DNA of 64,000 bases, taken from contig CACBDG010000009.1 of the NCBI GenBank assembly GCA_902537945.1, positions 1 through 64,000 on the forward strand, read 5' to 3'. Positions 1-64,000 of the stretch are shown here, piece by piece. Every line of letters starts with the position of its first letter. Position 1 is the first letter of the stretch. Under the pieces are notes generated by a model, which saw only the letters and a program-made list of their open reading frames with translations, was not told the origin of the DNA and made no database searches. Position numbers and translations under genes: made by a program. The stretch is from an uncultured SAR116 cluster alpha proteobacterium (GTDB taxonomy: Bacteria > Pseudomonadota > Alphaproteobacteria > Puniceispirillales > Marisalimonadaceae).

Positions 1-1581
1 GTCAAAAGAATTCCTGAATTCAAAAGACAGGCAACTAAGTCTCAAAAAACAAAATTTATAAAACTGATAAAACGTAATGGATATGATGGAAGTTTTTGTG
101 GAAAGCCAAAGAATAAAAGCTCAAAAAAAAATATGTTTGCGAAACCCAAAACCAGTGGGGGTAATAACGCAGCTTGCGCTTTAGCAGCTGAAGCTGGGGA
201 TCCAATAGCTTTACCAATAGCATATGAGTGGTGGAATAATGGTTCAAAAGGATTTCCAAAAGCAAAGAAATATGCACAGCAATTGATGGAAAATTTAGAA
301 AGCAATGATGATGTTGACATAGCCAGTATTCTAAGAAAATTTGAGAATGATCCAAAAAAGCATTTTAATAAATCAATGGAATATATTAATTCTAATCCTC
401 TAGCTTTAAAGATTGTTAGTAAGGAACTAAAGTTAGAAATTGGACTAATAGCTAATGGAGACGCTCTTACTTTTGCAAGATCATTCAGAGACATTGCTGA
501 TGTTATTGAATACATTGATTGGAGTGTGGTTGATCCGAAAGTGTTAGCAAAATTTTACCATATTTATAAATCTGATCTGGTTGAACAAGAACATGATGGT
601 GACTTAGATACACCGAGAATTAAGAAAAATTTAAAAAAAATACCATTTAATGTGTCTTTTGTTAGGCATTTAGCTTCTCTTAAAAATGGAGGAGAATTAG
701 CATATAACTACTTAATTTCAGTAATTTCTGAAGATTGTAAAGCATTAGATTTTGCCTCAAAAAATATAGATACATTAGATATACCGATTGAGTCGATACA
801 AAATGCTCAAGCGATTTTAATTAATAAATGTGATCTAAGAGTTTCTAAATTAACTATGAAAGAATTATTAAATAAAGCATATAGAGACCTAGATACTTTT
901 AAAATTCCTGTTGAAAATAGAATGAACAAAAAAAGACCGTCCTGCAATGATTATAATGACTTTCTTAAGTATAACAGAAATGACCTAACGGATTTTGAAA
1001 TTGACTATGATAGGAACAATGAAATCTGTGTATCATTTCCTGTTGTGTCATATCAACTAGCAACCAAAGCTTACAAAGAAGAGCAATATGATCAAGCTTA
1101 TGAATATGCCCTTAAAGGATGTGAGAACGAAGATCATCCATCCAAAGGATGTGATTTACTAGCAATGATGATAATAGAAGGAAAACCAACAGTGACATCT
1201 GGAATGAGTGATGACGAAAAGATGTTGGAAGCTATTGAATATGTCAAAATTGGTCATGAAAAGAAAGATATAAATAGCACAGCATTTCTACATGATATAT
1301 ACGATCGACCAATGTTATTTTCAAAATATTCAGACAATAAAAAAGCTAAAGAATTATTATTAGATTTAAAGAAATCAAAAGAACTTTCACCTAAAATTCA
1401 AGTTCAAGAAGATTGTTTTTCTGCTGATCCACTAAAATCTTTATTTAAAAATTGTGAGCCTGCTTGTGCATGGGCTAAAAAACAAAATAAAGTAAAAGAG
1501 ATGGATATTGTTTCTAGATATTTATTGCAAAGTATACTTAAAAAAAATATATGCAATCCTCAGGAAACATCTAATCAATAA
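1..1581 (+). CDS. Sel1/TPR-like repeat protein, 5' end cut by window edge
   Basis: The frame is open from base 1, so the gene starts outside the window; 526 residues are visible, and the first in-window ATG at 133 is probably internal. I do not recognise a named family. Two stretches resemble Sel1/TPR helical repeats: near visible residues 56-90 (alanine-rich helix, then a WWNNG turn) and near 375-410 (YQLATKAYKEEQYDQAYEYA followed by a Cys-rich loop). Such repeats usually mediate protein contacts. No membrane segment is visible. It converges on, and overlaps by 11 bp, the last gene of the protease operon, whose protease also has Sel1-like repeats. A functional link is inference only. Confidence 0.7.
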   Translation, partial: VKRIPEFKRQATKSQKTKFIKLIKRNGYDGSFCGKPKNKSSKKNMFAKPKTSGGNNAACALAAEAGDPIALPIAYEWWNNGSKGFPKAKKYAQQLMENLESNDDVDIASILRKFENDPKKHFNKSMEYINSNPLALKIVSKELKLEIGLIANGDALTFARSFRDIADVIEYIDWSVVDPKVLAKFYHIYKSDLVEQEHDGDLDTPRIKKNLKKIPFNVSFVRHLASLKNGGELAYNYLISVISEDCKALDFASKNIDTLDIPIESIQNAQAILINKCDLRVSKLTMKELLNKAYRDLDTFKIPVENRMNKKRPSCNDYNDFLKYNRNDLTDFEIDYDRNNEICVSFPVVSYQLATKAYKEEQYDQAYEYALKGCENEDHPSKGCDLLAMMIIEGKPTVTSGMSDDEKMLEAIEYVKIGHEKKDINSTAFLHDIYDRPMLFSKYSDNKKAKELLLDLKKSKELSPKIQVQEDCFSADPLKSLFKNCEPACAWAKKQNKVKEMDIVSRYLLQSILKKNICNPQETSNQ

Positions 1582-2284
1582 CATCAGTTTGGAAATCAAT
1601 TTGAAGACCTGTTTCATTTCCATTAAGTTTTAAATCATTCCAAAATTGCAATGTACTCTTGCTTCTATTTGGATTTATAAAAGTAACATCAGGTAATGAG
1701 ATTTCAGACAAATCATAGTTTTGGGTTATTTTTACAAAGTTTTTATCAAATGATTTTTTATCGTTAGGATCTACGTCATATGGGAGAAGTGAATGGAAAA
1801 TATATGTTGTTTGATTACTTAAGTTTCTACCTCTGTAATAATTATCTAGGCTTGATAGATGATCAATAACACTGTATTCATCTCTACCTTTTGCTAACTC
1901 GGTTTGTATTATTTTGCTATATTTATTTTTAAAAATAACCATATCTTTTTTTGCAACTTGAGCGCTGCAATCAGTATCTACCAGCTTATCTAGAAAATTT
2001 TTTTTTGGACAACCTGGGACACATTGATCAATTTGAATTCTCGCATTTTCATTTGTGTGAGTAACAATTCTTATCTTATCACCCGCATTAAAACTTTGAC
2101 TAATTTTATTTAAACCATTTATAAAAGCTCTCTTATCGTCGTTATTTTGGTAACTTTGACCAAATATGTTAACTACTATTGGTTTAGTTGTTTCCTCTTT
2201 TAGACAATATTTTTCAGAAGCTAACGTACCAAAGCTCATTATGCTTAATATAAAAAGAATTGTAATACCTTTATACAATTTCAT
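1571..2284 (-). CDS. Secreted small protein, vWA-like pattern
   Basis: This 237-residue protein has a signal peptide (residues 1-22, ending FGTLAS), so it is periplasmic or exported. The mature part has a beta strand (PIVVNIFG), an amphipathic helix, then GDKIRIVTHT, a QCVPGCPKK cysteine motif, and late TYIFHSLLPYDVDP and FWNDLK elements. This resembles divergent von Willebrand A-like domains in which the metal-binding DxSxS is lost, but the match is by eye and weak. Cysteines at the N-terminus and in the QCVPGC region could form disulfides. Its start overlaps the end of the upstream coiled-coil gene by 14 bp, so the two are probably translationally coupled. Confidence 0.75.
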   Translation of the reverse strand: MKLYKGITILFILSIMSFGTLASEKYCLKEETTKPIVVNIFGQSYQNNDDKRAFINGLNKISQSFNAGDKIRIVTHTNENARIQIDQCVPGCPKKNFLDKLVDTDCSAQVAKKDMVIFKNKYSKIIQTELAKGRDEYSVIDHLSSLDNYYRGRNLSNQTTYIFHSLLPYDVDPNDKKSFDKNFVKITQNYDLSEISLPDVTFINPNRSKSTLQFWNDLKLNGNETGLQIDFQTDVID

Positions 2285-3548
2285 AACCTACCTCTTTAAA
2301 ATAATCAGGAGAAGCTTTTTTTCTACTTTCATTATTAGCATCTCTAAAAATTTTTATTTTTTCGTTAAAAACATCATTTACCTGAGTTTTGAAATCAGAG
2401 ATAAAATAATTTAGCTCATTAAGTTCGTTATCTATTTCATTTAAAGTATCTTCAGCAATTTCACGATTTTGTTTAATTTTTGTATGTAGATCAGATTGTT
2501 TTTTATCAATATTGGCAATTTTATCATCAAATGTTTTCTTTATTTTAAATAATTCTTTTCGGTCTTTATCATAACTTGTTTGCGCTTTTTCATAATCAGG
2601 ATGACTGTCGTGTCGTACAAATGATGCTACAAAGCCACATACATATACAGCAACGTTAATAAGTAACAGGAACATACCCTCAGGACCTAAATTTATTTGC
2701 ATTAAGGTATCAAGAATATTGGAAGATCCTACTGCTTCATTGAGGCCCGGTGTGTCTGAATTTAATAGTTTATCTGGATCAATATTAAATCCTTGCTCGT
2801 TTTGATTATTTATTTGTACAAATGCTTGTCTCATTTTAGATAAATAAAATACTAAGACAATAACTAAACTATTTAAAACCCCCATAGATAAATAAGTATT
2901 TACTTTGGAGACAGGTACTTCTTTTGATTGAGTCCTTTTAAAGGATGAACCTGTAATGTGAGCAAAGAAAACTAACATTGCGCCAACACCAGTAGCCACA
3001 ATAATTGATATTAATTGACTTGATTCAAAGAAAAGCTCAAATGCAAGGCTGTTGACAAAAACCTCTGCAAAGGCGAGTAAAACCATAAAAGGAACATAAA
3101 AATTTACAAATTGAGTGCTTAATGGTCTTTGATTCACCTGAATTTTAATTGCTTGCAACGTTCTGTAAGATTCTTCTGCTTTTACTCTTACTTCTTCGTA
3201 TTTACTACTACTCTCTCCAACAAGTTTTTGAATCTGTTCTCTTTCATTTTCGTGTAACTGGTCTGTTTCATCCAAAGATTTTGGTAATTGAAAATCAAGT
3301 TTTCTTAATACCTCATTTTTTTCTTTTTCAAGTTTCGATACTTGTTTTTTTGCATCAGTTGAGAATTTTGAATATGCTTTAATAAGTTTGTTTTTTTCTT
3401 CCAATTCAAATTTTGACATAGATTTTGATGAAGAAGAAGGTGAATTGGCTTTACCCATTTCAACCCCTTTTCTTTCAAGACGATTTCTTTCCTGATCATC
3501 TAATTTTAGTAGTCTTTCTAAAGACGATTTTGATATTGCACTTTTCAT
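2271..3548 (-). CDS. Four-TM membrane protein with flanking coiled coils
   Basis: No known family is recognised in this 425-residue protein. Residues 1-140 are charged and helical, with a likely coiled coil at 45-140. Four hydrophobic segments follow at about 147-174, 178-198, 218-237 and 288-311. The tail (about 318-408) is a second long charged coiled coil. With an even number of membrane passes, both coiled coils should be cytoplasmic, while the 240-287 loop should lie on the same side as they do. It sits between a secreted protease gene (2 bp upstream) and a secreted vWA-like gene (overlap), so it is probably the membrane partner of both. That role is inferred from context. Confidence 0.8.
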   Translation of the reverse strand: MKSAISKSSLERLLKLDDQERNRLERKGVEMGKANSPSSSSKSMSKFELEEKNKLIKAYSKFSTDAKKQVSKLEKEKNEVLRKLDFQLPKSLDETDQLHENEREQIQKLVGESSSKYEEVRVKAEESYRTLQAIKIQVNQRPLSTQFVNFYVPFMVLLAFAEVFVNSLAFELFFESSQLISIIVATGVGAMLVFFAHITGSSFKRTQSKEVPVSKVNTYLSMGVLNSLVIVLVFYLSKMRQAFVQINNQNEQGFNIDPDKLLNSDTPGLNEAVGSSNILDTLMQINLGPEGMFLLLINVAVYVCGFVASFVRHDSHPDYEKAQTSYDKDRKELFKIKKTFDDKIANIDKKQSDLHTKIKQNREIAEDTLNEIDNELNELNYFISDFKTQVNDVFNEKIKIFRDANNESRKKASPDYFKEVGYEIV

Positions 3549-3550
3549 AA

Positions 3551-4744
3551 TTATCTATAACACGCTATGTATGCAACTGTATGAGTTGCAATTTCACCAA
3601 TGTCATCAGAATCAAGTTTACTTATTCTTTTTCCAACATTTAGACTTAATATATTAGAGTTATTAATCCAACTTTTCAACAATATTGATGAGGACATAAC
3701 ACTGTAGGTAATATTTTCTGCAATATGTTTATCTAACTTTTGCTTCTTTATTCCATCTTTAAGTTTGAAACCCGAAGTAATTTGTCCTCTAACAAGTCCA
3801 TATTTACCAATAACTGGTCCACCACTATTACCAGCCGCAATTGGAATACTTACTATTAGTCTATTTGAATTTAATAATTCAGTGTTGACCAATTCCCCAC
3901 TAGAAAATGCTAAAGTAGGAGCTAAAAGATTTTTTTTCTTCACCAAGTTAAGAGTAAATGGATACCCTGCAGCATATAATCTTTCACCAATTATAAAATC
4001 CTTATCATCAAAATTTAAGTAGAAAGGGGTCATAGCATTAACCTTTAAAATTGCCACATCTAGACTTTTATTTGTCTTTAACACTTGTGCTTTACCAAGC
4101 ATTTTGTTGTAAAAAATATCAACTTCTGCGCAACCAGATATTACATGTTCATTTGTCAAAAAATGACCGTTTTTTGATATTGCAAAGCCAGATCCATGTC
4201 CAATTCTTTTTAAGTTATTTTCGTATGGGGTAATGTCTTTCCAAGAATTTTTAACGTTCTCACTAATAACATAATTATCTTTCGAATCAATTTTATCAGA
4301 ATTTTTCTTATTTTTAGGTTTTTCAAACAAGTTTTTCTTCTTGGTATTTTCAGCAAATTTATTCTTATATTTTTTATAATTTGCACATTTAGATTTGATA
4401 TATTCAATTTTTGCAGGTTTAAAATATAGACCACCTCTTTTATTATATTGGCTTTTTAAAAATTCAAGAGAACGAGAGTTACACATCTTTGCGGACACTT
4501 CTAACCAATAAAAGGCTTCATCAATATCTTTCCGTTTGCCTTTTATGAGTAAAATCCCCATATCACGAGCTGCTTCACTATCTCCCTCTTTTACTAAAGA
4601 CTTTAACTTTTTAAATGCTAAATTTATTTTGCCATTATTGTAGTCTTTAATGGCTTCTGCTCGTTTTGACTTAAATGAGTCAGAAAAAGACTGATTGGTG
4701 ATAAACAAACTCAGTATAAATAAAATATTTATTATAAATTTCAT
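3551..4744 (-). CDS. Secreted trypsin-like serine protease with Sel1 repeat
   Basis: A signal peptide covers residues 1-21. Residues 25-100 form TPR/Sel1-type helices (GDSEAARDMGILLIKGK, then IDEAFYWLEVSAK). A Lys/Asn-rich linker follows to about 180. A chymotrypsin-fold protease domain covers about 180-365, with the triad visible: His200 in TNEHV, Asp229 in SLDVAILKV and Ser307 in AAGNSGGP. It resembles the HtrA/DegP catalytic domain, but there is no PDZ domain and the N-terminal repeats are unusual. It is the first gene of a three-gene minus-strand operon, 2 bp before the coiled-coil membrane gene. The substrate is unknown. Intact catalytic residues suggest an active periplasmic protease. 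Confidence 0.88.
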   Translation of the reverse strand: MKFIINILFILSLFITNQSFSDSFKSKRAEAIKDYNNGKINLAFKKLKSLVKEGDSEAARDMGILLIKGKRKDIDEAFYWLEVSAKMCNSRSLEFLKSQYNKRGGLYFKPAKIEYIKSKCANYKKYKNKFAENTKKKNLFEKPKNKKNSDKIDSKDNYVISENVKNSWKDITPYENNLKRIGHGSGFAISKNGHFLTNEHVISGCAEVDIFYNKMLGKAQVLKTNKSLDVAILKVNAMTPFYLNFDDKDFIIGERLYAAGYPFTLNLVKKKNLLAPTLAFSSGELVNTELLNSNRLIVSIPIAAGNSGGPVIGKYGLVRGQITSGFKLKDGIKKQKLDKHIAENITYSVMSSSILLKSWINNSNILSLNVGKRISKLDSDDIGEIATHTVAYIACYR

Positions 4745-5011
4745 CTATCAATATTCTTAAATTTTACTCATCTCATCAAGTAAATTTTTTAAAGAAAATC
4801 CGTATCCATACTTTTCATCTATAGATAAATTTGACTATCAATACGATTTTGCGAAAAATGTTGGCGCACATATTTGTGAATTTGTTTTAAGAAATAACAC
4901 ACATCTTTGTTTGAAAGAGATATTTACTTTTTAATTTGTCTACCCATTAAAAGTTAACACTTCTAAAAGGTTGAATATTTAAGGAAATCTAGGCATTCTG
5001 CTGATGGTAAT
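4745..5011. other. Intergenic region with no confident gene
   Basis: This AT-rich gap lies between the protease start and tRNA-Gly and should hold the protease operon promoter. No clear promoter or terminator could be assigned. One plus-strand frame (4761-4934) stays open for 57 codons without a standard start and is discussed as a possible remnant. Confidence 0.5.
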
Positions 5012-5086
5012 TGGAGCGGGCGAAGAGATTCGAACTCTCGACATTCTCGTTGGCAACGAGATGCTCTACCACTGAGCTACGCCCGC
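5012..5086 (-). tRNA. tRNA-Gly (GCC)
   Basis: Read on the minus strand, the sequence folds as a full cloverleaf. The acceptor stem GCGGGCG pairs with CGCCCGC. The D-arm follows (AGCTCAGTGGTAGAGC). The anticodon arm is TCTCG-TTGCCAA-CGAGA with anticodon GCC, and the T-arm contains GTTCGAATC. The discriminator base is T and the 3' CCA is encoded. It lies between the accessory operon and the sugar-nucleotide cassette; tRNA genes are common integration sites, but no integrase or att repeat is visible. Confidence 0.97.
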
Positions 5087-5153
5087 TTAATTGCGTTGAA
5101 ATATAGCATTCTAATTAATAGTATCAAGGAAAAACAAAAAAAATTTATTCATC

Positions 5154-6293
5154 TCAGTAATTTTTAATAAAATTACTTATATTGTCAGATATATAAATGA
5201 TGTCATCTTCTTTTAAGTATGGGTGCATCGGAAGAGACAAAACATTTTTAGATAAATAATGTGTCACATCTAAACCACTTTTAGATACTGGATATTTATT
5301 ATAAGGCTTGTGCTCATTTAGTGGTATTGGATAATAAACAGCAGTAGGAATATTTTTTGATTTTAAATATTCTTGAAGTTTATCTCTATTGATTTTTTCT
5401 GGAAGTACAATTGTATATTGAGCCCAAGTACTTTTAAAATTTTTGTTAATTTTTGGTAATATAATGCCCAGGTTTAAAGAGTTTAAGTTTTTGTAATAGT
5501 TCTCTGCAACTACCTGTCTTTTTTTTAACTCTTCTGGAAATATTTCAAGCTTTTCTAACAAAATTGCAGCTTGAATTGTTGACATACGAGCATTCATTCC
5601 GATTCTATCATACTCATACCTTTTTTTCCCCATACCGTGTATATGAGAAGAATTTGCTATTTCATAAATTTCTCTATCATTTGTAAAAACTGCTCCTCCA
5701 TCTCCATAACAACCTAGAGGCTTTGCAGGAAAGAAAGATGTTGCTGTTACTTCAGATAGATTACCAACAATTTTTTCATTATGTATTCCTCCAAAAGATT
5801 GTGCTGCATCATCAAGGACCCATAAATTATTATTTTTTGCAAAATCATTTATTAAATCCATTTCAGCTGGTTGTCCAAATAAACCAACAGGCATTATACC
5901 TTTCACATTAATACCTAAGTCTTTAGCAGTCTTCATGGAATCAAACAATTTAGTTGGATCCATGTTGAAAGTGTCACGCTTAACATCAATGAAAATTGGA
6001 ATGGCGCCAAGTAAAGGCATCACTTCGGCAGACGAAGCGAATGAAAAAGCAGGAACAATTACACCTTCACCAGGTTTAATTTTTAAGCCGAGTAGAGATA
6101 ATAATAATGCATCTGTTCCACTAGAACAACATAATACATATTTAGAGCCTGTAAATAAACTAAGTCTATCTTCAAGTTCTTTTACTTCAGGACCTAAAAT
6201 ATATTGTCCATGGTCAAGAACCTGATTAATACGCTTATCTATTTTATCTCTAATTAATTTTTGTTGAGCATTTAGATCAATAAATGGAATCAT
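5154..6293 (-). CDS. DegT/DnrJ/EryC1/StrS sugar aminotransferase (WbpE-like)
   Basis: A PLP-dependent aminotransferase of the DegT/StrS family that transfers an amino group, usually from glutamate, to a keto sugar nucleotide. The opening MIPFIDLNAQQ, the segment HGQYILGPEV, the CSSGTDAL cofactor loop, LDDAAQSFGG and the Schiff-base lysine Lys191 in FFPAKPLGCYGDGG closely recall WbpE/WlbC, which make 3-amino uronic-acid sugars. At 379 residues it has family length. It follows the oxidoreductase gene by 17 bp; together they would oxidise and then aminate C3 of a UDP-sugar for surface polysaccharide. The exact substrate is inferred. Confidence 0.9.
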   Translation of the reverse strand: MIPFIDLNAQQKLIRDKIDKRINQVLDHGQYILGPEVKELEDRLSLFTGSKYVLCCSSGTDALLLSLLGLKIKPGEGVIVPAFSFASSAEVMPLLGAIPIFIDVKRDTFNMDPTKLFDSMKTAKDLGINVKGIMPVGLFGQPAEMDLINDFAKNNNLWVLDDAAQSFGGIHNEKIVGNLSEVTATSFFPAKPLGCYGDGGAVFTNDREIYEIANSSHIHGMGKKRYEYDRIGMNARMSTIQAAILLEKLEIFPEELKKRQVVAENYYKNLNSLNLGIILPKINKNFKSTWAQYTIVLPEKINRDKLQEYLKSKNIPTAVYYPIPLNEHKPYNKYPVSKSGLDVTHYLSKNVLSLPMHPYLKEDDIIYISDNISNFIKNY

Positions 6294-6310
6294 AAGTTTA
6301 CTTTATTCTT

Positions 6311-7261
6311 TTAAATTTTTTTGTCTATCATATCCATAACAGTTTGAACTCTTATAGCTTCTTTATAATCCGTTAAAGGGCTTTTTCTTGAATACATACA
6401 ATCTATAAATTCTTTTAATTCAGTTTTAAGTGGTTCATTTTTCTGGATTTTAATTTTTTCAATTGGCAAGGATTCAATTGTATTTTTGACTGTTACAAAT
6501 GATGGATTATAAATTAATTTTTCTGACCAATTCTTTGTATCGTCAAAAATAAGTGAGCCTTTTGTACCAATTGCAGAAAATTTATGCTCTTTGTAAGGAC
6601 ACATCCAATCAGAATTAATTAATGCAGTCACACCTTTTAAAAATGATAATTTAACACTGATTGCGTCTGGTCCAATGTCATTATGATGCTGAATGGATTG
6701 AACATTTACATCAATAGGTAATTCTTTTGTAATAGAAAGTATCATAGAAATATCGTGGGCTGACAAGTCATAAACCACAGATTCTTGAGATCTTATAGTT
6801 CCAAGAGCTAGTCGATTTGCTCGAATGTTTTGTAAAACACCTATTTTCCCGTTTTTTATGAGTTCTTTCATTTTAATAAATGCATTATGATAATTTAGTA
6901 AATGGCCTACCATCAAAATTCTATTTCTATTCTTAGCTAATTCTGAAATTTTTTGAGCATCGGTCAAAGACAAACAAAATGGTTTTTCTATAAACACATC
7001 TTTATCATTTTTTAAAGCTTGAATTGCAAGTTCTTTATGTGTAATTGCGGGTGAAGCAATTACAATTCCATTGATATTTTGATCTTCAAAAATTTTATTG
7101 AGTCCGAAAGTGGGTAACATATACTCATGATTAAGTTTTTGTGATAACTTTGTATTCTTGTCATATATACATGCTAGAGATCCCACTTGATACAAATTTC
7201 TAGCTATGTTTTTTCCCCAGTTACCACAACCAATTAAAGCAATGTTAAATTCTCTTTTCAT
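6311..7261 (-). CDS. Gfo/Idh/MocA-family sugar-nucleotide oxidoreductase
   Basis: This 316-residue NAD(P)-dependent dehydrogenase has an N-terminal Rossmann fold (residues 6-16, ALIGCGNWGKN), the family motif EKPF near residue 93, and DLSAHDISM near 165, where His and Asp sit by the active site in this family. The C-terminal alpha/beta domain ends in DYKEAIRVQTVMDMI. With the WbpE-like aminotransferase immediately downstream it probably oxidises the C3 hydroxyl of a UDP-N-acetyl sugar (a WlbA-type step). It is the first gene of this minus-strand pair and diverges from the thioredoxin gene across 152 bp. Confidence 0.9.
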   Translation of the reverse strand: MKREFNIALIGCGNWGKNIARNLYQVGSLACIYDKNTKLSQKLNHEYMLPTFGLNKIFEDQNINGIVIASPAITHKELAIQALKNDKDVFIEKPFCLSLTDAQKISELAKNRNRILMVGHLLNYHNAFIKMKELIKNGKIGVLQNIRANRLALGTIRSQESVVYDLSAHDISMILSITKELPIDVNVQSIQHHNDIGPDAISVKLSFLKGVTALINSDWMCPYKEHKFSAIGTKGSLIFDDTKNWSEKLIYNPSFVTVKNTIESLPIEKIKIQKNEPLKTELKEFIDCMYSRKSPLTDYKEAIRVQTVMDMIDKKI

Positions 7262-7413
7262 TTTAAAATATAATTTTCACTTTAGGTTAAAATGTTATCT
7301 ATAATTTAGATATAGACACTTTAGTAATTGGTCAATTGTAGTATTTTGTAATAAATTGTTGAAATATTATTTACTCACAACCATATCAATATTTGAAGTA
7401 AGGAGTTCAAATA

Positions 7414-8316
7414 ATGGAAAATAATGATTTAACCTCAACAACTAGCAATATCATAAATGTAAATGAAGAAACATTCATGAGTGAGGTTGTAGAAGTTTCT
7501 AAGACAAAGCCGGTCATTGTTGATTTCTGGGCTCCATGGTGTGAGCCTTGCAAAACTCTTACACCATTACTAGAAGAGGCTGTTAAAGGTTATGGTCAAG
7601 AATTGATTTTAGCTAAAATTGATATAGATCAAAATCAAAATATTGCCTCACAATTAAGAATTCAATCTATTCCTACAATTTATACTTTTTTTGAAGGTAA
7701 AGTAGTTGACGGATTTCAAGGAGCTAAATCAAACAGTGAAATAATAGAATTTGTCAAAAAATCAGCTAGTTTATCTGGTCCTGGACAAGAAGTTGAGGAT
7801 TTAATTTTAAGCTTAAAAGAATGTATAGAAAAAAGAGATTGGAATAGTTCTTTTGATATTTCTCAAAAGATTTTAGAGAAAGATCCAGAAAACCATATTG
7901 GTTTTGGAAATCTTATCAGATCAATGATTGGGTTGGATAAATTTGACGAAACAAAAGAACTTATTGATAATTTAGCTCTAGAAATCAAAAATTCCAAGCC
8001 AGTTGAAGAAGCAATTTCATTGCTTGAAATTTCTGAAAAGGCCTTTAAGGCAAAAGGAAATATAGAGGATCTGAAAAAAAAATTAAAACAAGAACCAGAT
8101 AATTTAGATTATCTATTACAAATGGCAATTGCTTTATTTGGTGTAGGTAAAATTGAAGACTCTTTTGAAATGCTCTTGAAATCAATCAAAATAGATAGAG
8201 AGTGGAATGAACAGGCAGCTAGAAAGCAGTTACTGGAATTCTTTTCATCGGCAGGCATAGAGGCTAATGAGACAATTAATGCAAGAAAAAAGTTAGCCAC
8301 ATTATTATTTTCTTAA
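7414..8316 (+). CDS. cnoX: Thioredoxin/TPR co-chaperone, CnoX (YbbN)-like
   Basis: Residues 15-115 are a thioredoxin domain with an intact WAPWCEPCK active site (Cys43, Cys46) and the cis-proline segment SIPTIY. Residues 125-300 form TPR-type helices. This is the architecture of CnoX/YbbN, a chaperedoxin that holds clients for GroEL and DnaK. E. coli CnoX lacks a full CXXC, whereas this protein keeps both cysteines and may be redox active, as reported for some alphaproteobacterial homologues. The start has a good ribosome site (AAGGAG, 8 bp before ATG). The LON-domain gene follows by 16 bp. Confidence 0.9.
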   Translation: MENNDLTSTTSNIINVNEETFMSEVVEVSKTKPVIVDFWAPWCEPCKTLTPLLEEAVKGYGQELILAKIDIDQNQNIASQLRIQSIPTIYTFFEGKVVDGFQGAKSNSEIIEFVKKSASLSGPGQEVEDLILSLKECIEKRDWNSSFDISQKILEKDPENHIGFGNLIRSMIGLDKFDETKELIDNLALEIKNSKPVEEAISLLEISEKAFKAKGNIEDLKKKLKQEPDNLDYLLQMAIALFGVGKIEDSFEMLLKSIKIDREWNEQAARKQLLEFFSSAGIEANETINARKKLATLLFS

Positions 8317-8332
8317 ATTAGGACAAATTTAA

Positions 8333-8989
8333 ATGATTGATAATCTTAATCAGGGAATTAAATTACCAGATATTATTCCAATATTTCCATTAAAAGGTGT
8401 TGTAATGTTTCCAGACACTTTTCTTCCATTAAATATTTTTGAACCTCGCTATTTAAAAATGATAGATCATGCCATTTCAAATAAAAATAGATTAATTGGA
8501 ATGATACAGCCCAAAAACTCCAATGAAAGCGATGATAAATCTATATTTTACAGCGTCGGATGTGCTGGTAAAATTGTAAAATTTGAAGAAACAGATGATA
8601 ATAGATATTTAATTACTCTTAAAGGTTTGAGCAGATTTACTTTAATTTCAGAAAAAACTAATGATAAAAATTTTAGAGAAGCAAACATCGATTGGGAAAA
8701 TTTTAGTAAAGATTTGAATATAAATGTTAAGTCTGCAGATTTTAGTACTTTAAAGACAACTTTAAAAAAATACTTCAAATTAAAAAATATTAGAGCAAAT
8801 ATGGATGCAATTGATACATTCAATGACTATAATTTTGTTGATCAAATAACAATGATATGTCCTTTAGCAAATAATGAAAAGCAACTATTGTTAGAAACAA
8901 CTTCTATTTCAAAAAGAGAAAAGTTATTACAGACTATATTAGATGGTTGCATAAGCGAAGAAAATATTTCTGATCTAAGCAAGCATTAA
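8333..8989 (+). CDS. LON substrate-binding-domain protein
   Basis: This 218-residue protein matches only the N-terminal substrate-binding domain of Lon protease; the AAA+ and protease domains are absent. Characteristic features are IPIFPLKGVVMFPDTFLPLNIFEPRYLKMI (residues about 15-45), IGMIQPK, and the GCAGKIVKFEETDDNRYLITLKG strand pair. Stand-alone LON-domain proteins are common in alphaproteobacteria and their function is not settled. The gene lies just after the CnoX-like gene, a common pairing in this class, which suggests a role in protein quality control. Confidence 0.88.
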   Translation: MIDNLNQGIKLPDIIPIFPLKGVVMFPDTFLPLNIFEPRYLKMIDHAISNKNRLIGMIQPKNSNESDDKSIFYSVGCAGKIVKFEETDDNRYLITLKGLSRFTLISEKTNDKNFREANIDWENFSKDLNINVKSADFSTLKTTLKKYFKLKNIRANMDAIDTFNDYNFVDQITMICPLANNEKQLLLETTSISKREKLLQTILDGCISEENISDLSKH

Positions 8990-9029
8990 AAATTTTTAAA
9001 TGTTTTAATTTTATTAAGGAAAATTTGAT

Positions 9030-9356
9030 ATGAATATTACGCCTATCTTAATAAAAAAAAAGGATAATGGTAAATATTTGTCAATTCATTTTGATGATAA
9101 TTCTAAATTTAACATCTTATCAGAATTATTAAGAGTCGAAAGTCCATCTGCTGACGTTCAAGGTCATGGAGGTCCCAAAATTATAGTCAGAAACAAAGGT
9201 GATGTTTTAATTGATCAAATTGAACCTGTTGGTAATTACGCTATAAGAATCATCTTTTCTGACAATCACTCGTCTGGTATTTATAGTTGGGGATTATTAC
9301 ACGATTTTGGAAAAAATCACGATAAGTATCTCCAAAAATATTACAATTCTATATAA
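9030..9356 (+). CDS. DUF971-domain protein
   Basis: This 108-residue protein is a single DUF971 domain, the small fold also found at the N-terminus of gamma-butyrobetaine hydroxylase. Diagnostic parts are LLRVESPSADVQGHGG, the glycine/aromatic strand VGNYAIRIIFSDNHSSGIYSWGLLHDFG and a short helical end. Stand-alone copies have been linked to iron-sulfur or metal handling, but no specific role can be read from the sequence. Its stop lies 1 bp from the stop of the convergent UbiH-family gene. In many alphaproteobacteria a Trm112 gene sits just before it; here the 40 bp gap has no room for one. Confidence 0.88.
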   Translation: MNITPILIKKKDNGKYLSIHFDDNSKFNILSELLRVESPSADVQGHGGPKIIVRNKGDVLIDQIEPVGNYAIRIIFSDNHSSGIYSWGLLHDFGKNHDKYLQKYYNSI

Positions 9357-9357
9357 A

Positions 9358-10572
9358 TCAAATTGATGCTAAATCTCTAAATATATTTTTAAGATTAGTT
9401 TTATTTAAATTTTCCATAACTTTTGTAAACAGTGACTGTGTCTTCTTTGATGTTGAAGTAAAACCAAAAAACATAAAGTCTGTAAAAGCTGTCATTGAGA
9501 TAGTTTTTGCTAATCTATCACTTTTATAAAGTTTTAAAATAGATTTATCACCAAGATCATTTCCAAATTTCAAGGAATTTTCTATTGCTTTTAATGCAGC
9601 AACACAATCTCTTAAAGATAAGTTTAGTCCTTGTCCTGCTAGGGGATGGATAGAGTGAGCAGCATCGCCTATTAAAATCGCTCTTGAAGATGTTGGATTT
9701 AGCACCAGATTTAAGTCGAGATCCCAATAAGATAATTTGTTTTCTATTTTATTTATTTTTTTCAAAGGACTAAAATTAAGATCATTATTTGAAAAAAATT
9801 TATTTAACTCATTACATATAAAATATTCTGGATTTTCTTTTGATAAAAGTTTTTTACATTCAACTTTTTCAATACTTTGAACAAAATTTACTATATTTTT
9901 ATTCTCATAAGGAAGTATTCCAATTGGACCTATATTTGTAAATGCCTGAATGGCAGTTGAGTTATGATTTTTAGATAATTCTAAAAATCCAGAAATAGCA
10001 ATGTGATTAATATTTTTATTTATAGTTTTTACAGATAGTAATTTTCTTAAATAAGAATTCTTTCCATCCGCTGATAAAACTAAATGTGAGTTAATAAATA
10101 TTTTATTTTCTAAATATAAAGTTCTTTCAAATTTGTTGCATTTAGTATTATTTACGAAACTATTATATTGTTTTATATCTTTTAGTTGCTCTTCTATAAT
10201 ATTTAAAACAACATCATTTTTTATTACAGCGCCAAAGTTCTTTTTTGTATCAAAATAATCCCATTCTAATGGTGAACTATGATTGGGGCCAAATACCTTA
10301 ATACTTTTAACTGATGTGTAATCATTCCTTTTTAGTTTTTTTAAAATATTCAAATTATTTAGCAATTTCAAACTGGTTTCATTATAAAATGTAGTTCTAA
10401 AATCATTTTTTGATTTAAAGTTTGGTTTAATCCAACCTATATCACTCAATTTGAACATATTTGAGTTTTTTAACAATAAAACCATTATGGCGCCTGTTAT
10501 TCCCCCACCTACTACACAAATTTTATGAAAGTTTTGATATGAAAGGTCTTTATTATTCATTGATGATTCCAT
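9358..10572 (-). CDS. UbiH/UbiF/VisC/Coq6-family FAD hydroxylase
   Basis: A flavoprotein monooxygenase that probably hydroxylates the ubiquinone ring. Three family motifs are visible: the dinucleotide-binding VGGGITGAIM (about residues 20-30), the central ADG motif in LVLSADGKNSYLR, and the C-terminal FAD-ribityl motif ILIGDAAHSIHPLAGQGLNLSLRD (about 300-323). Length (404 residues) fits the family. Whether it acts at C4, C5 or C6 cannot be read. The start at 10572 or the ATG four codons later (10560) are both possible. It diverges from dapC across an 89 bp region. Confidence 0.88.
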   Translation of the reverse strand: MESSMNNKDLSYQNFHKICVVGGGITGAIMVLLLKNSNMFKLSDIGWIKPNFKSKNDFRTTFYNETSLKLLNNLNILKKLKRNDYTSVKSIKVFGPNHSSPLEWDYFDTKKNFGAVIKNDVVLNIIEEQLKDIKQYNSFVNNTKCNKFERTLYLENKIFINSHLVLSADGKNSYLRKLLSVKTINKNINHIAISGFLELSKNHNSTAIQAFTNIGPIGILPYENKNIVNFVQSIEKVECKKLLSKENPEYFICNELNKFFSNNDLNFSPLKKINKIENKLSYWDLDLNLVLNPTSSRAILIGDAAHSIHPLAGQGLNLSLRDCVAALKAIENSLKFGNDLGDKSILKLYKSDRLAKTISMTAFTDFMFFGFTSTSKKTQSLFTKVMENLNKTNLKNIFRDLASI

Positions 10573-10615
10573 TTGTTAAAAAAACTGTAATTATATTGGT
10601 TTTAAAATTTACCAG

Positions 10616-10621
10616 TATAAT
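10616..10621 (+). promoter_or_regulatory. Possible -10 element upstream of dapC
   Basis: A perfect TATAAT lies 41 bp before the dapC start. The nearest -35-like hexamer, TTGGTT at 10596-10601, is only 14 bp upstream, so this is a weak promoter candidate for the long dapC-ftsK-lolA run. AT-rich sequence makes chance matches likely. Confidence 0.25.
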
Positions 10622-10661
10622 ATAAATAAATATATGTAAAAATTATTCAAAGGTTTTTAAA

Positions 10662-11867
10662 ATGGTTAACTCAGATTATAATATTTTAAAGGATTGGATG
10701 TTTGGAAAACTTGCATCTCTTTTAGAAAATACTGAGCCTAATCCTAAATACCCAGTCTTAAAAATGTCTTTGGGTGAGCCCACATTAGGAGTACCAGACT
10801 TTACAAAAAAAATCTTAGACATAAATTATAACGATTGGGCAAAATATCCTCCCAGCGAAGCAATACCAAGTTATGGGAATAGTATATTCAATTATATAAA
10901 AAGAAGATACCCAGGTGCAGAGAAACTTATAAAATTGAATAAAAACTTAGTTCCCGTTCCAGGAACAAGAGAACCTTTACATCTTATAGGTTTACTAGCA
11001 AAAAATTTAAAAGTTGGGGAAACAACTGCTCTTATAACTAATCCATTCTATCATGCTTGGTTAGCAGGAAGCATATCAAGTGGGTCTAAAATACACTGGT
11101 TAAACTCTTTACCAAAACATAATTATTTACCTGACATTTCAAATTTACCTGAAAATTTATTAAATTCTTCAGTAATCATGTATATTTGTTCTCCGTCAAA
11201 TCCTCATGGTAGTGTTGCTAGCATTGATTATTTAAAAAAAGCTATATTACTTGCTAGAAAATATAAATTCATTTTGGCTATTGATGAATGTTATGGTGAT
11301 ATCTACAGAATGAATAAATCTAAACCACCTGGTGGATTAGAAGCTGCATTAAGTTTAGGAGAAAGTTTAGAAAATTTAATTATTTTTAATTCTTTATCTA
11401 AGAGGAGTAATGTGTGTGGTATGAGGGCTGGATTTATAGCTGGAGATGAAAATATAATTGAAAATTATAAGCTGCTAGTCTCAAATGGCGCTTCACCAGT
11501 TCCTATTCCTATTCAAAAGGTTGCAAGTGCATTGTATGACGACGATGACCATCATCTAGAAGGTTGTTTACATTATGACAAAAACTTTGAACTTGCAGAA
11601 AAATATTTAAAACCTTTTTATAAAGATTTCAAAATTCCAGATGCGGGTTTCTTTCTTTGGTTAAAAGTAAATGATGATAAAGAAGCAGCAAAAATTTTAT
11701 GGGAAAGATTTTCACTTAGAGTTATGCCAGGAAGTTTTATGGCTAAAGAAGTGAATGGCTTCAATCCAGGTAGAGGCTTCTTAAGAATATCCTTAGTTGA
11801 CAAAAAAGAAGTTATTGAAGAAACAATGAAACGTATTTGTTTATTTTTAAAAATGGATATTTCTTAG
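10662..11867 (+). CDS. dapC: Succinyldiaminopimelate aminotransferase
   Basis: A class I/II PLP aminotransferase that should form N-succinyl-LL-2,6-diaminopimelate from its keto precursor in the lysine/peptidoglycan pathway. The N-terminal FGKLASLLE with KMSLGEPTLGVP is typical of DapC, and the PLP lysine is Lys247 in NSLSKRSNVCGMRAGF. A second aminotransferase in this window (54499) resembles AlaC instead. It begins the long plus-strand run, 16 bp before ftsK; dapF and asd of the same pathway lie further along. Assignment as DapC rather than another class I enzyme rests on the N-terminus and context. Confidence 0.85.
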   Translation: MVNSDYNILKDWMFGKLASLLENTEPNPKYPVLKMSLGEPTLGVPDFTKKILDINYNDWAKYPPSEAIPSYGNSIFNYIKRRYPGAEKLIKLNKNLVPVPGTREPLHLIGLLAKNLKVGETTALITNPFYHAWLAGSISSGSKIHWLNSLPKHNYLPDISNLPENLLNSSVIMYICSPSNPHGSVASIDYLKKAILLARKYKFILAIDECYGDIYRMNKSKPPGGLEAALSLGESLENLIIFNSLSKRSNVCGMRAGFIAGDENIIENYKLLVSNGASPVPIPIQKVASALYDDDDHHLEGCLHYDKNFELAEKYLKPFYKDFKIPDAGFFLWLKVNDDKEAAKILWERFSLRVMPGSFMAKEVNGFNPGRGFLRISLVDKKEVIEETMKRICLFLKMDIS

Positions 11868-11883
11868 AATTAAGGCATCTTAT

Positions 11884-14271
11884 ATGAATAATAAAAACCA
11901 ACTTATAGAAAATAGTAAGTTTTACATTAAAATTACAAACAAATTATTTTTTTCAATTTTATGTTTTAGTTCAATATCAATTTTTTTAATTTTATTCTCA
12001 TTTCATCCAGAAGATCCTGGTTGGGGTATTATTGCAGAAAAAAGTTCAAAAAATTTTTTTGGTGAAATAGGATCATATCTTTCTGGGTTAATCATAAAAG
12101 AGTTTGGTATCTTACCTGGATTGTTATTTTCATTAATTTTATTTATATGGTCTCTAAAGTTTTTTAATGGAGCCAAAATAAATTTTTTTAAAATTAAATT
12201 TTTATGCATTTTTTTTATGATTTTTTTAAGTTCTTTAGGTGGAACTTATGCTGAGGAGTATTTAATTGAAAAATTAAATTTAAATTTAGCTTTTTTAAAC
12301 CAAAGTGGTTTATCTGACTGGTTTGCTTTAAAATTTTCTGAGATAATTTCTGATATAACCAATCTAAATATCGTTACATCAAAAATATTTTTAGGTGTTA
12401 CATCTCTTTTAATATCTTTCTCATTATTTTTTTGGATATCATCTACAGGTCCAGAAGAGATAAAATTTTTCAAATTTATATTAAGGCCTATCTTCTTACC
12501 AATGGTATGGGTTTTAACTATTTTTTTTAATTTGTTTTTTTATAATGATAAAAATGAAGAAAGAGAAACAAAAGAGCAGAAAAGTAAAAATAGTTTTATA
12601 AATATAATTAAAAACAAATTTATTAAATCAAAAATTGACCCAATAACTAGAAAAAAACCAAAAGTAAGAAAGAGCCCAATACTAATCAAAAATATTAATA
12701 AGAGTGACAATTTAGACAAAAATTCAGAAATTTATAATTCGTATCAAAATGATTTACCTTTCGGTTCTGAAAGTGGATTTTTGTTACCATCGGTAGATTT
12801 ATTAAGAGACTACATAGAGGATATTAAACCCCCAAGTAAAGAAACTTTGGATATGAATGCAAAAGTTCTTGAGGGAGTTTTGTCTGATTACTCAATTAAT
12901 GGCAATATAGAGTCCGTAAGGTACGGTCCAGTTGTAACAAGATATGATTTACAACCAGCACCAGGATTAAGAAGTCAGAGAGTTATATCATTAGCAGATG
13001 ATATTGCTAGGTCAATGTCGGTTGAAGCTGTAAGAGTGGCAATGGTGCCAGGACAGAATGTAATTGGTATTGAATTACCTAACAAATTCAGAGAAACAGT
13101 AATATTAAGAAATATTTTAGAGCATCAAGAATTTCAAAAAACAAACTTTAGTCTTCCAGTTTGTCTTGGAAAAAATATTGCTGGCTATCCAATTGTTGTT
13201 GATTTAACTAAAATGCCTCACTTATTAGTAGCGGGTACAACAGGTTCTGGAAAGTCAGTTGGGATAAATGCAATGATTTTGTCATTGCTTTATAAACACA
13301 CACCAGAAACTTGTAGATTAATCATGATCGACCCTAAAATGTTAGAATTATCAGTTTATGACGGTATTCCACATTTACTTACACCAGTGGTAACAGATCC
13401 AAGTAAAGCAATTATTGCACTCAAATGGGCTGTGCGTGAAATGGAAACTAGATATATGTCAATGAGTAAACTTGGAGTAAGAAACATTGATAATTACAAC
13501 GAAAGATTAATTCAAGCTAGAAAGAAGGGTGAAATTCTTTCAAAAAATATCCAAGTAGGTTTTGATCCAGAAACAGGTCAACCAATTTTTGAAGATCAAC
13601 AAATTAGCCTTACACCATTACCGTTTATTGTAATTATAATAGATGAAGTAGCAGATTTAATGTTAGTTGCTGGCAAAGATATAGAAGCTGCAGTTCAACG
13701 ATTGGCGCAAATGGCAAGGGCTGCAGGGATTCATGTTGTTATGGCTACACAAAGACCTTCTGTAGATGTAATTACAGGTACAATTAAGGCTAACTTCCCA
13801 ACAAGAATCTCATTTCAAGTAACAAGCAAAATTGATAGTAGGACTATCTTAGGAGAACAAGGAGCTGAACAACTTCTTGGAAGAGGTGATATGTTGTATA
13901 TGGCTGGTGGAGGAAAGTTAACACGAGTACATGGCCCATTTGTAGAAGATAAAGAGGTTGAAAAAGTTACAAAATTTTTATCTAATCAATCTATACCTGA
14001 TTATGATGAAAGTGTAACTACAGAACCTGAAAATATTAATACCAATCAAATTCATGGTTTCGCAAACAGTAAAAATGATAAAGACGAATTATATGAAGAA
14101 GCTGTTGAATTAGTTATGAGAGAGAGAAGGGCAAGTACTTCATTTATTCAAAGACATCTAAAAATAGGTTATAATCGAGCAGCTACAATTATAGAAAAAA
14201 TGGAAGACAATAACATAGTATCCAAACCTGGTCGGGCTGGAAAAAGAGAAGTTTTGATTGAGGAAAATTAA
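11884..14271 (+). CDS. ftsK: DNA translocase FtsK
   Basis: A septum-anchored DNA pump that clears the terminus region during division. The N-terminus has four to five hydrophobic segments (roughly residues 19-42, 65-95, 100-120, 166-186, 196-218), then a short Lys-rich linker. The alpha/beta motor begins near 305, with Walker A GTTGSGKS at 451-458 and Walker B around Asp587-Glu588. The C-terminal gamma winged helix (about 735-790, RRASTSFIQRHLKIGYNRAA) recognises KOPS-type sites. At 795 residues it is a short-linker FtsK. Its TAA directly abuts the TTG start of lolA. Confidence 0.97.
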   Translation: MNNKNQLIENSKFYIKITNKLFFSILCFSSISIFLILFSFHPEDPGWGIIAEKSSKNFFGEIGSYLSGLIIKEFGILPGLLFSLILFIWSLKFFNGAKINFFKIKFLCIFFMIFLSSLGGTYAEEYLIEKLNLNLAFLNQSGLSDWFALKFSEIISDITNLNIVTSKIFLGVTSLLISFSLFFWISSTGPEEIKFFKFILRPIFLPMVWVLTIFFNLFFYNDKNEERETKEQKSKNSFINIIKNKFIKSKIDPITRKKPKVRKSPILIKNINKSDNLDKNSEIYNSYQNDLPFGSESGFLLPSVDLLRDYIEDIKPPSKETLDMNAKVLEGVLSDYSINGNIESVRYGPVVTRYDLQPAPGLRSQRVISLADDIARSMSVEAVRVAMVPGQNVIGIELPNKFRETVILRNILEHQEFQKTNFSLPVCLGKNIAGYPIVVDLTKMPHLLVAGTTGSGKSVGINAMILSLLYKHTPETCRLIMIDPKMLELSVYDGIPHLLTPVVTDPSKAIIALKWAVREMETRYMSMSKLGVRNIDNYNERLIQARKKGEILSKNIQVGFDPETGQPIFEDQQISLTPLPFIVIIIDEVADLMLVAGKDIEAAVQRLAQMARAAGIHVVMATQRPSVDVITGTIKANFPTRISFQVTSKIDSRTILGEQGAEQLLGRGDMLYMAGGGKLTRVHGPFVEDKEVEKVTKFLSNQSIPDYDESVTTEPENINTNQIHGFANSKNDKDELYEEAVELVMRERRASTSFIQRHLKIGYNRAATIIEKMEDNNIVSKPGRAGKREVLIEEN

Positions 14272-14889
14272 TTGAACGTATTTAAATCATACTTTCAAAT
14301 CATATTTTGTTTTTTATTTAGTACAATGATTGTTCCAAAATTAAATGCTTTTGAACAGAGTAAATCAGTATCATTACAAATTGAAAATTTTTTTAAAAAT
14401 CTTGAAACTCTTGAAGCAGATTTTATACAGGTAAGTCCATCTGGAGATATAAGTAATGGAAAATTATTTCTAGAATTGCCAGGTAAATTAAGAATTGATT
14501 ATGAAAAACCAAATAATTTACTCATAACCTCACAAGGATTATGGATTGTAATTCAAGATAGAGATTCTAAAAGCACTAATAATATTCCTTTAAAAAGTTC
14601 ACCATTTTCAATGTTGTTAGACAATAAATCTATTTTGAAGAGTGAAAATTTTAAAACGGAATATAATATATCCTCAAGTATAATATCACTTAAAATAAAA
14701 AGCTACGAAAATGAAAAGCCAGAGAGTCTAATTTTGGAGTTTTCAGAAAAGCCATTTAGTTTAAAAAAATGGATTATTATTGACACTTTTGGAGAAAGTA
14801 CCACGGTACTAATTCAAAATGCTAAATATAATATTAATTTATCGCATTTATTATTTTTTCCTATTGATTTTCTAGAACCTAATTATTGA
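14272..14889 (+). CDS. lolA: Outer-membrane lipoprotein carrier protein LolA
   Basis: A periplasmic chaperone that ferries lipoproteins from LolCDE to the outer membrane. The signal peptide covers about residues 1-26 (ending LNAFEQ). The mature part shows the LolA pattern: IENFFKNLETLEADFIQ, GKLFLELPGKLRIDYEKP, a central loop with FSMLLD, and the late strand segment with EFSEKPFSLKKWIIID. The start is TTG, placed directly after the ftsK stop, with GAGG about 9 bp upstream inside ftsK. ftsK-lolA-xth is a conserved alphaproteobacterial order, which supports the call. Confidence 0.92.
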   Translation: MNVFKSYFQIIFCFLFSTMIVPKLNAFEQSKSVSLQIENFFKNLETLEADFIQVSPSGDISNGKLFLELPGKLRIDYEKPNNLLITSQGLWIVIQDRDSKSTNNIPLKSSPFSMLLDNKSILKSENFKTEYNISSSIISLKIKSYENEKPESLILEFSEKPFSLKKWIIIDTFGESTTVLIQNAKYNINLSHLLFFPIDFLEPNY

Positions 14890-14913
14890 AAGAACTAAAA
14901 TGGATTATTTGTA

Positions 14914-15074
14914 ATGAGAATTATTAAAATTCTAAATTTCTATTTTCGTTGCGTTTCTGATTTTAATCTGTATTTTGCCAATAGGTATTATAGTTAAAAG
15001 AATTGCATTGTGTGCATTTAAATGGATAGAAAAAAAATTGATTTTTGGAGTGTTTTTGGAGTACGTATTTTTCA
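14914..15074 (+). pseudogene. Possible frameshifted small membrane-protein gene
   Basis: Between lolA and xth an ATG at 14914 opens MRIIKILN and then runs into non-protein-like sequence. From 14936 the next frame gives a clear membrane helix (SIFVAFLILICILPIGIIV) followed by a basic stretch (KRIALCAFKWIEKK). A one-base frame change in the run around 14931-14940 would join them into a single-span protein whose frame ends inside xth at about 15100. It could be a decayed gene, a sequencing error, or chance in AT-rich DNA. Confidence 0.3.
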
Positions 15075-15860
15075 ATGAGAATTGCAACTTGGAATATTAA
15101 CTCTGTAAGACTGCGGCTGAAACAGGTTTTGAGGTTTATAAAAGAGCAGAAAATAGATGTTATGTGCTTGCAGGAGACTAAAACGCCTAATGATTTTTTT
15201 CCAAGTAAGGATTTTGACAAAATTGGTTTTGTTCATCAATATTTCAGAGGAGAAAAATCTTACAATGGTGTAGCTATTGTCTCAAGGTTTAAATTTAAAG
15301 ACTCTGGATATGTGAATTGGTGTAAAAAAAATGATACTCGTCACATTTATATTAAAATAAATAATAATATTGAGCTTCATAATTTTTATGTGCCTGCAGG
15401 TGGAGATGAGCCAGATATTTCAATTAATCCAAAGTTTAAGCACAAAATTTCTTTCATTAATGAAATGAAAGATTATTTTTTATCGAACACAAAAAAAGAT
15501 AAAATTTTAGTTGGTGATTTAAATATTGCCCCTTTAGAACAAGATGTCTGGTCACATAAACAATTACTCAGCGTGGTATCGCATACTCCAATAGAAACAG
15601 AAGCTTTACTAGACTTAATCCAGACTGGCGAATGGGTAGACATAATGAGGGAAATTGTTCCACATGATGAAAAACTTTATTCTTGGTGGTCATATAGAAA
15701 TAGAAATTGGGAGATTTCTAATAGGGGAAGAAGGCTTGATCACTTTTGGATATCAAAAAATTTATTTTCATTAGTAAAGTCAGGTGTTATTTATAAGGAC
15801 ACTAGGTCATGGGAGAAGCCTTCGGACCATGTGCCGATTATAGTTGATATTGATTTTTAA
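15075..15860 (+). CDS. xth: Exodeoxyribonuclease III
   Basis: A Mg-dependent AP endonuclease and 3' exonuclease of base-excision repair. It has all family motifs: MRIATWNINSVRLRL at the N-terminus, LQETKT with the metal-binding Glu, GDLNIAP, and the final RLDHFWIS and SDHVPI with the catalytic Asp-His pair. The ATG at 15075 is chosen because it begins exactly at the conserved MRIATWNIN; the open frame extends to a TTG at 15045, but that extension is not family-like. The 261-residue length is normal. dapF follows after 23 bp. Confidence 0.94.
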   Translation: MRIATWNINSVRLRLKQVLRFIKEQKIDVMCLQETKTPNDFFPSKDFDKIGFVHQYFRGEKSYNGVAIVSRFKFKDSGYVNWCKKNDTRHIYIKINNNIELHNFYVPAGGDEPDISINPKFKHKISFINEMKDYFLSNTKKDKILVGDLNIAPLEQDVWSHKQLLSVVSHTPIETEALLDLIQTGEWVDIMREIVPHDEKLYSWWSYRNRNWEISNRGRRLDHFWISKNLFSLVKSGVIYKDTRSWEKPSDHVPIIVDIDF

Positions 15861-15883
15861 AAACAAAAATGAAAGCTTAAATT

Positions 15884-16696
15884 TTGAAAGTACCATTTAT
15901 AAAAATGCATGGTTTAGGAAATGATTTTATTATTTTTGATAATATAAATAATCCTATAATTCATGACTCAAAATTTATAAATAAAATAAGTAACAGACGC
16001 TTAGGAATTGGATGTGATCAAGTTTTGATTATTGAAAACACAAATAATCCTGAAAATTTTAAAGTTAAAATGTATAACTCTGATGGTTCGGAAACTGGTG
16101 CTTGTGGCAATGGTACAAGATGCGTAGCTGATTATCTAATGAAAAAGAATGACCTAAATTCAATAACTATTAAAAGCGTTAGTGATGACTTAGTTTGTTC
16201 TAAAACTGATAATTTAGTCACTGTTAATATGGGTGTGCCCAAGTTTAGTTGGAATGAAATACCATTATCAAAAGATCAAAATACACAAAATGTCAAATTA
16301 GATGAGTTTGAAGCTTTCTGTTTATCAATCGGAAATCCACATGCAGTTATATTTATAAATAACTTAGAAGAGCTTGAGAATTTAAATATAAACTCTATTG
16401 GTCCAAGGTTAGAGAAAAATTCTATTTTCCCTGAATTTGCAAATATTGAATTTGTATCTGTTTTAGAGGATAAATCTCTTAGAATGAGAGTTTGGGAAAG
16501 AGGAGCAGGCATGACCTCAGCATGTGGATCAGGAGCGTGTGCAACATTAGTAGCAGCCTCTTCATTAGACATAAGTGCTAAGGAAAATAAAATTGTTTTA
16601 GACGGTGGAAATTTATTTATTAAGTGGCTTGATAATGGATCAGTAACTCTTTCTGGAGATACTGAAAGAGTGTTTGAAGGGTTTATTGGTGAATAA
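15884..16696 (+). CDS. dapF: Diaminopimelate epimerase
   Basis: Converts LL- to meso-diaminopimelate for lysine and peptidoglycan, using two cysteines without cofactor. Both are visible: Cys74 in GACGNGTRC and Cys214 in SACGSGACAT. The start MKVPFIKMHGLGNDF is the family N-terminus and uses TTG; no ATG fits. The length of 270 residues is typical. The stop is directly followed by the mtaB ATG, so these two genes are coupled, as in many alphaproteobacteria. Confidence 0.96.
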   Translation: MKVPFIKMHGLGNDFIIFDNINNPIIHDSKFINKISNRRLGIGCDQVLIIENTNNPENFKVKMYNSDGSETGACGNGTRCVADYLMKKNDLNSITIKSVSDDLVCSKTDNLVTVNMGVPKFSWNEIPLSKDQNTQNVKLDEFEAFCLSIGNPHAVIFINNLEELENLNINSIGPRLEKNSIFPEFANIEFVSVLEDKSLRMRVWERGAGMTSACGSGACATLVAASSLDISAKENKIVLDGGNLFIKWLDNGSVTLSGDTERVFEGFIGE

Positions 16697-17989
16697 ATGA
16701 AAATTACTTCAAAAAATAAAAACTCCTTACCTGACATTAGGACTTTTGGATGTAGGCTAAATATTTGGGAAAGCCAGGTTATTAGTGACCTTGCTAGTAA
16801 GAATGGTCAAAGCGATTTAATAATTTTCAATACATGCGCTGTAACTAGTGAAGCCGAACGTCAAGCAAGACAGGCAATAAGATCTTCTAAAAGAAGTAGA
16901 CCAGATGCTCAAATTTTGGTTACAGGATGTGCTGCTCAAGTAGATCCTCAAAAATGGAATATTATGCCAGAGGTTGATTTTGTAGTAGGTAATAGAGAAA
17001 AACTTGATGAAGATTTTTGGAAGAGATTTGTACCAGAAAATAGCTTTCATCAAAATCAAAATGTATTTGTTCAAGATATTATGGAAGTAAAAAGTACATC
17101 TGGGCATCTTGTTGAATTATTCAACAAACATACACGTGGCTTCGTTCAAGTTCAAAATGGATGTAACCATAGATGTACATTTTGTATTATTCCATTTGGA
17201 AGAGGCCCAAGCAGGTCAGTATCAACTCAAGATATTATTAACTCTATTAATTCTTTATTAAAGAATGGAGTAAAAGAAGTTGTTCTCACTGGTGTTGATT
17301 TAACATCTTGGGGTATTGAAATTTTTGGGAAGCCAAGTTTAGGATTATTAGTAAAAAAAATTTTAAAAAATATTCCAAATTTGCATAGACTAAGATTGTC
17401 TTCCATTGATCCAGCTGAAGTTGATTTTGACTTGATGGATGCATTTGAGCATGAAGAAAGACTAATGCCTCATATTCATTTATCTATTCAACATGGTGAT
17501 GACATTATTTTGAAAAGAATGAAAAGAAGACATCTTTACAGAGACGTAATTAATTTTGTAAAAGAAGCAAAAAGACGAAGAAATGATATTGTGTTCGGAG
17601 GTGATTTTATAGCTGGTTTTCCTACAGAAGACGAAAAAGCTCACCAAAAGAGTATGCAACTTATTACAGAAGCTAACATTACATATATTCATGTTTTCCC
17701 ATACTCTAACAGAAAAAATACTCCAGCATCAAATATGCCACAAGTACAAAAAAAAATTATTCAAAAAAGAGCTAAAGAACTGAGAAATTTAGCTGAAAAA
17801 CAACATAAAAAGTTTTTAGTCAGTCAGATTGGAACCATTCAAAAAGTTTTAGTAGAAAATAATTCAGTTGGTCATTCTACAAATTTTTCAAAAATAAAAT
17901 TAAAAGAACATGTTGAAGCGTGCACGATTGTTTCTACAAAAATTTTAGAAATTAACCCTGGTGGGTTGCTAGGAACTATTCGAAATTGA
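16697..17989 (+). CDS. mtaB: tRNA t6A37 methylthiotransferase MtaB
   Basis: A radical-SAM methylthiotransferase that turns t6A37 into ms2t6A37 in ANN-decoding tRNAs. The N-terminal UPF0004 domain holds three cysteines of one [4Fe-4S] cluster (FGCRLN, NTCAVT, VTGCAAQ). The radical-SAM triad is Cys156, Cys160 and Cys163 in CNHRCTFC. The sequence GFVQVQNGCNHRC is typical of MtaB rather than MiaB. The C-terminal TRAM-like part (about 370-430) is short. It starts at the base after the dapF stop, and ftsY follows by 20 bp. Confidence 0.94.
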   Translation: MKITSKNKNSLPDIRTFGCRLNIWESQVISDLASKNGQSDLIIFNTCAVTSEAERQARQAIRSSKRSRPDAQILVTGCAAQVDPQKWNIMPEVDFVVGNREKLDEDFWKRFVPENSFHQNQNVFVQDIMEVKSTSGHLVELFNKHTRGFVQVQNGCNHRCTFCIIPFGRGPSRSVSTQDIINSINSLLKNGVKEVVLTGVDLTSWGIEIFGKPSLGLLVKKILKNIPNLHRLRLSSIDPAEVDFDLMDAFEHEERLMPHIHLSIQHGDDIILKRMKRRHLYRDVINFVKEAKRRRNDIVFGGDFIAGFPTEDEKAHQKSMQLITEANITYIHVFPYSNRKNTPASNMPQVQKKIIQKRAKELRNLAEKQHKKFLVSQIGTIQKVLVENNSVGHSTNFSKIKLKEHVEACTIVSTKILEINPGGLLGTIRN

Positions 17990-18015
17990 AATAGATAAAA
18001 AAAGAGTCAATGTTT

Positions 18016-18948
18016 ATGGCATTAAATTGGTTTAAAAAATTAAAGACTGGATTAAGCAAATCAGCATCTAAGGTGGAAGGTGCGATTGCCTCTATAACTG
18101 GGAAAAAAACAATTGATCAAGAAACACTTCATGATATTGAAGATCAGTTAATATTAGCCGATCTTGGTGTTGAAGTTGCTGGTAGAATAGCAAAAAAGAT
18201 TAAAGATCAGAAATTCGAATTAAATAAAAATAAACAAATAGAAAAGACACAAATCGCAAAAACTTTAGCTGAAGAAATTAGACAAATTTTACTACCTCGT
18301 GAACAGAATCTTTATGAAAAAGTTAACTCTAAACCACACGTTTTGCTTTTAGCAGGTGTTAATGGTTCTGGAAAAACAACTACTGCTGCTAAAATAGCAG
18401 AAAAATTTAGACTTGAAAAAAAATCAGTTGTTTTAGCTGCATCAGACACTTTTAGAGCAGCTGCCGTAGAACAGTTAAAGACGTGGGGAAAAAGAGCTGG
18501 TGCACAAGTGGTATCTGGAGAAGAAGGAGGAGATTCAGCGGCTGTAGCTTTTCGAGCGTTTGAATTAGCAAAAAAAGAAGATATTGATATTGTAATTATC
18601 GACACAGCTGGAAGATTGCAAAATAAAAAAGATTTAATGGAAGAACTAACAAAAACCTGTCGAGTTGTGTCAAAATTAGATCACGACGCTCCACATCAAA
18701 AAGTTGTAGTTTTAGATGGCACTGTTGGACAGAATGCACATTCTCAATTAAAAAGCTTCGATGAATCTATAGGTTTAACAGGTATGATAATTACCAAGTT
18801 AGATGGAAGTGCAAAAGGTGGAGTTGTTGTATCTTTAGCTGAAAAGTTCGAAATTCCTATTCATGCAGTTGGCGTTGGTGAAGGATTAGATGATCTACAA
18901 ATTTTTGAAGCTTCATCATTTTCAAAGGCATTAGCTGGTTTGGATTAG
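18016..18948 (+). CDS. ftsY: Signal recognition particle receptor FtsY
   Basis: The membrane-associated SRP receptor GTPase that docks ribosome-SRP complexes at SecYEG. It has an N-terminal helix (WFKKLKTGLSKSASK), an N domain, and a G domain with P-loop GVNGSGKTTT from residue 114, DTFRAAAVEQL, DTAGRLQNKKDLMEEL, TKLDGSAKGG and the closing GVGEGLDDLQIF. It lacks the long acidic A domain of E. coli FtsY, as usual in alphaproteobacteria. The ATG at 18016 (MALNWF) is preferred; one two codons upstream at 18010 is also possible. A hairpin terminator follows before ffh. Confidence 0.95.
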   Translation: MALNWFKKLKTGLSKSASKVEGAIASITGKKTIDQETLHDIEDQLILADLGVEVAGRIAKKIKDQKFELNKNKQIEKTQIAKTLAEEIRQILLPREQNLYEKVNSKPHVLLLAGVNGSGKTTTAAKIAEKFRLEKKSVVLAASDTFRAAAVEQLKTWGKRAGAQVVSGEEGGDSAAVAFRAFELAKKEDIDIVIIDTAGRLQNKKDLMEELTKTCRVVSKLDHDAPHQKVVVLDGTVGQNAHSQLKSFDESIGLTGMIITKLDGSAKGGVVVSLAEKFEIPIHAVGVGEGLDDLQIFEASSFSKALAGLD

Positions 18949-19025
18949 TGATTTCTTTCAGTTAGGCTTGACTTGATTGATAAAATTCTATACTGAGACA
19001 ACAAATTATTGTTAAAGATTCGTAA

Positions 19026-19062
19026 ACGCGCGTCCTTGAGTTTCAAGCACGGGCGTATTTTT
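19026..19062 (+). terminator. Hairpin terminator between ftsY and ffh
   Basis: A 14-pair stem with two single mismatches (arms 19026-19039 and 19043-19056, 3-base loop) includes a GC-rich base (ACGCGCGT against ACGGGCGT) and a perfect CTTGA/TCAAG top. A T run follows (19058-19062). This fits a Rho-independent terminator for the dapC-ftsY run, or an attenuator ahead of ffh. It is the clearest hairpin I saw in the window. Confidence 0.6.
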
Positions 19063-19088
19063 GGTTATGATTACTAATTGGTTTTAAA

Positions 19089-20609
19089 ATGTTTGAAAAC
19101 TTAACTGATAAACTTGGAAATGTTTTTAAAGGCCTCACTAAAAGAGGAGCTCTTTCTGAAAGTGACGTTGAAAATGCACTTAAAGAGGTTCGAACAGCTC
19201 TATTAGAAGCTGATGTTGCTTTATCAGTAGTTAGAGAATTTATTGACAAAGTTAAAGTTAGGGCAGTTGGTGAGGAAGTTCTTAGATCAGTTACACCTGG
19301 TCAGCAAGTTATAAAAATTGTCAATGACGTTTTAATAGAAGTACTTGGCTCGTCAAAATCAGAGCTATTAATAGACCACACTCCTCCTGCAGTTATATTG
19401 TTAGTTGGTCTTCAGGGTTCTGGTAAAACTACAACTGCAGGTAAGTTGGCTTTTCATTTGAAATCAAAAAAAAGAAAGAAAGTTATGCTTGCATCGCTTG
19501 ATATTTATAGGCCTGCAGCTAGAGAACAACTTAGGATATTAGGTGAACAAGCAGAAGTCTTAGTGCTTCCAGAAATTGATGGAGAAAGTCCAGAGAAAAT
19601 AACAAAAAGAGCAATGGCTGCATCCAAAGTTCAAGCAATAGATGTTCTGATACTTGATACAGCTGGTAGAACAACACTTGATACAGCTATGATGTCTGAG
19701 GCAAAAGAGGTTTTTAAATTATCTAACCCATCTGAGACTTTATTGGTTGCTGATGCAATGACAGGTCAAGATGCGGTCCAGACAGCAAAAGCCTTTTCAG
19801 AGCTAATAAAAATATCAGGAGTTGTTTTAACGCGGTCTGATGGTGACGCAAGAGGTGGTGCAGCACTATCAATGAGATCAGTAACTGGGTGCCCTATAAA
19901 ATTTGTTGGTGTTTCTGAAAAACTAGACGGATTAGAACCATTTTATCCAGATAGAGCGGCTGGTAGAATTTTAGATATGGGTGATGTTGTCTCACTTGTA
20001 GAAAAAGCTGCAGAGACTATCGCAGAAGAAGACGCTGCCCAAATGATGAAAAGAATGTCACAGGGCAGTTTTGATATGAATGATATGTTAAAACAAATTG
20101 GTCAGTTAAAAAAAATGGGAGGTTTAGGTGGAATAATGTCCATGCTTCCAGGTATTGGTAAGCTCCAGAAACAAATGGCTACTAATAATTTTAATGATAA
20201 AGCAATTTCAAAACAAGAGGCTATAATTTATTCTATGACAAAAAAAGAAAGAGTAAACGTTTCTATTTTAAATGCTTCTCGTAGAAAAAGAATTGCTTCA
20301 GGATCAGGAACAGCTGTCTCTGATGTAAATAGACTTGTGAAACAACAACAAGATATGGCTCGTATGATGAAAAAAATGGGTAAAATGGGCGGTCTTGGTG
20401 GATTAAAAAATATGATGTCTTCACTTGGAGGAGCAAGTCCAAATCCTGGATTAGGGGATGGTCAAAATTCAGTTATGGATGCCAATAAAATGGCAGAATT
20501 ACAAAAAATGATTGGCGGTAATATGCCTAATTTAGGTAACATGGCAAATCGATTTGGAGGTATGGGTTTACCAGGGTTAGGCGGAAAATCATCTAAAAAA
20601 AGAAGATAA
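19089..20609 (+). CDS. ffh: Signal recognition particle protein Ffh
   Basis: The SRP54 GTPase that binds signal sequences and 4.5S RNA. The N domain is at residues 1-95. The G domain has P-loop GLQGSGKTT (107-115), DIYRPAAREQL, DTAGRTTLD, TRSDGDARGG (TKxD appears as TRSD, common in Ffh) and GVSEKLDGLEPF. The M domain (about 325-470) carries GDVVSLVEKA, the ASRRKRIASGSG RNA-binding motif and many methionines. A Met/Gly-rich tail ends in GKSSKKRR. The length of 506 residues is slightly long. It leads the rpsP-rimM-trmD-rplS group. Confidence 0.96.
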   Translation: MFENLTDKLGNVFKGLTKRGALSESDVENALKEVRTALLEADVALSVVREFIDKVKVRAVGEEVLRSVTPGQQVIKIVNDVLIEVLGSSKSELLIDHTPPAVILLVGLQGSGKTTTAGKLAFHLKSKKRKKVMLASLDIYRPAAREQLRILGEQAEVLVLPEIDGESPEKITKRAMAASKVQAIDVLILDTAGRTTLDTAMMSEAKEVFKLSNPSETLLVADAMTGQDAVQTAKAFSELIKISGVVLTRSDGDARGGAALSMRSVTGCPIKFVGVSEKLDGLEPFYPDRAAGRILDMGDVVSLVEKAAETIAEEDAAQMMKRMSQGSFDMNDMLKQIGQLKKMGGLGGIMSMLPGIGKLQKQMATNNFNDKAISKQEAIIYSMTKKERVNVSILNASRRKRIASGSGTAVSDVNRLVKQQQDMARMMKKMGKMGGLGGLKNMMSSLGGASPNPGLGDGQNSVMDANKMAELQKMIGGNMPNLGNMANRFGGMGLPGLGGKSSKKRR

Positions 20610-20645
20610 ATTTATTAAACAATAACTTAATTATAAGGAAAAAAA

Positions 20646-21371
20646 ATGGCGTTAAAAATAAGATTGTCTAGAGGTGGAGCAAAGAAAAGACCTTTTTACA
20701 AAATCGTAGTTGCAGAAGCATTATCACCAAGAGATGGAAAGTTTATAGAAAGAATAGGTTCATATAATCCGATGGTAGCTAAAGACCACGCTGAAAGATT
20801 AGTTCTTGATGTTGAAAGAGCAAAATACTGGTTATCAAAAGGCGCTCAGCCAACATTAAGAGTTGCAAAAATGATATCATCTGACGGTTTAGTAAAAGCA
20901 CCTGTGATTAGAGATCAACCTATTAAAAGTGCTCCAGGTAAGAAAAGGCAAGAAAGAGAAGCAGAAGCGGCAAAAAAGTCAGCAGCTCCAGAAGAGGAAG
21001 TAGCTAAGGAAGATGCACCTGAGGCAGAAGCTCCAGATGAGGAAGTAGAAACAGAAGAGGCACCTGCGGCAGAAGCTCCAGCAGAAGAAGTAGCAGCAGC
21101 AGTAGAAGATGCACCTGTGGCAGAAGCTCCAGCAGAAGAAGTAGCAGCAGCAGGAGATACACCTGTGGCAGAAGCTCCAGTTGAGGAAGTAGTCACAGAA
21201 GATGCACCTGCGGCAGAAGCTCCAGCAGAAGAAGTAGCAGCAGCAGAAGATACACCTGCGACAGCGGCTCCAGCAGAGGAAGTAGCTAAGGAAGATGCAC
21301 CTGCGGCAGAAGCTCCAGCAGAGGAAGTAGATACAGAAGAGACTAAAGCTGAAGAGGATAAAAAAGAATAG
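20646..21371 (+). CDS. rpsP: Ribosomal protein S16 with acidic repeat tail
   Basis: Residues 1-80 are a standard bacterial S16 ([42 protein letters not shown], then LSKGAQPT). S16 is normally 80-90 residues, or about 120-165 in alphaproteobacteria with a tail. Here it has 241. After a basic [13 protein letters not shown] segment, residues about 117-235 are seven near-identical 15-17-residue units plus a partial one (EEVA-x-EDAPxAEAPA type), rich in Ala, Glu and Pro and very acidic. The tail is presumably disordered and outside the 30S core. The start has a clear AAGGAA ribosome site. Confidence 0.95.
20994..21350 (+). repeat. Tandem repeats in the rpsP 3' half
   Basis: Seven in-frame units of 45-51 bp plus a 30 bp partial unit, each built on gaggaagtag, then variable bases, then gatgcacctgcggcagaagc and tccagca. 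Units differ mostly by GAG/GAA and by insertions of GCA codons, so the array looks able to expand and contract without frameshift. Copy number may vary between strains. Confidence 0.9.
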
Positions 21372-21378
21372 AATAATT

Positions 21379-21888
21379 TTGTCAAAGAAAAATTTAATTG
21401 AAATAGGATCCTTTGTTGGGGTCCATGGTATTAAAGGAGAAGTTAAGCTCAAAAGCTTTACAGAAATTCCAGAAAATATTTTTTCTTTCAAAGAAATTTT
21501 CGTAGAGAGTTTTGAAAATCCAATAAAATTAAAGTTTATTCGAAAATTTAAAAAAGTATTTGTTTGCAAAATTGAAAATGTTGAAACAAGAAGTGATGCT
21601 GAGTTTTTTAAAGGACTAAAGTTATTCATATCTAGAAAAAGTTTGCCAAAACTTATCGATGGGGAATTTTATCACTCTGATTTGTTGAACTTTGAAGTTT
21701 ATAATTTAAGCAAAGAAAACTTTGGTGAAGTTATATCTTTGGAAGATTTTGGAGCAGGTTTGTTGGTTGAGGTAAAAAAAAATAATAAAACTTTTTATTT
21801 GCCAATGGGAAAAGCTTTTCTAAAAAAAATTGATTACATAAATAAACGAATAATATTAGATCTAGAGATAGATATTATTGAAAATTAA
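21379..21888 (+). CDS. rimM: 16S rRNA processing protein RimM
   Basis: A 30S maturation factor that binds S19 and the 16S 3' domain. The N-terminal beta barrel holds IGSFVGVHGIKGEVKLKSFTE (residues 8-28), and the PRC-barrel half starts near 98 (FYHSDLLNFEVYN ... GEVISLEDFGAGLLVEV) and ends LPMGKAFLKKID. The length of 169 residues is normal. The start is TTG (MSKKNLIEIG), 7 bp after the rpsP stop. It sits in the classical rpsP-rimM-trmD-rplS order. Confidence 0.93.
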   Translation: MSKKNLIEIGSFVGVHGIKGEVKLKSFTEIPENIFSFKEIFVESFENPIKLKFIRKFKKVFVCKIENVETRSDAEFFKGLKLFISRKSLPKLIDGEFYHSDLLNFEVYNLSKENFGEVISLEDFGAGLLVEVKKNNKTFYLPMGKAFLKKIDYINKRIILDLEIDIIEN

Positions 21889-21902
21889 AAAGGAGATATT
21901 TT

Positions 21903-22589
21903 ATGTGGAATGCAACGGTTTTGTCATTATTCCCAGAAATGTTTCCTGGCACCTTAGAATTTTCAATAGCAGGCAAAGCTCTAAGAAATAATTTGTGGTC
22001 TTTAAAAACTGTTAACATTAGACATTTCTCAAATGATAAAAATGGTAAAGTAGATGAAGTTCCGTTCGGTGGAGGACCTGGTATGGTCATTAATCCAGAA
22101 GTTTTAGATAAAGCTTTAAAGTCTGTTTCTAAAGAAAAAGGTAGAAGAATTTATCTTTCACCAAGAGGAAAAAAATTTGATCAAGAATTCGCAAATAAAT
22201 TATCACAAGAAAAAGGTGCTGTTTTTATATGTGGAAGATATGAGGGTGTTGATGAAAGGTTTTTAATTCATAACGAAATAGAAGAAGTAAGTGTTGGAGA
22301 TTTTGTTTTATCTGGTGGTGAAATAGGCGCTCAATTAATTATGGACGCAACCATAAGACTTATTCCTGCCGTCATCGGTAATGCCGCAGGATTGATGGAA
22401 GAAAGTTTTGAAAGACATTTGTTAGAATATCCATTATATACTCACCCAAGAGTATGGAACAATATGGAAGTACCAGAAGTATTATTATCTGGAAATCATA
22501 AAAAAATCCAAATGTGGAAGTTAAACATGTCTGAAAATCTTACGAAAATAAGGAGACCAGATTTATGGTCAAAATATATTAAATCTTAA
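21903..22589 (+). CDS. trmD: tRNA (guanine-N1-)-methyltransferase TrmD
   Basis: Methylates G37 N1 in tRNAs reading CNN codons, which prevents +1 frameshifts. It is a SPOUT enzyme; the trefoil-knot SAM motifs are [20 protein letters not shown] and [11 protein letters not shown] (about residues 80-145). The N-terminal [13 protein letters not shown] and GGGPGMV are diagnostic, and the C-terminal helical domain has [12 protein letters not shown]-like sequence ([15 protein letters not shown]). 228 residues. AAGGAG precedes the ATG. Confidence 0.96.
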
Positions 22590-22642
22590 CTAGAAAAATA
22601 TTTATTAATTTGCTAGAAATATTTTCACGAAAGGGTAGAGAG

Positions 22643-23074
22643 ATGAATGTTATTGATAAAATTGAAAAAGATCAGATGGACAAGATTATTGCGGAAAGAA
22701 TCATACCTGATTTTAGCGCAGGTGATACCATTAAAGTTGATGTAAAAATTGTTGAAGGTGATAAAGAGAGAATTCAAGCATTTGAGGGATTATGTATTGC
22801 TCGAAGCGGAGCTGGGTTGAACGAAAGTTTTACCGTTAGAAAGATTTCTTATGGTGAGGGTGTTGAGAGAATTTTCCCAATATTTTCTCCTAAAATTGCT
22901 GGAATTACTGTTCTTAAAAAAGGTAAAGTAAGAAGAGCTAAGTTATATTATTTAAGAGATAGAAGAGGAAAATCAGCTCGAATTGTTGAAAAAATTCAAG
23001 CCTCTAAAAAAGACACTAAAACTCAAGTTGATCAATCTGTTTCTAAAGAAGTTACTGAAGATACAACTTCATAA
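22643..23074 (+). CDS. rplS: Ribosomal protein L19
   Basis: The 50S protein at the 30S-50S interface. [14 protein letters not shown] leads into [32 protein letters not shown], then [22 protein letters not shown] and [20 protein letters not shown], all family signatures. The ATG at 22643 is chosen because it opens the conserved N-terminus and has AAAGGG upstream; an earlier in-frame TTG at 22610 adds unrelated residues. A short Lys/Ser/Thr tail of about 20 residues extends beyond the core. Confidence 0.95.
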
Positions 23075-23141
23075 AAGTTCATTAACTTTATCAAATTAAA
23101 AATATGTTAATATTTTGATTTCAACTTAATGGAGTTCTAAA

Positions 23142-24545
23142 ATGAAGCCCAGAACATTATTTGATAAAATTTGGGATTACCATCTTATCAGCACGCAAGA
23201 AGATGGAGCGTCATTAATTTACATTGATAGACATTTAGTTCATGAAGTAACAAGCCCACAAGCATTTGAAGGGTTAAGAATGTCTGGTAGAGTTGTAAAT
23301 TCCCCCAATAGAACTCTAGCCGTGGCTGATCATAATGTTCCTACAACAGATCGAGCTGAAGGAATTCAAGAAGAAGAATCTAAGATCCAAGTTGAAGCGT
23401 TAGACAAGAATGTAGAAGATTTTGGAATACCATATTTTAATATGATGGACAAAAGACAAGGAATTGTTCATGTTATAGGACCAGAACAAGGCTTTACCCA
23501 ACCAGGTATGACGATAGTATGTGGCGACAGCCATACCGCAACTCATGGAGCATTTGGGGCTTTAGCATTCGGTATAGGTACATCAGAAGTAGAACATGTT
23601 TTAGCTACCCAAACCTTGATTCAAAAGCCAGCTAAAAACATGCTCATTAATGTCGACGGTGAGCTACAATCAGGTGTATCTCCTAAAGATTTAGTTCTTG
23701 CTATTATTGGAGAGATAGGTACAGCAGGTGGAACTGGGCATGTTATTGAATATTCTGGAAAAGCAATAGAAAAACTTTCTATGGAAGGTCGTATGACAGT
23801 TTGCAATATGTCAATAGAAGCTGGAGCAAGAGCAGGAATGATAGCCCCTGACAAAGTAACATTTAATTACTTAAAAGATAAACCTATGTCTCCAAAAGGA
23901 AAAGATTGGGACCTAGCTTTAGAATGGTGGCAATCATTGCTTTCAGATGAAAATGCATTTTATGATAAGAAGATTACCATTAATGCTAGTAAAATTAAAC
24001 CAACTGTAACATGGGGCACTAGTCCGGAAGATGTTGTTTCAATTGATGGTTATACACCTGATCCTTCCAAGATTAAAGATGAGGACGCAAAAGCTAAAGT
24101 ACAAAGATCACTTGATTATATGGGATTGAAAGGTGGCCAAAAAATATCTGAAGTTGAAATAAACACAGTTTTCATCGGTTCATGTACAAACTCTAGAATA
24201 GAAGATTTAAGGGCAGCCGCAAAAGTAATCGATGGAAAAAAAGTTAAAAAAGGCATAAGGGCAATGGTTGTTCCAGGTTCTGGGTTGGTGAAAAGTCAAG
24301 CTGAGAAAGAAGGTCTAAATTTGTTGTTTACTGAAGCTGGATTTGAATGGAGAGAACCTGGCTGTTCAATGTGTTTAGCTATGAATGAAGACAAACTTCA
24401 ACCTGGTGAAAGGTGCGCAAGTACATCTAATCGAAATTTTGAAGGCAGACAAGGTAAAGGTGGTAGAACACATCTAGTTAGTCCTGAAATAGCTGCTGCC
24501 TCTGCAATTACAGGCAAATTAACTGATTATAATTCAATTATGTAA
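23142..24545 (+). CDS. leuC: 3-isopropylmalate dehydratase large subunit
   Basis: The aconitase-family catalytic subunit that isomerises 2- to 3-isopropylmalate in leucine synthesis. The three [4Fe-4S] ligands are Cys348 (GSCTNSR) and Cys408/Cys411 (GCSMC). [20 protein letters not shown] is the substrate-binding motif. 467 residues is the bacterial LeuC length. GGAG sits 9 bp before the ATG. leuD follows by 16 bp, then leuB. The 67 bp leader has no T-box or leucine-rich leader peptide that I can see. Confidence 0.96.
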
Positions 24546-24561
24546 TTTTAGAGGTTTAATT

Positions 24562-25167
24562 ATGCAAAAATTTAAAAATATTAGAGGTATAGCTGCTCCA
24601 TTTAATTTCATAAATGTAGACACAGACAAAATAATTCCTAAACAATTTTTAAAGACAATTAAAAGAACAGGTTTAGGTAGACATCTCTTTGATGAGATGA
24701 GATTTAATGATGATGGTTCTGAAAAAGAAGAGTTTGTGTTAAATAAAGAACCATACAGAAAGAGTAGCATTCTTGTTGCAGGTGATAACTTTGGATGTGG
24801 TTCAAGTAGAGAACATGCACCCTGGGCTTTATCTGATTTTGGGATAAAATGTATTATTTCAACTTCTTTCGCTGATATCTTTTATAATAATTCTTTTAAA
24901 AATGGCCTTTTACCAATAAAAGTTTCGCCAGATCAAAGAGATGCTTTGTTGGCAGATTCAAAAGACATGGAAAACCCAGAACTAGAAATTGACCTTCCAT
25001 CTCAGGAAATTAGAAGACCTAATGGAGCAGTTATCAAGTTTGAAATCGACCCTTTCAGAAAAAAATGCTTACTTGAGGGATTAGACGATATAGGCATAAC
25101 AATGCAAAAATCTAGTGATATTAAAAAATTTGAAAACAAGATGTCTCATGAAAGACCGTGGTTATAA
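24562..25167 (+). CDS. leuD: 3-isopropylmalate dehydratase small subunit
   Basis: The swivelling aconitase domain-4 subunit that pairs with LeuC. The N-terminal [31 protein letters not shown] and the substrate-contact motif [15 protein letters not shown] (about residues 75-89) are diagnostic. The end [22 protein letters not shown] is typical of proteobacterial LeuD. 201 residues, normal length, between leuC and leuB. Confidence 0.96.
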
Positions 25168-25187
25168 TTAAAAAGTGAGTTGATACA

Positions 25188-26303
25188 ATGCCATCTAATC
25201 GTACATTAATGGTTTTACCTGGAGATGGAGTTGGCCCAGAGGTTGTTAAAGAAACTTTAAGAGTCGTTGATTGGTTTGCAAAAAATAAAAGTATTAGTTT
25301 TAACTTAAAGGAAGGTTTAGTAGGTGGTGCTTCTTTTGACAAATATGGCACGCCTCTTTCAGACGAAACATTAGCAGACGCAATTGATGCAGATGCAATT
25401 TTATTTGGTGCGGTAGGAGGCCCAAAGTACGATGGAGTTGAATTTGAAAAAAGACCTGAAAATGGTCTTTTGAAATTAAGAAAAGAAATGGATTTGTTTG
25501 CTAATCTTAGGCCTGCCATAGTTTTTCCGGCTCTCGTTGATGCTTCTTCACTTAAATCTAGCATTGTCTCTGGCTTAGATATTCTAATATTAAGAGAGTT
25601 AACTGGAGGTATCTATTTTGCAGAGCCTCGTGGAATAGAAGAAATCGATACCCTAATAAAAAAAGGTTATGATACTAATCTTTACACTACACCAGAGATT
25701 GAAAGAATTGGCAGAGTTGCCTTTGATATGGCAAGAGCCAGAAATGGGAAAGTTACTTCTGTAGAAAAAGCTAACGTAATGATGTCAGGTGTTTTGTGGA
25801 GAGAAGTGATGACTAATCTTCATGAAAAAGAAGGCTCAGATATATCAATTAATCACATGTATGCTGATAATTGCGCTATGCAACTAGTTAGAGATCCCAA
25901 GCAATTTGATGTTATTGTTACAGACAATTTATTTGGTGATATTTTATCGGATTGCGCAGCTATGTTAACCGGTTCACTAGGAATGCTTCCCTCTGCTAGT
26001 TTAGGATCTATAGACCAAAATACGGGAAAGAGGCATGCTATGTATGAACCAGTTCATGGTTCAGCTCCAGATATAGCCGGAAAAGAGTTAGCGAATCCAT
26101 TGGCAGAACTTTTAAGTTTATCAATGTTATTTCGTTATTCGTTTGAAATGAAAGAAGAGGCAGATTTAATTGATGAAGCTGTTTCAAGAGCTTTAGATGC
26201 TGGACCAAGAACGCAAGATATAATGGCTTCTGGAAGAGTCAAAGTTGGTACGAAAGGTATGATGGACTCAGTTATCAACAAGTTAGAGGAATTAACAAAA
26301 TAA
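25188..26303 (+). CDS. leuB: 3-isopropylmalate dehydrogenase
   Basis: NAD-dependent oxidative decarboxylation of 3-isopropylmalate to 2-ketoisocaproate. Family motifs are LPGDGVGPEV (residues 8-17), GAVGGPKYD, LRKEMDLFANLRPA, the substrate loop ELTGGIYF, the metal-binding VTDNLFGDILSDCAAMLTGSLGMLPSASLG (about 245-274) and EPVHGSAPDIAGK. 371 residues. asd begins at the base after its stop, so the two genes are translationally coupled. Confidence 0.96.
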   Translation: MPSNRTLMVLPGDGVGPEVVKETLRVVDWFAKNKSISFNLKEGLVGGASFDKYGTPLSDETLADAIDADAILFGAVGGPKYDGVEFEKRPENGLLKLRKEMDLFANLRPAIVFPALVDASSLKSSIVSGLDILILRELTGGIYFAEPRGIEEIDTLIKKGYDTNLYTTPEIERIGRVAFDMARARNGKVTSVEKANVMMSGVLWREVMTNLHEKEGSDISINHMYADNCAMQLVRDPKQFDVIVTDNLFGDILSDCAAMLTGSLGMLPSASLGSIDQNTGKRHAMYEPVHGSAPDIAGKELANPLAELLSLSMLFRYSFEMKEEADLIDEAVSRALDAGPRTQDIMASGRVKVGTKGMMDSVINKLEELTK

Positions 26304-27332
26304 ATGTCTTATAATATTGCTGTTGTTGGTGCTACAGGTGCCGTTGGTAGAGAAATGCTTCAAACATTGTTTGAAAGAAAATTTCCAGTAAAAAATATAT
26401 TTGCTCTTGCTTCAAGATCCTCTGTTGGTAAGGAGGTATCTTTTGGTGACGACAAAATACTAAAAGTTAGTTCAGTTGATGATTTTGACTTTGAAAAAGC
26501 AGAGATAGCTCTTTTTTCAGCTGGTTCAGATATAGCAAAAAAATTTGGTTTAAAGGCAGGAGTTAAGGGTTGTATTGTTATTGACAATTCTTCCTGTTTT
26601 AGAATGGATGATAAAGTTCCTTTAATTGTTCCTGAAGTTAATCCTGAAGCGATTAATGGTTATAAAAATAAAAACATAATTGCAAATCCTAATTGTTCAA
26701 CTATCCAGCTAGTTGTTGCTTTAAAGCCAATTCATAAAAAATATGAAATAACAAGAGTTGTTGTCTCTACATACCAAGCTGTTTCAGGAGCTGGGAAACC
26801 AGCTATGGACGAACTTTTTAATCAAACAAAGGGTGTTTTTGTTCATGATCAAGCTAAACCAGAACAGTTTACCAAAAAAATAGCATTTAATGTAATCCCT
26901 CATATTGATATTTTTATGGATGATGGGTTTACGAAAGAAGAGTGGAAAATGAGGGTTGAGACAAAAAAAATATTAGATCCTAATATTGATTTGGTTGCTC
27001 ATTGCGTAAGGGTTCCAGTATTTATTGGTCATAGTGAAGCAGTTTTTATAGAATGCAAAAAAGACATCGATGAAAAAAATGTTAGAAGCTTATTAAGAGA
27101 TGCTAATGGTGTAACAGTGGTAGATCACCGAGCAGATGAAGGATACGTAACACCAGAAGAAGTGGCTGGTGAAGACGATGTTTATATTAGCAGAATCAGA
27201 AAAGATCCTTCAGTAAAAAATGGTATTGTTTTTTGGTGTGTTGGAGATAATTTAAGAAAAGGTGCGGCATTAAACACCGTCCAGATAGCTGAATTGTTGG
27301 CAAGCAAAAAAATTAAAGGAGTCCCTCTTTAA
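26304..27332 (+). CDS. asd: Aspartate-semialdehyde dehydrogenase
   Basis: Reduces beta-aspartyl phosphate to the semialdehyde, the branch compound for lysine/DAP, threonine and methionine. The NADP-binding VVGATGAVGREML is at residues 7-19. The nucleophile is Cys131 in NPNCSTIQL. STYQAVSGAGK and the RVPVFIGHSEAVF substrate segment follow. It serves the same pathway as dapC and dapF upstream. 342 residues, the usual length for this Asd subgroup. Confidence 0.96.
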   Translation: MSYNIAVVGATGAVGREMLQTLFERKFPVKNIFALASRSSVGKEVSFGDDKILKVSSVDDFDFEKAEIALFSAGSDIAKKFGLKAGVKGCIVIDNSSCFRMDDKVPLIVPEVNPEAINGYKNKNIIANPNCSTIQLVVALKPIHKKYEITRVVVSTYQAVSGAGKPAMDELFNQTKGVFVHDQAKPEQFTKKIAFNVIPHIDIFMDDGFTKEEWKMRVETKKILDPNIDLVAHCVRVPVFIGHSEAVFIECKKDIDEKNVRSLLRDANGVTVVDHRADEGYVTPEEVAGEDDVYISRIRKDPSVKNGIVFWCVGDNLRKGAALNTVQIAELLASKKIKGVPL

Positions 27333-27357
27333 TGTTTAAAATTTCAAAATAATTATT

Positions 27358-28287
27358 ATGGAATTCATCTGGATTTTTGCAGCAATATTTGCCGCAGCCT
27401 GTCAAACTGCCCGTTCTGCATTTCAAAAAAATATGATCTCCAAATTAGGAGAATATGGAGCCGCCTATATTAGATTTTGTTATGCTTTACCTTTTACCTC
27501 ACTTATTTGGCTAATTTGGATAAGCATTCCAGGAAATAATATTCCTGACCTTTCTTTATATTCGCTATTTTTATGTTTATTGGGATCAATTTTTCAAGTT
27601 TTATTTACTTACGTTCTTATGAAAGTTTTTGCACATAAAAACTTTGCTACAGGAATTGCATTTTCTAAAACAGAAGTAATTCTTATTGCTTTTTTGGAGA
27701 TCATAATTCTAAGTGTTACTTTCTCTACATCTATAATGTTAGGTATAATACTAGGTGTTATATCTGTATTATTATTATCTTATGCCAAAAAAGCAGATAG
27801 CATTTTAAAAACTATTAAACTTCTAATTAACTCAACTTTATCAGTAGGTACTCTTGTTGGTCTTTTATCTGGATTACTTTTAGCTGGCTCTGTAGTTGCA
27901 TTTAGAATGTCTATTATATCAGTAGAGGGTCCCCTCTTAGATAAATCAATTTTCATTTCTTTTATAGCGATTGTTTTTCAAACTATATTGGTAGGCTTGT
28001 ATCTCGTAATAAATAAAAGAGATCAATTTTTAGCTGTTATTAAATATTGGAAACCTAGTTTGCCAGCAGGTTTATCTGGTACAGGAGCAACATTTGGGTG
28101 GTTTGTAGCATTTGGTCTAACAACAGCAGCTGAAGTAAGGGCAGTTGGGCAAATAGAATTAATTTTTTCAATTTTAATTTCAGTTATTTTTTTTAAGGAA
28201 AAGATTAAAATTACTGAACTTACAGGTATTATTTTACTTGGTTTATCAATTTTAATTATTATTTTTGAAGAAAATTTAAAATTTTAA
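27358..28287 (+). CDS. DMT/EamA-family transporter
   Basis: A ten-TM drug/metabolite-type exporter of two EamA repeats. Hydrophobic segments run the whole length; the first repeat contains FAHKNFATGIAFSKTEVILIAFLEI and the second AFGLTTAAEVRAVGQIELIFSILISVIFFKEK, the typical re-entry and closing helices. 309 residues. The substrate cannot be read from sequence; members export amino acids or other metabolites. It sits alone between asd and sdhC. Confidence 0.85.
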   Translation: MEFIWIFAAIFAAACQTARSAFQKNMISKLGEYGAAYIRFCYALPFTSLIWLIWISIPGNNIPDLSLYSLFLCLLGSIFQVLFTYVLMKVFAHKNFATGIAFSKTEVILIAFLEIIILSVTFSTSIMLGIILGVISVLLLSYAKKADSILKTIKLLINSTLSVGTLVGLLSGLLLAGSVVAFRMSIISVEGPLLDKSIFISFIAIVFQTILVGLYLVINKRDQFLAVIKYWKPSLPAGLSGTGATFGWFVAFGLTTAAEVRAVGQIELIFSILISVIFFKEKIKITELTGIILLGLSILIIIFEENLKF

Positions 28288-28352
28288 ATTTTAGATTTGA
28301 ATTTTTTATTTATTTAGTTCATTTATTTAAATAACCAAACAATGAGATTAAT

Positions 28353-28739
28353 ATGAGTAGACAAAGACCACTTTCACCACATCTTCAAATATATAAACCA
28401 CAAATAACCTCTGTCTTGTCAATTCTACACAGAGGAACGGGTATTGTATTATCAATAGGAAGTATAATTTTAGTGTTATGGATTGTAACTCTTACTTTAG
28501 GTGAAAGCACTTATTTAATGTATTCAAATATAATTAATAACTGGTTCGGCAAATTGATAATTTTTGGTTTCACTTTTGCTTTGTTTTATCATCTTAGTAA
28601 TGGTATCCGACATCTTTTTTGGGATGCTGGATATGGATATGATTTAAAACATGCCTATATTTCAGGCGTGGCTGTAATAATTTCCTCGTTATTATTGACT
28701 TTTATGACATGGTTAATAGTCTATCTCAGAATTGTTTAA
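28353..28739 (+). CDS. sdhC: Succinate dehydrogenase cytochrome b556 subunit
   Basis: A membrane anchor of complex II. The N-terminal RPLSPHLQIYKPQITSVLSILHRGTGI is the SdhC signature (quinone-site Ser and Arg). Three TM helices are at about 30-50, 65-85 and 107-127. The heme-ligand His lies in FYHLSNGIRHLFWDAG (about residues 78-93). The length of 128 residues is normal. It starts the sdhCDAB operon. Confidence 0.95.
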   Translation: MSRQRPLSPHLQIYKPQITSVLSILHRGTGIVLSIGSIILVLWIVTLTLGESTYLMYSNIINNWFGKLIIFGFTFALFYHLSNGIRHLFWDAGYGYDLKHAYISGVAVIISSLLLTFMTWLIVYLRIV

Positions 28740-28747
28740 AGAAAGTG

Positions 28748-29092
28748 ATGAAAATGCAATCTAAATCACATGGTGTAGTTCACTGGAAGTTACAAAGAAT
28801 TTCAGCAGTTGCAATGATACCCCTAATAATTTGGTTTGTCTCTTCGCTTGTTTTTAGCTTAATCAATGGCTATGACCAATCTATTAATTGGTTACAGAGT
28901 CCTCTTAACGCAACAGGTATGGTTCTTTTATTTGGAACCTTATACTTTCATGCTGCATCAGGACTGCAAGTTGTCATTGAAGATTATGTGCATAATGAGG
29001 GGTTGAAAATAATGTCTTTAATACTTATAAAATTATTATCAGTTCTTTTAGGTGTCTTATCAATTCTTTGCGTTTTGAAAATTTATTTATAA
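28748..29092 (+). CDS. sdhD: Succinate dehydrogenase hydrophobic anchor subunit
   Basis: The second membrane anchor of complex II. HWKLQRISAVAMIPLIIWF is the alphaproteobacterial SdhD N-terminus. Three TM helices follow, and YFHAASGLQVVIEDYVHNE holds the heme-side His and the quinone-site Asp-Tyr region. The ATG at 28748 (AAGAAAG just upstream) is chosen; the longer frame would overlap sdhC by about 30 bp with non-family sequence. 114 residues. Confidence 0.93.
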   Translation: MKMQSKSHGVVHWKLQRISAVAMIPLIIWFVSSLVFSLINGYDQSINWLQSPLNATGMVLLFGTLYFHAASGLQVVIEDYVHNEGLKIMSLILIKLLSVLLGVLSILCVLKIYL

Positions 29093-29107
29093 TTAGAAAG
29101 TTATTTT

Positions 29108-30898
29108 ATGTCTGAATATGAAATTGTAGATCATGAACATGATGTCGTAGTTGTTGGTGCAGGTGGTGCTGGATTAAGAGCAACTTTAGGCATGGTGTCT
29201 GGTGGGTTAAAAACTGCCTGTATTACAAAAGTTTTTCCTACAAGAAGTCATACTGTTGCAGCTCAAGGTGGTATTGGAGCTGCGCTTAATAACATGGGTG
29301 AAAATGATAGTTGGCAGTTTCATATGTATGATACAGTGAAGGGATCTGATTGGCTTGGTGACCAAGATGCTATTGAATACATGTGTAAAGAAGCTATTCC
29401 TTCTGTGACTGAATTAGAGAATTTTGGCGTTCCTTTTTCTAGAACTGAAGATGGAGAAGTTTATCAAAGACCATTTGGTGGTCACACATTAGATTATGGA
29501 AAGAAAATGGCAAGAAGAGCTTGTGCGGCTGCAGATAGGACAGGGCATGCAATTTTACACACTCTCTACCAACAGTGTCTAAAATATCAAGCTGAGTTTT
29601 TTGTAGAGTACATCGCGCTTGATCTTCTTATGGATGATAATGGCAAGTGTGTTGGGGTGCTAGCTTTATGTATGGATGATGGTAAGATTCACAGATTTAG
29701 AGGACATCAAACAGTTCTCGCTACAGGTGGTTATGGTAGAGTATATTTTTCTTGTACTTCTGCTCATACTTGTACAGGTGATGGAAATGCAATGGTTTTA
29801 CGAGCAGGCTTACCTCTTCAAGATATGGAGTTTGTTCAGTTTCACCCAACAGGCGTTTATGGTGCAGGTGTTCTTATAACAGAGGGATCAAGAGGCGAAG
29901 GTGGATATCTTACAAATTCTGAAGGTGAGAGATTTATGGAAAGATATGCACCTACGGCAAAAGACCTTGCTAGTAGAGATGTTGTATCACGATCTATGAC
30001 AATTGAAATTAATGAAGGTAGAGGTGTTGGTCCAAATAAAGATCATATATTTATGCATTTAGAACATATTGATCCAGCCACCTTACAGATGAGGTTGCCA
30101 GGCATCAGTGAAACTGCTAAAATTTTCTGTGGTGTTGATGTAACTAAGGAACCAATTCCAGTATTACCTACAGTTCATTACAATATGGGGGGAATCCCAA
30201 CTAACTATCACGGTGAAGTAGTAACAAGAAAAGGTAATGATCAAGATGCAGTTGTCTCAGGACTAATGGCTATTGGAGAAGCAGCATGTGTGTCTGTACA
30301 TGGAGCTAATAGATTGGGAACCAATTCATTATTAGATATTGTTGTTTTTGGTCGTGCTGCGGCACAAAGAGCTTTAAAAACAGTTGAAAAAGGAAGCGCT
30401 CATGCGCCTTTACCCAAAAGAGTCACAGATAAAATTTTGGCGAGACTTGATAAAGTAAGACATTCAAACGGAGATGTTTCTGTAGGTGAAGTTAGAAACT
30501 CAATGCAAAATGCAATGCAAAAACATGCAGCAGTTTTTAGATCAAATACTTCAATGAAGGAGGGTGTCGAAAAAGTTGATACTATCTCAAAGGGTATGGA
30601 TAATATTGGTATAAAAGATAGATCAATGATTTTTAATACGGACTTAGTTGAAGCTCTTGAGTTAGAAAACTTAATGCAACAAGCTATTATTACTATGAAG
30701 TCAGCAGACCAAAGAAAAGAATCGCGTGGCGCACATTCTCACGAAGACTATCCTGAAAGAGATGATAAGAATTGGATGAAACATACAATTATGTGGCTTA
30801 ACGATAAAAACAAAACTAAGCTAGATTATAGAGACGTCCACCTAAACACATTAACAAACGAAGTGGCATCAATACCTCCAGCCGCAAGAGTTTACTAA
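29108..30898 (+). CDS. sdhA: Succinate dehydrogenase flavoprotein subunit
   Basis: The catalytic subunit that oxidises succinate to fumarate. It has the FAD-binding [12 protein letters not shown] (residues about 14-25), the covalent-FAD His48 in [35 protein letters not shown], the catalytic [23 protein letters not shown] and [13 protein letters not shown]. The C-terminus [25 protein letters not shown] is standard. 596 residues, full length. Confidence 0.98.
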
Positions 30899-30914
30899 TT
30901 AAGAGGAGAATTTT

Positions 30915-31694
30915 GTGGCTGAATTTGCCCTACCGAAGCATTCCAAAATTGTTAAGGGTATTGACTACCCGATAAATAGCCAAGCTAAAAATACAAAAAA
31001 AATTAATGTATATAGATGGTCACCAGATGATGATGAAAATCCAAGAATAGACAGCTATACCATTGATTTAGATCATTGTGGTCCTATGGTTTTAGATGCC
31101 TTAATAAAAATTAAACAGGAAATAGACTCAAGTTTAACTTTTAGAAGATCTTGTAGAGAAGGAATTTGTGGTTCTTGTTCTATGAATATAGATGGCACAA
31201 ACACACTCGCTTGTTTGAAGTCAATTGATGAGGTTAAAGGGGACATAAATATATATCCTTTACCTCATATGGAAGTTATTAAGGATTTAGTACCCGACTT
31301 GTCTAAAGCATATGAACAATTAACATCAGTCAAACCATGGTTGCAAAGCAAATCTGACCCGGAAAAGGGGAAATCTAGAAAACAATCACCAAAAGAACGT
31401 GAAAAAATTGATGGATTGTGGGAATGTGTTCTTTGTTTTTCATGTTCAACCTCTTGCCCTTCTTATTGGTGGAATGGGGACAAATATTTAGGTCCCGCTG
31501 TTTTATTACAGGCATATAGATGGATAGCTGATAGTAGAGATGAAAACACTGAACAAAGACTTGAAGAGCTCGAAGATTCTTTTAAGCTTTATCGTTGTCA
31601 TACTATTATGAATTGTACTAAGACTTGTCCTAAGGGTTTGAATCCAGCTAAAGCGATAGGCGAAATTAAGAAACTTCAACTTGAAAGAAGGTAA
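30915..31694 (+). CDS. sdhB: Succinate dehydrogenase iron-sulfur subunit
   Basis: Carries electrons from FAD to quinone. The [2Fe-2S] cysteines lie in [24 protein letters not shown], and the [4Fe-4S]/[3Fe-4S] ligands in [17 protein letters not shown] and [17 protein letters not shown]. 259 residues, as usual. The start is GTG with GAGGAG about 7 bp upstream. It closes the sdh operon; zapE follows 29 bp later. Confidence 0.97.
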
Positions 31695-31723
31695 ATTTTA
31701 AGGCTTTTTGTACGGCTAATATT

Positions 31724-32794
31724 TTGAATATAAATAAAGAAAAGTCACAAAGTCTAATTGCTTCAAACAAATCAATAATATTTGATGCTGGTCAAATATT
31801 TGTAGCGAAGTTTTTTGATAATTTACTAATAAAATTCGCCAAATTTCAAACTGAAAATTTTATCTCTAAAATTTTTACAAAAAATAATACTAAAGAGATT
31901 AAAGGTCTTTATCTTTATGGTGGTGTTGGTAGAGGTAAATCAATGATGATGGATTTATTTTTTCACCAAGTTCAAATAAAAGAAAAAAGACGCTTACACT
32001 TTCATGATTTTATGAAGGAAGTTCATCAAAGAATTCTTGAAAAAAGAAAAATAGAAAAAAATAAAGACACAGTTCTATTAGTAGGACAAGATTTGGCCAC
32101 GAAAGCAAAATTACTGTGTTTTGATGAAATGGAGGTAAAAGATATTGCAGATGCGATGATTTTATCTCGTTTATTTGAAGTTATGTTTGCACAGGGTACA
32201 ATATTAGTTACGACATCAAACCAACCACCGGATGGTCTATACAAAGATGGATTGCATAGAGATAGAATTTTACCATTTATAGAAAATTTAAAACTTAAAA
32301 CTGATATTGTTAAAATTCCAGAAGGTGAGGATTGGAGAAAGAGATCTCTTAGTGGGCAAAAATATTGGTTAAGTCCAGTTAATAAAACAAATAAAGAAAA
32401 AATTAATGAGATATTTAAAACCTTATCTATAGGTTTTGAGATAATATCTGAAAATGTTGAGGTGTCCGGAAGAAAAATAAATATTCCAGAAGTTGCTGCA
32501 GGTGTTGCAAGAATCAGTTTTGATGATTTATGTAATAAACCATTGGCCGCTGCCGATTATATTGAAATAGCACTAAGATATAAAGGTATTATTATAGATA
32601 ACATACCAAACTTGAATGATAATCTTCGAAATGAAACTAGAAGATTCATATGGTTAATAGACGCTCTTTATGATAAAAATTGTTTCCTTATTGCCAATGC
32701 AAAAGCTGATTTTTCTGATATATACACGGGCGAACATTGGAAGTTTGAATTTCAAAGAACTATTTCAAGAATAACTGAAATGTCACAAATTTAA
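31724..32794 (+). CDS. zapE: Cell division ATPase ZapE (AFG1-like)
   Basis: An AFG1/ZapE-family P-loop ATPase. E. coli ZapE affects Z-ring stability, and the mitochondrial homologue Afg1 is linked to respiratory-chain quality control. Visible are GLYLYGGVGRGKSMMMDLFF (Walker A near residue 67), HFHDFMKEVHQRI, LLCFDEMEVKDIADAMIL (Walker B) and TTSNQPPDGLYKDGLHRDRILPFI. The start is TTG with no strong ribosome site, so it is uncertain. Its place between sdh and mdh is conserved in alphaproteobacteria. Confidence 0.92.
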   Translation: MNINKEKSQSLIASNKSIIFDAGQIFVAKFFDNLLIKFAKFQTENFISKIFTKNNTKEIKGLYLYGGVGRGKSMMMDLFFHQVQIKEKRRLHFHDFMKEVHQRILEKRKIEKNKDTVLLVGQDLATKAKLLCFDEMEVKDIADAMILSRLFEVMFAQGTILVTTSNQPPDGLYKDGLHRDRILPFIENLKLKTDIVKIPEGEDWRKRSLSGQKYWLSPVNKTNKEKINEIFKTLSIGFEIISENVEVSGRKINIPEVAAGVARISFDDLCNKPLAAADYIEIALRYKGIIIDNIPNLNDNLRNETRRFIWLIDALYDKNCFLIANAKADFSDIYTGEHWKFEFQRTISRITEMSQI

Positions 32795-32838
32795 AAGTTA
32801 ATAACATATATTCTGGCCTTGATGCACTTTAAAAAAAA

Positions 32839-32854
32839 GTCTAAAAGATTAGAC
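32839..32854. promoter_or_regulatory. Short inverted repeat upstream of mdh
   Basis: A perfect six-base inverted repeat, GTCTAA and TTAGAC, separated by AAGA, lies in the 122 bp gap between zapE and mdh. It has no T run, so it is not a typical terminator. It could be an operator or mRNA hairpin, or chance. Confidence 0.25.
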
Positions 32855-32889
32855 AATAATAACAATTTAAATTTAGATTAATATATTAA

Positions 32890-33870
<981 letters not shown>

Positions 33871-33894
33871 GCTAAGAACAGAAAGGTTTAAGTT

Positions 33895-35061
33895 TTGGAT
33901 ATTCACGAACACCAAGCCAAAGATTTATTAAGACAATATGATATTCCTACGCCCTCTGGATACGTTGCATTCACAATTGACGAAGCTATAAAAGCAGCAA
34001 AAAAACTACCAGGGCCAATTTTTGTTGTTAAAGCTCAAATACACGCTGGCGGAAGGGGAAAAGCTGGTGGCGTAAAAGTTGTAAAAGATTTAGATGAAGT
34101 TAAAAACTCAGCTGAGGCAATTCTAGGGAAAAAATTAATTACCCATCAAACAGGTTCTGAAGGAAAATTAGTTCAAAGGCTTTATATTGAAGATGGATGT
34201 AACATAAAAGCTGAATACTACTTTTCAATGGTCATAGATCGAGTAACTAGTAGAGTATCAATAATAGCTTCTACTGAGGGAGGCATGGACATTGAAAAAG
34301 TAGCCAAAGAAAATCCTGAAAAAATCTTATCCTTTAACATAGATCCAACAATTGGCTTTCAACCCTTTCACTCAAGATTAATAGCTAATGAACTTAAATT
34401 AAAAGATACTAGTTTTAAACAAGCAGGTAAATTTTTTAATCAATTATATAAACTCTTTATCGAAAAAGATGCTAGTTTATTAGAAATTAACCCTCTTGTA
34501 TTAACTTCTGAAAATAGTTTAATCGCTCTTGATGCAAAGATGTCTTTTGACAATAATGCCTTATTCAAACACCCTGATATATTGTCACTAAGAGACGAAA
34601 CTGAAGAGGATCCTGCTGAAATATTAGCTAGCAAATTTGATTTAGCATATATAAAACTTGATGGAACAATAGGCTGTTTAGTCAATGGTGCTGGTCTTGC
34701 CATGGCTACAATGGACATTATCAAACTTAAAGGAGCCTCTCCAGCAAACTTTTTAGATGTTGGAGGAAGTGCTACTAAGGAAAAAGTTACTGAAGCCTTT
34801 AAAATCATTTTATCTGATGCAGCTGTAGAAGGTATTTTAGTAAATATTTTTGGAGGGATTATGCGCTGCGATATTATTGCTAGTGGAGTAGTTGCAGCTG
34901 CTAAAACACTCTCATTATCCAAACCTTTGGTTGTTAGATTAGCTGGTACAAATGTAGAAGAAGGAAAAAAGATACTTAGGGATTCTGGATTAAAAATAAT
35001 ACCTGCGGATGACTTAGATGATGCGGCAATGAAAATTGTAAGTGCTGTTAAAGGAGATTAA
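33895..35061 (+). CDS. sucC: Succinyl-CoA synthetase beta subunit
   Basis: The ATP-grasp subunit of succinyl-CoA ligase. [25 protein letters not shown] is the standard N-terminus, with the nucleotide-binding segment [18 protein letters not shown]. The C-terminal half has [28 protein letters not shown] and [13 protein letters not shown]. 388 residues. The start is TTG with AAGG upstream. sucD follows almost directly (4 bp). Confidence 0.97.
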
Positions 35062-35065
35062 CCAG

Positions 35066-35947
35066 ATGTCTGTATTGATTAATAAAGATACAAAAGTTAT
35101 TTGCCAAGGATTTACTGGAGGGCAAGGAACTTTCCATTCAGAGCAAGCAATAGCATACGGAACTAAAATGGTTGGAGGAGTTACCCCAGGTAAGGGTGGA
35201 ACTAAACATCTAGATCTTCCCGTTTTCAATACTGTCCAAGAATGTGTTGAAGAAGTTAATCCTGATGCAACAGTTATATATGTTCCTCCTCCTTTTGCAG
35301 CTGATTCAATACTAGAAGCAATATCATCAAAAATTCCATTAATAATTTGTATTACGGAAGGTATACCAGTACAAGACATGATAAAAGTTAAACAATTTTT
35401 GAAACAGTCAAAATCCAGACTTATTGGGCCTAACTGCCCAGGTGTAATCACCCCTGGTCAATGCAAAATTGGAATTATGCCAGGACATATTCATACTCCT
35501 GGCAAAATAGGAATTGTATCTAGATCTGGAACATTAACTTATGAAGCTGTTTCACAAACCACAGTCACTGGTTTAGGGCAATCAACATGTATTGGAATTG
35601 GTGGTGATCCTATTAATGGAACAAATTTCATAGACTGCTTAGATATGTTTCTTAATGATGAGCAAACAGAAGCAATATTGATGATTGGTGAAATTGGTGG
35701 AAACGCTGAAGAAGAAGCAGCAAATTTCTTTAAAAATCATAAAATTAAAAAACCAATAGCAGGATTCATTGCTGGAAAAACTGCTCCTCCAGGAAGAACA
35801 ATGGGCCATGCCGGTGCAATAGTTAGTGGTGGAAGTGGAAGTGCAGATGCCAAAGTTAAAGTCATGAGTGATTGTGGGTTTGTCATGTCTGAATCTCCGT
35901 CAGGTTTGGGTAAAGCAGTTGTAAAAGCAATAGAAGAATGGAAATAA
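35066..35947 (+). CDS. sucD: Succinyl-CoA synthetase alpha subunit
   Basis: Binds CoA and carries the phospho-histidine. [33 protein letters not shown] is the family N-terminus; [20 protein letters not shown] and the active-site His in [14 protein letters not shown] are present. The ATG at 35066 is chosen because AAGGAGA lies 8-14 bp upstream and conserved sequence starts here; the longer frame overlaps sucC. 293 residues. Confidence 0.97.
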
Positions 35948-36016
35948 CTTGATTTAATTGTTAAGTTTTTGTTTATTGTATTTTAGGCATATTACACTAT
36001 AAAAGGATTAAAAACC

Positions 36017-38911
36017 ATGAATGATCAAAGCTCTGACCAAAGCTTTCTTTCTGGTGCCAATGCTACCTTCATAAATGATTTGTATAAAGAATGGAAAGAA
36101 AACTCAAATTCAGTTCCAAAGGAATGGGATTTATGGTTTAAAGCAAATGCAGACGATAATTTATTAGATGAAGGACCTAGTTGGGCTAAAAAAAACAGTA
36201 AGGTAATTGGAGCTGTCGATACTATTGAAAGTGTAAAAGCAGTTGCCCGAGGAATAGCAGGAAAAGGCAATTTATCTGCTACAGATCTGAGAGCAGCAAC
36301 AACCGACTCAATTAGAGCTATTATGCTTATTAGAGCTTACAGGATTAATGGACATCTTTTAGCTAAATTAGATCCCCTCAATTTACAAGAACAGAACATT
36401 CATCCTGAACTAGATCCTAAAACTTATGGATTTACTGATGATGACTGGGATAGACCAATATTTATAGACTATGTCCTAGGTATGGAGTCAGCTACCCTCA
36501 AACAAATAATGGAAATAGTAAAAGAGACTTATTGTGGTTCCATAGGAATTGAATTTATGCATGTTCAGGATCCAGCTCAGAAAGCATGGATACAAGAAAG
36601 GATTGAGTCAATTCGTAATGCTACAGAATTCACTAATAGAGGTAAAAAGGCTATATACGAACGTTTAGTTGGAGCAGAAACATTCGAACAATTTCTTCAC
36701 AAAAAATATGCGGGAACTAAAAGATTTGGACTTGATGGGTCTGAGTCAGTAGTACCTGCAATAGAGCAAATACTGAAACGTGGTAGCCAATTAGGAATGA
36801 AAGAAGTTGTGATAGCAATGGCTCACAGGGGTAGACTCAACCTACTATACAATATCTTAAACAAACCTTTTCGCGCGATTATCTCTGAATTTTTAGGTAA
36901 TCAAGCAAATCCAGAAGAAGCTGGAGGCTCAGGAGATGTTAAATACCATATGGGTGCTTCAGCTGACAGAGAATTTGATGGGAAAACTGTTCACTTATCT
37001 CTGCAAGCCAATCCCTCACATTTAGAGGTTGTAGCACCTGTTGTAATAGGAAGAGTACGAGCAAAACAAAATCAACACAATGATACTAATGATAGGCTAT
37101 CGGTATTAGGAATTGTTCTACACGGTGATGCTGCTTTTGCAGGTCAGGGAATAGTCGCTGAAACTTTTGATTTCTCTGGACTTAGAGGATACAGGACTGG
37201 TGGGACAATCCATATAGTTGTGAATAATCAAATTGGGTTTACTACTAGCCCAAATTACTCTCGTTCTAGTCCTTACTGTACGGATGTAGCTAAAATGGTA
37301 ATGGCTCCTATAATGCATATAAATGGAGATGATCCTGAGGCTGTTGTGCACGCCTCTAGAATTGCAACTGAATTCAGGCAAAAATTTGCGTGTGACGTAG
37401 TGCTAGATATTATAAGTTATCGACGTTATGGTCACAATGAAGGTGATGAACCGGCTTTTACTCAACCGTTAATGTATAAAACAATAGGTTCTCACGATAG
37501 CATCAGTAAAATTTATGCACAAAAGCTTGTTAATCAGGGAATTATAACTCAAAAAGAAGCTAAAGACGAAGTTGAAAATCACAATAATTATTTAGAAAAA
37601 GAATTTATAGCTGGCTCAAGTTACAAACCTAACAAGGCTGACTGGTTAGAAGGGCAATGGTCAAACTTAAGAACAGCTCACGGCGACGCAAGAAGAGGTG
37701 AAACTTCTGTTTCAACAGAAATACTAAAAGAAATTGGAAAGGCAATTACTACTGTTCCCAAAGGTTTTCAAATTAATAAAAAATTATCAAGAGTTATTGA
37801 TGCTCGCAAAAAAGCTATCGAGAGTGGAGAAGGAATTGATTGGTCAACTGCAGAACATCTCGCATTTGGCTCGTTGCTTTTGGAAGGTCATCCAGTAAGA
37901 CTATCTGGTCAGGATAGTTGTAGAGGAACTTTTTCTCAAAGACACTCAGTCTTCATAGATCAAATTTCTGAAAAAAGGTACACTCCTTTAAATAATATAA
38001 AAGACAAACAAGAAACATTCGAAGTAATTGATTCACCATTGTCAGAAGCCTCTGTACTTGGATTTGAATATGGTTTTTCTTTGACTGAACCAACAGCTTT
38101 AGTAATGTGGGAGGCACAATTTGGAGATTTCGCCAATGGCGCTCAAGTCATAGTTGACCAATTTATTTCAAGTGGTGAAGCAAAATGGTTAAGAATGTCA
38201 GGTTTAGTTATGCTTTTACCACATGGTTACGAAGGTCAAGGACCAGAGCATTCATCGGCCAGATTAGAGAGATATTTACAGCTTTGTGGTGAAGATAATA
38301 TGCAGGTACTGAATTGTAGCACACCTGCAAACTATTTTCATGCGCTACGAAGGCAACTAAAACGAGATTTTCGAAAACCACTGATAATTATGACCCCAAA
38401 GAGTTTGCTTAGACATAAAATGTGCATATCTAGTTTATCAGACATGTCAGAACAAACTGCCTTTAGAAGAGTCATTAGAGATCCAAATGTAAAACTCAAA
38501 GATAGTGAAATAAAAAGAGTAGTAATTTGTTCAGGGAAAGTTTTTTATAATTTATTAGAAGAAAGAGAAAAAAGAAAAATTAATAATATTCGAATACTTA
38601 GACTAGAACAAATTTATCCTTTTCCTTCTAAAACATTAAAAGAAATGTTATCAAAAACTCCAAGTGCTGAAGTTGTGTGGTGTCAGGAAGAGCCAAAGAA
38701 TATGGGAGCATGGTTTTTTGTAGATAGAAGGATAGAGCAAGTACTGGTTGATATTAAAGCTAAGTTAACAAGACCAATTTATGCAGGAAGATTAGAAGCT
38801 GCTTCCCCAGCAACAGGCTCTTTTTCCAGACACAACAAAGAGCAAAATGATTTAGTTAATGATGCTCTGGAATTGACGACAAAGAAAGCTAGCCAACATG
38901 CAGCAGAATAG
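36017..38911 (+). CDS. sucA: 2-oxoglutarate dehydrogenase E1 component
   Basis: Thiamin-diphosphate decarboxylase of the 2-oxoglutarate dehydrogenase complex. The N-terminal [17 protein letters not shown] segment, which in E1o contacts E2, is present. The body has [72 protein letters not shown] (ThDP site) and [23 protein letters not shown]. 964 residues, full length. It ends 8 bp before the sucB ATG. Its partner E2 has an unusual domain order, so the E1-E2 contact here is of interest. Confidence 0.97.
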
Positions 38912-38919
38912 GTTATTTG

Positions 38920-40209
38920 ATGAACAATAAAAATAAAATTGTTCAGAAGTTAGCAATGCCTTCAGCCGCAAAGCTTATAGAAGAAAAAAACTTAGACATA
39001 AATACTGTAATAGGCACTGGTGTTGATGGAAGAGTTACAAAAGGGGATGTTCTTCTTCACTTAAACTTAATCAAAAATAATAAAATCGAGGAAGAAACTT
39101 CTAAACCTCAAAAAAATATTCTTAAAAGAAAGGAAAATGGTATGGATGTCTTAGTACCAGTTTTAGGAGAATCTGTTGTAGAGGCAACTGTTTCCAAATG
39201 GATAAAGCAACAAGGAGACTATGTAGAAGTTGACGATCCAATTGTAGAATTGGAAACAGATAAGGTAACATTAGAAGTTCCTGCCTCTATTTCAGGAATA
39301 TTAGAAAACACTCTTGTTTCTGAGGGAGACACAGTAGAAGTTGGAGCTTTACTAGGAACGATAATTGCTGGAGAAAAGCCCAATAAAAAAGAAGAAGTTT
39401 CTGAAGAACTAAAAGTTAAAGATTTAGAAAAAGAAAAACCAGCTACAAATAAACTTGAGACTATATCTAATGACCAAGTAATTGAAAAAAGACAGAATGA
39501 GGATAATGTTAATCTTGAAGAGAGAATTCCGATGTCTCGTCTTCGCCAAGCTATAGCAAGGAGATTAAAAGAAGCTCAGAACACAGCTGCGATGTTAACA
39601 ACATACAATGAAGTTGATATGTCAGCACTAATGGAAATGAGAAAGAATTATCAAGAAAGCTTTGAAAAAAAGAATGGTGTTAGACTTGGATATATGAGTT
39701 TTTTTGTCAAAGCATCTATAGACGCGTTAAATCAATTTCCAGCTGTGAATGCGGAAATTGACGGTAATGACATTATTTATAAGAATTATTATAATATAGG
39801 AGTGGCCGTTGGAACATCCCAAGGTTTGGTTGTTCCTGTTCTAAAAAATGCAGACAAAATGTCTTTTGGTGAAACTGAAACAACAATTGCTGAGTTTGGC
39901 AAAAGAGCTAAAGAAGGTAATTTAGCAATGGCTGACATGGCAGGTGGAACTTTTACTATTTCAAATGGTGGTGTCTACGGATCATTGATGTCTTCACCAA
40001 TTTTGAACCCACCTCAATCCGGTATATTAGGAATGCACAAAATTCAAAAAAGACCAGTGGCAATAGGAGATAACATTGAGATTAGGCCAATGATGTATCT
40101 GGCGCTTTCTTATGATCATAGAATTATTGATGGACGAGAAGCAGTATCTTTTTTAGTAAGGATTAAAGAAATTATAGAAGATCCAAGACGTCTTGTAGTA
40201 GGCGCTTAA
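38920..40209 (+). CDS. sucB: Dihydrolipoyl succinyltransferase E2 with permuted domains
   Basis: The E2 core of the 2-oxoglutarate dehydrogenase complex. Residues 11-49 are a peripheral-subunit-binding domain ([15 protein letters not shown], then [17 protein letters not shown]). A charged linker (50-74) follows, then a lipoyl domain at about 75-150 with the lipoylated Lys115 in [13 protein letters not shown] long Lys/Glu-rich linker (151-200) has no second binding domain. The catalytic domain runs from about 202 to the end, with [10 protein letters not shown] (His400, Asp404). Normal E2 order is lipoyl, binding domain, catalytic; here the first two are swapped. A TTG one codon upstream is an alternative start. 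Confidence 0.95.
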
Positions 40210-40230
40210 TGTGAAAATTGAAGGTGTTAA

Positions 40231-41643
40231 ATGTCTGATAAAAAATTTGATCTTGTTGTAATAGGCTCAGGGCCAGGAGGATACGTTGCTGCTATCGTAG
40301 CTGCTCAAAAAGGTATGGAAGTAGCCTGTATAGAAAAACGAAAAACTCTAGGTGGAACATGTTTGAATGTAGGATGTATTCCATCTAAAGCATTGTTACA
40401 TGCCTCAGAACAGTATGAAAATTCAATTAAATCTAACGGTAATGAGGAATGGGGCATAAGATACAAAGAAGTTAAACTCGACTTACCAAAATTACTTAAA
40501 AAGAAGTTAGGTATTGTAGACGAACTTACAAAAGGAATAGACTTCCTGTTCAAAAAAAATAAAGTTACTAAATATATTGGAACTGCAAAAATTTTATCTC
40601 CTAATGAAATTGAAATCATGAATGATGAAAAAACTGAAATAATCAACGCAGATAAAATAATCATTGCTACAGGATCCGAACCTACAAATCTACCTAATAT
40701 TAATGTCGACGAAAAGAAAATTGTAACATCAACAGGTGCCTTAGAGTTGGATAAGGTTCCGCAAAAGATGGTTGTCATTGGTGCTGGAATAATTGGTCTT
40801 GAAATGGGTACTGTATGGAGAAGGCTTGGAGCAGAAGTTGAGGTGGTAGAATATATGCCTAGAATTTTACCTGGAATAGACGATGAAATAGCAAAAAACT
40901 TCATGAAAATACTTCAAAAGCAAGGTATAAAATTTAAACTGGGCTACTCAGTTGAAAAAGCAAAGATAGAAAAAGATAAAGTATTACTCTCTATTAAAGA
41001 TGTTAATAATAATACACTTAATGAATTAGTTGCAGATGTTGCGCTTGTTTCAGTTGGTAGAAAACCAAACACTAACGGATTAGGTTTAGATAAATTAAAT
41101 TTGAAAATAGACAAACATGGTTTTATAGAAACAAACGAAAATTTTCAAACTTCAATTTCAAATATTTATGCAATTGGAGATGTAATTAGGGGGCCTATGT
41201 TAGCTCACAAAGCCGAAGAAGATGGTGTAGCTGCTGTTGAAATAATGAATGGTGAAGCAGGACATGTTGACTACAATCTTGTTCCAGGAATTATTTATAC
41301 TGCACCTGAAGTGGCAGTAATTGGTAAAACAGAAGAAGAATTAAAAGCAGCGGGAATTTCTTATAATAAAGGGACATTTCCATTAATGGCAAATAGTAGA
41401 GCTAAAGCTATTAGTCATACTGATGGTATGGTGAAGATACTTTCTGACAAATCCACAGATAAAATTTTGGGGGCTCACATGATTGGCCATGAGGCAGGAA
41501 CTGTAATTCATGAATTATCCATTGCTATGGGATTTGGAGCATCATCAGAAGATGTGGCTAGAATATGTCACGGCCATCCTACTGTTAACGAGGCAATTAA
41601 AGAAGCTGCATTAGCAACCTACTCTAAAGCAATACATTTTTAA
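40231..41643 (+). CDS. lpdA: Dihydrolipoamide dehydrogenase
   Basis: The E3 flavoprotein that reoxidises dihydrolipoamide. It has the FAD motif VVIGSGPGGYVAAI, the redox disulfide Cys44/Cys49 in GGTCLNVGCIPSK, the NAD motif VVIGAGIIGLEMGTVWRRLG, IGDVIRGPMLAHKAEEDG and the C-terminal HGHPTVNEA with the catalytic His-Glu pair. 470 residues. Last gene of mdh-sucCDAB-lpd. Its stop overlaps that of the convergent SMR gene in a shared TTAA. Confidence 0.97.
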   Translation: MSDKKFDLVVIGSGPGGYVAAIVAAQKGMEVACIEKRKTLGGTCLNVGCIPSKALLHASEQYENSIKSNGNEEWGIRYKEVKLDLPKLLKKKLGIVDELTKGIDFLFKKNKVTKYIGTAKILSPNEIEIMNDEKTEIINADKIIIATGSEPTNLPNINVDEKKIVTSTGALELDKVPQKMVVIGAGIIGLEMGTVWRRLGAEVEVVEYMPRILPGIDDEIAKNFMKILQKQGIKFKLGYSVEKAKIEKDKVLLSIKDVNNNTLNELVADVALVSVGRKPNTNGLGLDKLNLKIDKHGFIETNENFQTSISNIYAIGDVIRGPMLAHKAEEDGVAAVEIMNGEAGHVDYNLVPGIIYTAPEVAVIGKTEEELKAAGISYNKGTFPLMANSRAKAISHTDGMVKILSDKSTDKILGAHMIGHEAGTVIHELSIAMGFGASSEDVARICHGHPTVNEAIKEAALATYSKAIHF

Positions 41644-41969
41644 CTGGCACTCATTTTACTAAAAAAAACTAATATTATTACCCCGAGAATTATTAGTAAA
41701 AGTCCTAAAATAGCTAACATATCTGGTATCTCTTTATATTTTAAGGCGCCTAAAATTGTAATTGCAGAAATACCTATGCCCGCCCAAATTGAATATGTAA
41801 TGGCGATAGGAATAGTTTTCATTGCTAGCATCATGAAATAGAAAGCTGTCCCATAACCTATTACTACATAGGTTGTAGGTAAAAACTCTGTAAGATTATT
41901 GGTGCTTTTAAGATAAGTAGTAGCTATCACCTCACCAACAATAGCTATAAAAAGGTAAAAGTATCCCAT
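41640..41969 (-). CDS. SMR-family small multidrug transporter (EmrE/QacE-like)
   Basis: A four-TM small multidrug resistance protein of 109 residues. The essential TM1 glutamate is Glu13 (FIAIVGEVIATTYLKST, matching EmrE Glu14). WAGIGISAITILGALKYKE in TM3 is the family signature, and PDMLAILGLLLIILGVIILVF is TM4. It probably works as an antiparallel dimer, exporting cations with proton exchange, but the substrate is unknown. It faces lpdA. Confidence 0.92.
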   Translation of the reverse strand: MGYFYLFIAIVGEVIATTYLKSTNNLTEFLPTTYVVIGYGTAFYFMMLAMKTIPIAITYSIWAGIGISAITILGALKYKEIPDMLAILGLLLIILGVIILVFFSKMSAS

Positions 41970-42051
41970 TTTTATCCTGATATTTGCTTTTGTTTGTATT
42001 ATTTGTCTTTTCTAACTATAGTATGAAAAAAAATATTTTATAGTTTTAAAA

Positions 42052-42828
42052 ATGGATGAAATTAAACACAACGAAAACTTCTTATCAAACAACAACTATG
42101 TTGAAGAGAGAAAAGACTTAGCTGCCGCATTTAGATGGGCAGAAAGATGTAATTTGCACGAAGCTGTAGCAAACCATTTTAGTCTTGCGGTAAATTCTGA
42201 TGGTACTGAAATTCTAATGAATCCCAATATGTGGCATTTTTCAAGAATTAAGGCATCTGATTTGCTATTATTAGATGTAGATGACAAGTCAGTTCTTTCT
42301 GGAGATAACCCACCAGATGCAACAGCATGGGGATTACATGGGGCAATTCATAAATTATGCCCACATGCAAAATGTATAATGCATGTCCATTCGATATACG
42401 CAACCACTTTAGCTTCTTTACAAGATTGTATTTTACCTCCAATAAATCAAGTTGCGTCTATGTTTTTTAACAGACAGGTAGTCGATAAAAATTATGGAGG
42501 CTTAGCTTTTGAAGAAGAAGGTAAAAGATGTGCAAATTTACTTTCCGACCCCAAAAAACATACTTTTATAATGGGTAATCACGGGATATTAATCTTTGGT
42601 CAAAATGTTGCAGAGACTTTTAATAGATTATTTTATTTTGAAAGAGCGGCTAAAATGTATATTAAAGCTCTTCAGACTGGAAAAAAATTAAGTATATTAG
42701 ATGATGTTGTAGCTGAGAAAACTGCACAAGAATTAGAAAGTGAAGAATCTCCAAATCCTGCAGGAACAGCTTTTTTAAGAGAAATAAAGTCTATTTTAGA
42801 CCAAGAAAACTCAGATTATGATCACTAA
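42052..42828 (+). CDS. Class II aldolase/adducin-family protein
   Basis: A zinc-type class II aldolase fold of 258 residues. The N-terminal ERCNLHEAVANHFSLAV and ILMNPNMWHFSRIKASDLLLLD match the family. The metal-binding histidines are in MHVHSIYAT (two) and NHGILIFG (third). Members act on fuculose-1-P, ribulose-5-P or related compounds; many alphaproteobacterial paralogues like this one have no assigned substrate. It stands alone before htpG. Confidence 0.87.
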   Translation: MDEIKHNENFLSNNNYVEERKDLAAAFRWAERCNLHEAVANHFSLAVNSDGTEILMNPNMWHFSRIKASDLLLLDVDDKSVLSGDNPPDATAWGLHGAIHKLCPHAKCIMHVHSIYATTLASLQDCILPPINQVASMFFNRQVVDKNYGGLAFEEEGKRCANLLSDPKKHTFIMGNHGILIFGQNVAETFNRLFYFERAAKMYIKALQTGKKLSILDDVVAEKTAQELESEESPNPAGTAFLREIKSILDQENSDYDH

Positions 42829-42924
42829 TTATCAATTATGATACAAAATCCAATAATATTTTCATGTTATAAATTTTCAGAAATAAATGAAGTCTTTTTT
42901 ATATGTAAAAATATAATTTTTACT

Positions 42925-42953
42925 CTTGAAAAAACACTTCGAATTACCAATTT
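42925..42953 (+). promoter_or_regulatory. Candidate RpoH (sigma-32) promoter of htpG
   Basis: CTTGAA at 42925-42930 and CCAATTT at 42947-42953, 16 bp apart, resemble the heat-shock consensus CTTGAA then about 11-18 bp then CCCATNT-like. It ends 33 bp before the htpG ATG, and htpG is a classical heat-shock gene, so the position is right. Confidence 0.5.
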
Positions 42954-42986
42954 ACAATATTAATTAATAACAATCAGGGTAATTCT

Positions 42987-44885
42987 ATGACTAATATGAA
43001 TAATAAATTCGAAGCTGATACCGGTAAAATCTTAGATATAGTTATCAATTCATTATATTCAGAAAGAGAAATTTTTTTACGTGAGTTAATTTCAAACTCT
43101 TCAGATGCACTAGACAAAAGAAAATACCTTGGTTTAACAGATAAAAAAATTGCTAATTCATCAGAGACAGCAGAAATAATTATCGAAGTTAATAATAAAG
43201 AAAAAACCCTAACAATTTCCGATAATGGTATTGGAATGAATGAAGAAGATCTTAAGTCATCGTTGGGAACTATAGCTAGATCAGGAACAAAAGCCTTTTT
43301 AGAACAAATTTCTAAAAATACTAAAGAAAAACAAACTGACATGTCAATGATTGGCCAATTTGGTGTTGGCTTCTACGCATCTTTCATGGTGGCCGACAGT
43401 GTTGAAGTTCTGTCAAGAAAGGCTAGTGATAGTGAAGCTTGGAAATGGTCTTCTGATGGTAAAAATGGTTTTAATTTAGAAAAGTCGGAGAAAGAAAAAT
43501 CTGGTACATCCATTTTGCTAAGGTTAAAAAAAGATGCTAAAGAATTTTTAGATGAAACTAGACTTCAATTTGTTGTAAGAAAATATTCTGATCACATTTC
43601 TTATCCTGTCAAATTAAATCAAATAGATAAAAAAGACGCTGAGATTAAAACATTAAATGAAGCCTCTGCACTTTGGACTCGTCCTTCTAAAGATATCAAA
43701 GACGAACAATATCAAGAATTTTTCTCTCACATAGGTGCAGGTTTTGGAAAGCCACTCCTAACAATGCATAATAATACAGAAGGTACAATAAGTTATACAA
43801 ATCTTATATGTATACCTTCTACTAGACCTTTTGATTTATTTAATCCTGATAGAAAGTCATCTTTAAAATTATATATCAATAGAGTTTTCATAACTGATAA
43901 ATGCGACGCATTAATTCCTAGTTATCTTAGATTTATTAAGGGTTTAGTTGATACACAAGATATAGATTTGAATGTAAGTAGAGAAATGCTTCAAAATAAT
44001 CCAGCAGTTGCCAAAATTAGTAAATCTTTAGTAGGTAAAATTTTAAGAGAACTTAAAAAAGTTAGTGAAAAAGATTTGGATGGTTATAAGAATTTTTGGA
44101 AGGAATATGGAGCTGTACTAAAAGAAGGTTTATATGAGGACGCTGAAAGAAAGGAAGCATTATTAGATTTGTGCAGATTTACGACTAATGAGAGTGAAGA
44201 CCCAATTTCATTGTCACAATATTTAGAAAAAATGCCTGAAAATCAAAAAGATATTTACTACATCTCAGCAGAGACAAGTGCCCAAGCTCTAGCTAGTCCC
44301 CATTTAGAAGGTTTCAAATCAAAGAATGTACCTGTGTTGATAATGACTGATGCTATTGATCAATTCTGGTTGCCTATGGTCGGCTCCTTTAAAGAAAAGA
44401 AGTTTACTTCAATTACACAAGGAAAAATTAATTTAGACGAATTAGATGCAAAAAGTAAAAATAAAGATAAAGACAAAAAGGAAAATAAAGAAAAACAAGA
44501 TAAAGAATTTGTCGATCTAATTGCCCAGTTGAAGGTTGTATTAGGGGATCAGGTAAAGGATATAAGACTATCCTCTAAATTGACTGATAGTCCAGTTTGT
44601 TTGGTTGCTGATGAGGGTGATATGGATATAGCTATGGAGCATTTAATGGCCCAAAGAGACACTAACTATAAAGGAGCTCCAAGAATATTAGAAATTAATG
44701 GAGATCATTCTTTAATCAAAAATATGAAATCACTTCTAAGTAAAAAAGAAAGTAATGATTTAGTCAGTGATGCAGGAACACTTTTATTCGAACAAGCAAG
44801 ACTTATGGAAGGTAAAATGCCTGCTGATCCAGCTCAATTTAGCAAAATAATGAATCAATTTTTATTAAAAGCTATTCCAAATTAA
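42987..44885 (+). CDS. htpG: Chaperone HtpG (Hsp90)
   Basis: A dimeric ATP-dependent chaperone. The GHKL ATPase domain has EIFLRELISNSSDALDK, ISDNGIGM, LGTIARSGTKAFLE and IGQFGVGFYASFMVAD (residues 1-215). The middle domain contains LYINRVFITD and LNVSREMLQ with the catalytic Arg. A charged stretch (about 480-505, Lys/Asp/Glu-rich) precedes the C-terminal dimer domain. 632 residues. AGGG lies 7 bp before the ATG. The stop is shared with the convergent MFS gene in a TTAA. Confidence 0.97.
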   Translation: MTNMNNKFEADTGKILDIVINSLYSEREIFLRELISNSSDALDKRKYLGLTDKKIANSSETAEIIIEVNNKEKTLTISDNGIGMNEEDLKSSLGTIARSGTKAFLEQISKNTKEKQTDMSMIGQFGVGFYASFMVADSVEVLSRKASDSEAWKWSSDGKNGFNLEKSEKEKSGTSILLRLKKDAKEFLDETRLQFVVRKYSDHISYPVKLNQIDKKDAEIKTLNEASALWTRPSKDIKDEQYQEFFSHIGAGFGKPLLTMHNNTEGTISYTNLICIPSTRPFDLFNPDRKSSLKLYINRVFITDKCDALIPSYLRFIKGLVDTQDIDLNVSREMLQNNPAVAKISKSLVGKILRELKKVSEKDLDGYKNFWKEYGAVLKEGLYEDAERKEALLDLCRFTTNESEDPISLSQYLEKMPENQKDIYYISAETSAQALASPHLEGFKSKNVPVLIMTDAIDQFWLPMVGSFKEKKFTSITQGKINLDELDAKSKNKDKDKKENKEKQDKEFVDLIAQLKVVLGDQVKDIRLSSKLTDSPVCLVADEGDMDIAMEHLMAQRDTNYKGAPRILEINGDHSLIKNMKSLLSKKESNDLVSDAGTLLFEQARLMEGKMPADPAQFSKIMNQFLLKAIPN

Positions 44886-46117
44886 TCAACGTCTTTTTTT
44901 ATTAAAAAATAAATACCGGCAACGATAAGGAATAAAAGCCCTATAAACACGTTAATCCTAAGTGTTTCATCAACTGGGGTTCGTGTGATTATCCAAGATA
45001 GATTCATTAATCCTAAAGGTGCAGTACCAATACATGTTACTAATATGCCAAAGTTATTTCCTCTAGAGGAAGTTGATGCTTGATAAACAAGGGCCCCCTG
45101 CATTGTACTAAAACCTGATAAAAATATACCTCCAAATGTTAAGCTTACAAAAGCTATTAATAGGCTAGGAGAGTAAGAAAATAAAAACATACCTAAAAAG
45201 AAACCTCCTACTCCTGTAATAAAAATCAAAGAAAGATTTTTTTGAGGTGAGATATTGCCAATAAGTAAGGCTCCTATTAGAGCTCCCAAACCTTCTGAGG
45301 AAGCTAAAATTCCAATATCAACTTCTGACAACATTAGTTTTTCGCGCCCTAAAACTGGTATTAACGAAACTAAGGGAAAACCAAAAATGTTAAAGATTAG
45401 AGTTATAACTAGAACGAACCGTAAACTAACTAAACCATACGCTTTTTTGCCAGTCTTTAAAATTTCACTAAGAAGACCATGTGCCCAATGCTCTTTGATA
45501 GTTGGTGTAAGCTCTTGATTCAAATTTTTTGTAAAATTTTTCCTATTATTTTCAAAAATTAATATCAATATTAGTGCTAAAATATACATAGCCAATTGAA
45601 GGCTAAAAATTCCAGTGAGACCAACAAAAGCGTATAGAGAACCAGCAAATAGAGGACCTATTAATCTTGTGGCATTATTTGAAAGAGTTTCCATAGCCAG
45701 TGAAGTACTTAAAAGATTTTTTTTAATATTATCGGCTAATACACGTCTTCTGACAGCAAGATCTACAACCCAGGTAATTCCATTTATAAAAGCAAGAATA
45801 AATGCAAAAATTACATTAAAGTGATTAGTAAAAACTAAAATTACACTTATGAGCGTGAAAATATTTGAAAAAGAATAAATTACTTTAATTAATAATAGTG
45901 GAGATATTCTTTCAGAAATAGTGCCTATTATTATACCGAACAAACTCATAGGCAACATTCTGGCTGCAAAAATTATTGTAACCAAATATGGGAGGCCTAA
46001 CTCTTGAAGTGCATATAAGCTTAGAGCTAAAAATTCCATCGCTCGTGCTATGCCTGTCATGCACCCGGCACCCCATAGAACTCTAAAATCAGGATTTTTA
46101 AAGCATGCTCTAATCAT
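44882..46117 (-). CDS. MFS transporter
   Basis: About 11-12 hydrophobic segments over 411 residues, with the RISPLLLIKVIYSF loop after TM2 and GALIGALLIGNISPQKNLSLIFITG in the second half. It resembles the enterobactin-exporter (EntS)-like MFS branch, with the FRVLWGAGCMTGIARAMEFLALSLYA opening, but the substrate is unknown. The VOC gene starts only 9 bp upstream on the same strand, so the two may form a small operon. Confidence 0.85.
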   Translation of the reverse strand: MIRACFKNPDFRVLWGAGCMTGIARAMEFLALSLYALQELGLPYLVTIIFAARMLPMSLFGIIIGTISERISPLLLIKVIYSFSNIFTLISVILVFTNHFNVIFAFILAFINGITWVVDLAVRRRVLADNIKKNLLSTSLAMETLSNNATRLIGPLFAGSLYAFVGLTGIFSLQLAMYILALILILIFENNRKNFTKNLNQELTPTIKEHWAHGLLSEILKTGKKAYGLVSLRFVLVITLIFNIFGFPLVSLIPVLGREKLMLSEVDIGILASSEGLGALIGALLIGNISPQKNLSLIFITGVGGFFLGMFLFSYSPSLLIAFVSLTFGGIFLSGFSTMQGALVYQASTSSRGNNFGILVTCIGTAPLGLMNLSWIITRTPVDETLRINVFIGLLFLIVAGIYFLIKKDVD

Positions 46118-46125
46118 AAAATTGG

Positions 46126-46542
46126 CTAAGAAATTTTCTGATGGACTTCAATGACATTACCCTCTGGATCTTGAAAGAAAACTTGGTGCCATTCTCTAGC
46201 AAAAGTAGTTCCGTAGTCTGAAAATGGTATATTATTATCCCTTAATTTTTTTAGAAATGACTTAATATCATTTGTTCTAAATGCTATATGCCCATGATCA
46301 ACTGGATTAATTGTTTGATTGTTTTTGAAAGCAACATTCAAGTCCCTTTCAGCTAAATGCATCTCTATTTTACCTTCAGTAACAAAATTTATTTTTCCGC
46401 TATATCCACTATCAGCTGTTTCTTCTGTTCTGGGAAAGTTTTCAATAGGAATGCTATCCATACATAAAATGTTTTTATAAAAATCATTCATTTTGTCTAC
46501 ATCTTTAGATACAAAGTTAATGTGGTGGAATTCTAACTTCAT
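46126..46542 (-). CDS. VOC/glyoxalase-family protein
   Basis: A single vicinal-oxygen-chelate module pair of 138 residues: FHHINFVSKDVDKMNDFYKNIL (first metal His), MHLAERD, DHGHIAFRTNDIKSFLKKLRDNNI and FFQDPEGNVIEVHQ (final Glu ligand). It could be a glyoxalase, fosfomycin-type or dioxygenase relative. The ATG at 46542 (MKLEFHH) is chosen because GGAG lies 6 bp upstream; a TTG four codons earlier overlaps that site. Confidence 0.85.
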   Translation of the reverse strand: MKLEFHHINFVSKDVDKMNDFYKNILCMDSIPIENFPRTEETADSGYSGKINFVTEGKIEMHLAERDLNVAFKNNQTINPVDHGHIAFRTNDIKSFLKKLRDNNIPFSDYGTTFAREWHQVFFQDPEGNVIEVHQKIS

Positions 46543-46587
46543 TATAATCTCCAAAGTATTTATTGATTATCAATTTTTAGTTATTTA

Positions 46588-46601
46588 AATTAATATTAAT
46601 T
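46588..46601. promoter_or_regulatory. AT-only palindrome in divergent promoter region
   Basis: A perfect 14-base palindrome (AATTAATATTAATT) lies between the divergent VOC and acyl-CoA dehydrogenase genes, followed by TAATATATTA and a TA-dinucleotide run near 46637-46650. It may be an operator or a DNA-melting region, but all-AT palindromes are common by chance here. Confidence 0.25.
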
Positions 46602-46678
46602 AATATAAATAAGCTAGTAATATATTAATAAATTTATATATATATATAATTCAAATTCATGTACAAATGAGGACCAAT

Positions 46679-47869
46679 ATGCCAGACACCACAATTCAAG
46701 TAGAAAATTCTGTTTCTAATGATGAAATGATAACAGAGGTTAGAGACTCTGTAGCTAAACTATGTGGAGATTTTCAAGGAGAATATTGGCGAAAACTTGA
46801 TAGAGAACAAGCTTATCCAACAGAATTTGTCAAAGCACTAACCGATGCTGGTTTTTTAGGAGCCCTTATACCAGAAGAATATGGAGGTGTTGGTTTAGGA
46901 ATGGTAGCTGCCTCGGTTATTTTAGAAGAAATTCATCATCAAGGATGCAATGCCGCAGCATGTCATGCGCAAATGTATACTATGGGAACCGTTCTTAGAC
47001 ATGGCTCTCCTGAACAAAAACAAGAATATTTACCAAAAATAGCTGACGGATCTCTAAGATTACAAGCGTTTGGTGTAACAGAACCAACAAGTGGCACAGA
47101 TACAACAAGTTTGCGTACAGTAGCAGTTCGTGATGGTGATGACTACGTAATTAACGGTCAAAAAATTTGGACAAGCAGAGCAGAGCACTCAGATTTAATG
47201 TTGCTCTTAGCAAGGACAACACCGTTAAATGAAGTTAAAAAGAAAACTGAAGGTCTTTCTGTTTTTCTCTTAGATATGAGAAAAGCAAAAGGTAATGGCC
47301 TTACAATTAGACCAATACGAACAATGATGAACCATTCTACAACTGAAGTATTTTTTGATAATTTAAGAATACCAGCCTCGAATCTTGTTGGCGAAGAAAA
47401 TAAAGGTTTTAGATATATTTTATCTGGTATGAATGCAGAAAGAATCCTCATAGCTGCAGAGTGTATTGGGGATGCTAAATGGTTTACTAAAAAATCTACA
47501 AATTATGCTAATGATAGAAATATTTTCGGAAGAGCAATTGGTCAAAATCAAGGTATTCAGTTCCCAATAGCAAGAGCATATGCACAAATGAAAGCAGCTG
47601 AATTAATGGTATACCACGCAGCAAGGCTTTATGAAGCCGGGAAGCCTATAGGAGAAGAGGCTAATACAGCTAAATTGCTTGCAGCGGATGCGTCATGGGC
47701 AGCAGCAGAAGCATGCGTGCAAACTCATGGGGGATTTGGGTTTGCAGAGGAATATGACGTAGAGAGAAAGTTTCGAGAGGCTAGGTTATATCAGGTGGCT
47801 CCGATATCAACTAATTTAATTTTATCTTATTTAGCTGAGCATGTTTTAGGAATGCCGAGGTCTTATTAA
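46679..47869 (+). CDS. Acyl-CoA dehydrogenase
   Basis: An FAD enzyme that introduces an alpha-beta double bond into acyl-CoA. It has RLQAFGVTEPTSGTDTTSLRTVA (FAD site), INGQKIWTSRAEHSD, and C-terminal QTHGGFGFAEEYDVERKFREARLYQVAPIS. The usual C-terminal catalytic Glu (YEGT) is absent; instead Glu254 in GMNAERIL sits where isovaleryl/long-chain enzymes have theirs. The ATG at 46679 is preferred because GAGG lies 6 bp before it. The acyl substrate is unknown. 396 residues. Confidence 0.92.
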   Translation: MPDTTIQVENSVSNDEMITEVRDSVAKLCGDFQGEYWRKLDREQAYPTEFVKALTDAGFLGALIPEEYGGVGLGMVAASVILEEIHHQGCNAAACHAQMYTMGTVLRHGSPEQKQEYLPKIADGSLRLQAFGVTEPTSGTDTTSLRTVAVRDGDDYVINGQKIWTSRAEHSDLMLLLARTTPLNEVKKKTEGLSVFLLDMRKAKGNGLTIRPIRTMMNHSTTEVFFDNLRIPASNLVGEENKGFRYILSGMNAERILIAAECIGDAKWFTKKSTNYANDRNIFGRAIGQNQGIQFPIARAYAQMKAAELMVYHAARLYEAGKPIGEEANTAKLLAADASWAAAEACVQTHGGFGFAEEYDVERKFREARLYQVAPISTNLILSYLAEHVLGMPRSY

Positions 47870-48897
47870 GAATTTTTATCTTTTGCCGCAAGATCTTTAA
47901 GTTTCCATCTTAAAATATCGCTAGTAATTATATTTGCTAAAAACTCATAGCCTTTGGTTTTTTTATTAATTTCTTGAGCAATTTTTTCTGACTTCTTGTC
48001 ATTAGACTTTGCATCAATAATTACCCAACTTTCTCCCCCATCGTCAGGGTTAACAGAGGATATTGTTAAGATTAATCCGTCTTTAACTTCATACGACAAC
48101 GTAGGTAAATTTTTTGAATATTTTTGCGTGGATTTTTTAACATCATAAAAATAAAAGCTATTAATTACGTCTCTTGCATCACTAAGTTGTGTATCGTCAA
48201 TTTTAAATTTTACAGATTTTGGCATCGTCAGACTCAATTTATCGTCTTTGGATTGAATTTCAATTATTCCATTTTTATTACTTAAGTTAATCTTCTGAAC
48301 ATCATCCTTTTTAATAGATAAAAGCAAACTTTCAAACCAATCAGATTTTGTCGTAGGCATCCTAATTGCACCTTTAAGAAGGTATGTCTGATCTTCATTT
48401 GGAAATCTAGCAAACTGACCGCCACTTATTCCACCAACACTTCTATCTACCATCCCAAATAGTATTGAAGAAAAAATAGTTCCGTCTTCTTTCTTTAATG
48501 TGATTTTTGTTCCATAACCTTCGTCCTCATCTTTACTTTTATTTTGTTCAGGAAGAAGCAGATTTAGTTGTGAGTGCCTAGATGGGTCATTTGTTTTCAA
48601 CTCCTCAATTCTTAACAAAGATAAACTTGTAATTAAATTTTCCCACAATCCTTTTTTAAGTGGGTAGTTTGACTCTGATATATAACTATTATTTTGTTTA
48701 ACTAAATTAATATTATTTTCAAAAGAATTAATTGATATTGTTGTAATATCATTAACATTTTTGGTGAAGTTATCTAAAAATAACTTACCTCTATTTTCAA
48801 AACTATAATTACTTGTATTAAGGCTTACTGAAATAATTGCTAAAACAACGAGTGCTGCAGTTATTATAGATATGTTTAAAAATCTTTTTTTAGTCGT
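47866..48897 (-). CDS. DUF4340 protein of a Gld-type ABC system
   Basis: The coding frame clearly extends upstream of the first usual start (TTG, 48648). It reads a membrane anchor (FLNISIITAALVVLAIISVSL) followed by ENRGKLFLDNFTKNVNDITTISI, the typical DUF4340 opening. The frame is closed by a stop just upstream, and no ATG, GTG or TTG lies before the anchor; an ACG at 48897, 6 bp after GGA, is the natural start. From it the protein has 343 residues: one N-terminal TM, then a beta-rich periplasmic domain (ISGGQFARFPNEDQTYLL). It ends the ABC operon, 19 bp after the GldG-like gene. Confidence 0.8.
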   Translation of the reverse strand, partial: TTKKRFLNISIITAALVVLAIISVSLNTSNYSFENRGKLFLDNFTKNVNDITTISINSFENNINLVKQNNSYISESNYPLKKGLWENLITSLSLLRIEELKTNDPSRHSQLNLLLPEQNKSKDEDEGYGTKITLKKEDGTIFSSILFGMVDRSVGGISGGQFARFPNEDQTYLLKGAIRMPTTKSDWFESLLLSIKKDDVQKINLSNKNGIIEIQSKDDKLSLTMPKSVKFKIDDTQLSDARDVINSFYFYDVKKSTQKYSKNLPTLSYEVKDGLILTISSVNPDDGGESWVIIDAKSNDKKSEKIAQEINKKTKGYEFLANIITSDILRWKLKDLAAKDKNS

Positions 48898-48916
48898 TTT
48901 TTATCCAAAATTTATT

Positions 48917-50725
48917 TTAGTAGAATAATTTTTTTCTTCTTAAAGATATAATTAATGCTAGACCAGCAAAAATTATGGGAATTATTGCTACGTTTAAAGC
49001 TATTATCCATCGTTTTAAATTTTCAACATCTCTTCTAAGATCAAATTTAACACTTCTTAATTGTGATCTTGTTGACATCATTTCAGCTTTAAAACCATCA
49101 ATTGCTTCAATGGTTTCAGGAGATAAAACATCTGAGTTGTTATCATTATTTTGAGTTAAGTCTCTAATTTTATTTTCCATTTCTTTTAATTGTTTAGCTA
49201 GTCTTTGTTCTTCTAAAAGAAATTTTTCCTCAGCGATTTTTTCTAATTCAATTATTTTATCAAATGGACGCCATGATGTACTCTTACCTCTAAGATCGGA
49301 TAAGGCATTACCACCAACCATTTGTTCAACTACATTAAGTACAAAGTCGCCATTGTTAGCAAAAGCACCTCGTTGCGTTAACCAATTTCGATCCATCAAC
49401 ATATCAGCGTCAGATACTAAAAGAATGTTTGATTTATTTTGGGATTTTAAAAGTTGTCCATCTTTTTTACTAAATGATGATTTGAGATTTGTTTTTATCC
49501 ATCCTGCTAAAATTAAATTATCGTTATCAGACTTTATGCTTGATAAAAAATCTCTTGGGTCATTTTTAGGATCTCCTGCTTTTTGTGCATCACCTAAACC
49601 AGATTTTCTACTAGTAGTAATAATCGGTTCTAAAACTGTGTCTTTGTTGGCTTTTTCTAATGAGCCAGCGGTAGTCATCACAATTGTGCTTAAATTTGAC
49701 AATGAACTTTCGTTTTTATTCAAGCCATCTCCTCTAATATTAAGCCAAGGGTAGTTGGTAACTTGTATATCACGACCATCAATGTTCCTAGTAATCCTAA
49801 AACCAAATTCTGAGTCTAAGACAGTCTTTTTATTATCGAATTTTATTCCCCATGTATCTAATAATTTTTTTAGATTTGATCTTGGGTTGATTGGAGGCAT
49901 GCCTGGTTGTCTACTAATCTCTGTTTCAGCATAAGGATCTAAAAATATTAGGGTAGATCCTCCCTTGAGAACCCACTGATCAATCATATATAAAGTCTCA
50001 TCCGATAAAAATTTTGGATGAATAATCATAAGAACTTTTGTGTTTTTATTGAGGTTATTATCGCTTTCACTAACCATTTCAACTTTAAACATTTCATTCA
50101 TTTGTTTTAAAATTTGTTGTTCCGGTTTCCCAATTCTGCTGTCTGCCATTAGTCCAAGGTTATCAAGAATACTTATGACTGGTTTTTGAATCTGACTTAA
50201 TTCTGAGATTAAACTTGAAAGATCATATTCAAGGAAAGTTTCTCTTTCTGGAGAAAAAATAGGAATATTTTTCTGCCCTGTAGTCGAATTTGTAGCCGCT
50301 AGTCCAAAATATAGTGCATCTGACATTTCTGTTGCAGAAAAAGAGTTTATGCCCATTCCAACAGCTCTATCTTCTTCATCTGAGAAAGGTTTTGGATCAA
50401 TCACCTCTAATGTTATTTTTCCATTAGAAATATCGCTATAAGCTTTCAGTATAGTCTCAACTCTGTTTGCATATGTGGAAAGCTGAGGTACTTCTTTAAC
50501 CAGATTTCCAGATACAAAAAGCCTTACATGTATTGGCTCATTCAAATTTTTAAGAAGATCAGTTGTGCTATTAGATAAGGAGTAAAGTTTTTTTTCTGTA
50601 AAGTCTATCCTTGATGAATTAAATACATTTTTGATAATTATATTTACACAAAGAAATATAACAACGGAAAATAGTATTGATAATTTAACAAGATTTATAG
50701 GTTTTATGTTATTTAAAAAGTTCAT
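48917..50725 (-). CDS. GldG-like ABC transporter auxiliary protein
   Basis: A 602-residue membrane-anchored protein of the ABC_transp_aux/GldG family. TM1 is at about residues 12-32, followed by DFTEKKLYSLSNSTTDLLKNLNEPIHVRLFVSG, the family N-terminus. The periplasmic body contains SILDNLGLMAD and a LIFLDPYAE segment. A coiled coil (about 495-570) precedes TM2 (about 575-595). It sits between the permease and DUF4340 genes, as in many proteobacterial Gld-type clusters. Its role is unknown outside gliding Bacteroidetes. Confidence 0.9.
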   Translation of the reverse strand: MNFLNNIKPINLVKLSILFSVVIFLCVNIIIKNVFNSSRIDFTEKKLYSLSNSTTDLLKNLNEPIHVRLFVSGNLVKEVPQLSTYANRVETILKAYSDISNGKITLEVIDPKPFSDEEDRAVGMGINSFSATEMSDALYFGLAATNSTTGQKNIPIFSPERETFLEYDLSSLISELSQIQKPVISILDNLGLMADSRIGKPEQQILKQMNEMFKVEMVSESDNNLNKNTKVLMIIHPKFLSDETLYMIDQWVLKGGSTLIFLDPYAETEISRQPGMPPINPRSNLKKLLDTWGIKFDNKKTVLDSEFGFRITRNIDGRDIQVTNYPWLNIRGDGLNKNESSLSNLSTIVMTTAGSLEKANKDTVLEPIITTSRKSGLGDAQKAGDPKNDPRDFLSSIKSDNDNLILAGWIKTNLKSSFSKKDGQLLKSQNKSNILLVSDADMLMDRNWLTQRGAFANNGDFVLNVVEQMVGGNALSDLRGKSTSWRPFDKIIELEKIAEEKFLLEEQRLAKQLKEMENKIRDLTQNNDNNSDVLSPETIEAIDGFKAEMMSTRSQLRSVKFDLRRDVENLKRWIIALNVAIIPIIFAGLALIISLRRKKLFY

Positions 50726-50732
50726 TGTAACC

Positions 50733-51479
50733 TCAATCTGCTTTCTTAACTTGGACGAGCTGTACGTTTATCCAAAGACATAAAATTATCATTGAAATAA
50801 AGAAGACTAGAGTACTCAAGTCAAAAACACCCATTTGTACTCTACTAAAATGTGATAGAAAAGACATTGAGCTTATTGTTTCTGTTATCCAATTTGGTGA
50901 CCATGATCTTACAGCTGATAAAACCAGATTAAAGCCAGCCATTATAAGCACAAAACCACTAATGGATGATATTATAAATGCTATGACTTGATTTTTAGTT
51001 AGTGCCGACAGACAAGAAGTAAGAGCTAAAAAGGCTCCTGCCATTAACCAGCTGCCAAAGTAGGATATTAAAATAACATGATTGTCTGGTTCACCCAAAT
51101 AATTAACTGTTATCCAAATAGGCATGGTTAAAATAAGGGCAATCAGAGTAAAAATCCAGCTTGCTAAAAATTTGCCAATGACTAGCTGTGTATTTGTAAC
51201 AGGTAAAGTTATTAACAATTCAATTGTGCCGGATCTTCTTTCTTCAGCCCATAATCTCATACCGATAGCTGGCATCAATACAAGGAATATCCAAGGATGC
51301 CATGAAAAAAATGCCGTTAAATCAGCCTGATCTCTTTCAAAGAACCTTCCCAAAAAGAAGGTCATACCTGAGGATAGACCTAAAAAGACAAGCAAAAAAA
51401 TTGATGCTAACGGAGTTCTAAAATATCCCTTTAATTCTCTATTTAAGATTATATATGTTTTGTTTAAGTAGTTATTCAT
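50733..51479 (-). CDS. ABC-2 permease, GldF-like
   Basis: A six-TM ABC-2-type permease of 248 residues. RELKGYFRTPLASIFLLVFL opens TM1; MRLWAEERRSGTIELLITLPVTNTQLVIGKFLASWIF is the cytoplasmic coupling region typical of ABC-2 permeases. It follows the ATPase gene by 13 bp and precedes the GldG-like gene by 7 bp, so it should form the membrane channel of this exporter. Confidence 0.92.
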   Translation of the reverse strand: MNNYLNKTYIILNRELKGYFRTPLASIFLLVFLGLSSGMTFFLGRFFERDQADLTAFFSWHPWIFLVLMPAIGMRLWAEERRSGTIELLITLPVTNTQLVIGKFLASWIFTLIALILTMPIWITVNYLGEPDNHVILISYFGSWLMAGAFLALTSCLSALTKNQVIAFIISSISGFVLIMAGFNLVLSAVRSWSPNWITETISSMSFLSHFSRVQMGVFDLSTLVFFISMIILCLWINVQLVQVKKAD

Positions 51480-51492
51480 GGGTTTTTACCAA

Positions 51493-52449
51493 TTATTTTG
51501 AATTGTTTTCTGAGGTTATTGTTCTAAAGATTTCTTCAAGACTTACCTTTAGAAAATTTGCCTCAATTACATCAAGCTTGAGTTTGTTTATCTGTTTTAA
51601 AACTGTATTAAGATTTGGATTTTTCTTGCTGTCACTTACTAAAATAGTATGAGTTGAAATGTCTGTTTTTTGAATTTTGACGTCATCATATTTTAATAAT
51701 GATTTTATTTCTTTAGAGATAACATTATTAATTTTATTAGATACTTTAATAGATAGAGTGTTTTTGTTTAAAAATTCATTTTCTAGATTTTTAGGAGTGT
51801 CATTTGCAAGTAACTTTCCATTTGAAATAATTACAGCGCGTGAACATACTGCCTCAACCTCTTCTAAGATATGTGTTGAAATAACAATAGCTTTATTAGT
51901 AGATATTCTTTTTATGAGGTTTCTCATTTCGTGTTTTTGATTAGGGTCTAAGCCGTCAGTTGGTTCATCCAATATTAATATATCAGGGTCATGTATTAAT
52001 GCTTGAGCAATACCAACCCTTCTTTTAAAACCCTTAGAAAGTGTTTCTATAGGTCTGTCCCACATTTCTTTTAAGTTAATTTGATTAGCCATTTCTTCTA
52101 AGCGATTACTTAGAGAATTATCATGCAACCCTCTCATTTTTCCAATAAATGACAAAAAGTCTGCAACTATCATATCTGAATATGATGGAGCACCTTCAGG
52201 TAGGTACCCTATGTATTCTTTTGCTTTTAATGGATCAGATTTAAGATTAATATTGTTAATAAAAATCTCACCATTATCTGGTTCTAAAAAACCAGTTAGC
52301 ATCTTCATTGTTGTAGACTTTCCTGCACCATTTGGACCAAGAAAGCCTACCACCTCACCCCTAGAGACTGACAAATCAATATTATCTACAGCAATAAATT
52401 GATCAAAAGATTTTTTTAAGTTAGTTGCGCTTATAAGTTTATTAGACAA
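51493..52449 (-). CDS. ABC transporter ATPase, GldA-like
   Basis: The 318-residue ATPase of the ABC-2 exporter. Walker A is GPNGAGKST (residues 38-46), the Q-loop is near LPEGAPSY, the signature is LSKGFKRRVGIAQAL, and Walker B is ILILDEPTDGLDP with the HILEE switch His. A C-terminal regulatory extension of about 80 residues follows, as in GldA/CcmA-type proteins. It is the first gene of the four-gene operon. Confidence 0.94.
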   Translation of the reverse strand: MSNKLISATNLKKSFDQFIAVDNIDLSVSRGEVVGFLGPNGAGKSTTMKMLTGFLEPDNGEIFINNINLKSDPLKAKEYIGYLPEGAPSYSDMIVADFLSFIGKMRGLHDNSLSNRLEEMANQINLKEMWDRPIETLSKGFKRRVGIAQALIHDPDILILDEPTDGLDPNQKHEMRNLIKRISTNKAIVISTHILEEVEAVCSRAVIISNGKLLANDTPKNLENEFLNKNTLSIKVSNKINNVISKEIKSLLKYDDVKIQKTDISTHTILVSDSKKNPNLNTVLKQINKLKLDVIEANFLKVSLEEIFRTITSENNSK

Positions 52450-52477
52450 AATATTTACCTTTTAAGAACGGTACCTT

Positions 52478-52497
52478 ATTAATACTTGAGTATTAAT
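52478..52497. promoter_or_regulatory. Palindromic operator candidate before the ABC operon
   Basis: A near-perfect inverted repeat with 9-base arms (ATTAATACT and AGTATTAAT) around a TG centre lies 29 bp upstream of the ATPase start. It is the longest clean palindrome noticed in an intergenic region here and is well placed for a repressor. No regulator family could be matched with confidence. Confidence 0.4.
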
Positions 52498-52572
52498 TAA
52501 TTTTTTAAATTATAAATTTCAAGATAAAAAAGTTATTTTTTTATATTTGAGTTAGTCTTTATAAATCTAAAA

Positions 52573-53991
52573 TTATAAAAACTTGCTCACGTCAGGAAGT
52601 TGAGGCTCTCCTAAATAATTTTCTAGAGCTAGAGCAATTTCAACTGCTTTCTCATCTTCGTTTTTACCACATATGATTTGTAAACCAACTGGTAATGTTT
52701 TGCTATTTTTATTATTCAATAAACTATGAATAGGAAAAGAAATTCCACATAATCCAAAAATATTTACAGGTTGTGTGTTCGCCGATGCAAGAAGACTTCT
52801 TTCGTGGAGTTCTCCACCTATTTTTGATTTGTCAACTTCAAGGGCCTGCATTACAGTTGTAGGTGAGATAAGAGCATCATATTTTGTAAAATATTTTCCA
52901 ATAATGTTTTCTAGTTCTATGACTCTATTTTTGGCCTTAATGTATTCAAATGATGATACTTTTAGACCTAACTTGGCCCTGTTTCCAGTGACTGGGTCCA
53001 TTTTTTCAACATTTTTATTAAACCTTTCTATTCCAAATGCACTTATAATTTCTGATCCAACAATTGCAGGAAACAAAGTTGCTTTTTCGTTAGATTCAGG
53101 AATTATGACTTCTTCTATATTTGCACCTAATTTTTGAAGTTTACTAGAAATGATTTCATATGCTTCTTCAACTTCTGGGTCTAATTTTGATGTAAAGGGT
53201 TCTTTAAGTTTTCCAAAAGTCATACCATCAAGTTTTATGGGGGGTAGATCTTTGGTTGTACCGTTATATGTATTAAAAATTAATTTTGTATCTTTTACAT
53301 TTCTAGCTATAGGTCCAGGAGTATCTAAAGTAGGTGATAATGGAAAAATCCCATCGGTTGGCCACCTATTTTTTGTTGTTTTTAATCCAACTATACCATT
53401 AAGCGCAGCTGGTATTCTAACTGAACCACCAGTATCTGTGCCAATAGCAAATGCAGCTAGTCCAGAAGCAACAGCTACAGCAGAACCACTACTTGATCCA
53501 CCTGGCATCCTATGTATATTTTCGTCCCAAGGGTTTTTAGGGGTACCTTTATATTTATTTAACCCAGTCGCTCCAAGAGCAAATTCAACAGTATGTGTTT
53601 TTCCTAAAATAATACAACCAAGAGATTTTAACCTTCTAACTAAATTTCCTTCTGGTCCTGTTATATCTTCACTTTCAATTTGAGATCCATTTGTCGTTGG
53701 CATTTCGTTAACAGAACAAATATCTTTTATTGCAATCGGTATACCCATTAAAGGACCTAAATCTACACCACAGCTAAATAATTTATCTATCCCATCTGCC
53801 CAAGTTAGTCCTTGTTCTTCATTAGTATATATGTAGGCTTGAAGGTGTGGATTTAAAATTTTTATTCTTTCATAGTATATTGCTGTAACTTCTTTACAAC
53901 TTAATAAACCATTTCTAAATTTTTTCCCTAATTCTTTTATTGATATGCCAGCAAGAGGATCGTTTGGCAAACTTTTATTTGAATTTTTCAT
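52573..53991 (-). CDS. Amidase-signature hydrolase
   Basis: An amidase-signature family enzyme of 472 residues, related to GatA but outside any gatCAB cluster. The Ser-cisSer-Lys triad is visible: Lys89 in GIPIAIKDI, the cis-Ser in GGSSSGSA (165-171) and the nucleophile Ser190 in GTDTGGSVRIPA. It hydrolyses an unknown amide; with the neighbouring aminotransferase and gamma-glutamyltransferase it may help recover nitrogen. A small membrane-anchored protein gene lies 10 bp upstream on the same strand. Confidence 0.92.
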   Translation of the reverse strand: MKNSNKSLPNDPLAGISIKELGKKFRNGLLSCKEVTAIYYERIKILNPHLQAYIYTNEEQGLTWADGIDKLFSCGVDLGPLMGIPIAIKDICSVNEMPTTNGSQIESEDITGPEGNLVRRLKSLGCIILGKTHTVEFALGATGLNKYKGTPKNPWDENIHRMPGGSSSGSAVAVASGLAAFAIGTDTGGSVRIPAALNGIVGLKTTKNRWPTDGIFPLSPTLDTPGPIARNVKDTKLIFNTYNGTTKDLPPIKLDGMTFGKLKEPFTSKLDPEVEEAYEIISSKLQKLGANIEEVIIPESNEKATLFPAIVGSEIISAFGIERFNKNVEKMDPVTGNRAKLGLKVSSFEYIKAKNRVIELENIIGKYFTKYDALISPTTVMQALEVDKSKIGGELHERSLLASANTQPVNIFGLCGISFPIHSLLNNKNSKTLPVGLQIICGKNEDEKAVEIALALENYLGEPQLPDVSKFL

Positions 53992-54001
53992 TAGATATCC
54001 T

Positions 54002-54400
54002 TTAATTTTTAAATTGATTTTTCATTGAACCAAAAATACCTTTTAATCTAGGTGAGGTTGAACAATCAGCTTCTAAAATCATTTTTTTCTCTACAGGAAC
54101 GTGGATGCCAACGTAGCGCACTGATTTATATTTAGGGTTAGATATGAGTTGTACTTTTCTATCTGATTTTAATCTATATCTTGCCACCCCTTTTTTAAAT
54201 GGAAAAATTATATCTGTTCCTGGAACTGCAACTGCAAAACTATCATCATCAACAGAACATTTATTATTTAAAGTAATTGTAACTGAAATCACCTCTATTG
54301 GTTTAAAAGCTTGTTGAATATTAGGCATACCAAACCACAGCATTAACCCAATAACACCAACTCCAGAAAGAAAAAAAATAATTTTAGTTAAAAAACGCAT
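54002..54400 (-). CDS. Small membrane-anchored hypothetical protein
   Basis: I do not recognise this 132-residue protein. It has one N-terminal TM segment (about residues 5-26), probably an uncleaved anchor, then a compact beta-rich domain (about 38-118) with two cysteines (NKCSVDD and EADCSTS) that could form a disulfide in the periplasm. It precedes the amidase by 10 bp and diverges from the AlaC-like gene across 98 bp. Confidence 0.65.
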   Translation of the reverse strand: MRFLTKIIFFLSGVGVIGLMLWFGMPNIQQAFKPIEVISVTITLNNKCSVDDDSFAVAVPGTDIIFPFKKGVARYRLKSDRKVQLISNPKYKSVRYVGIHVPVEKKMILEADCSTSPRLKGIFGSMKNQFKN

Positions 54401-54462
54401 TGATACCTTAAAATAAACATATTACACCTATCATAGTGTTAGTTATACCAAATTTATAGTCT

Positions 54463-54474
54463 AAGTAATTACTT
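54463..54474. promoter_or_regulatory. 12-base palindrome in a divergent promoter region
   Basis: A perfect palindrome, AAGTAATTACTT, lies 25 bp before the aminotransferase start and 62 bp from the divergent small protein gene. It could be a shared operator, though chance is possible in AT-rich DNA. Confidence 0.25.
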
Positions 54475-54498
54475 TTTAGATAATATTTTAAGGACTTA

Positions 54499-55698
54499 TT
54501 GAAAAAAATTATGCGAAACGAATTTGATAGAATTAAAAGATTACCTCCATACGTCTTTGCAGAGGTAAATAATCTCAAAGCAAAATTAAGATCTAAAGGT
54601 AAAGATATAATAGACTTTGGAATGGGAAATCCAGATATGCCAACACCAAAGCATATCAGACAAAAATTAAAAGAAACTGTAGAAAAACCAGGTACAGGAA
54701 GATATTCTACGAGTAAAGGTATCAATGGTCTTAGAAAAGCTCAAGTTGCTTATTATAAAAGGCGATTTGATGTTAATTTAGATCCAGAAGATGAAGTAAT
54801 AGTTACATTGGGCTCGAAAGAAGGCTTAGCTAATTTGGCTCAAGCAATAACATCACCTGGAGATATCATATTATCTCCTAACCCTTCATATCCTATTCAT
54901 CCTTATGGGTTTATTATTGCAGGTGCTTCATTACGTCATTTACCAGCTATAGATAATGGAATTTTTAACCCTGATTTATATCTAGAAAGATTAGAAAGAT
55001 CTATTATTGAGAGTGTACCTGCTCCAGTGGCTATTATTGTTTCCTTTCCCTCAAATCCAACTGCACAAGTCGTGTCTTTAGCATTTTATGAAGAAGTGGT
55101 AAAAATTGCTCTTAAATATAATGTTTATATATTGTCCGATCTTGCATATGCAGAAATATATTATGATAACTTTCCACCTCCCTCAATCCTACAAGTACCA
55201 AAAGCCAAAGATGTGGCAGTAGAATTTACTTCAATGTCTAAGACTTACGCTATGGCAGGATGGAGAATTGGTTTTGCTGTTGGTAATAAAAGACTAATAA
55301 ACGCACTGACCAGAATTAAGTCGTATTTAGATTATGGAGCTTTCACTCCTGTTCAAGTTTCAGCTGCTGCTGCATTGAATGGCCCTCAAGATTGTGTTCA
55401 AGAAATAAGAAATACGTATCAAAAAAGAAGAGACGTTCTTATAAATTCCATGGCTCGGGCTGGGTGGAATATACCAAGTCCAAAAGCAAGCATGTTTGCT
55501 TGGGCTCCAATTCCAGATAAATATAAAGATAAAGGATCTTTAGAATTTTCAAAAGAATTAATGCTTAAAGCAGATGTTGCAGTTTCACCAGGTGTAGCTT
55601 TTGGTGAATTTGGAGAAGGTTTTGTAAGAGTTGGTTTAGTGGAGAATGAACAAAGGATTAGACAAGCTGCCAAAAATATTAAAAAATTATTGATATAG
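54499..55698 (+). CDS. alaC: Alanine-type class I aminotransferase (AlaC-like)
   Basis: A PLP aminotransferase closely resembling E. coli AlaC, which makes alanine from pyruvate and glutamate. Shared features are FDRIKRLPPYVFAEV, IIDFGMGNPDMPTPKHI, YSTSKGINGLRKA, VTLGSKEGLANL, FPSNPTAQ, DLAYAEIYYD and the PLP Lys248 in TSMSKTYAMAGWRIGF. 399 residues. The frame starts at TTG (54499); an ATG four codons later (54511) also fits the family N-terminus. An LL-DAP aminotransferase role is less likely, as dapC is present. Confidence 0.88.
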   Translation: MKKIMRNEFDRIKRLPPYVFAEVNNLKAKLRSKGKDIIDFGMGNPDMPTPKHIRQKLKETVEKPGTGRYSTSKGINGLRKAQVAYYKRRFDVNLDPEDEVIVTLGSKEGLANLAQAITSPGDIILSPNPSYPIHPYGFIIAGASLRHLPAIDNGIFNPDLYLERLERSIIESVPAPVAIIVSFPSNPTAQVVSLAFYEEVVKIALKYNVYILSDLAYAEIYYDNFPPPSILQVPKAKDVAVEFTSMSKTYAMAGWRIGFAVGNKRLINALTRIKSYLDYGAFTPVQVSAAAALNGPQDCVQEIRNTYQKRRDVLINSMARAGWNIPSPKASMFAWAPIPDKYKDKGSLEFSKELMLKADVAVSPGVAFGEFGEGFVRVGLVENEQRIRQAAKNIKKLLI

Positions 55699-55740
55699 GC
55701 ATACATATTACCATAGGTCTTACTATTCAAATGGATTTTT

Positions 55741-57345
55741 ATGAAAACACTTAATAAATTTATTACCCGAGATTTTTCAAATCCTGGAAAATCTAATGTA
55801 ATAAGTCCAAACTTTATGACGGTATCCTCACATCATGTAGCATCGTCTGTAGGTATTGAGATTTTGAAAAATGGAGGAAATGCTGTTGATGCAGCATTAG
55901 CAATGAGTGCTGTCTTGTGTGTTGCAGAACCACATATGACTGGTATTGGTGGAGACTGCTTTGCAATGCTTTCAATCGATGGTAGTGATAATATAAAAGC
56001 TCTAAATGCTTCAGGAAAATCATCTGAAAATTCAAGTGCAAGCCATCTTCGAAATAAAGGCATAAAATTAATTAAACCCGAAATGCCTGATGCAGTCACA
56101 ATACCAGGTGCTGTTTCAGGATGGGATTTGCTTCATAAAGAACATGGTCACATACCTTGGGATGAAATATTCCAGCCCGCCATAAATTATGCCAAAACAG
56201 GTATAATAGTTCATGAAAGAGTTGCATATGATTGGGTGAAGAATAAAGAAAAATTATTAGCTGATAGAGATACATCAAAGATTTTTTTAAAGAATAAAAA
56301 ACCATTTAATGTAATGGAAAATTTCAAAAACATACAGTTAGCAAAAACTTTAGAAACAATTGCTAGTGAGGGAGCTGCAGGTTTTTACAATGGATGGGTA
56401 GCAGACGATATGTTAGAAAAATTAAATAGTATAGGAGGAATGCATACTAAAAATGATTTTAAAAATTCAAGCGCTGAATGGATAAAACCTATTTCTCAAA
56501 ATTATAGAAATATTAAGATTCATGAATGTCCTCCAAATGGCCAAGGTATTGTTGCTCTAATAATACTAGGTATACTTGAAAATTTTAATGTTAAAAGTAT
56601 GCCTAAGAACGATTATATCCATTTATTTTGTGAAGCAGTTAAAATAGGATACTTTCTTAGAGATCAATATCTAGCAGATGCTCATTACAATAAATTGTCT
56701 ATGACAAATTTCTTAAGCAAAAAAGCACTGGAAAAATACGCATTAAAAATTGATTTTAATAAAGCTAAAATATATGACAAAAGCCTATTTCCTAATCATC
56801 CTGATACTATTTATTTAACTGTAAGGGATAAAAACGGGATGACAATTTCATTTATTAATTCACTTTTTGATCCTTTTGGTAGTGGAATTACAGCACCAAG
56901 AAGTGGTGTTCTTTTACACTGCAGAGGACGAGGGTTTAATTTAATAAAAGGTCATCCGAATGAACTTTATCCAAATAAAAGACCTCTTCATACTATCATC
57001 CCAGCAATGATTTCAAACAAAAATAAATTGATTGGTTCTTTTGGAGTAATGGGTGGTCATTATCAAGCTGCTGGCCATGCATATGTTTTATCACAAATAA
57101 TTGATTTTGGTTTAAGTCCACAAGAAGCACTAGACTTGCCGAGAGTTTTCCCTAATAATAACGTTTTAGATTTTGAAAAAAATTTTGACAATTCAATTAT
57201 TGAAGACATGGTCTCACGAGGACATGAAATTAATTATCCTGTCTCGCCAATTGGTGGTGGTCAAATAATACTTATTGATATTAAAAAAAATATTTTAATT
57301 GGTGCCAGTGATTTTAGAAAAGATGGGTGTGCAATAGGATATTAA
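55741..57345 (+). CDS. ggt: Gamma-glutamyltransferase-family protein
   Basis: An N-terminal-nucleophile hydrolase of the gamma-glutamyltranspeptidase family, 534 residues. VASSVGIEILKNGGNAVDAALAMSAVLCVAEPHMTGIGGDCFAM is the family start. The predicted autocleavage nucleophile is Thr356 in PDTIYLTVRDKNG, followed by GSGITAPRSGVLLHCRG. There is no obvious signal peptide, unlike E. coli Ggt, so it may be cytoplasmic and of the oxamate/acyl-type branch rather than glutathione specific. It follows the aminotransferase gene by 42 bp and shares a TTAA with the next gene. Confidence 0.88.
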   Translation: MKTLNKFITRDFSNPGKSNVISPNFMTVSSHHVASSVGIEILKNGGNAVDAALAMSAVLCVAEPHMTGIGGDCFAMLSIDGSDNIKALNASGKSSENSSASHLRNKGIKLIKPEMPDAVTIPGAVSGWDLLHKEHGHIPWDEIFQPAINYAKTGIIVHERVAYDWVKNKEKLLADRDTSKIFLKNKKPFNVMENFKNIQLAKTLETIASEGAAGFYNGWVADDMLEKLNSIGGMHTKNDFKNSSAEWIKPISQNYRNIKIHECPPNGQGIVALIILGILENFNVKSMPKNDYIHLFCEAVKIGYFLRDQYLADAHYNKLSMTNFLSKKALEKYALKIDFNKAKIYDKSLFPNHPDTIYLTVRDKNGMTISFINSLFDPFGSGITAPRSGVLLHCRGRGFNLIKGHPNELYPNKRPLHTIIPAMISNKNKLIGSFGVMGGHYQAAGHAYVLSQIIDFGLSPQEALDLPRVFPNNNVLDFEKNFDNSIIEDMVSRGHEINYPVSPIGGGQIILIDIKKNILIGASDFRKDGCAIGY

Positions 57346-58262
57346 TTTTGTTGTTTACGCATTTCTCTATAAGTTATTAAAAGACATGACCCAATTACAA
57401 TTAAACCTCCTATAATCTGATTGTAAGATGGAATTTCATTCCATATTAAATAACCAAAGATAGCAGCTATGGGGATTGCTAAATATCTTAGAGTTACTAA
57501 TATGGTTGCCTCTGCATACTTATAACTTTGAGCCATTAAGTATTGTACTAATGAGCCCACAAGTCCTAAAAAAATTAAGGTAAAAAATATAAAATTTGGT
57601 GTAATTAAAATTTCAATCCCGAATTTACCTGGAGTTCCATAAAATTTTGTACCAAAGAAAATTATTGTTAAAATAATTATTACAGAAGTTATGAGATTAT
57701 GTATTAGAGCTGTTGAAGCAGGATGTTCAGTTTTACCAATTTTTCTCAGAATTAATGCTAATCCAGCATGAGTTATTGCGCTAGTAAAAGCTAACAATAA
57801 ACCTAATGACGACAATTCGCTTGTTTTTTCTATAATGCTTATTGGATTAATCATTAAAAAAACTCCAATTAATCCTGCAATCACGGCTGTCCACCTAATG
57901 AGGCCAATTTTTTCTCCTAAAATTAATGGAGATAATAATGTAACATATATAGCTGAACTTTGAGCTAAAGCTGTTGTTAAGCCAATGGGAATAAGTTGTA
58001 AAGATGAAAAAACCATAATCATTGTAACAAAACCAAATAATGATCGAATAAATATGTTATTCCAATTATTTATTTGTAAAAAAAGTTTCTTTCTACCAAT
58101 AAAGGCTAAAATAAAAAGAATAGGTAATGAATAAACAAATCTAGCAAACAACGTAATGAGAAAATCCACTTCCCCAGCTAGTGACTTTATTATCATATGA
58201 GAAAAAACTGATAAAAAAATAAAAAACAACCAGATCAGCGATCCAATTAAATTTGAGGACAT
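57342..58262 (-). CDS. DMT/EamA-family transporter
   Basis: A ten-TM transporter of two EamA repeats, 306 residues: FLSVFSHMIIKSLAGEVDFLITLFARFV (first helices), ALAQSSAIYVTLLSPLILGEKIGLIRWTAVIAGLIGVFLMINP (closing the first repeat) and the mirrored YAEATILVTLRYLAIPIAAIFGYLIWNEIPSYNQIIGGLIVIG. The substrate is unknown. It converges on ggt, sharing its TTAA stop, and diverges from the flavin dehydrogenase gene. Confidence 0.87.
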   Translation of the reverse strand: MSSNLIGSLIWLFFIFLSVFSHMIIKSLAGEVDFLITLFARFVYSLPILFILAFIGRKKLFLQINNWNNIFIRSLFGFVTMIMVFSSLQLIPIGLTTALAQSSAIYVTLLSPLILGEKIGLIRWTAVIAGLIGVFLMINPISIIEKTSELSSLGLLLAFTSAITHAGLALILRKIGKTEHPASTALIHNLITSVIIILTIIFFGTKFYGTPGKFGIEILITPNFIFFTLIFLGLVGSLVQYLMAQSYKYAEATILVTLRYLAIPIAAIFGYLIWNEIPSYNQIIGGLIVIGSCLLITYREMRKQQN

Positions 58263-58360
58263 ATTAAGCCTAGAAAAAATTCAACTTGAAAGTTATTAAC
58301 TTAAATAATAACAATAATAAAACAATCTTAAATAAAAAATGTGTTTTATTGGAAATTAAA

Positions 58361-59827
58361 ATGTCTAAAAAAATAATAATTGTTGGTTCTGGTAATGCGG
58401 CATTATCAGCTGGTATTGCTTCATTAGAAAAAGGTGCAGATGTAACTATATATGAAAAAGCTGATAAAAATATGGCAGGAGGAAATACTAAGTATACCGC
58501 TGGAGCAATGAGATTTTCCTATGAAAGTGGAGATCAATTAATAGATCTTTTGAAAAATCCAAATGATGTAAGATTGAAAGACACAGATTTTGGTTCTTAC
58601 ACACAAGAAAAATTTAAAAATGATCTCTTGAATTTTAATGATGGTAGATCATTAAGTTGGGAACAAGAGATTCTAGTGTCTAAATCATTAGAAACAATTC
58701 AATGGCTTTCTTCTCATGATATAAAATTTGAACCAATATATTCTAGACAAAGTTTCGTAAAAGAAGGTAAGCATATATTTTGGGGGGGATTGACACTTGC
58801 TTCTGAAAATGAAGGTGTTGGTTTGTTTAATCAAGAATTATCAGCTTTTTTATCGTTAGGTGGAAAAATATTTTACGAAAGTCCAGTAACCGACTTAATA
58901 TTTCAAGATAATAAAGTTCGAGGTATTTGTTTAGGTGAAGATAAAATAGAATCTGATACGGTGATATTAGCTTCTGGTGGTTTTGAAGCTAATGATGATT
59001 TACGCAAATCATTTATTGGAGACGAATGGCTAAATGCAAAGGTAAGGGGCACGCCCCATAATACAGGTGATGGTCTTATAATGGCTTTAAAAATTGGAGC
59101 AAAAAGGCATGGTTTATATGAGGGTTGTCATGCAACGCCGATGGATCTTTACATGAAAAATTATGGTGGTTTAGATTTAGAACCAAAGGAAAGGAAAAAC
59201 TATCGTAAAATTTGCTATTTTTTAGGTGTTATGATTAACGCAAAAGGAAAAAGATTTTTGGACGAGGGCAAAAATTTTAGGAATTACACTTACGCTCAAT
59301 ATGGAAGAAAAGTTTTAGAACAGCCAGGTCATTTTGCTTGGCAAATTTTTGATAGCAAAGTTTTTGACCTACTTTATGAAGAATATAGATTTCACGATGC
59401 TCATTTTGTTGAAGGCAAATCCATAGATGAACTTATTGAAAAAATGGATGGACTTGACAAGATTGAAACAAGAAAAACAATAGAAGAATATAATAATGCT
59501 GTAGATTTAACGACTTCTTTTGATCCAACTATACTAGACAGTAAATCTACTAAAGATATAGAAATTCAAAAGTCTAATTGGGCTCAAAGAATTGACAAAG
59601 GACCATTCAGAGCTTTTCCAGTAACTGGAGGTATAACTTTTACTTATGGTGGATTAAAAATAAATGAGCAAGGTTCAGTTTTGAATGATAACAATGAAGC
59701 AATAAGTGGTTTGTTTGCCTGTGGAGAGCTCGTTGGTGGAGTTTTTTTTAATGGATATCCTGGAGGTTCAGGATTAACCTCAGGAGCAGTTTTTGGGAGA
59801 ATAGCTGGATATGGTGCGGCTAGATGA
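58361..59827 (+). CDS. FAD-dependent dehydrogenase (TcuA/fumarate-reductase-like)
   Basis: A flavoprotein of the succinate dehydrogenase/fumarate reductase superfamily, closest in feel to tricarballylate dehydrogenase TcuA. It has FAD motif IIIVGSGNAALSAGIASLEKG, AGGNTKYTAGAMRFSY, LASGGFEAN, HNTGDGLIMALKIGA, and C-terminal FACGELVGGVFFNGYPGGSGLTSGAVFGRIAG. The ATG at 58361 (GGA 7 bp before) is chosen because FAD-binding sequence begins there. Its stop overlaps the next ATG by 4 bp, so the flavoprotein and the 2-hydroxyacid dehydrogenase are coupled and likely share a pathway. Confidence 0.87.
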   Translation: MSKKIIIVGSGNAALSAGIASLEKGADVTIYEKADKNMAGGNTKYTAGAMRFSYESGDQLIDLLKNPNDVRLKDTDFGSYTQEKFKNDLLNFNDGRSLSWEQEILVSKSLETIQWLSSHDIKFEPIYSRQSFVKEGKHIFWGGLTLASENEGVGLFNQELSAFLSLGGKIFYESPVTDLIFQDNKVRGICLGEDKIESDTVILASGGFEANDDLRKSFIGDEWLNAKVRGTPHNTGDGLIMALKIGAKRHGLYEGCHATPMDLYMKNYGGLDLEPKERKNYRKICYFLGVMINAKGKRFLDEGKNFRNYTYAQYGRKVLEQPGHFAWQIFDSKVFDLLYEEYRFHDAHFVEGKSIDELIEKMDGLDKIETRKTIEEYNNAVDLTTSFDPTILDSKSTKDIEIQKSNWAQRIDKGPFRAFPVTGGITFTYGGLKINEQGSVLNDNNEAISGLFACGELVGGVFFNGYPGGSGLTSGAVFGRIAGYGAAR

Positions 59828-60792
59828 GAATTAGTGGCACAAAATTAAAAGTTGCTATTCTTGATGATTATCAAAATGTTTCATGTGACTTTGTAAATTG
59901 GGATAAACTTAGTGATAAAATAGAACTCGATGTTTATAACGAGTTTATTGGGAAAAAAGAAATCTTATCAAATATACTATCTAAATATGACATTTTGTGT
60001 CTAATGAGGGAAAGAACTCCATTACCAAAAGAATTAATAAATAAACTTCCGAATTTAAAGTTAGTAATTACAAGTGGTATGTGGAATGCTTCAGTAGATT
60101 CGAGTGAACTTAAAAAGAGAAATATAGTTTATTGTGGGACAGATACAAAAATACATTCTACGGCAGAATTAGCCTGGGCTCTCATAATGAATAGTTGGAG
60201 AGGTTTGCAAACTGAAATCCAAAATATGAAAGATGGTAAATGGCAAACAACAATTGGAAGAAGCCTTAAGGGCAATACACTTGGAATTTTTGGACTTGGA
60301 AAACAGGGTAAACAAGTTGCAAATTTTGGAAAAGCATTTGGGATGAAAATCATTGCCTGGAGTCATAATTTAAAAGAAGAAGAATGCTCAAACATTGGTA
60401 TTGAATATGTAAATAGTTCAGATTTATTTAAATTTTCAGATATCTTAACAATTCATACAAGGCTCTCTGAGAGAACTAGAGGTTATATTGATAGAAATAA
60501 ATTAAAAATGATGAAAAAAGAATCTGTAATAGTAAATACTAGTAGAGGTCCGATAATTAATGAATTAGATCTAATAAACGCTCTAAACGATGGCACGATC
60601 TCTTTCGCTGCTTTGGATGTTTATGATCAAGAGCCTCTCCCAAAAGACCACATACTAAGAAGAACTAAAAACACACTTCTTACACCACATATTGGTTATG
60701 TGTCGTCCGAGGCATATGAAAAGTTTTTTAATGGCTATTTTTTAGCAATAGACGCTTTCATTAGGAAAAATCCAAGAAATATAATTCTTTAG
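59824..60792 (+). CDS. D-2-hydroxyacid dehydrogenase
   Basis: An NAD-dependent D-isomer-specific 2-hydroxyacid dehydrogenase related to phosphoglycerate dehydrogenase, 322 residues. It has the nucleotide motif GIFGLGKQGKQVANFGKAFGMKIIAW (about residues 158-183) and catalytic Arg, Glu and His in LSERTRGYIDRN/NTSRGPI, VYDQEPLP and LTPHIGYVS. There is no ACT regulatory domain. It begins with an ATGA overlap with the flavin dehydrogenase. Confidence 0.9.
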   Translation: MRISGTKLKVAILDDYQNVSCDFVNWDKLSDKIELDVYNEFIGKKEILSNILSKYDILCLMRERTPLPKELINKLPNLKLVITSGMWNASVDSSELKKRNIVYCGTDTKIHSTAELAWALIMNSWRGLQTEIQNMKDGKWQTTIGRSLKGNTLGIFGLGKQGKQVANFGKAFGMKIIAWSHNLKEEECSNIGIEYVNSSDLFKFSDILTIHTRLSERTRGYIDRNKLKMMKKESVIVNTSRGPIINELDLINALNDGTISFAALDVYDQEPLPKDHILRRTKNTLLTPHIGYVSSEAYEKFFNGYFLAIDAFIRKNPRNIIL

Positions 60793-60794
60793 AT

Positions 60795-61532
60795 TTATAA
60801 CCAATTATCTACAACCCATTTTGGTGTTTTAAGTTGTTTGTATATTTTTTTATAAAATTGTGACTTCTGCACAGGCCAATTTCCTTTGATTACATCATCT
60901 GGATCAGGCTTACCCGTAAAAGCGACTATGCTTGTCTCTTTAGGAAGTTTTGCAGGTTGCCAGATTCTCATTGGCCATTTTGGCAGGAGGTTATGTTTAA
61001 AGCTTTTGCACCATTCAGGAGGCCAGAATACTTGATCTTTAATTTCATGACTTAGATAGATTTGTTCAATGTGATAAAGTTTCCATATTTTTATGGGATC
61101 TTTTTGAAATTTATGAAAAACAAAATCGTACTTGCCAACAGGAAATCTGAAACAACTTGTATTTCCAATATTTTGACCAATTTGTGTCCAGTTTTCAATG
61201 ACACAATAATTACCAGGTTTATAATCAAAGAACTGGTCTAAATTTCCAGTGACTACTAGATCAAGGTCAAGAAATAAAATATCACCTTTCAATTGATCTA
61301 AAGGATATTGCCAAACGCTTAGCTTTCTCCATGGTGTAATAGAAATATTTTTTGGCAAGTTAATTTTAGGTAATTGTTTGCAAATTATATCTTTATCAAT
61401 ACCATTATTATTATCTGTGAAACAATAAAATTTAGTTGGTCTTTTCGTATGTCTTTTTATAGATGAATAAAGTCTATTTACAAAATCTGGACCATATCTT
61501 GTACCCCATTTCATAGATATAATAGTTTGCAA
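60795..61532 (-). CDS. GT8-like glycosyltransferase
   Basis: A GT-A fold sugar transferase of 245 residues resembling a marine alphaproteobacterial family. ISMKWGTRYGPDFVNRLYSSIKRH opens it; the metal-binding DxD is in GDILFLDLDLVVTGNLD (about residues 85-101). No TM segment is visible. It probably adds a sugar to a surface glycan or lipid. It diverges from a GT4 gene across 91 bp, so the two may share control. Confidence 0.8.
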   Translation of the reverse strand: MQTIISMKWGTRYGPDFVNRLYSSIKRHTKRPTKFYCFTDNNNGIDKDIICKQLPKINLPKNISITPWRKLSVWQYPLDQLKGDILFLDLDLVVTGNLDQFFDYKPGNYCVIENWTQIGQNIGNTSCFRFPVGKYDFVFHKFQKDPIKIWKLYHIEQIYLSHEIKDQVFWPPEWCKSFKHNLLPKWPMRIWQPAKLPKETSIVAFTGKPDPDDVIKGNWPVQKSQFYKKIYKQLKTPKWVVDNWL

Positions 61533-61623
61533 TTTTTAATTCCTATTTCACGAAATTATTTTTAAAAATTTATATAAGTTTTTGAAATTTTAATTATATT
61601 AATGTGAAATAATAAATTTAACT

Positions 61624-62733
61624 ATGCAAATGAAAATTAACATTTTATTACCACACAAAGAAAAATTTGATAAAAAGAAACTGTCCTCTGTATCTATTAC
61701 AGTTTTAAATAATTTCAATCATAGCAATTTTAAAAAACAAATAAGGATTTTTGGAAAAAAAGTGTCCGAGCCCGCAACGCCTTATAATTTTATAGGCATT
61801 AAAAATCCATTAAACATATTTAAAAGTAAAAACTTTAATTTAGCCAAAAAAATGTGTGTTCTTATTAATAAAGACACTGATAACAATCAATTAATCGAAA
61901 TACACAATAGGCCTTTATTATTGAACTTTATTCTAAAAAATTTAAAAAAAAAAATTCCAGTGAATATCTTTTTTCACAATAACCCCCTAGAAATGAAAGG
62001 ATCCAAAACTTTATTAGAAAGAGAAGATATTGTTAAAAATGCACATACTATATTTTGTGTCAGCAAATATGTTAAAAATAAATTTTTACGAGGCTTTAAT
62101 TTTATGCCTAACAACATTCATGTTCTTCACAATGGTGTAGAAAAAAAATTAAAAAAGTTACCCTCAAAAACAAAAGAAATTTTATTCGTAGGAAGGTTAG
62201 TAGAAGAAAAAGGTATTAAGCTTTTTATTGATTCATTAGAAAATTTAGCTGACAAGCTTTATGATTGGAGGTTTTGTATAGTTGGCTCATCCCATTTAGG
62301 TGGAAATGAAAAAAATTCAAACTTTGCAAAAAATTGTGCCAAAAAGTTTCTAAAAATTGGTAAACAAGCTTATTTTACAGGATATATAACACATTCTGAA
62401 GTGCAAAAATTAATGAGAAGTGCCTCTATTGTAGTTGTACCCTCACTATGGAATGAGCCGTATGGGTTAGTTGTAGCTGAAGCAATGAGTAATGGAGCGG
62501 CTGTTATTACGACATTATCAGGAGGTATACCTGAAATAATAGGAAGAAATGGTATAGTAATAAAAAATATCAATCAAAAAAAACTTGAAAAAGCAATTTT
62601 AACTCTAGCAAATGACAATAAGATTTTAGAAAAATATCAAAAACTATCATGGCAAAATTTCGAACACACTGCTTGTGTTTCATCAAAAAAACTTGATAAA
62701 CATAGAAGTAAAATCTTTACGGATTATTTTTAA
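61624..62733 (+). CDS. GT4-family glycosyltransferase
   Basis: A GT-B retaining glycosyltransferase of 369 residues. It has IHVLHNGVEKK (sugar-nucleotide loop), EILFVGRLVEEKGIKLFIDSLENL, and the EX7E-type motif in WNEPYGLVVAEAMSNGAAVITTLSGGIPEI (about residues 277-307). These are typical of LPS or capsule sugar transferases. An ATG two codons later (61630) is possible. It converges on the O-antigen-ligase-like gene 3 bp away. Confidence 0.88.
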   Translation: MQMKINILLPHKEKFDKKKLSSVSITVLNNFNHSNFKKQIRIFGKKVSEPATPYNFIGIKNPLNIFKSKNFNLAKKMCVLINKDTDNNQLIEIHNRPLLLNFILKNLKKKIPVNIFFHNNPLEMKGSKTLLEREDIVKNAHTIFCVSKYVKNKFLRGFNFMPNNIHVLHNGVEKKLKKLPSKTKEILFVGRLVEEKGIKLFIDSLENLADKLYDWRFCIVGSSHLGGNEKNSNFAKNCAKKFLKIGKQAYFTGYITHSEVQKLMRSASIVVVPSLWNEPYGLVVAEAMSNGAAVITTLSGGIPEIIGRNGIVIKNINQKKLEKAILTLANDNKILEKYQKLSWQNFEHTACVSSKKLDKHRSKIFTDYF

Positions 62734-62736
62734 GAT

Positions 62737-63987
62737 CTATTTTTTTGATGTTTGTAAAGTACTTAAAGCGAATGCCACTGCAAACCAAATAAAAAGATTA
62801 TTCCATTGTCCAAAAAAACTGCCAAATTGTTGTATTGGAAAGAAAATAGCTAATGGTATTATAAAAGAAGTTGCTAACATGGGACAATTCTCATTTAATT
62901 TTCTTCCATTAAAGCATGTGATAATAATTGAAAATATCATGCAGGATCCAAAAAACAAACCAATTATTCCAGTTTCTGCAAATAGTTGAACGTAAAAATT
63001 ATGCGGATGATTAGCGCAGAGATTTTTACCAGGAAGCCATTTTGGGGTTTGATCTGGTAGGCTTGAACAAGTTTTTCTTGTTCCACTAGGACCAATTCCA
63101 ATGATTGGTGTATCAAGACCTTGTTGGATTCCACTTCTCCATGTTCCCCAATGACCTGAGTTTACACTTACCATAGGCAAACTTTCATAAAATTTTTCGG
63201 TAAATCTTTTACTAATGTCAGGCTTTGCTATAAATAAAAAAATAATTGATAAGGCTTTAATAATTATCAATATTATTATTGCTATATACTTAGGTCTCCA
63301 GACTAATGCTGCTAGCATACCAGAACATACTCTTAAAATAGTATTTGTTCTTTCACCAGTCAAAAATAGATAACCTAATGGTATCAGTGCAAGTAAGCCG
63401 TAATAACCTGATATTTTTGATGCTTTGTTTACAGCTATTGCAATCAAAATACAAAATAATGGTAAAGAAACTTTTGATAAATAACCTCCTGGAACAAGAT
63501 CTCCATATGGCCATGTTAATCTTGTTTTAATTACTCCAAAATTTGGATCAATTGGAGAAAAAATTAGTTCTGCGCTTAAAATTAAACACATAATAATCAT
63601 TCCAAAACACATTGAAATAAGCATCAAAATTCTAATATCTCTATCTTTTGCTAGCCAGGTTTGTACTGCAACTGCATATAATGGGAATCTTATCCATACA
63701 AATCCTTGACTAAAAGTAAAGTATGGATCAGGAGACAATAATGCAGACATCAAAGCGGTAAGCCAGAGTGCAAAAGCAAATTTAAACCACGTTAATTTAA
63801 ACCATTTCCATTCATTTAATTTGTATGAACGGAATAAAAAAATTATTGCTAATGTACTTAACCACGCATCAGCAGGACTTCTTTCAATAAGGTATATAAA
63901 TGGACCAAGTAACCACATTATTATCATTGATTTTTCAAAACGAGACAACATTTTAATTTTTTTTAATCCGTTTTGATAACTTTCCAA
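62737..63987 (-). CDS. O-antigen ligase/polymerase-like membrane protein
   Basis: A polytopic membrane protein with about 10-12 TM segments and one large periplasmic loop (about residues 270-335) carrying GHWGTWRSGIQQGLDTPIIGIGPSG and NLCANHPHNFYVQLFAETGIIGLFF, the Wzy_C/WaaL signature with the key His. It joins glycan chains to lipid carriers in the periplasm. The frame is open to the window edge; TTG at 63987 or ATG at 63951 are candidate starts, so the N-terminus is uncertain. It belongs with the two glycosyltransferase genes. Confidence 0.85.
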   Translation of the reverse strand: MESYQNGLKKIKMLSRFEKSMIIMWLLGPFIYLIERSPADAWLSTLAIIFLFRSYKLNEWKWFKLTWFKFAFALWLTALMSALLSPDPYFTFSQGFVWIRFPLYAVAVQTWLAKDRDIRILMLISMCFGMIIMCLILSAELIFSPIDPNFGVIKTRLTWPYGDLVPGGYLSKVSLPLFCILIAIAVNKASKISGYYGLLALIPLGYLFLTGERTNTILRVCSGMLAALVWRPKYIAIIILIIIKALSIIFLFIAKPDISKRFTEKFYESLPMVSVNSGHWGTWRSGIQQGLDTPIIGIGPSGTRKTCSSLPDQTPKWLPGKNLCANHPHNFYVQLFAETGIIGLFFGSCMIFSIIITCFNGRKLNENCPMLATSFIIPLAIFFPIQQFGSFFGQWNNLFIWFAVAFALSTLQTSKK

Positions 63988-64000
63988 AAAGTTAAGTTCA

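Follow-up and report, generated by a model that had tools for sequence, protein, structure and literature searches.

Permuted domain order in the SucB of one SAR116 family, with a conserved internal start signal and a possible two-isoform E2

The sucB gene of an uncultured SAR116 cluster alphaproteobacterium, analyzed here within a stretch of DNA of 64,000 nucleotides (the window), encodes a 2-oxoglutarate dehydrogenase E2 in which the peripheral-subunit-binding domain (PSBD, the E3-binding domain) comes first and is followed by the lipoyl domain and then by the catalytic core, whereas the textbook plan of these multienzyme complexes runs lipoyl, PSBD, core. This permuted order has a single origin within one SAR116 family, its displaced PSBD is under constraint, and a start signal is conserved inside the reading frame at the very junction of PSBD and lipoyl domain. 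We propose that one SucB gene may thus give rise to two products, a long E2 with an E3 dock and a short lipoyl-core E2, and consider this the best explanation of the features as a whole, with a rough probability of 0.6.

Results

The window SucB carries its PSBD ahead of the lipoyl domain

PF02817, PF00364 and PF00198 each matched the window SucB over one stretch (Table 1), and custom-built HMMs likewise returned PSBD, lipoyl, core as the single order. All the parts of a SucB are therefore present, that is, a PSBD, a SucB-type core and a lipoyl domain with a lipoyl-lysine motif, in an order other than the canonical one. The lipoyl domain includes K115, which we take, from the ETDKV motif around it, to be the expected lipoyl-lysine and which is invariant in 11 of 11 aligned permuted proteins. 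Neither Pfam nor the custom HMMs detected a second PSBD or a lipoyl remnant in the linker or in the leader. A preliminary description of this DNA had read the protein as a binding domain, then a lipoyl domain with Lys115, then a linker devoid of a second binding domain, then the core, and the searches bear it out: a PSBD does lie at the N-terminus, K115 falls within the PF00364 match, and residues 151-200 are PSBD-free by Pfam.

The core is 70-77% identical to the best SucB cores of the SAR116 order among the matches listed. In a Foldseek search, the best 50 of 1000 matches, which are dominated by E2 cores and so do not address the PSBD, were headed by E2 proteins, with ranks 3-24 being mostly OGDH E2 cores. 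L001, the remaining E2 of this genome and of PDH type, keeps the canonical domain order, and the one PSBD above cut-off besides that of SucB in this genome (1.93 Mb, 75% complete) belongs to a PDH-type E2.

Gene order in the window is sucC-sucD-sucA-sucB-lpd in a single direction (sucC and sucD being named from the reading of their ORFs), so that sucB has the sucA and lpd neighbors of a SucB-type operon; the gap between the sucA stop and the long sucB start is 8 nt. An in-frame TTG at 38917-38919 abuts the ATG at 38920, and automatic start calling favors the one extra codon. Beyond lpd, a frame of 109 aa on the reverse strand (41640..41969) has, by eye, the look of a membrane protein of the small multidrug-resistance transporter type; it is convergent with lpd and overlaps the lpd stop by 4 nt.

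Table 1. Features of the sucB region in the window, in window coordinates
Feature	Position	Strand	Basis
sucA, E1 of 2-oxoglutarate dehydrogenase	36017..38911	+	ORF; PF16078, PF00676, PF02779, PF16870; directly upstream of sucB
sucB long reading frame	38920..40209	+	ORF from ATG 38920, 429 aa, PSBD - lipoyl - core; conserved in 39 distinct relatives
E3-binding domain (PSBD), N-terminal, residues 11-45	38950..39054	+	PF02817, 45.5 bits (cut-off 23.7)
GAAAGG, Shine-Dalgarno-like hexamer in linker	39128..39133	+	at -14..-9 of internal ATG, 39/39 genes (AAAGGG in L071)
Internal in-frame ATG (Met75), at the position of the canonical sucB start	39142..39144	+	ATG in 39/39
Predicted short E2 lacking the PSBD (355 aa, lipoyl - core)	39142..40209	+	predicted from the conserved start signal
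Lipoyl domain, residues 77-148; K115 at 39262-39264	39148..39363	+	PF00364, 65.1 bits (cut-off 22.1)
Charged linker without PSBD, residues 151-199	39370..39516	+	Pfam, custom HMMs; pLDDT <50 over 155-196
Catalytic core, residues 200-426	39517..40197	+	PF00198, 279.8 bits (cut-off 23)
lpd, dihydrolipoamide dehydrogenase (E3), next gene	40231..41643	+	ORF; PF07992, PF02852

The permuted order is spread through one SAR116 family and has a single origin

An alignment of the permuted N-terminal half served as query against 136 genomes of the SAR116 order. With the best match taken per genome, a match running from the PSBD into the lipoyl domain was obtained in 39 of the 58 genomes of the window's family (51-100% complete), in all four genera represented (28/40 in the window's genus; 1/3, 1/2 and 9/13 in the other three). 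In two of the remaining genomes (G033 and G076) the locus is truncated by the start of a contig, and the other 17 lacked any SucB-type match; a canonical SucB was found in none of the 58. Among the matches listed, no match spanning PSBD and lipoyl domain occurred in the 78 genomes of the order's other three families, and the domain maps of sampled genomes from these families showed the canonical order. The most divergent spanning match in this survey had an E-value of 3.4e-54, the best other match one of 5.3e-35. Among the matches listed, spanning matches were likewise absent from 384 other alphaproteobacteria, four of them in the same order (385 genomes searched, 47 without any match), and from another 269 Pseudomonadota (out of 299 searched, a number that takes in the window's own genome and about 29 covered before; 34 without a match), the verdict in each case being that of the best listed E-value per matched genome, which quite different permuted E2 types would escape. 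Elsewhere in the class, the 29 SucB-like loci whose PSBDs resemble the permuted one most, again among the matches listed, comprised 27 with the lipoyl domain before the PSBD and two without a lipoyl domain in frame. Neither tandem-domain intermediates nor a separate PSBD gene were seen among the loci examined.

In a tree of lipoyl domain plus core built from 66 chosen rows, the 12 permuted SucBs formed one clade (100/99), which sits among the SAR116 SucBs, with the deeper forks left open. One clade, family-wide spread and the lack of spanning matches elsewhere together argue that the swap arose once, before the family diversified, and was inherited by descent. The same gene is present in SAR116 cluster single-cell and metagenome genomes, SCGC AAA015-N04 and AAA536-K22 included. 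The preliminary description had surmised that the order might occur in related marine alphaproteobacteria, as indeed it does in the 39 genomes of this family, and had known of no described case; the literature that we searched, in which subscription journals are thinly covered, yielded no description of a swapped E2 order or of an E2 isoform pair either. Judging from the account in PMC8547437, the window's family would correspond to AAA536-G10 and the lineage thus probably belongs to the streamlined low-GC subclade of SAR116, whose members are described there as widespread in surface oceans and as having very short intergenic spacers. No cultured member of the lineage is known to us, and subclades II and III are stated in a 2025 paper to lack cultured representatives (PMC12262181).

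A start signal is conserved at the junction of PSBD and lipoyl domain

All 39 permuted genes carry GAAAGG-N8-ATG at this junction (AAAGGG in L071), that is, a conserved candidate ribosome-binding site (RBS) with an in-frame start codon, in a linker that is otherwise variable. The frequency of the major base is 97-100% at positions -14 to -9 and 100% at the ATG, against a mean of 67% at -75 to -16; a few isolated A positions upstream reach 92-97% too. GAAAGG can base-pair with the 3' end of this genome's 16S rRNA, GGATCACCTCCTTTC (a pattern present in 15 of 61 relatives, of which many are incomplete), to which it is complementary. For the internal site the predicted anti-SD duplex energy ranges from -8.1 to -12.4 kcal/mol, for the long start from -0.7 to -6.9, and the internal site has the stronger duplex in each of the 39 genes.

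Within the hexamer, the Lys codon is AAG in 38 of 39 genes, compared with 304 of 1488 Lys codons (20%) overall, and among eight clade representatives none of 11 other invariant Lys columns is all-AAG. That AAG is used by all of the seven representatives that have Lys here would have a probability of about 1.5e-5 if the lineages were independent, and their independence is only partial. L071 has Lys-Arg where the others have Arg-Lys or Gly-Lys, and AAAGG is kept nonetheless. Few of the 203 amino-acid columns that are invariant in the eight representatives retain one codon, and because core dS between clades is 1.95-3.2, with synonymous sites near saturation, silent sites common to the clades exceed what recent ancestry would leave.

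Met75 is the only one of nine invariant Met columns with a duplex of -8 or lower in all eight representatives. Strong internal SD sequences are not rare as such, given that this value is reached at 25 of the 438 internal ATGs in the window, while only 7 of its 56 true gene starts reach it (median -3.9). Synonymous codon randomization gave single-lineage P values of 0.015-0.23, and in the Lys-Gly lineages the amino acids leave almost no alternative to the AAAGG string (0.93). In view of these weak single-lineage values and of the other strong internal SDs, the case rests on conservation and not on the strength of the site in one gene. The RBS and ATG at the junction had been overlooked in the preliminary description, and the swap likely gains a different meaning through them.

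Origin and constraint of the displaced PSBD

In canonical sucBs of the order, 23-81 nt separate the sucA stop from the ATG; in the permuted genes, the distance from the sucA stop is 224-243 nt to the internal ATG and 8-13 nt to the long start. Among 17 distinct canonical sucBs from the order, seven have GAAAGG-N7/8-ATG as their start signal, and six of the seven fall in or next to family f2. The occurrence of the same signal at the start of canonical genes and, conserved, inside the permuted ones suggests that a PSBD segment probably became inserted downstream of sucA and ahead of the original sucB start, which was kept. In the simplest history, the segment would have entered the spacer between sucA and the sucB RBS and been fused in frame, and the old PSBD would have been lost.

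The 24 distinct permuted PSBDs all favor the canonical SucB profile (29-54 bits) over that of PDH E2 (12-28 bits), which rules out a PDH-type origin. By best PSBD score, seven of seven representatives are nearer to other alphaproteobacterial SucBs than to those of their own order among the matches listed; because similarity to the permuted PSBD had been the criterion for choosing the comparison sequences, we do not conclude a foreign origin from this.

The dN/dS of the PSBD is 0.08-0.39 over seven pairs, indicating purifying selection, with values of 0.16-0.96 and 0.16-1.07 for the two linkers and of 0.01-0.11 for lipoyl domain and core. AlphaFold (mean pLDDT 74.3 with 24 alignment rows versus 37.6 with 11) modeled the PSBD at a pLDDT of 81-82 over residues 11-50, with the two expected helices at 14-22 and 41-58 and with both linkers disordered, and the PSBD profile matches solved PSBDs, including the PSBD chain of 1EBD (E 1.6e-9). 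At the positions of the Bacillus PSBD arginines that we take to be E3 contacts, the permuted PSBD has Ala and Glu in the alignment, which counts against the explanation proposed below; Ala at such a position is also found in several canonical alphaproteobacterial SucBs. Selection, model and profile match together point to a maintained domain that likely binds E3.

Discussion

The features described above could have come about as follows. In the common ancestor of the SAR116 family, a PSBD segment of SucB type would have ended up between sucA and the former RBS of sucB, in frame with the latter gene, the original PSBD between lipoyl domain and core would have been lost, and the old RBS and ATG would have been retained inside the fused frame. 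Ribosomes leaving sucA would initiate 8-13 nt further on, at a weakly SD-like site, giving the long E2 with its E3 dock in a distal position; others would initiate internally, giving the short E2 of lipoyl domain and core. Because both forms share the core that builds the oligomer, mixed cores with fewer E3 docks than lipoyl arms would ensue, and the long:short ratio would set E3 loading. Such an arrangement would be impossible in the canonical order; it is the position of the PSBD ahead of the old start that would enable an internal start to drop the PSBD and keep the lipoyl arm. Production of both forms, binding of E3 by the PSBD and control of E3 loading by the long:short ratio are inferred, and we incline, by a little over even odds, to the view that the E2 was turned into a two-isoform core in which translation initiation sets the number of E3 docks per complex.

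From the anatomy it also follows that the tethering of the lipoyl arm would be changed by the swap. The preliminary description had regarded the displaced domain as a dock for E3 and E1, which is probably half right. The E3 part probably stands and the E1 part probably does not: work on human proteins reports that in OGDH complexes E1 attaches to the E2 core by way of its own N-terminus (PMC8146983), and the window SucA carries the E1 N-terminal domain PF16078 (47.3 bits). With E1 able to dock on the core by its own N-terminus, E3 docking would be left to the PSBD. Moreover, a ratio of one E3 dimer to three E2o trimers is quoted for human OGDHC (PMC9974300), so that not every E2 would need a dock.

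It is conceivable, if unlikely, that only the long protein is made, the rearrangement being neutral. The PSBD would then still hold E3, now from the arm's free end, with the internal RBS a fossil of the old sucB start. In favor of this, none of the 39 genes has an interrupted long frame, the PSBD encoded there is under constraint in the seven pairs compared, and a fossil RBS is what would be expected if a segment had landed upstream of the old start. However, a fossil should decay in a linker that is not conserved and in genes whose silent sites are near saturation, yet GAAAGG and ATG are found in 39 of 39 of them. Conversely, the short lipoyl-core protein could be the main E2, with the PSBD part being mostly a minor tag that arises by leaky re-initiation, comparable to the eukaryotic E3 adaptor. 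This is a rather improbable option in our estimate, although it would agree with the stronger predicted SD of the internal site in 39 of 39 genes, with the stoichiometry quoted for human OGDHC and with eukaryotic E2o, which is described as being without a PSBD and as having E3 recruited by MRPS36 (PMC9974300). Against it, the long start invariably lies 8-13 nt past the sucA stop, and because this distance suits coupled translation, the long start is perhaps efficient in spite of its weak SD. As for an artefact of assembly or annotation, including the assembly join that the preliminary description had considered, the initial finding did come from one contig, but the order recurs in many separately assembled genomes, most of them single-cell, among them 39 genomes of four genera and independent single-cell assemblies of another collection, which rules it out for all practical purposes.

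The two-isoform E2 that we favor has partial counterparts in known systems. With canonical SucB/OdhB it shares the three domains, the sucA/lpd operon and a core nested among SAR116-order SucBs; it differs in that the PSBD comes first, with none between lipoyl domain and core, and in having a start signal inside the frame. Like eukaryotic OGDH with MRPS36, as described in PMC9974300, it would have no PSBD beside the E2o core and recruit E3 otherwise, but the adaptor is a separate protein there and an N-terminal extension of the same gene here. Core chains with and without an E3-binding function, as proposed here, are also described for mammalian PDH E2/E3BP (PMC8146983), where they come from two genes, in contrast to one gene with two proposed starts. 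Finally, in-frame internal starts that yield two isoforms are established in phage endolysins, according to PMC9430671, and the proposed SucB pair would resemble these in comprising a long and a short product with a common C-terminus and separate RBSs; the products are demonstrated for the endolysins, whereas for SucB the argument is one of signal conservation.

A stable natural permutation of the textbook E2 plan offers a test of whether channelling depends on the domain order. Should both isoforms be produced, sucB would be a bacterial counterpart, in a single gene, to the solutions found with E2/E3BP and with MRPS36, and the number of E3 docks required by a complex could be tested directly.

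Several further loci came to light in the course of these comparisons. Two SucB-like loci from two other marine alphaproteobacterial MAGs, L078 (frame 5851+, 453 aa) and L076 (frame 6058+, 409 aa), have a lipoyl domain and a core and no PSBD by custom HMM, possibly through loss of the E3 dock, and the PSBD match of a SucB-like locus from a Myxococcales MAG, L123 (frame 5998+, 406 aa), is very weak (9 bits). At L177 (frame 2, -), L179 (246, +) and L186 (729, -), lipoyl domains without an E2 core adjoin a PDH-type E2; these are presumably the known alphaproteobacterial E1-beta with a lipoyl domain.
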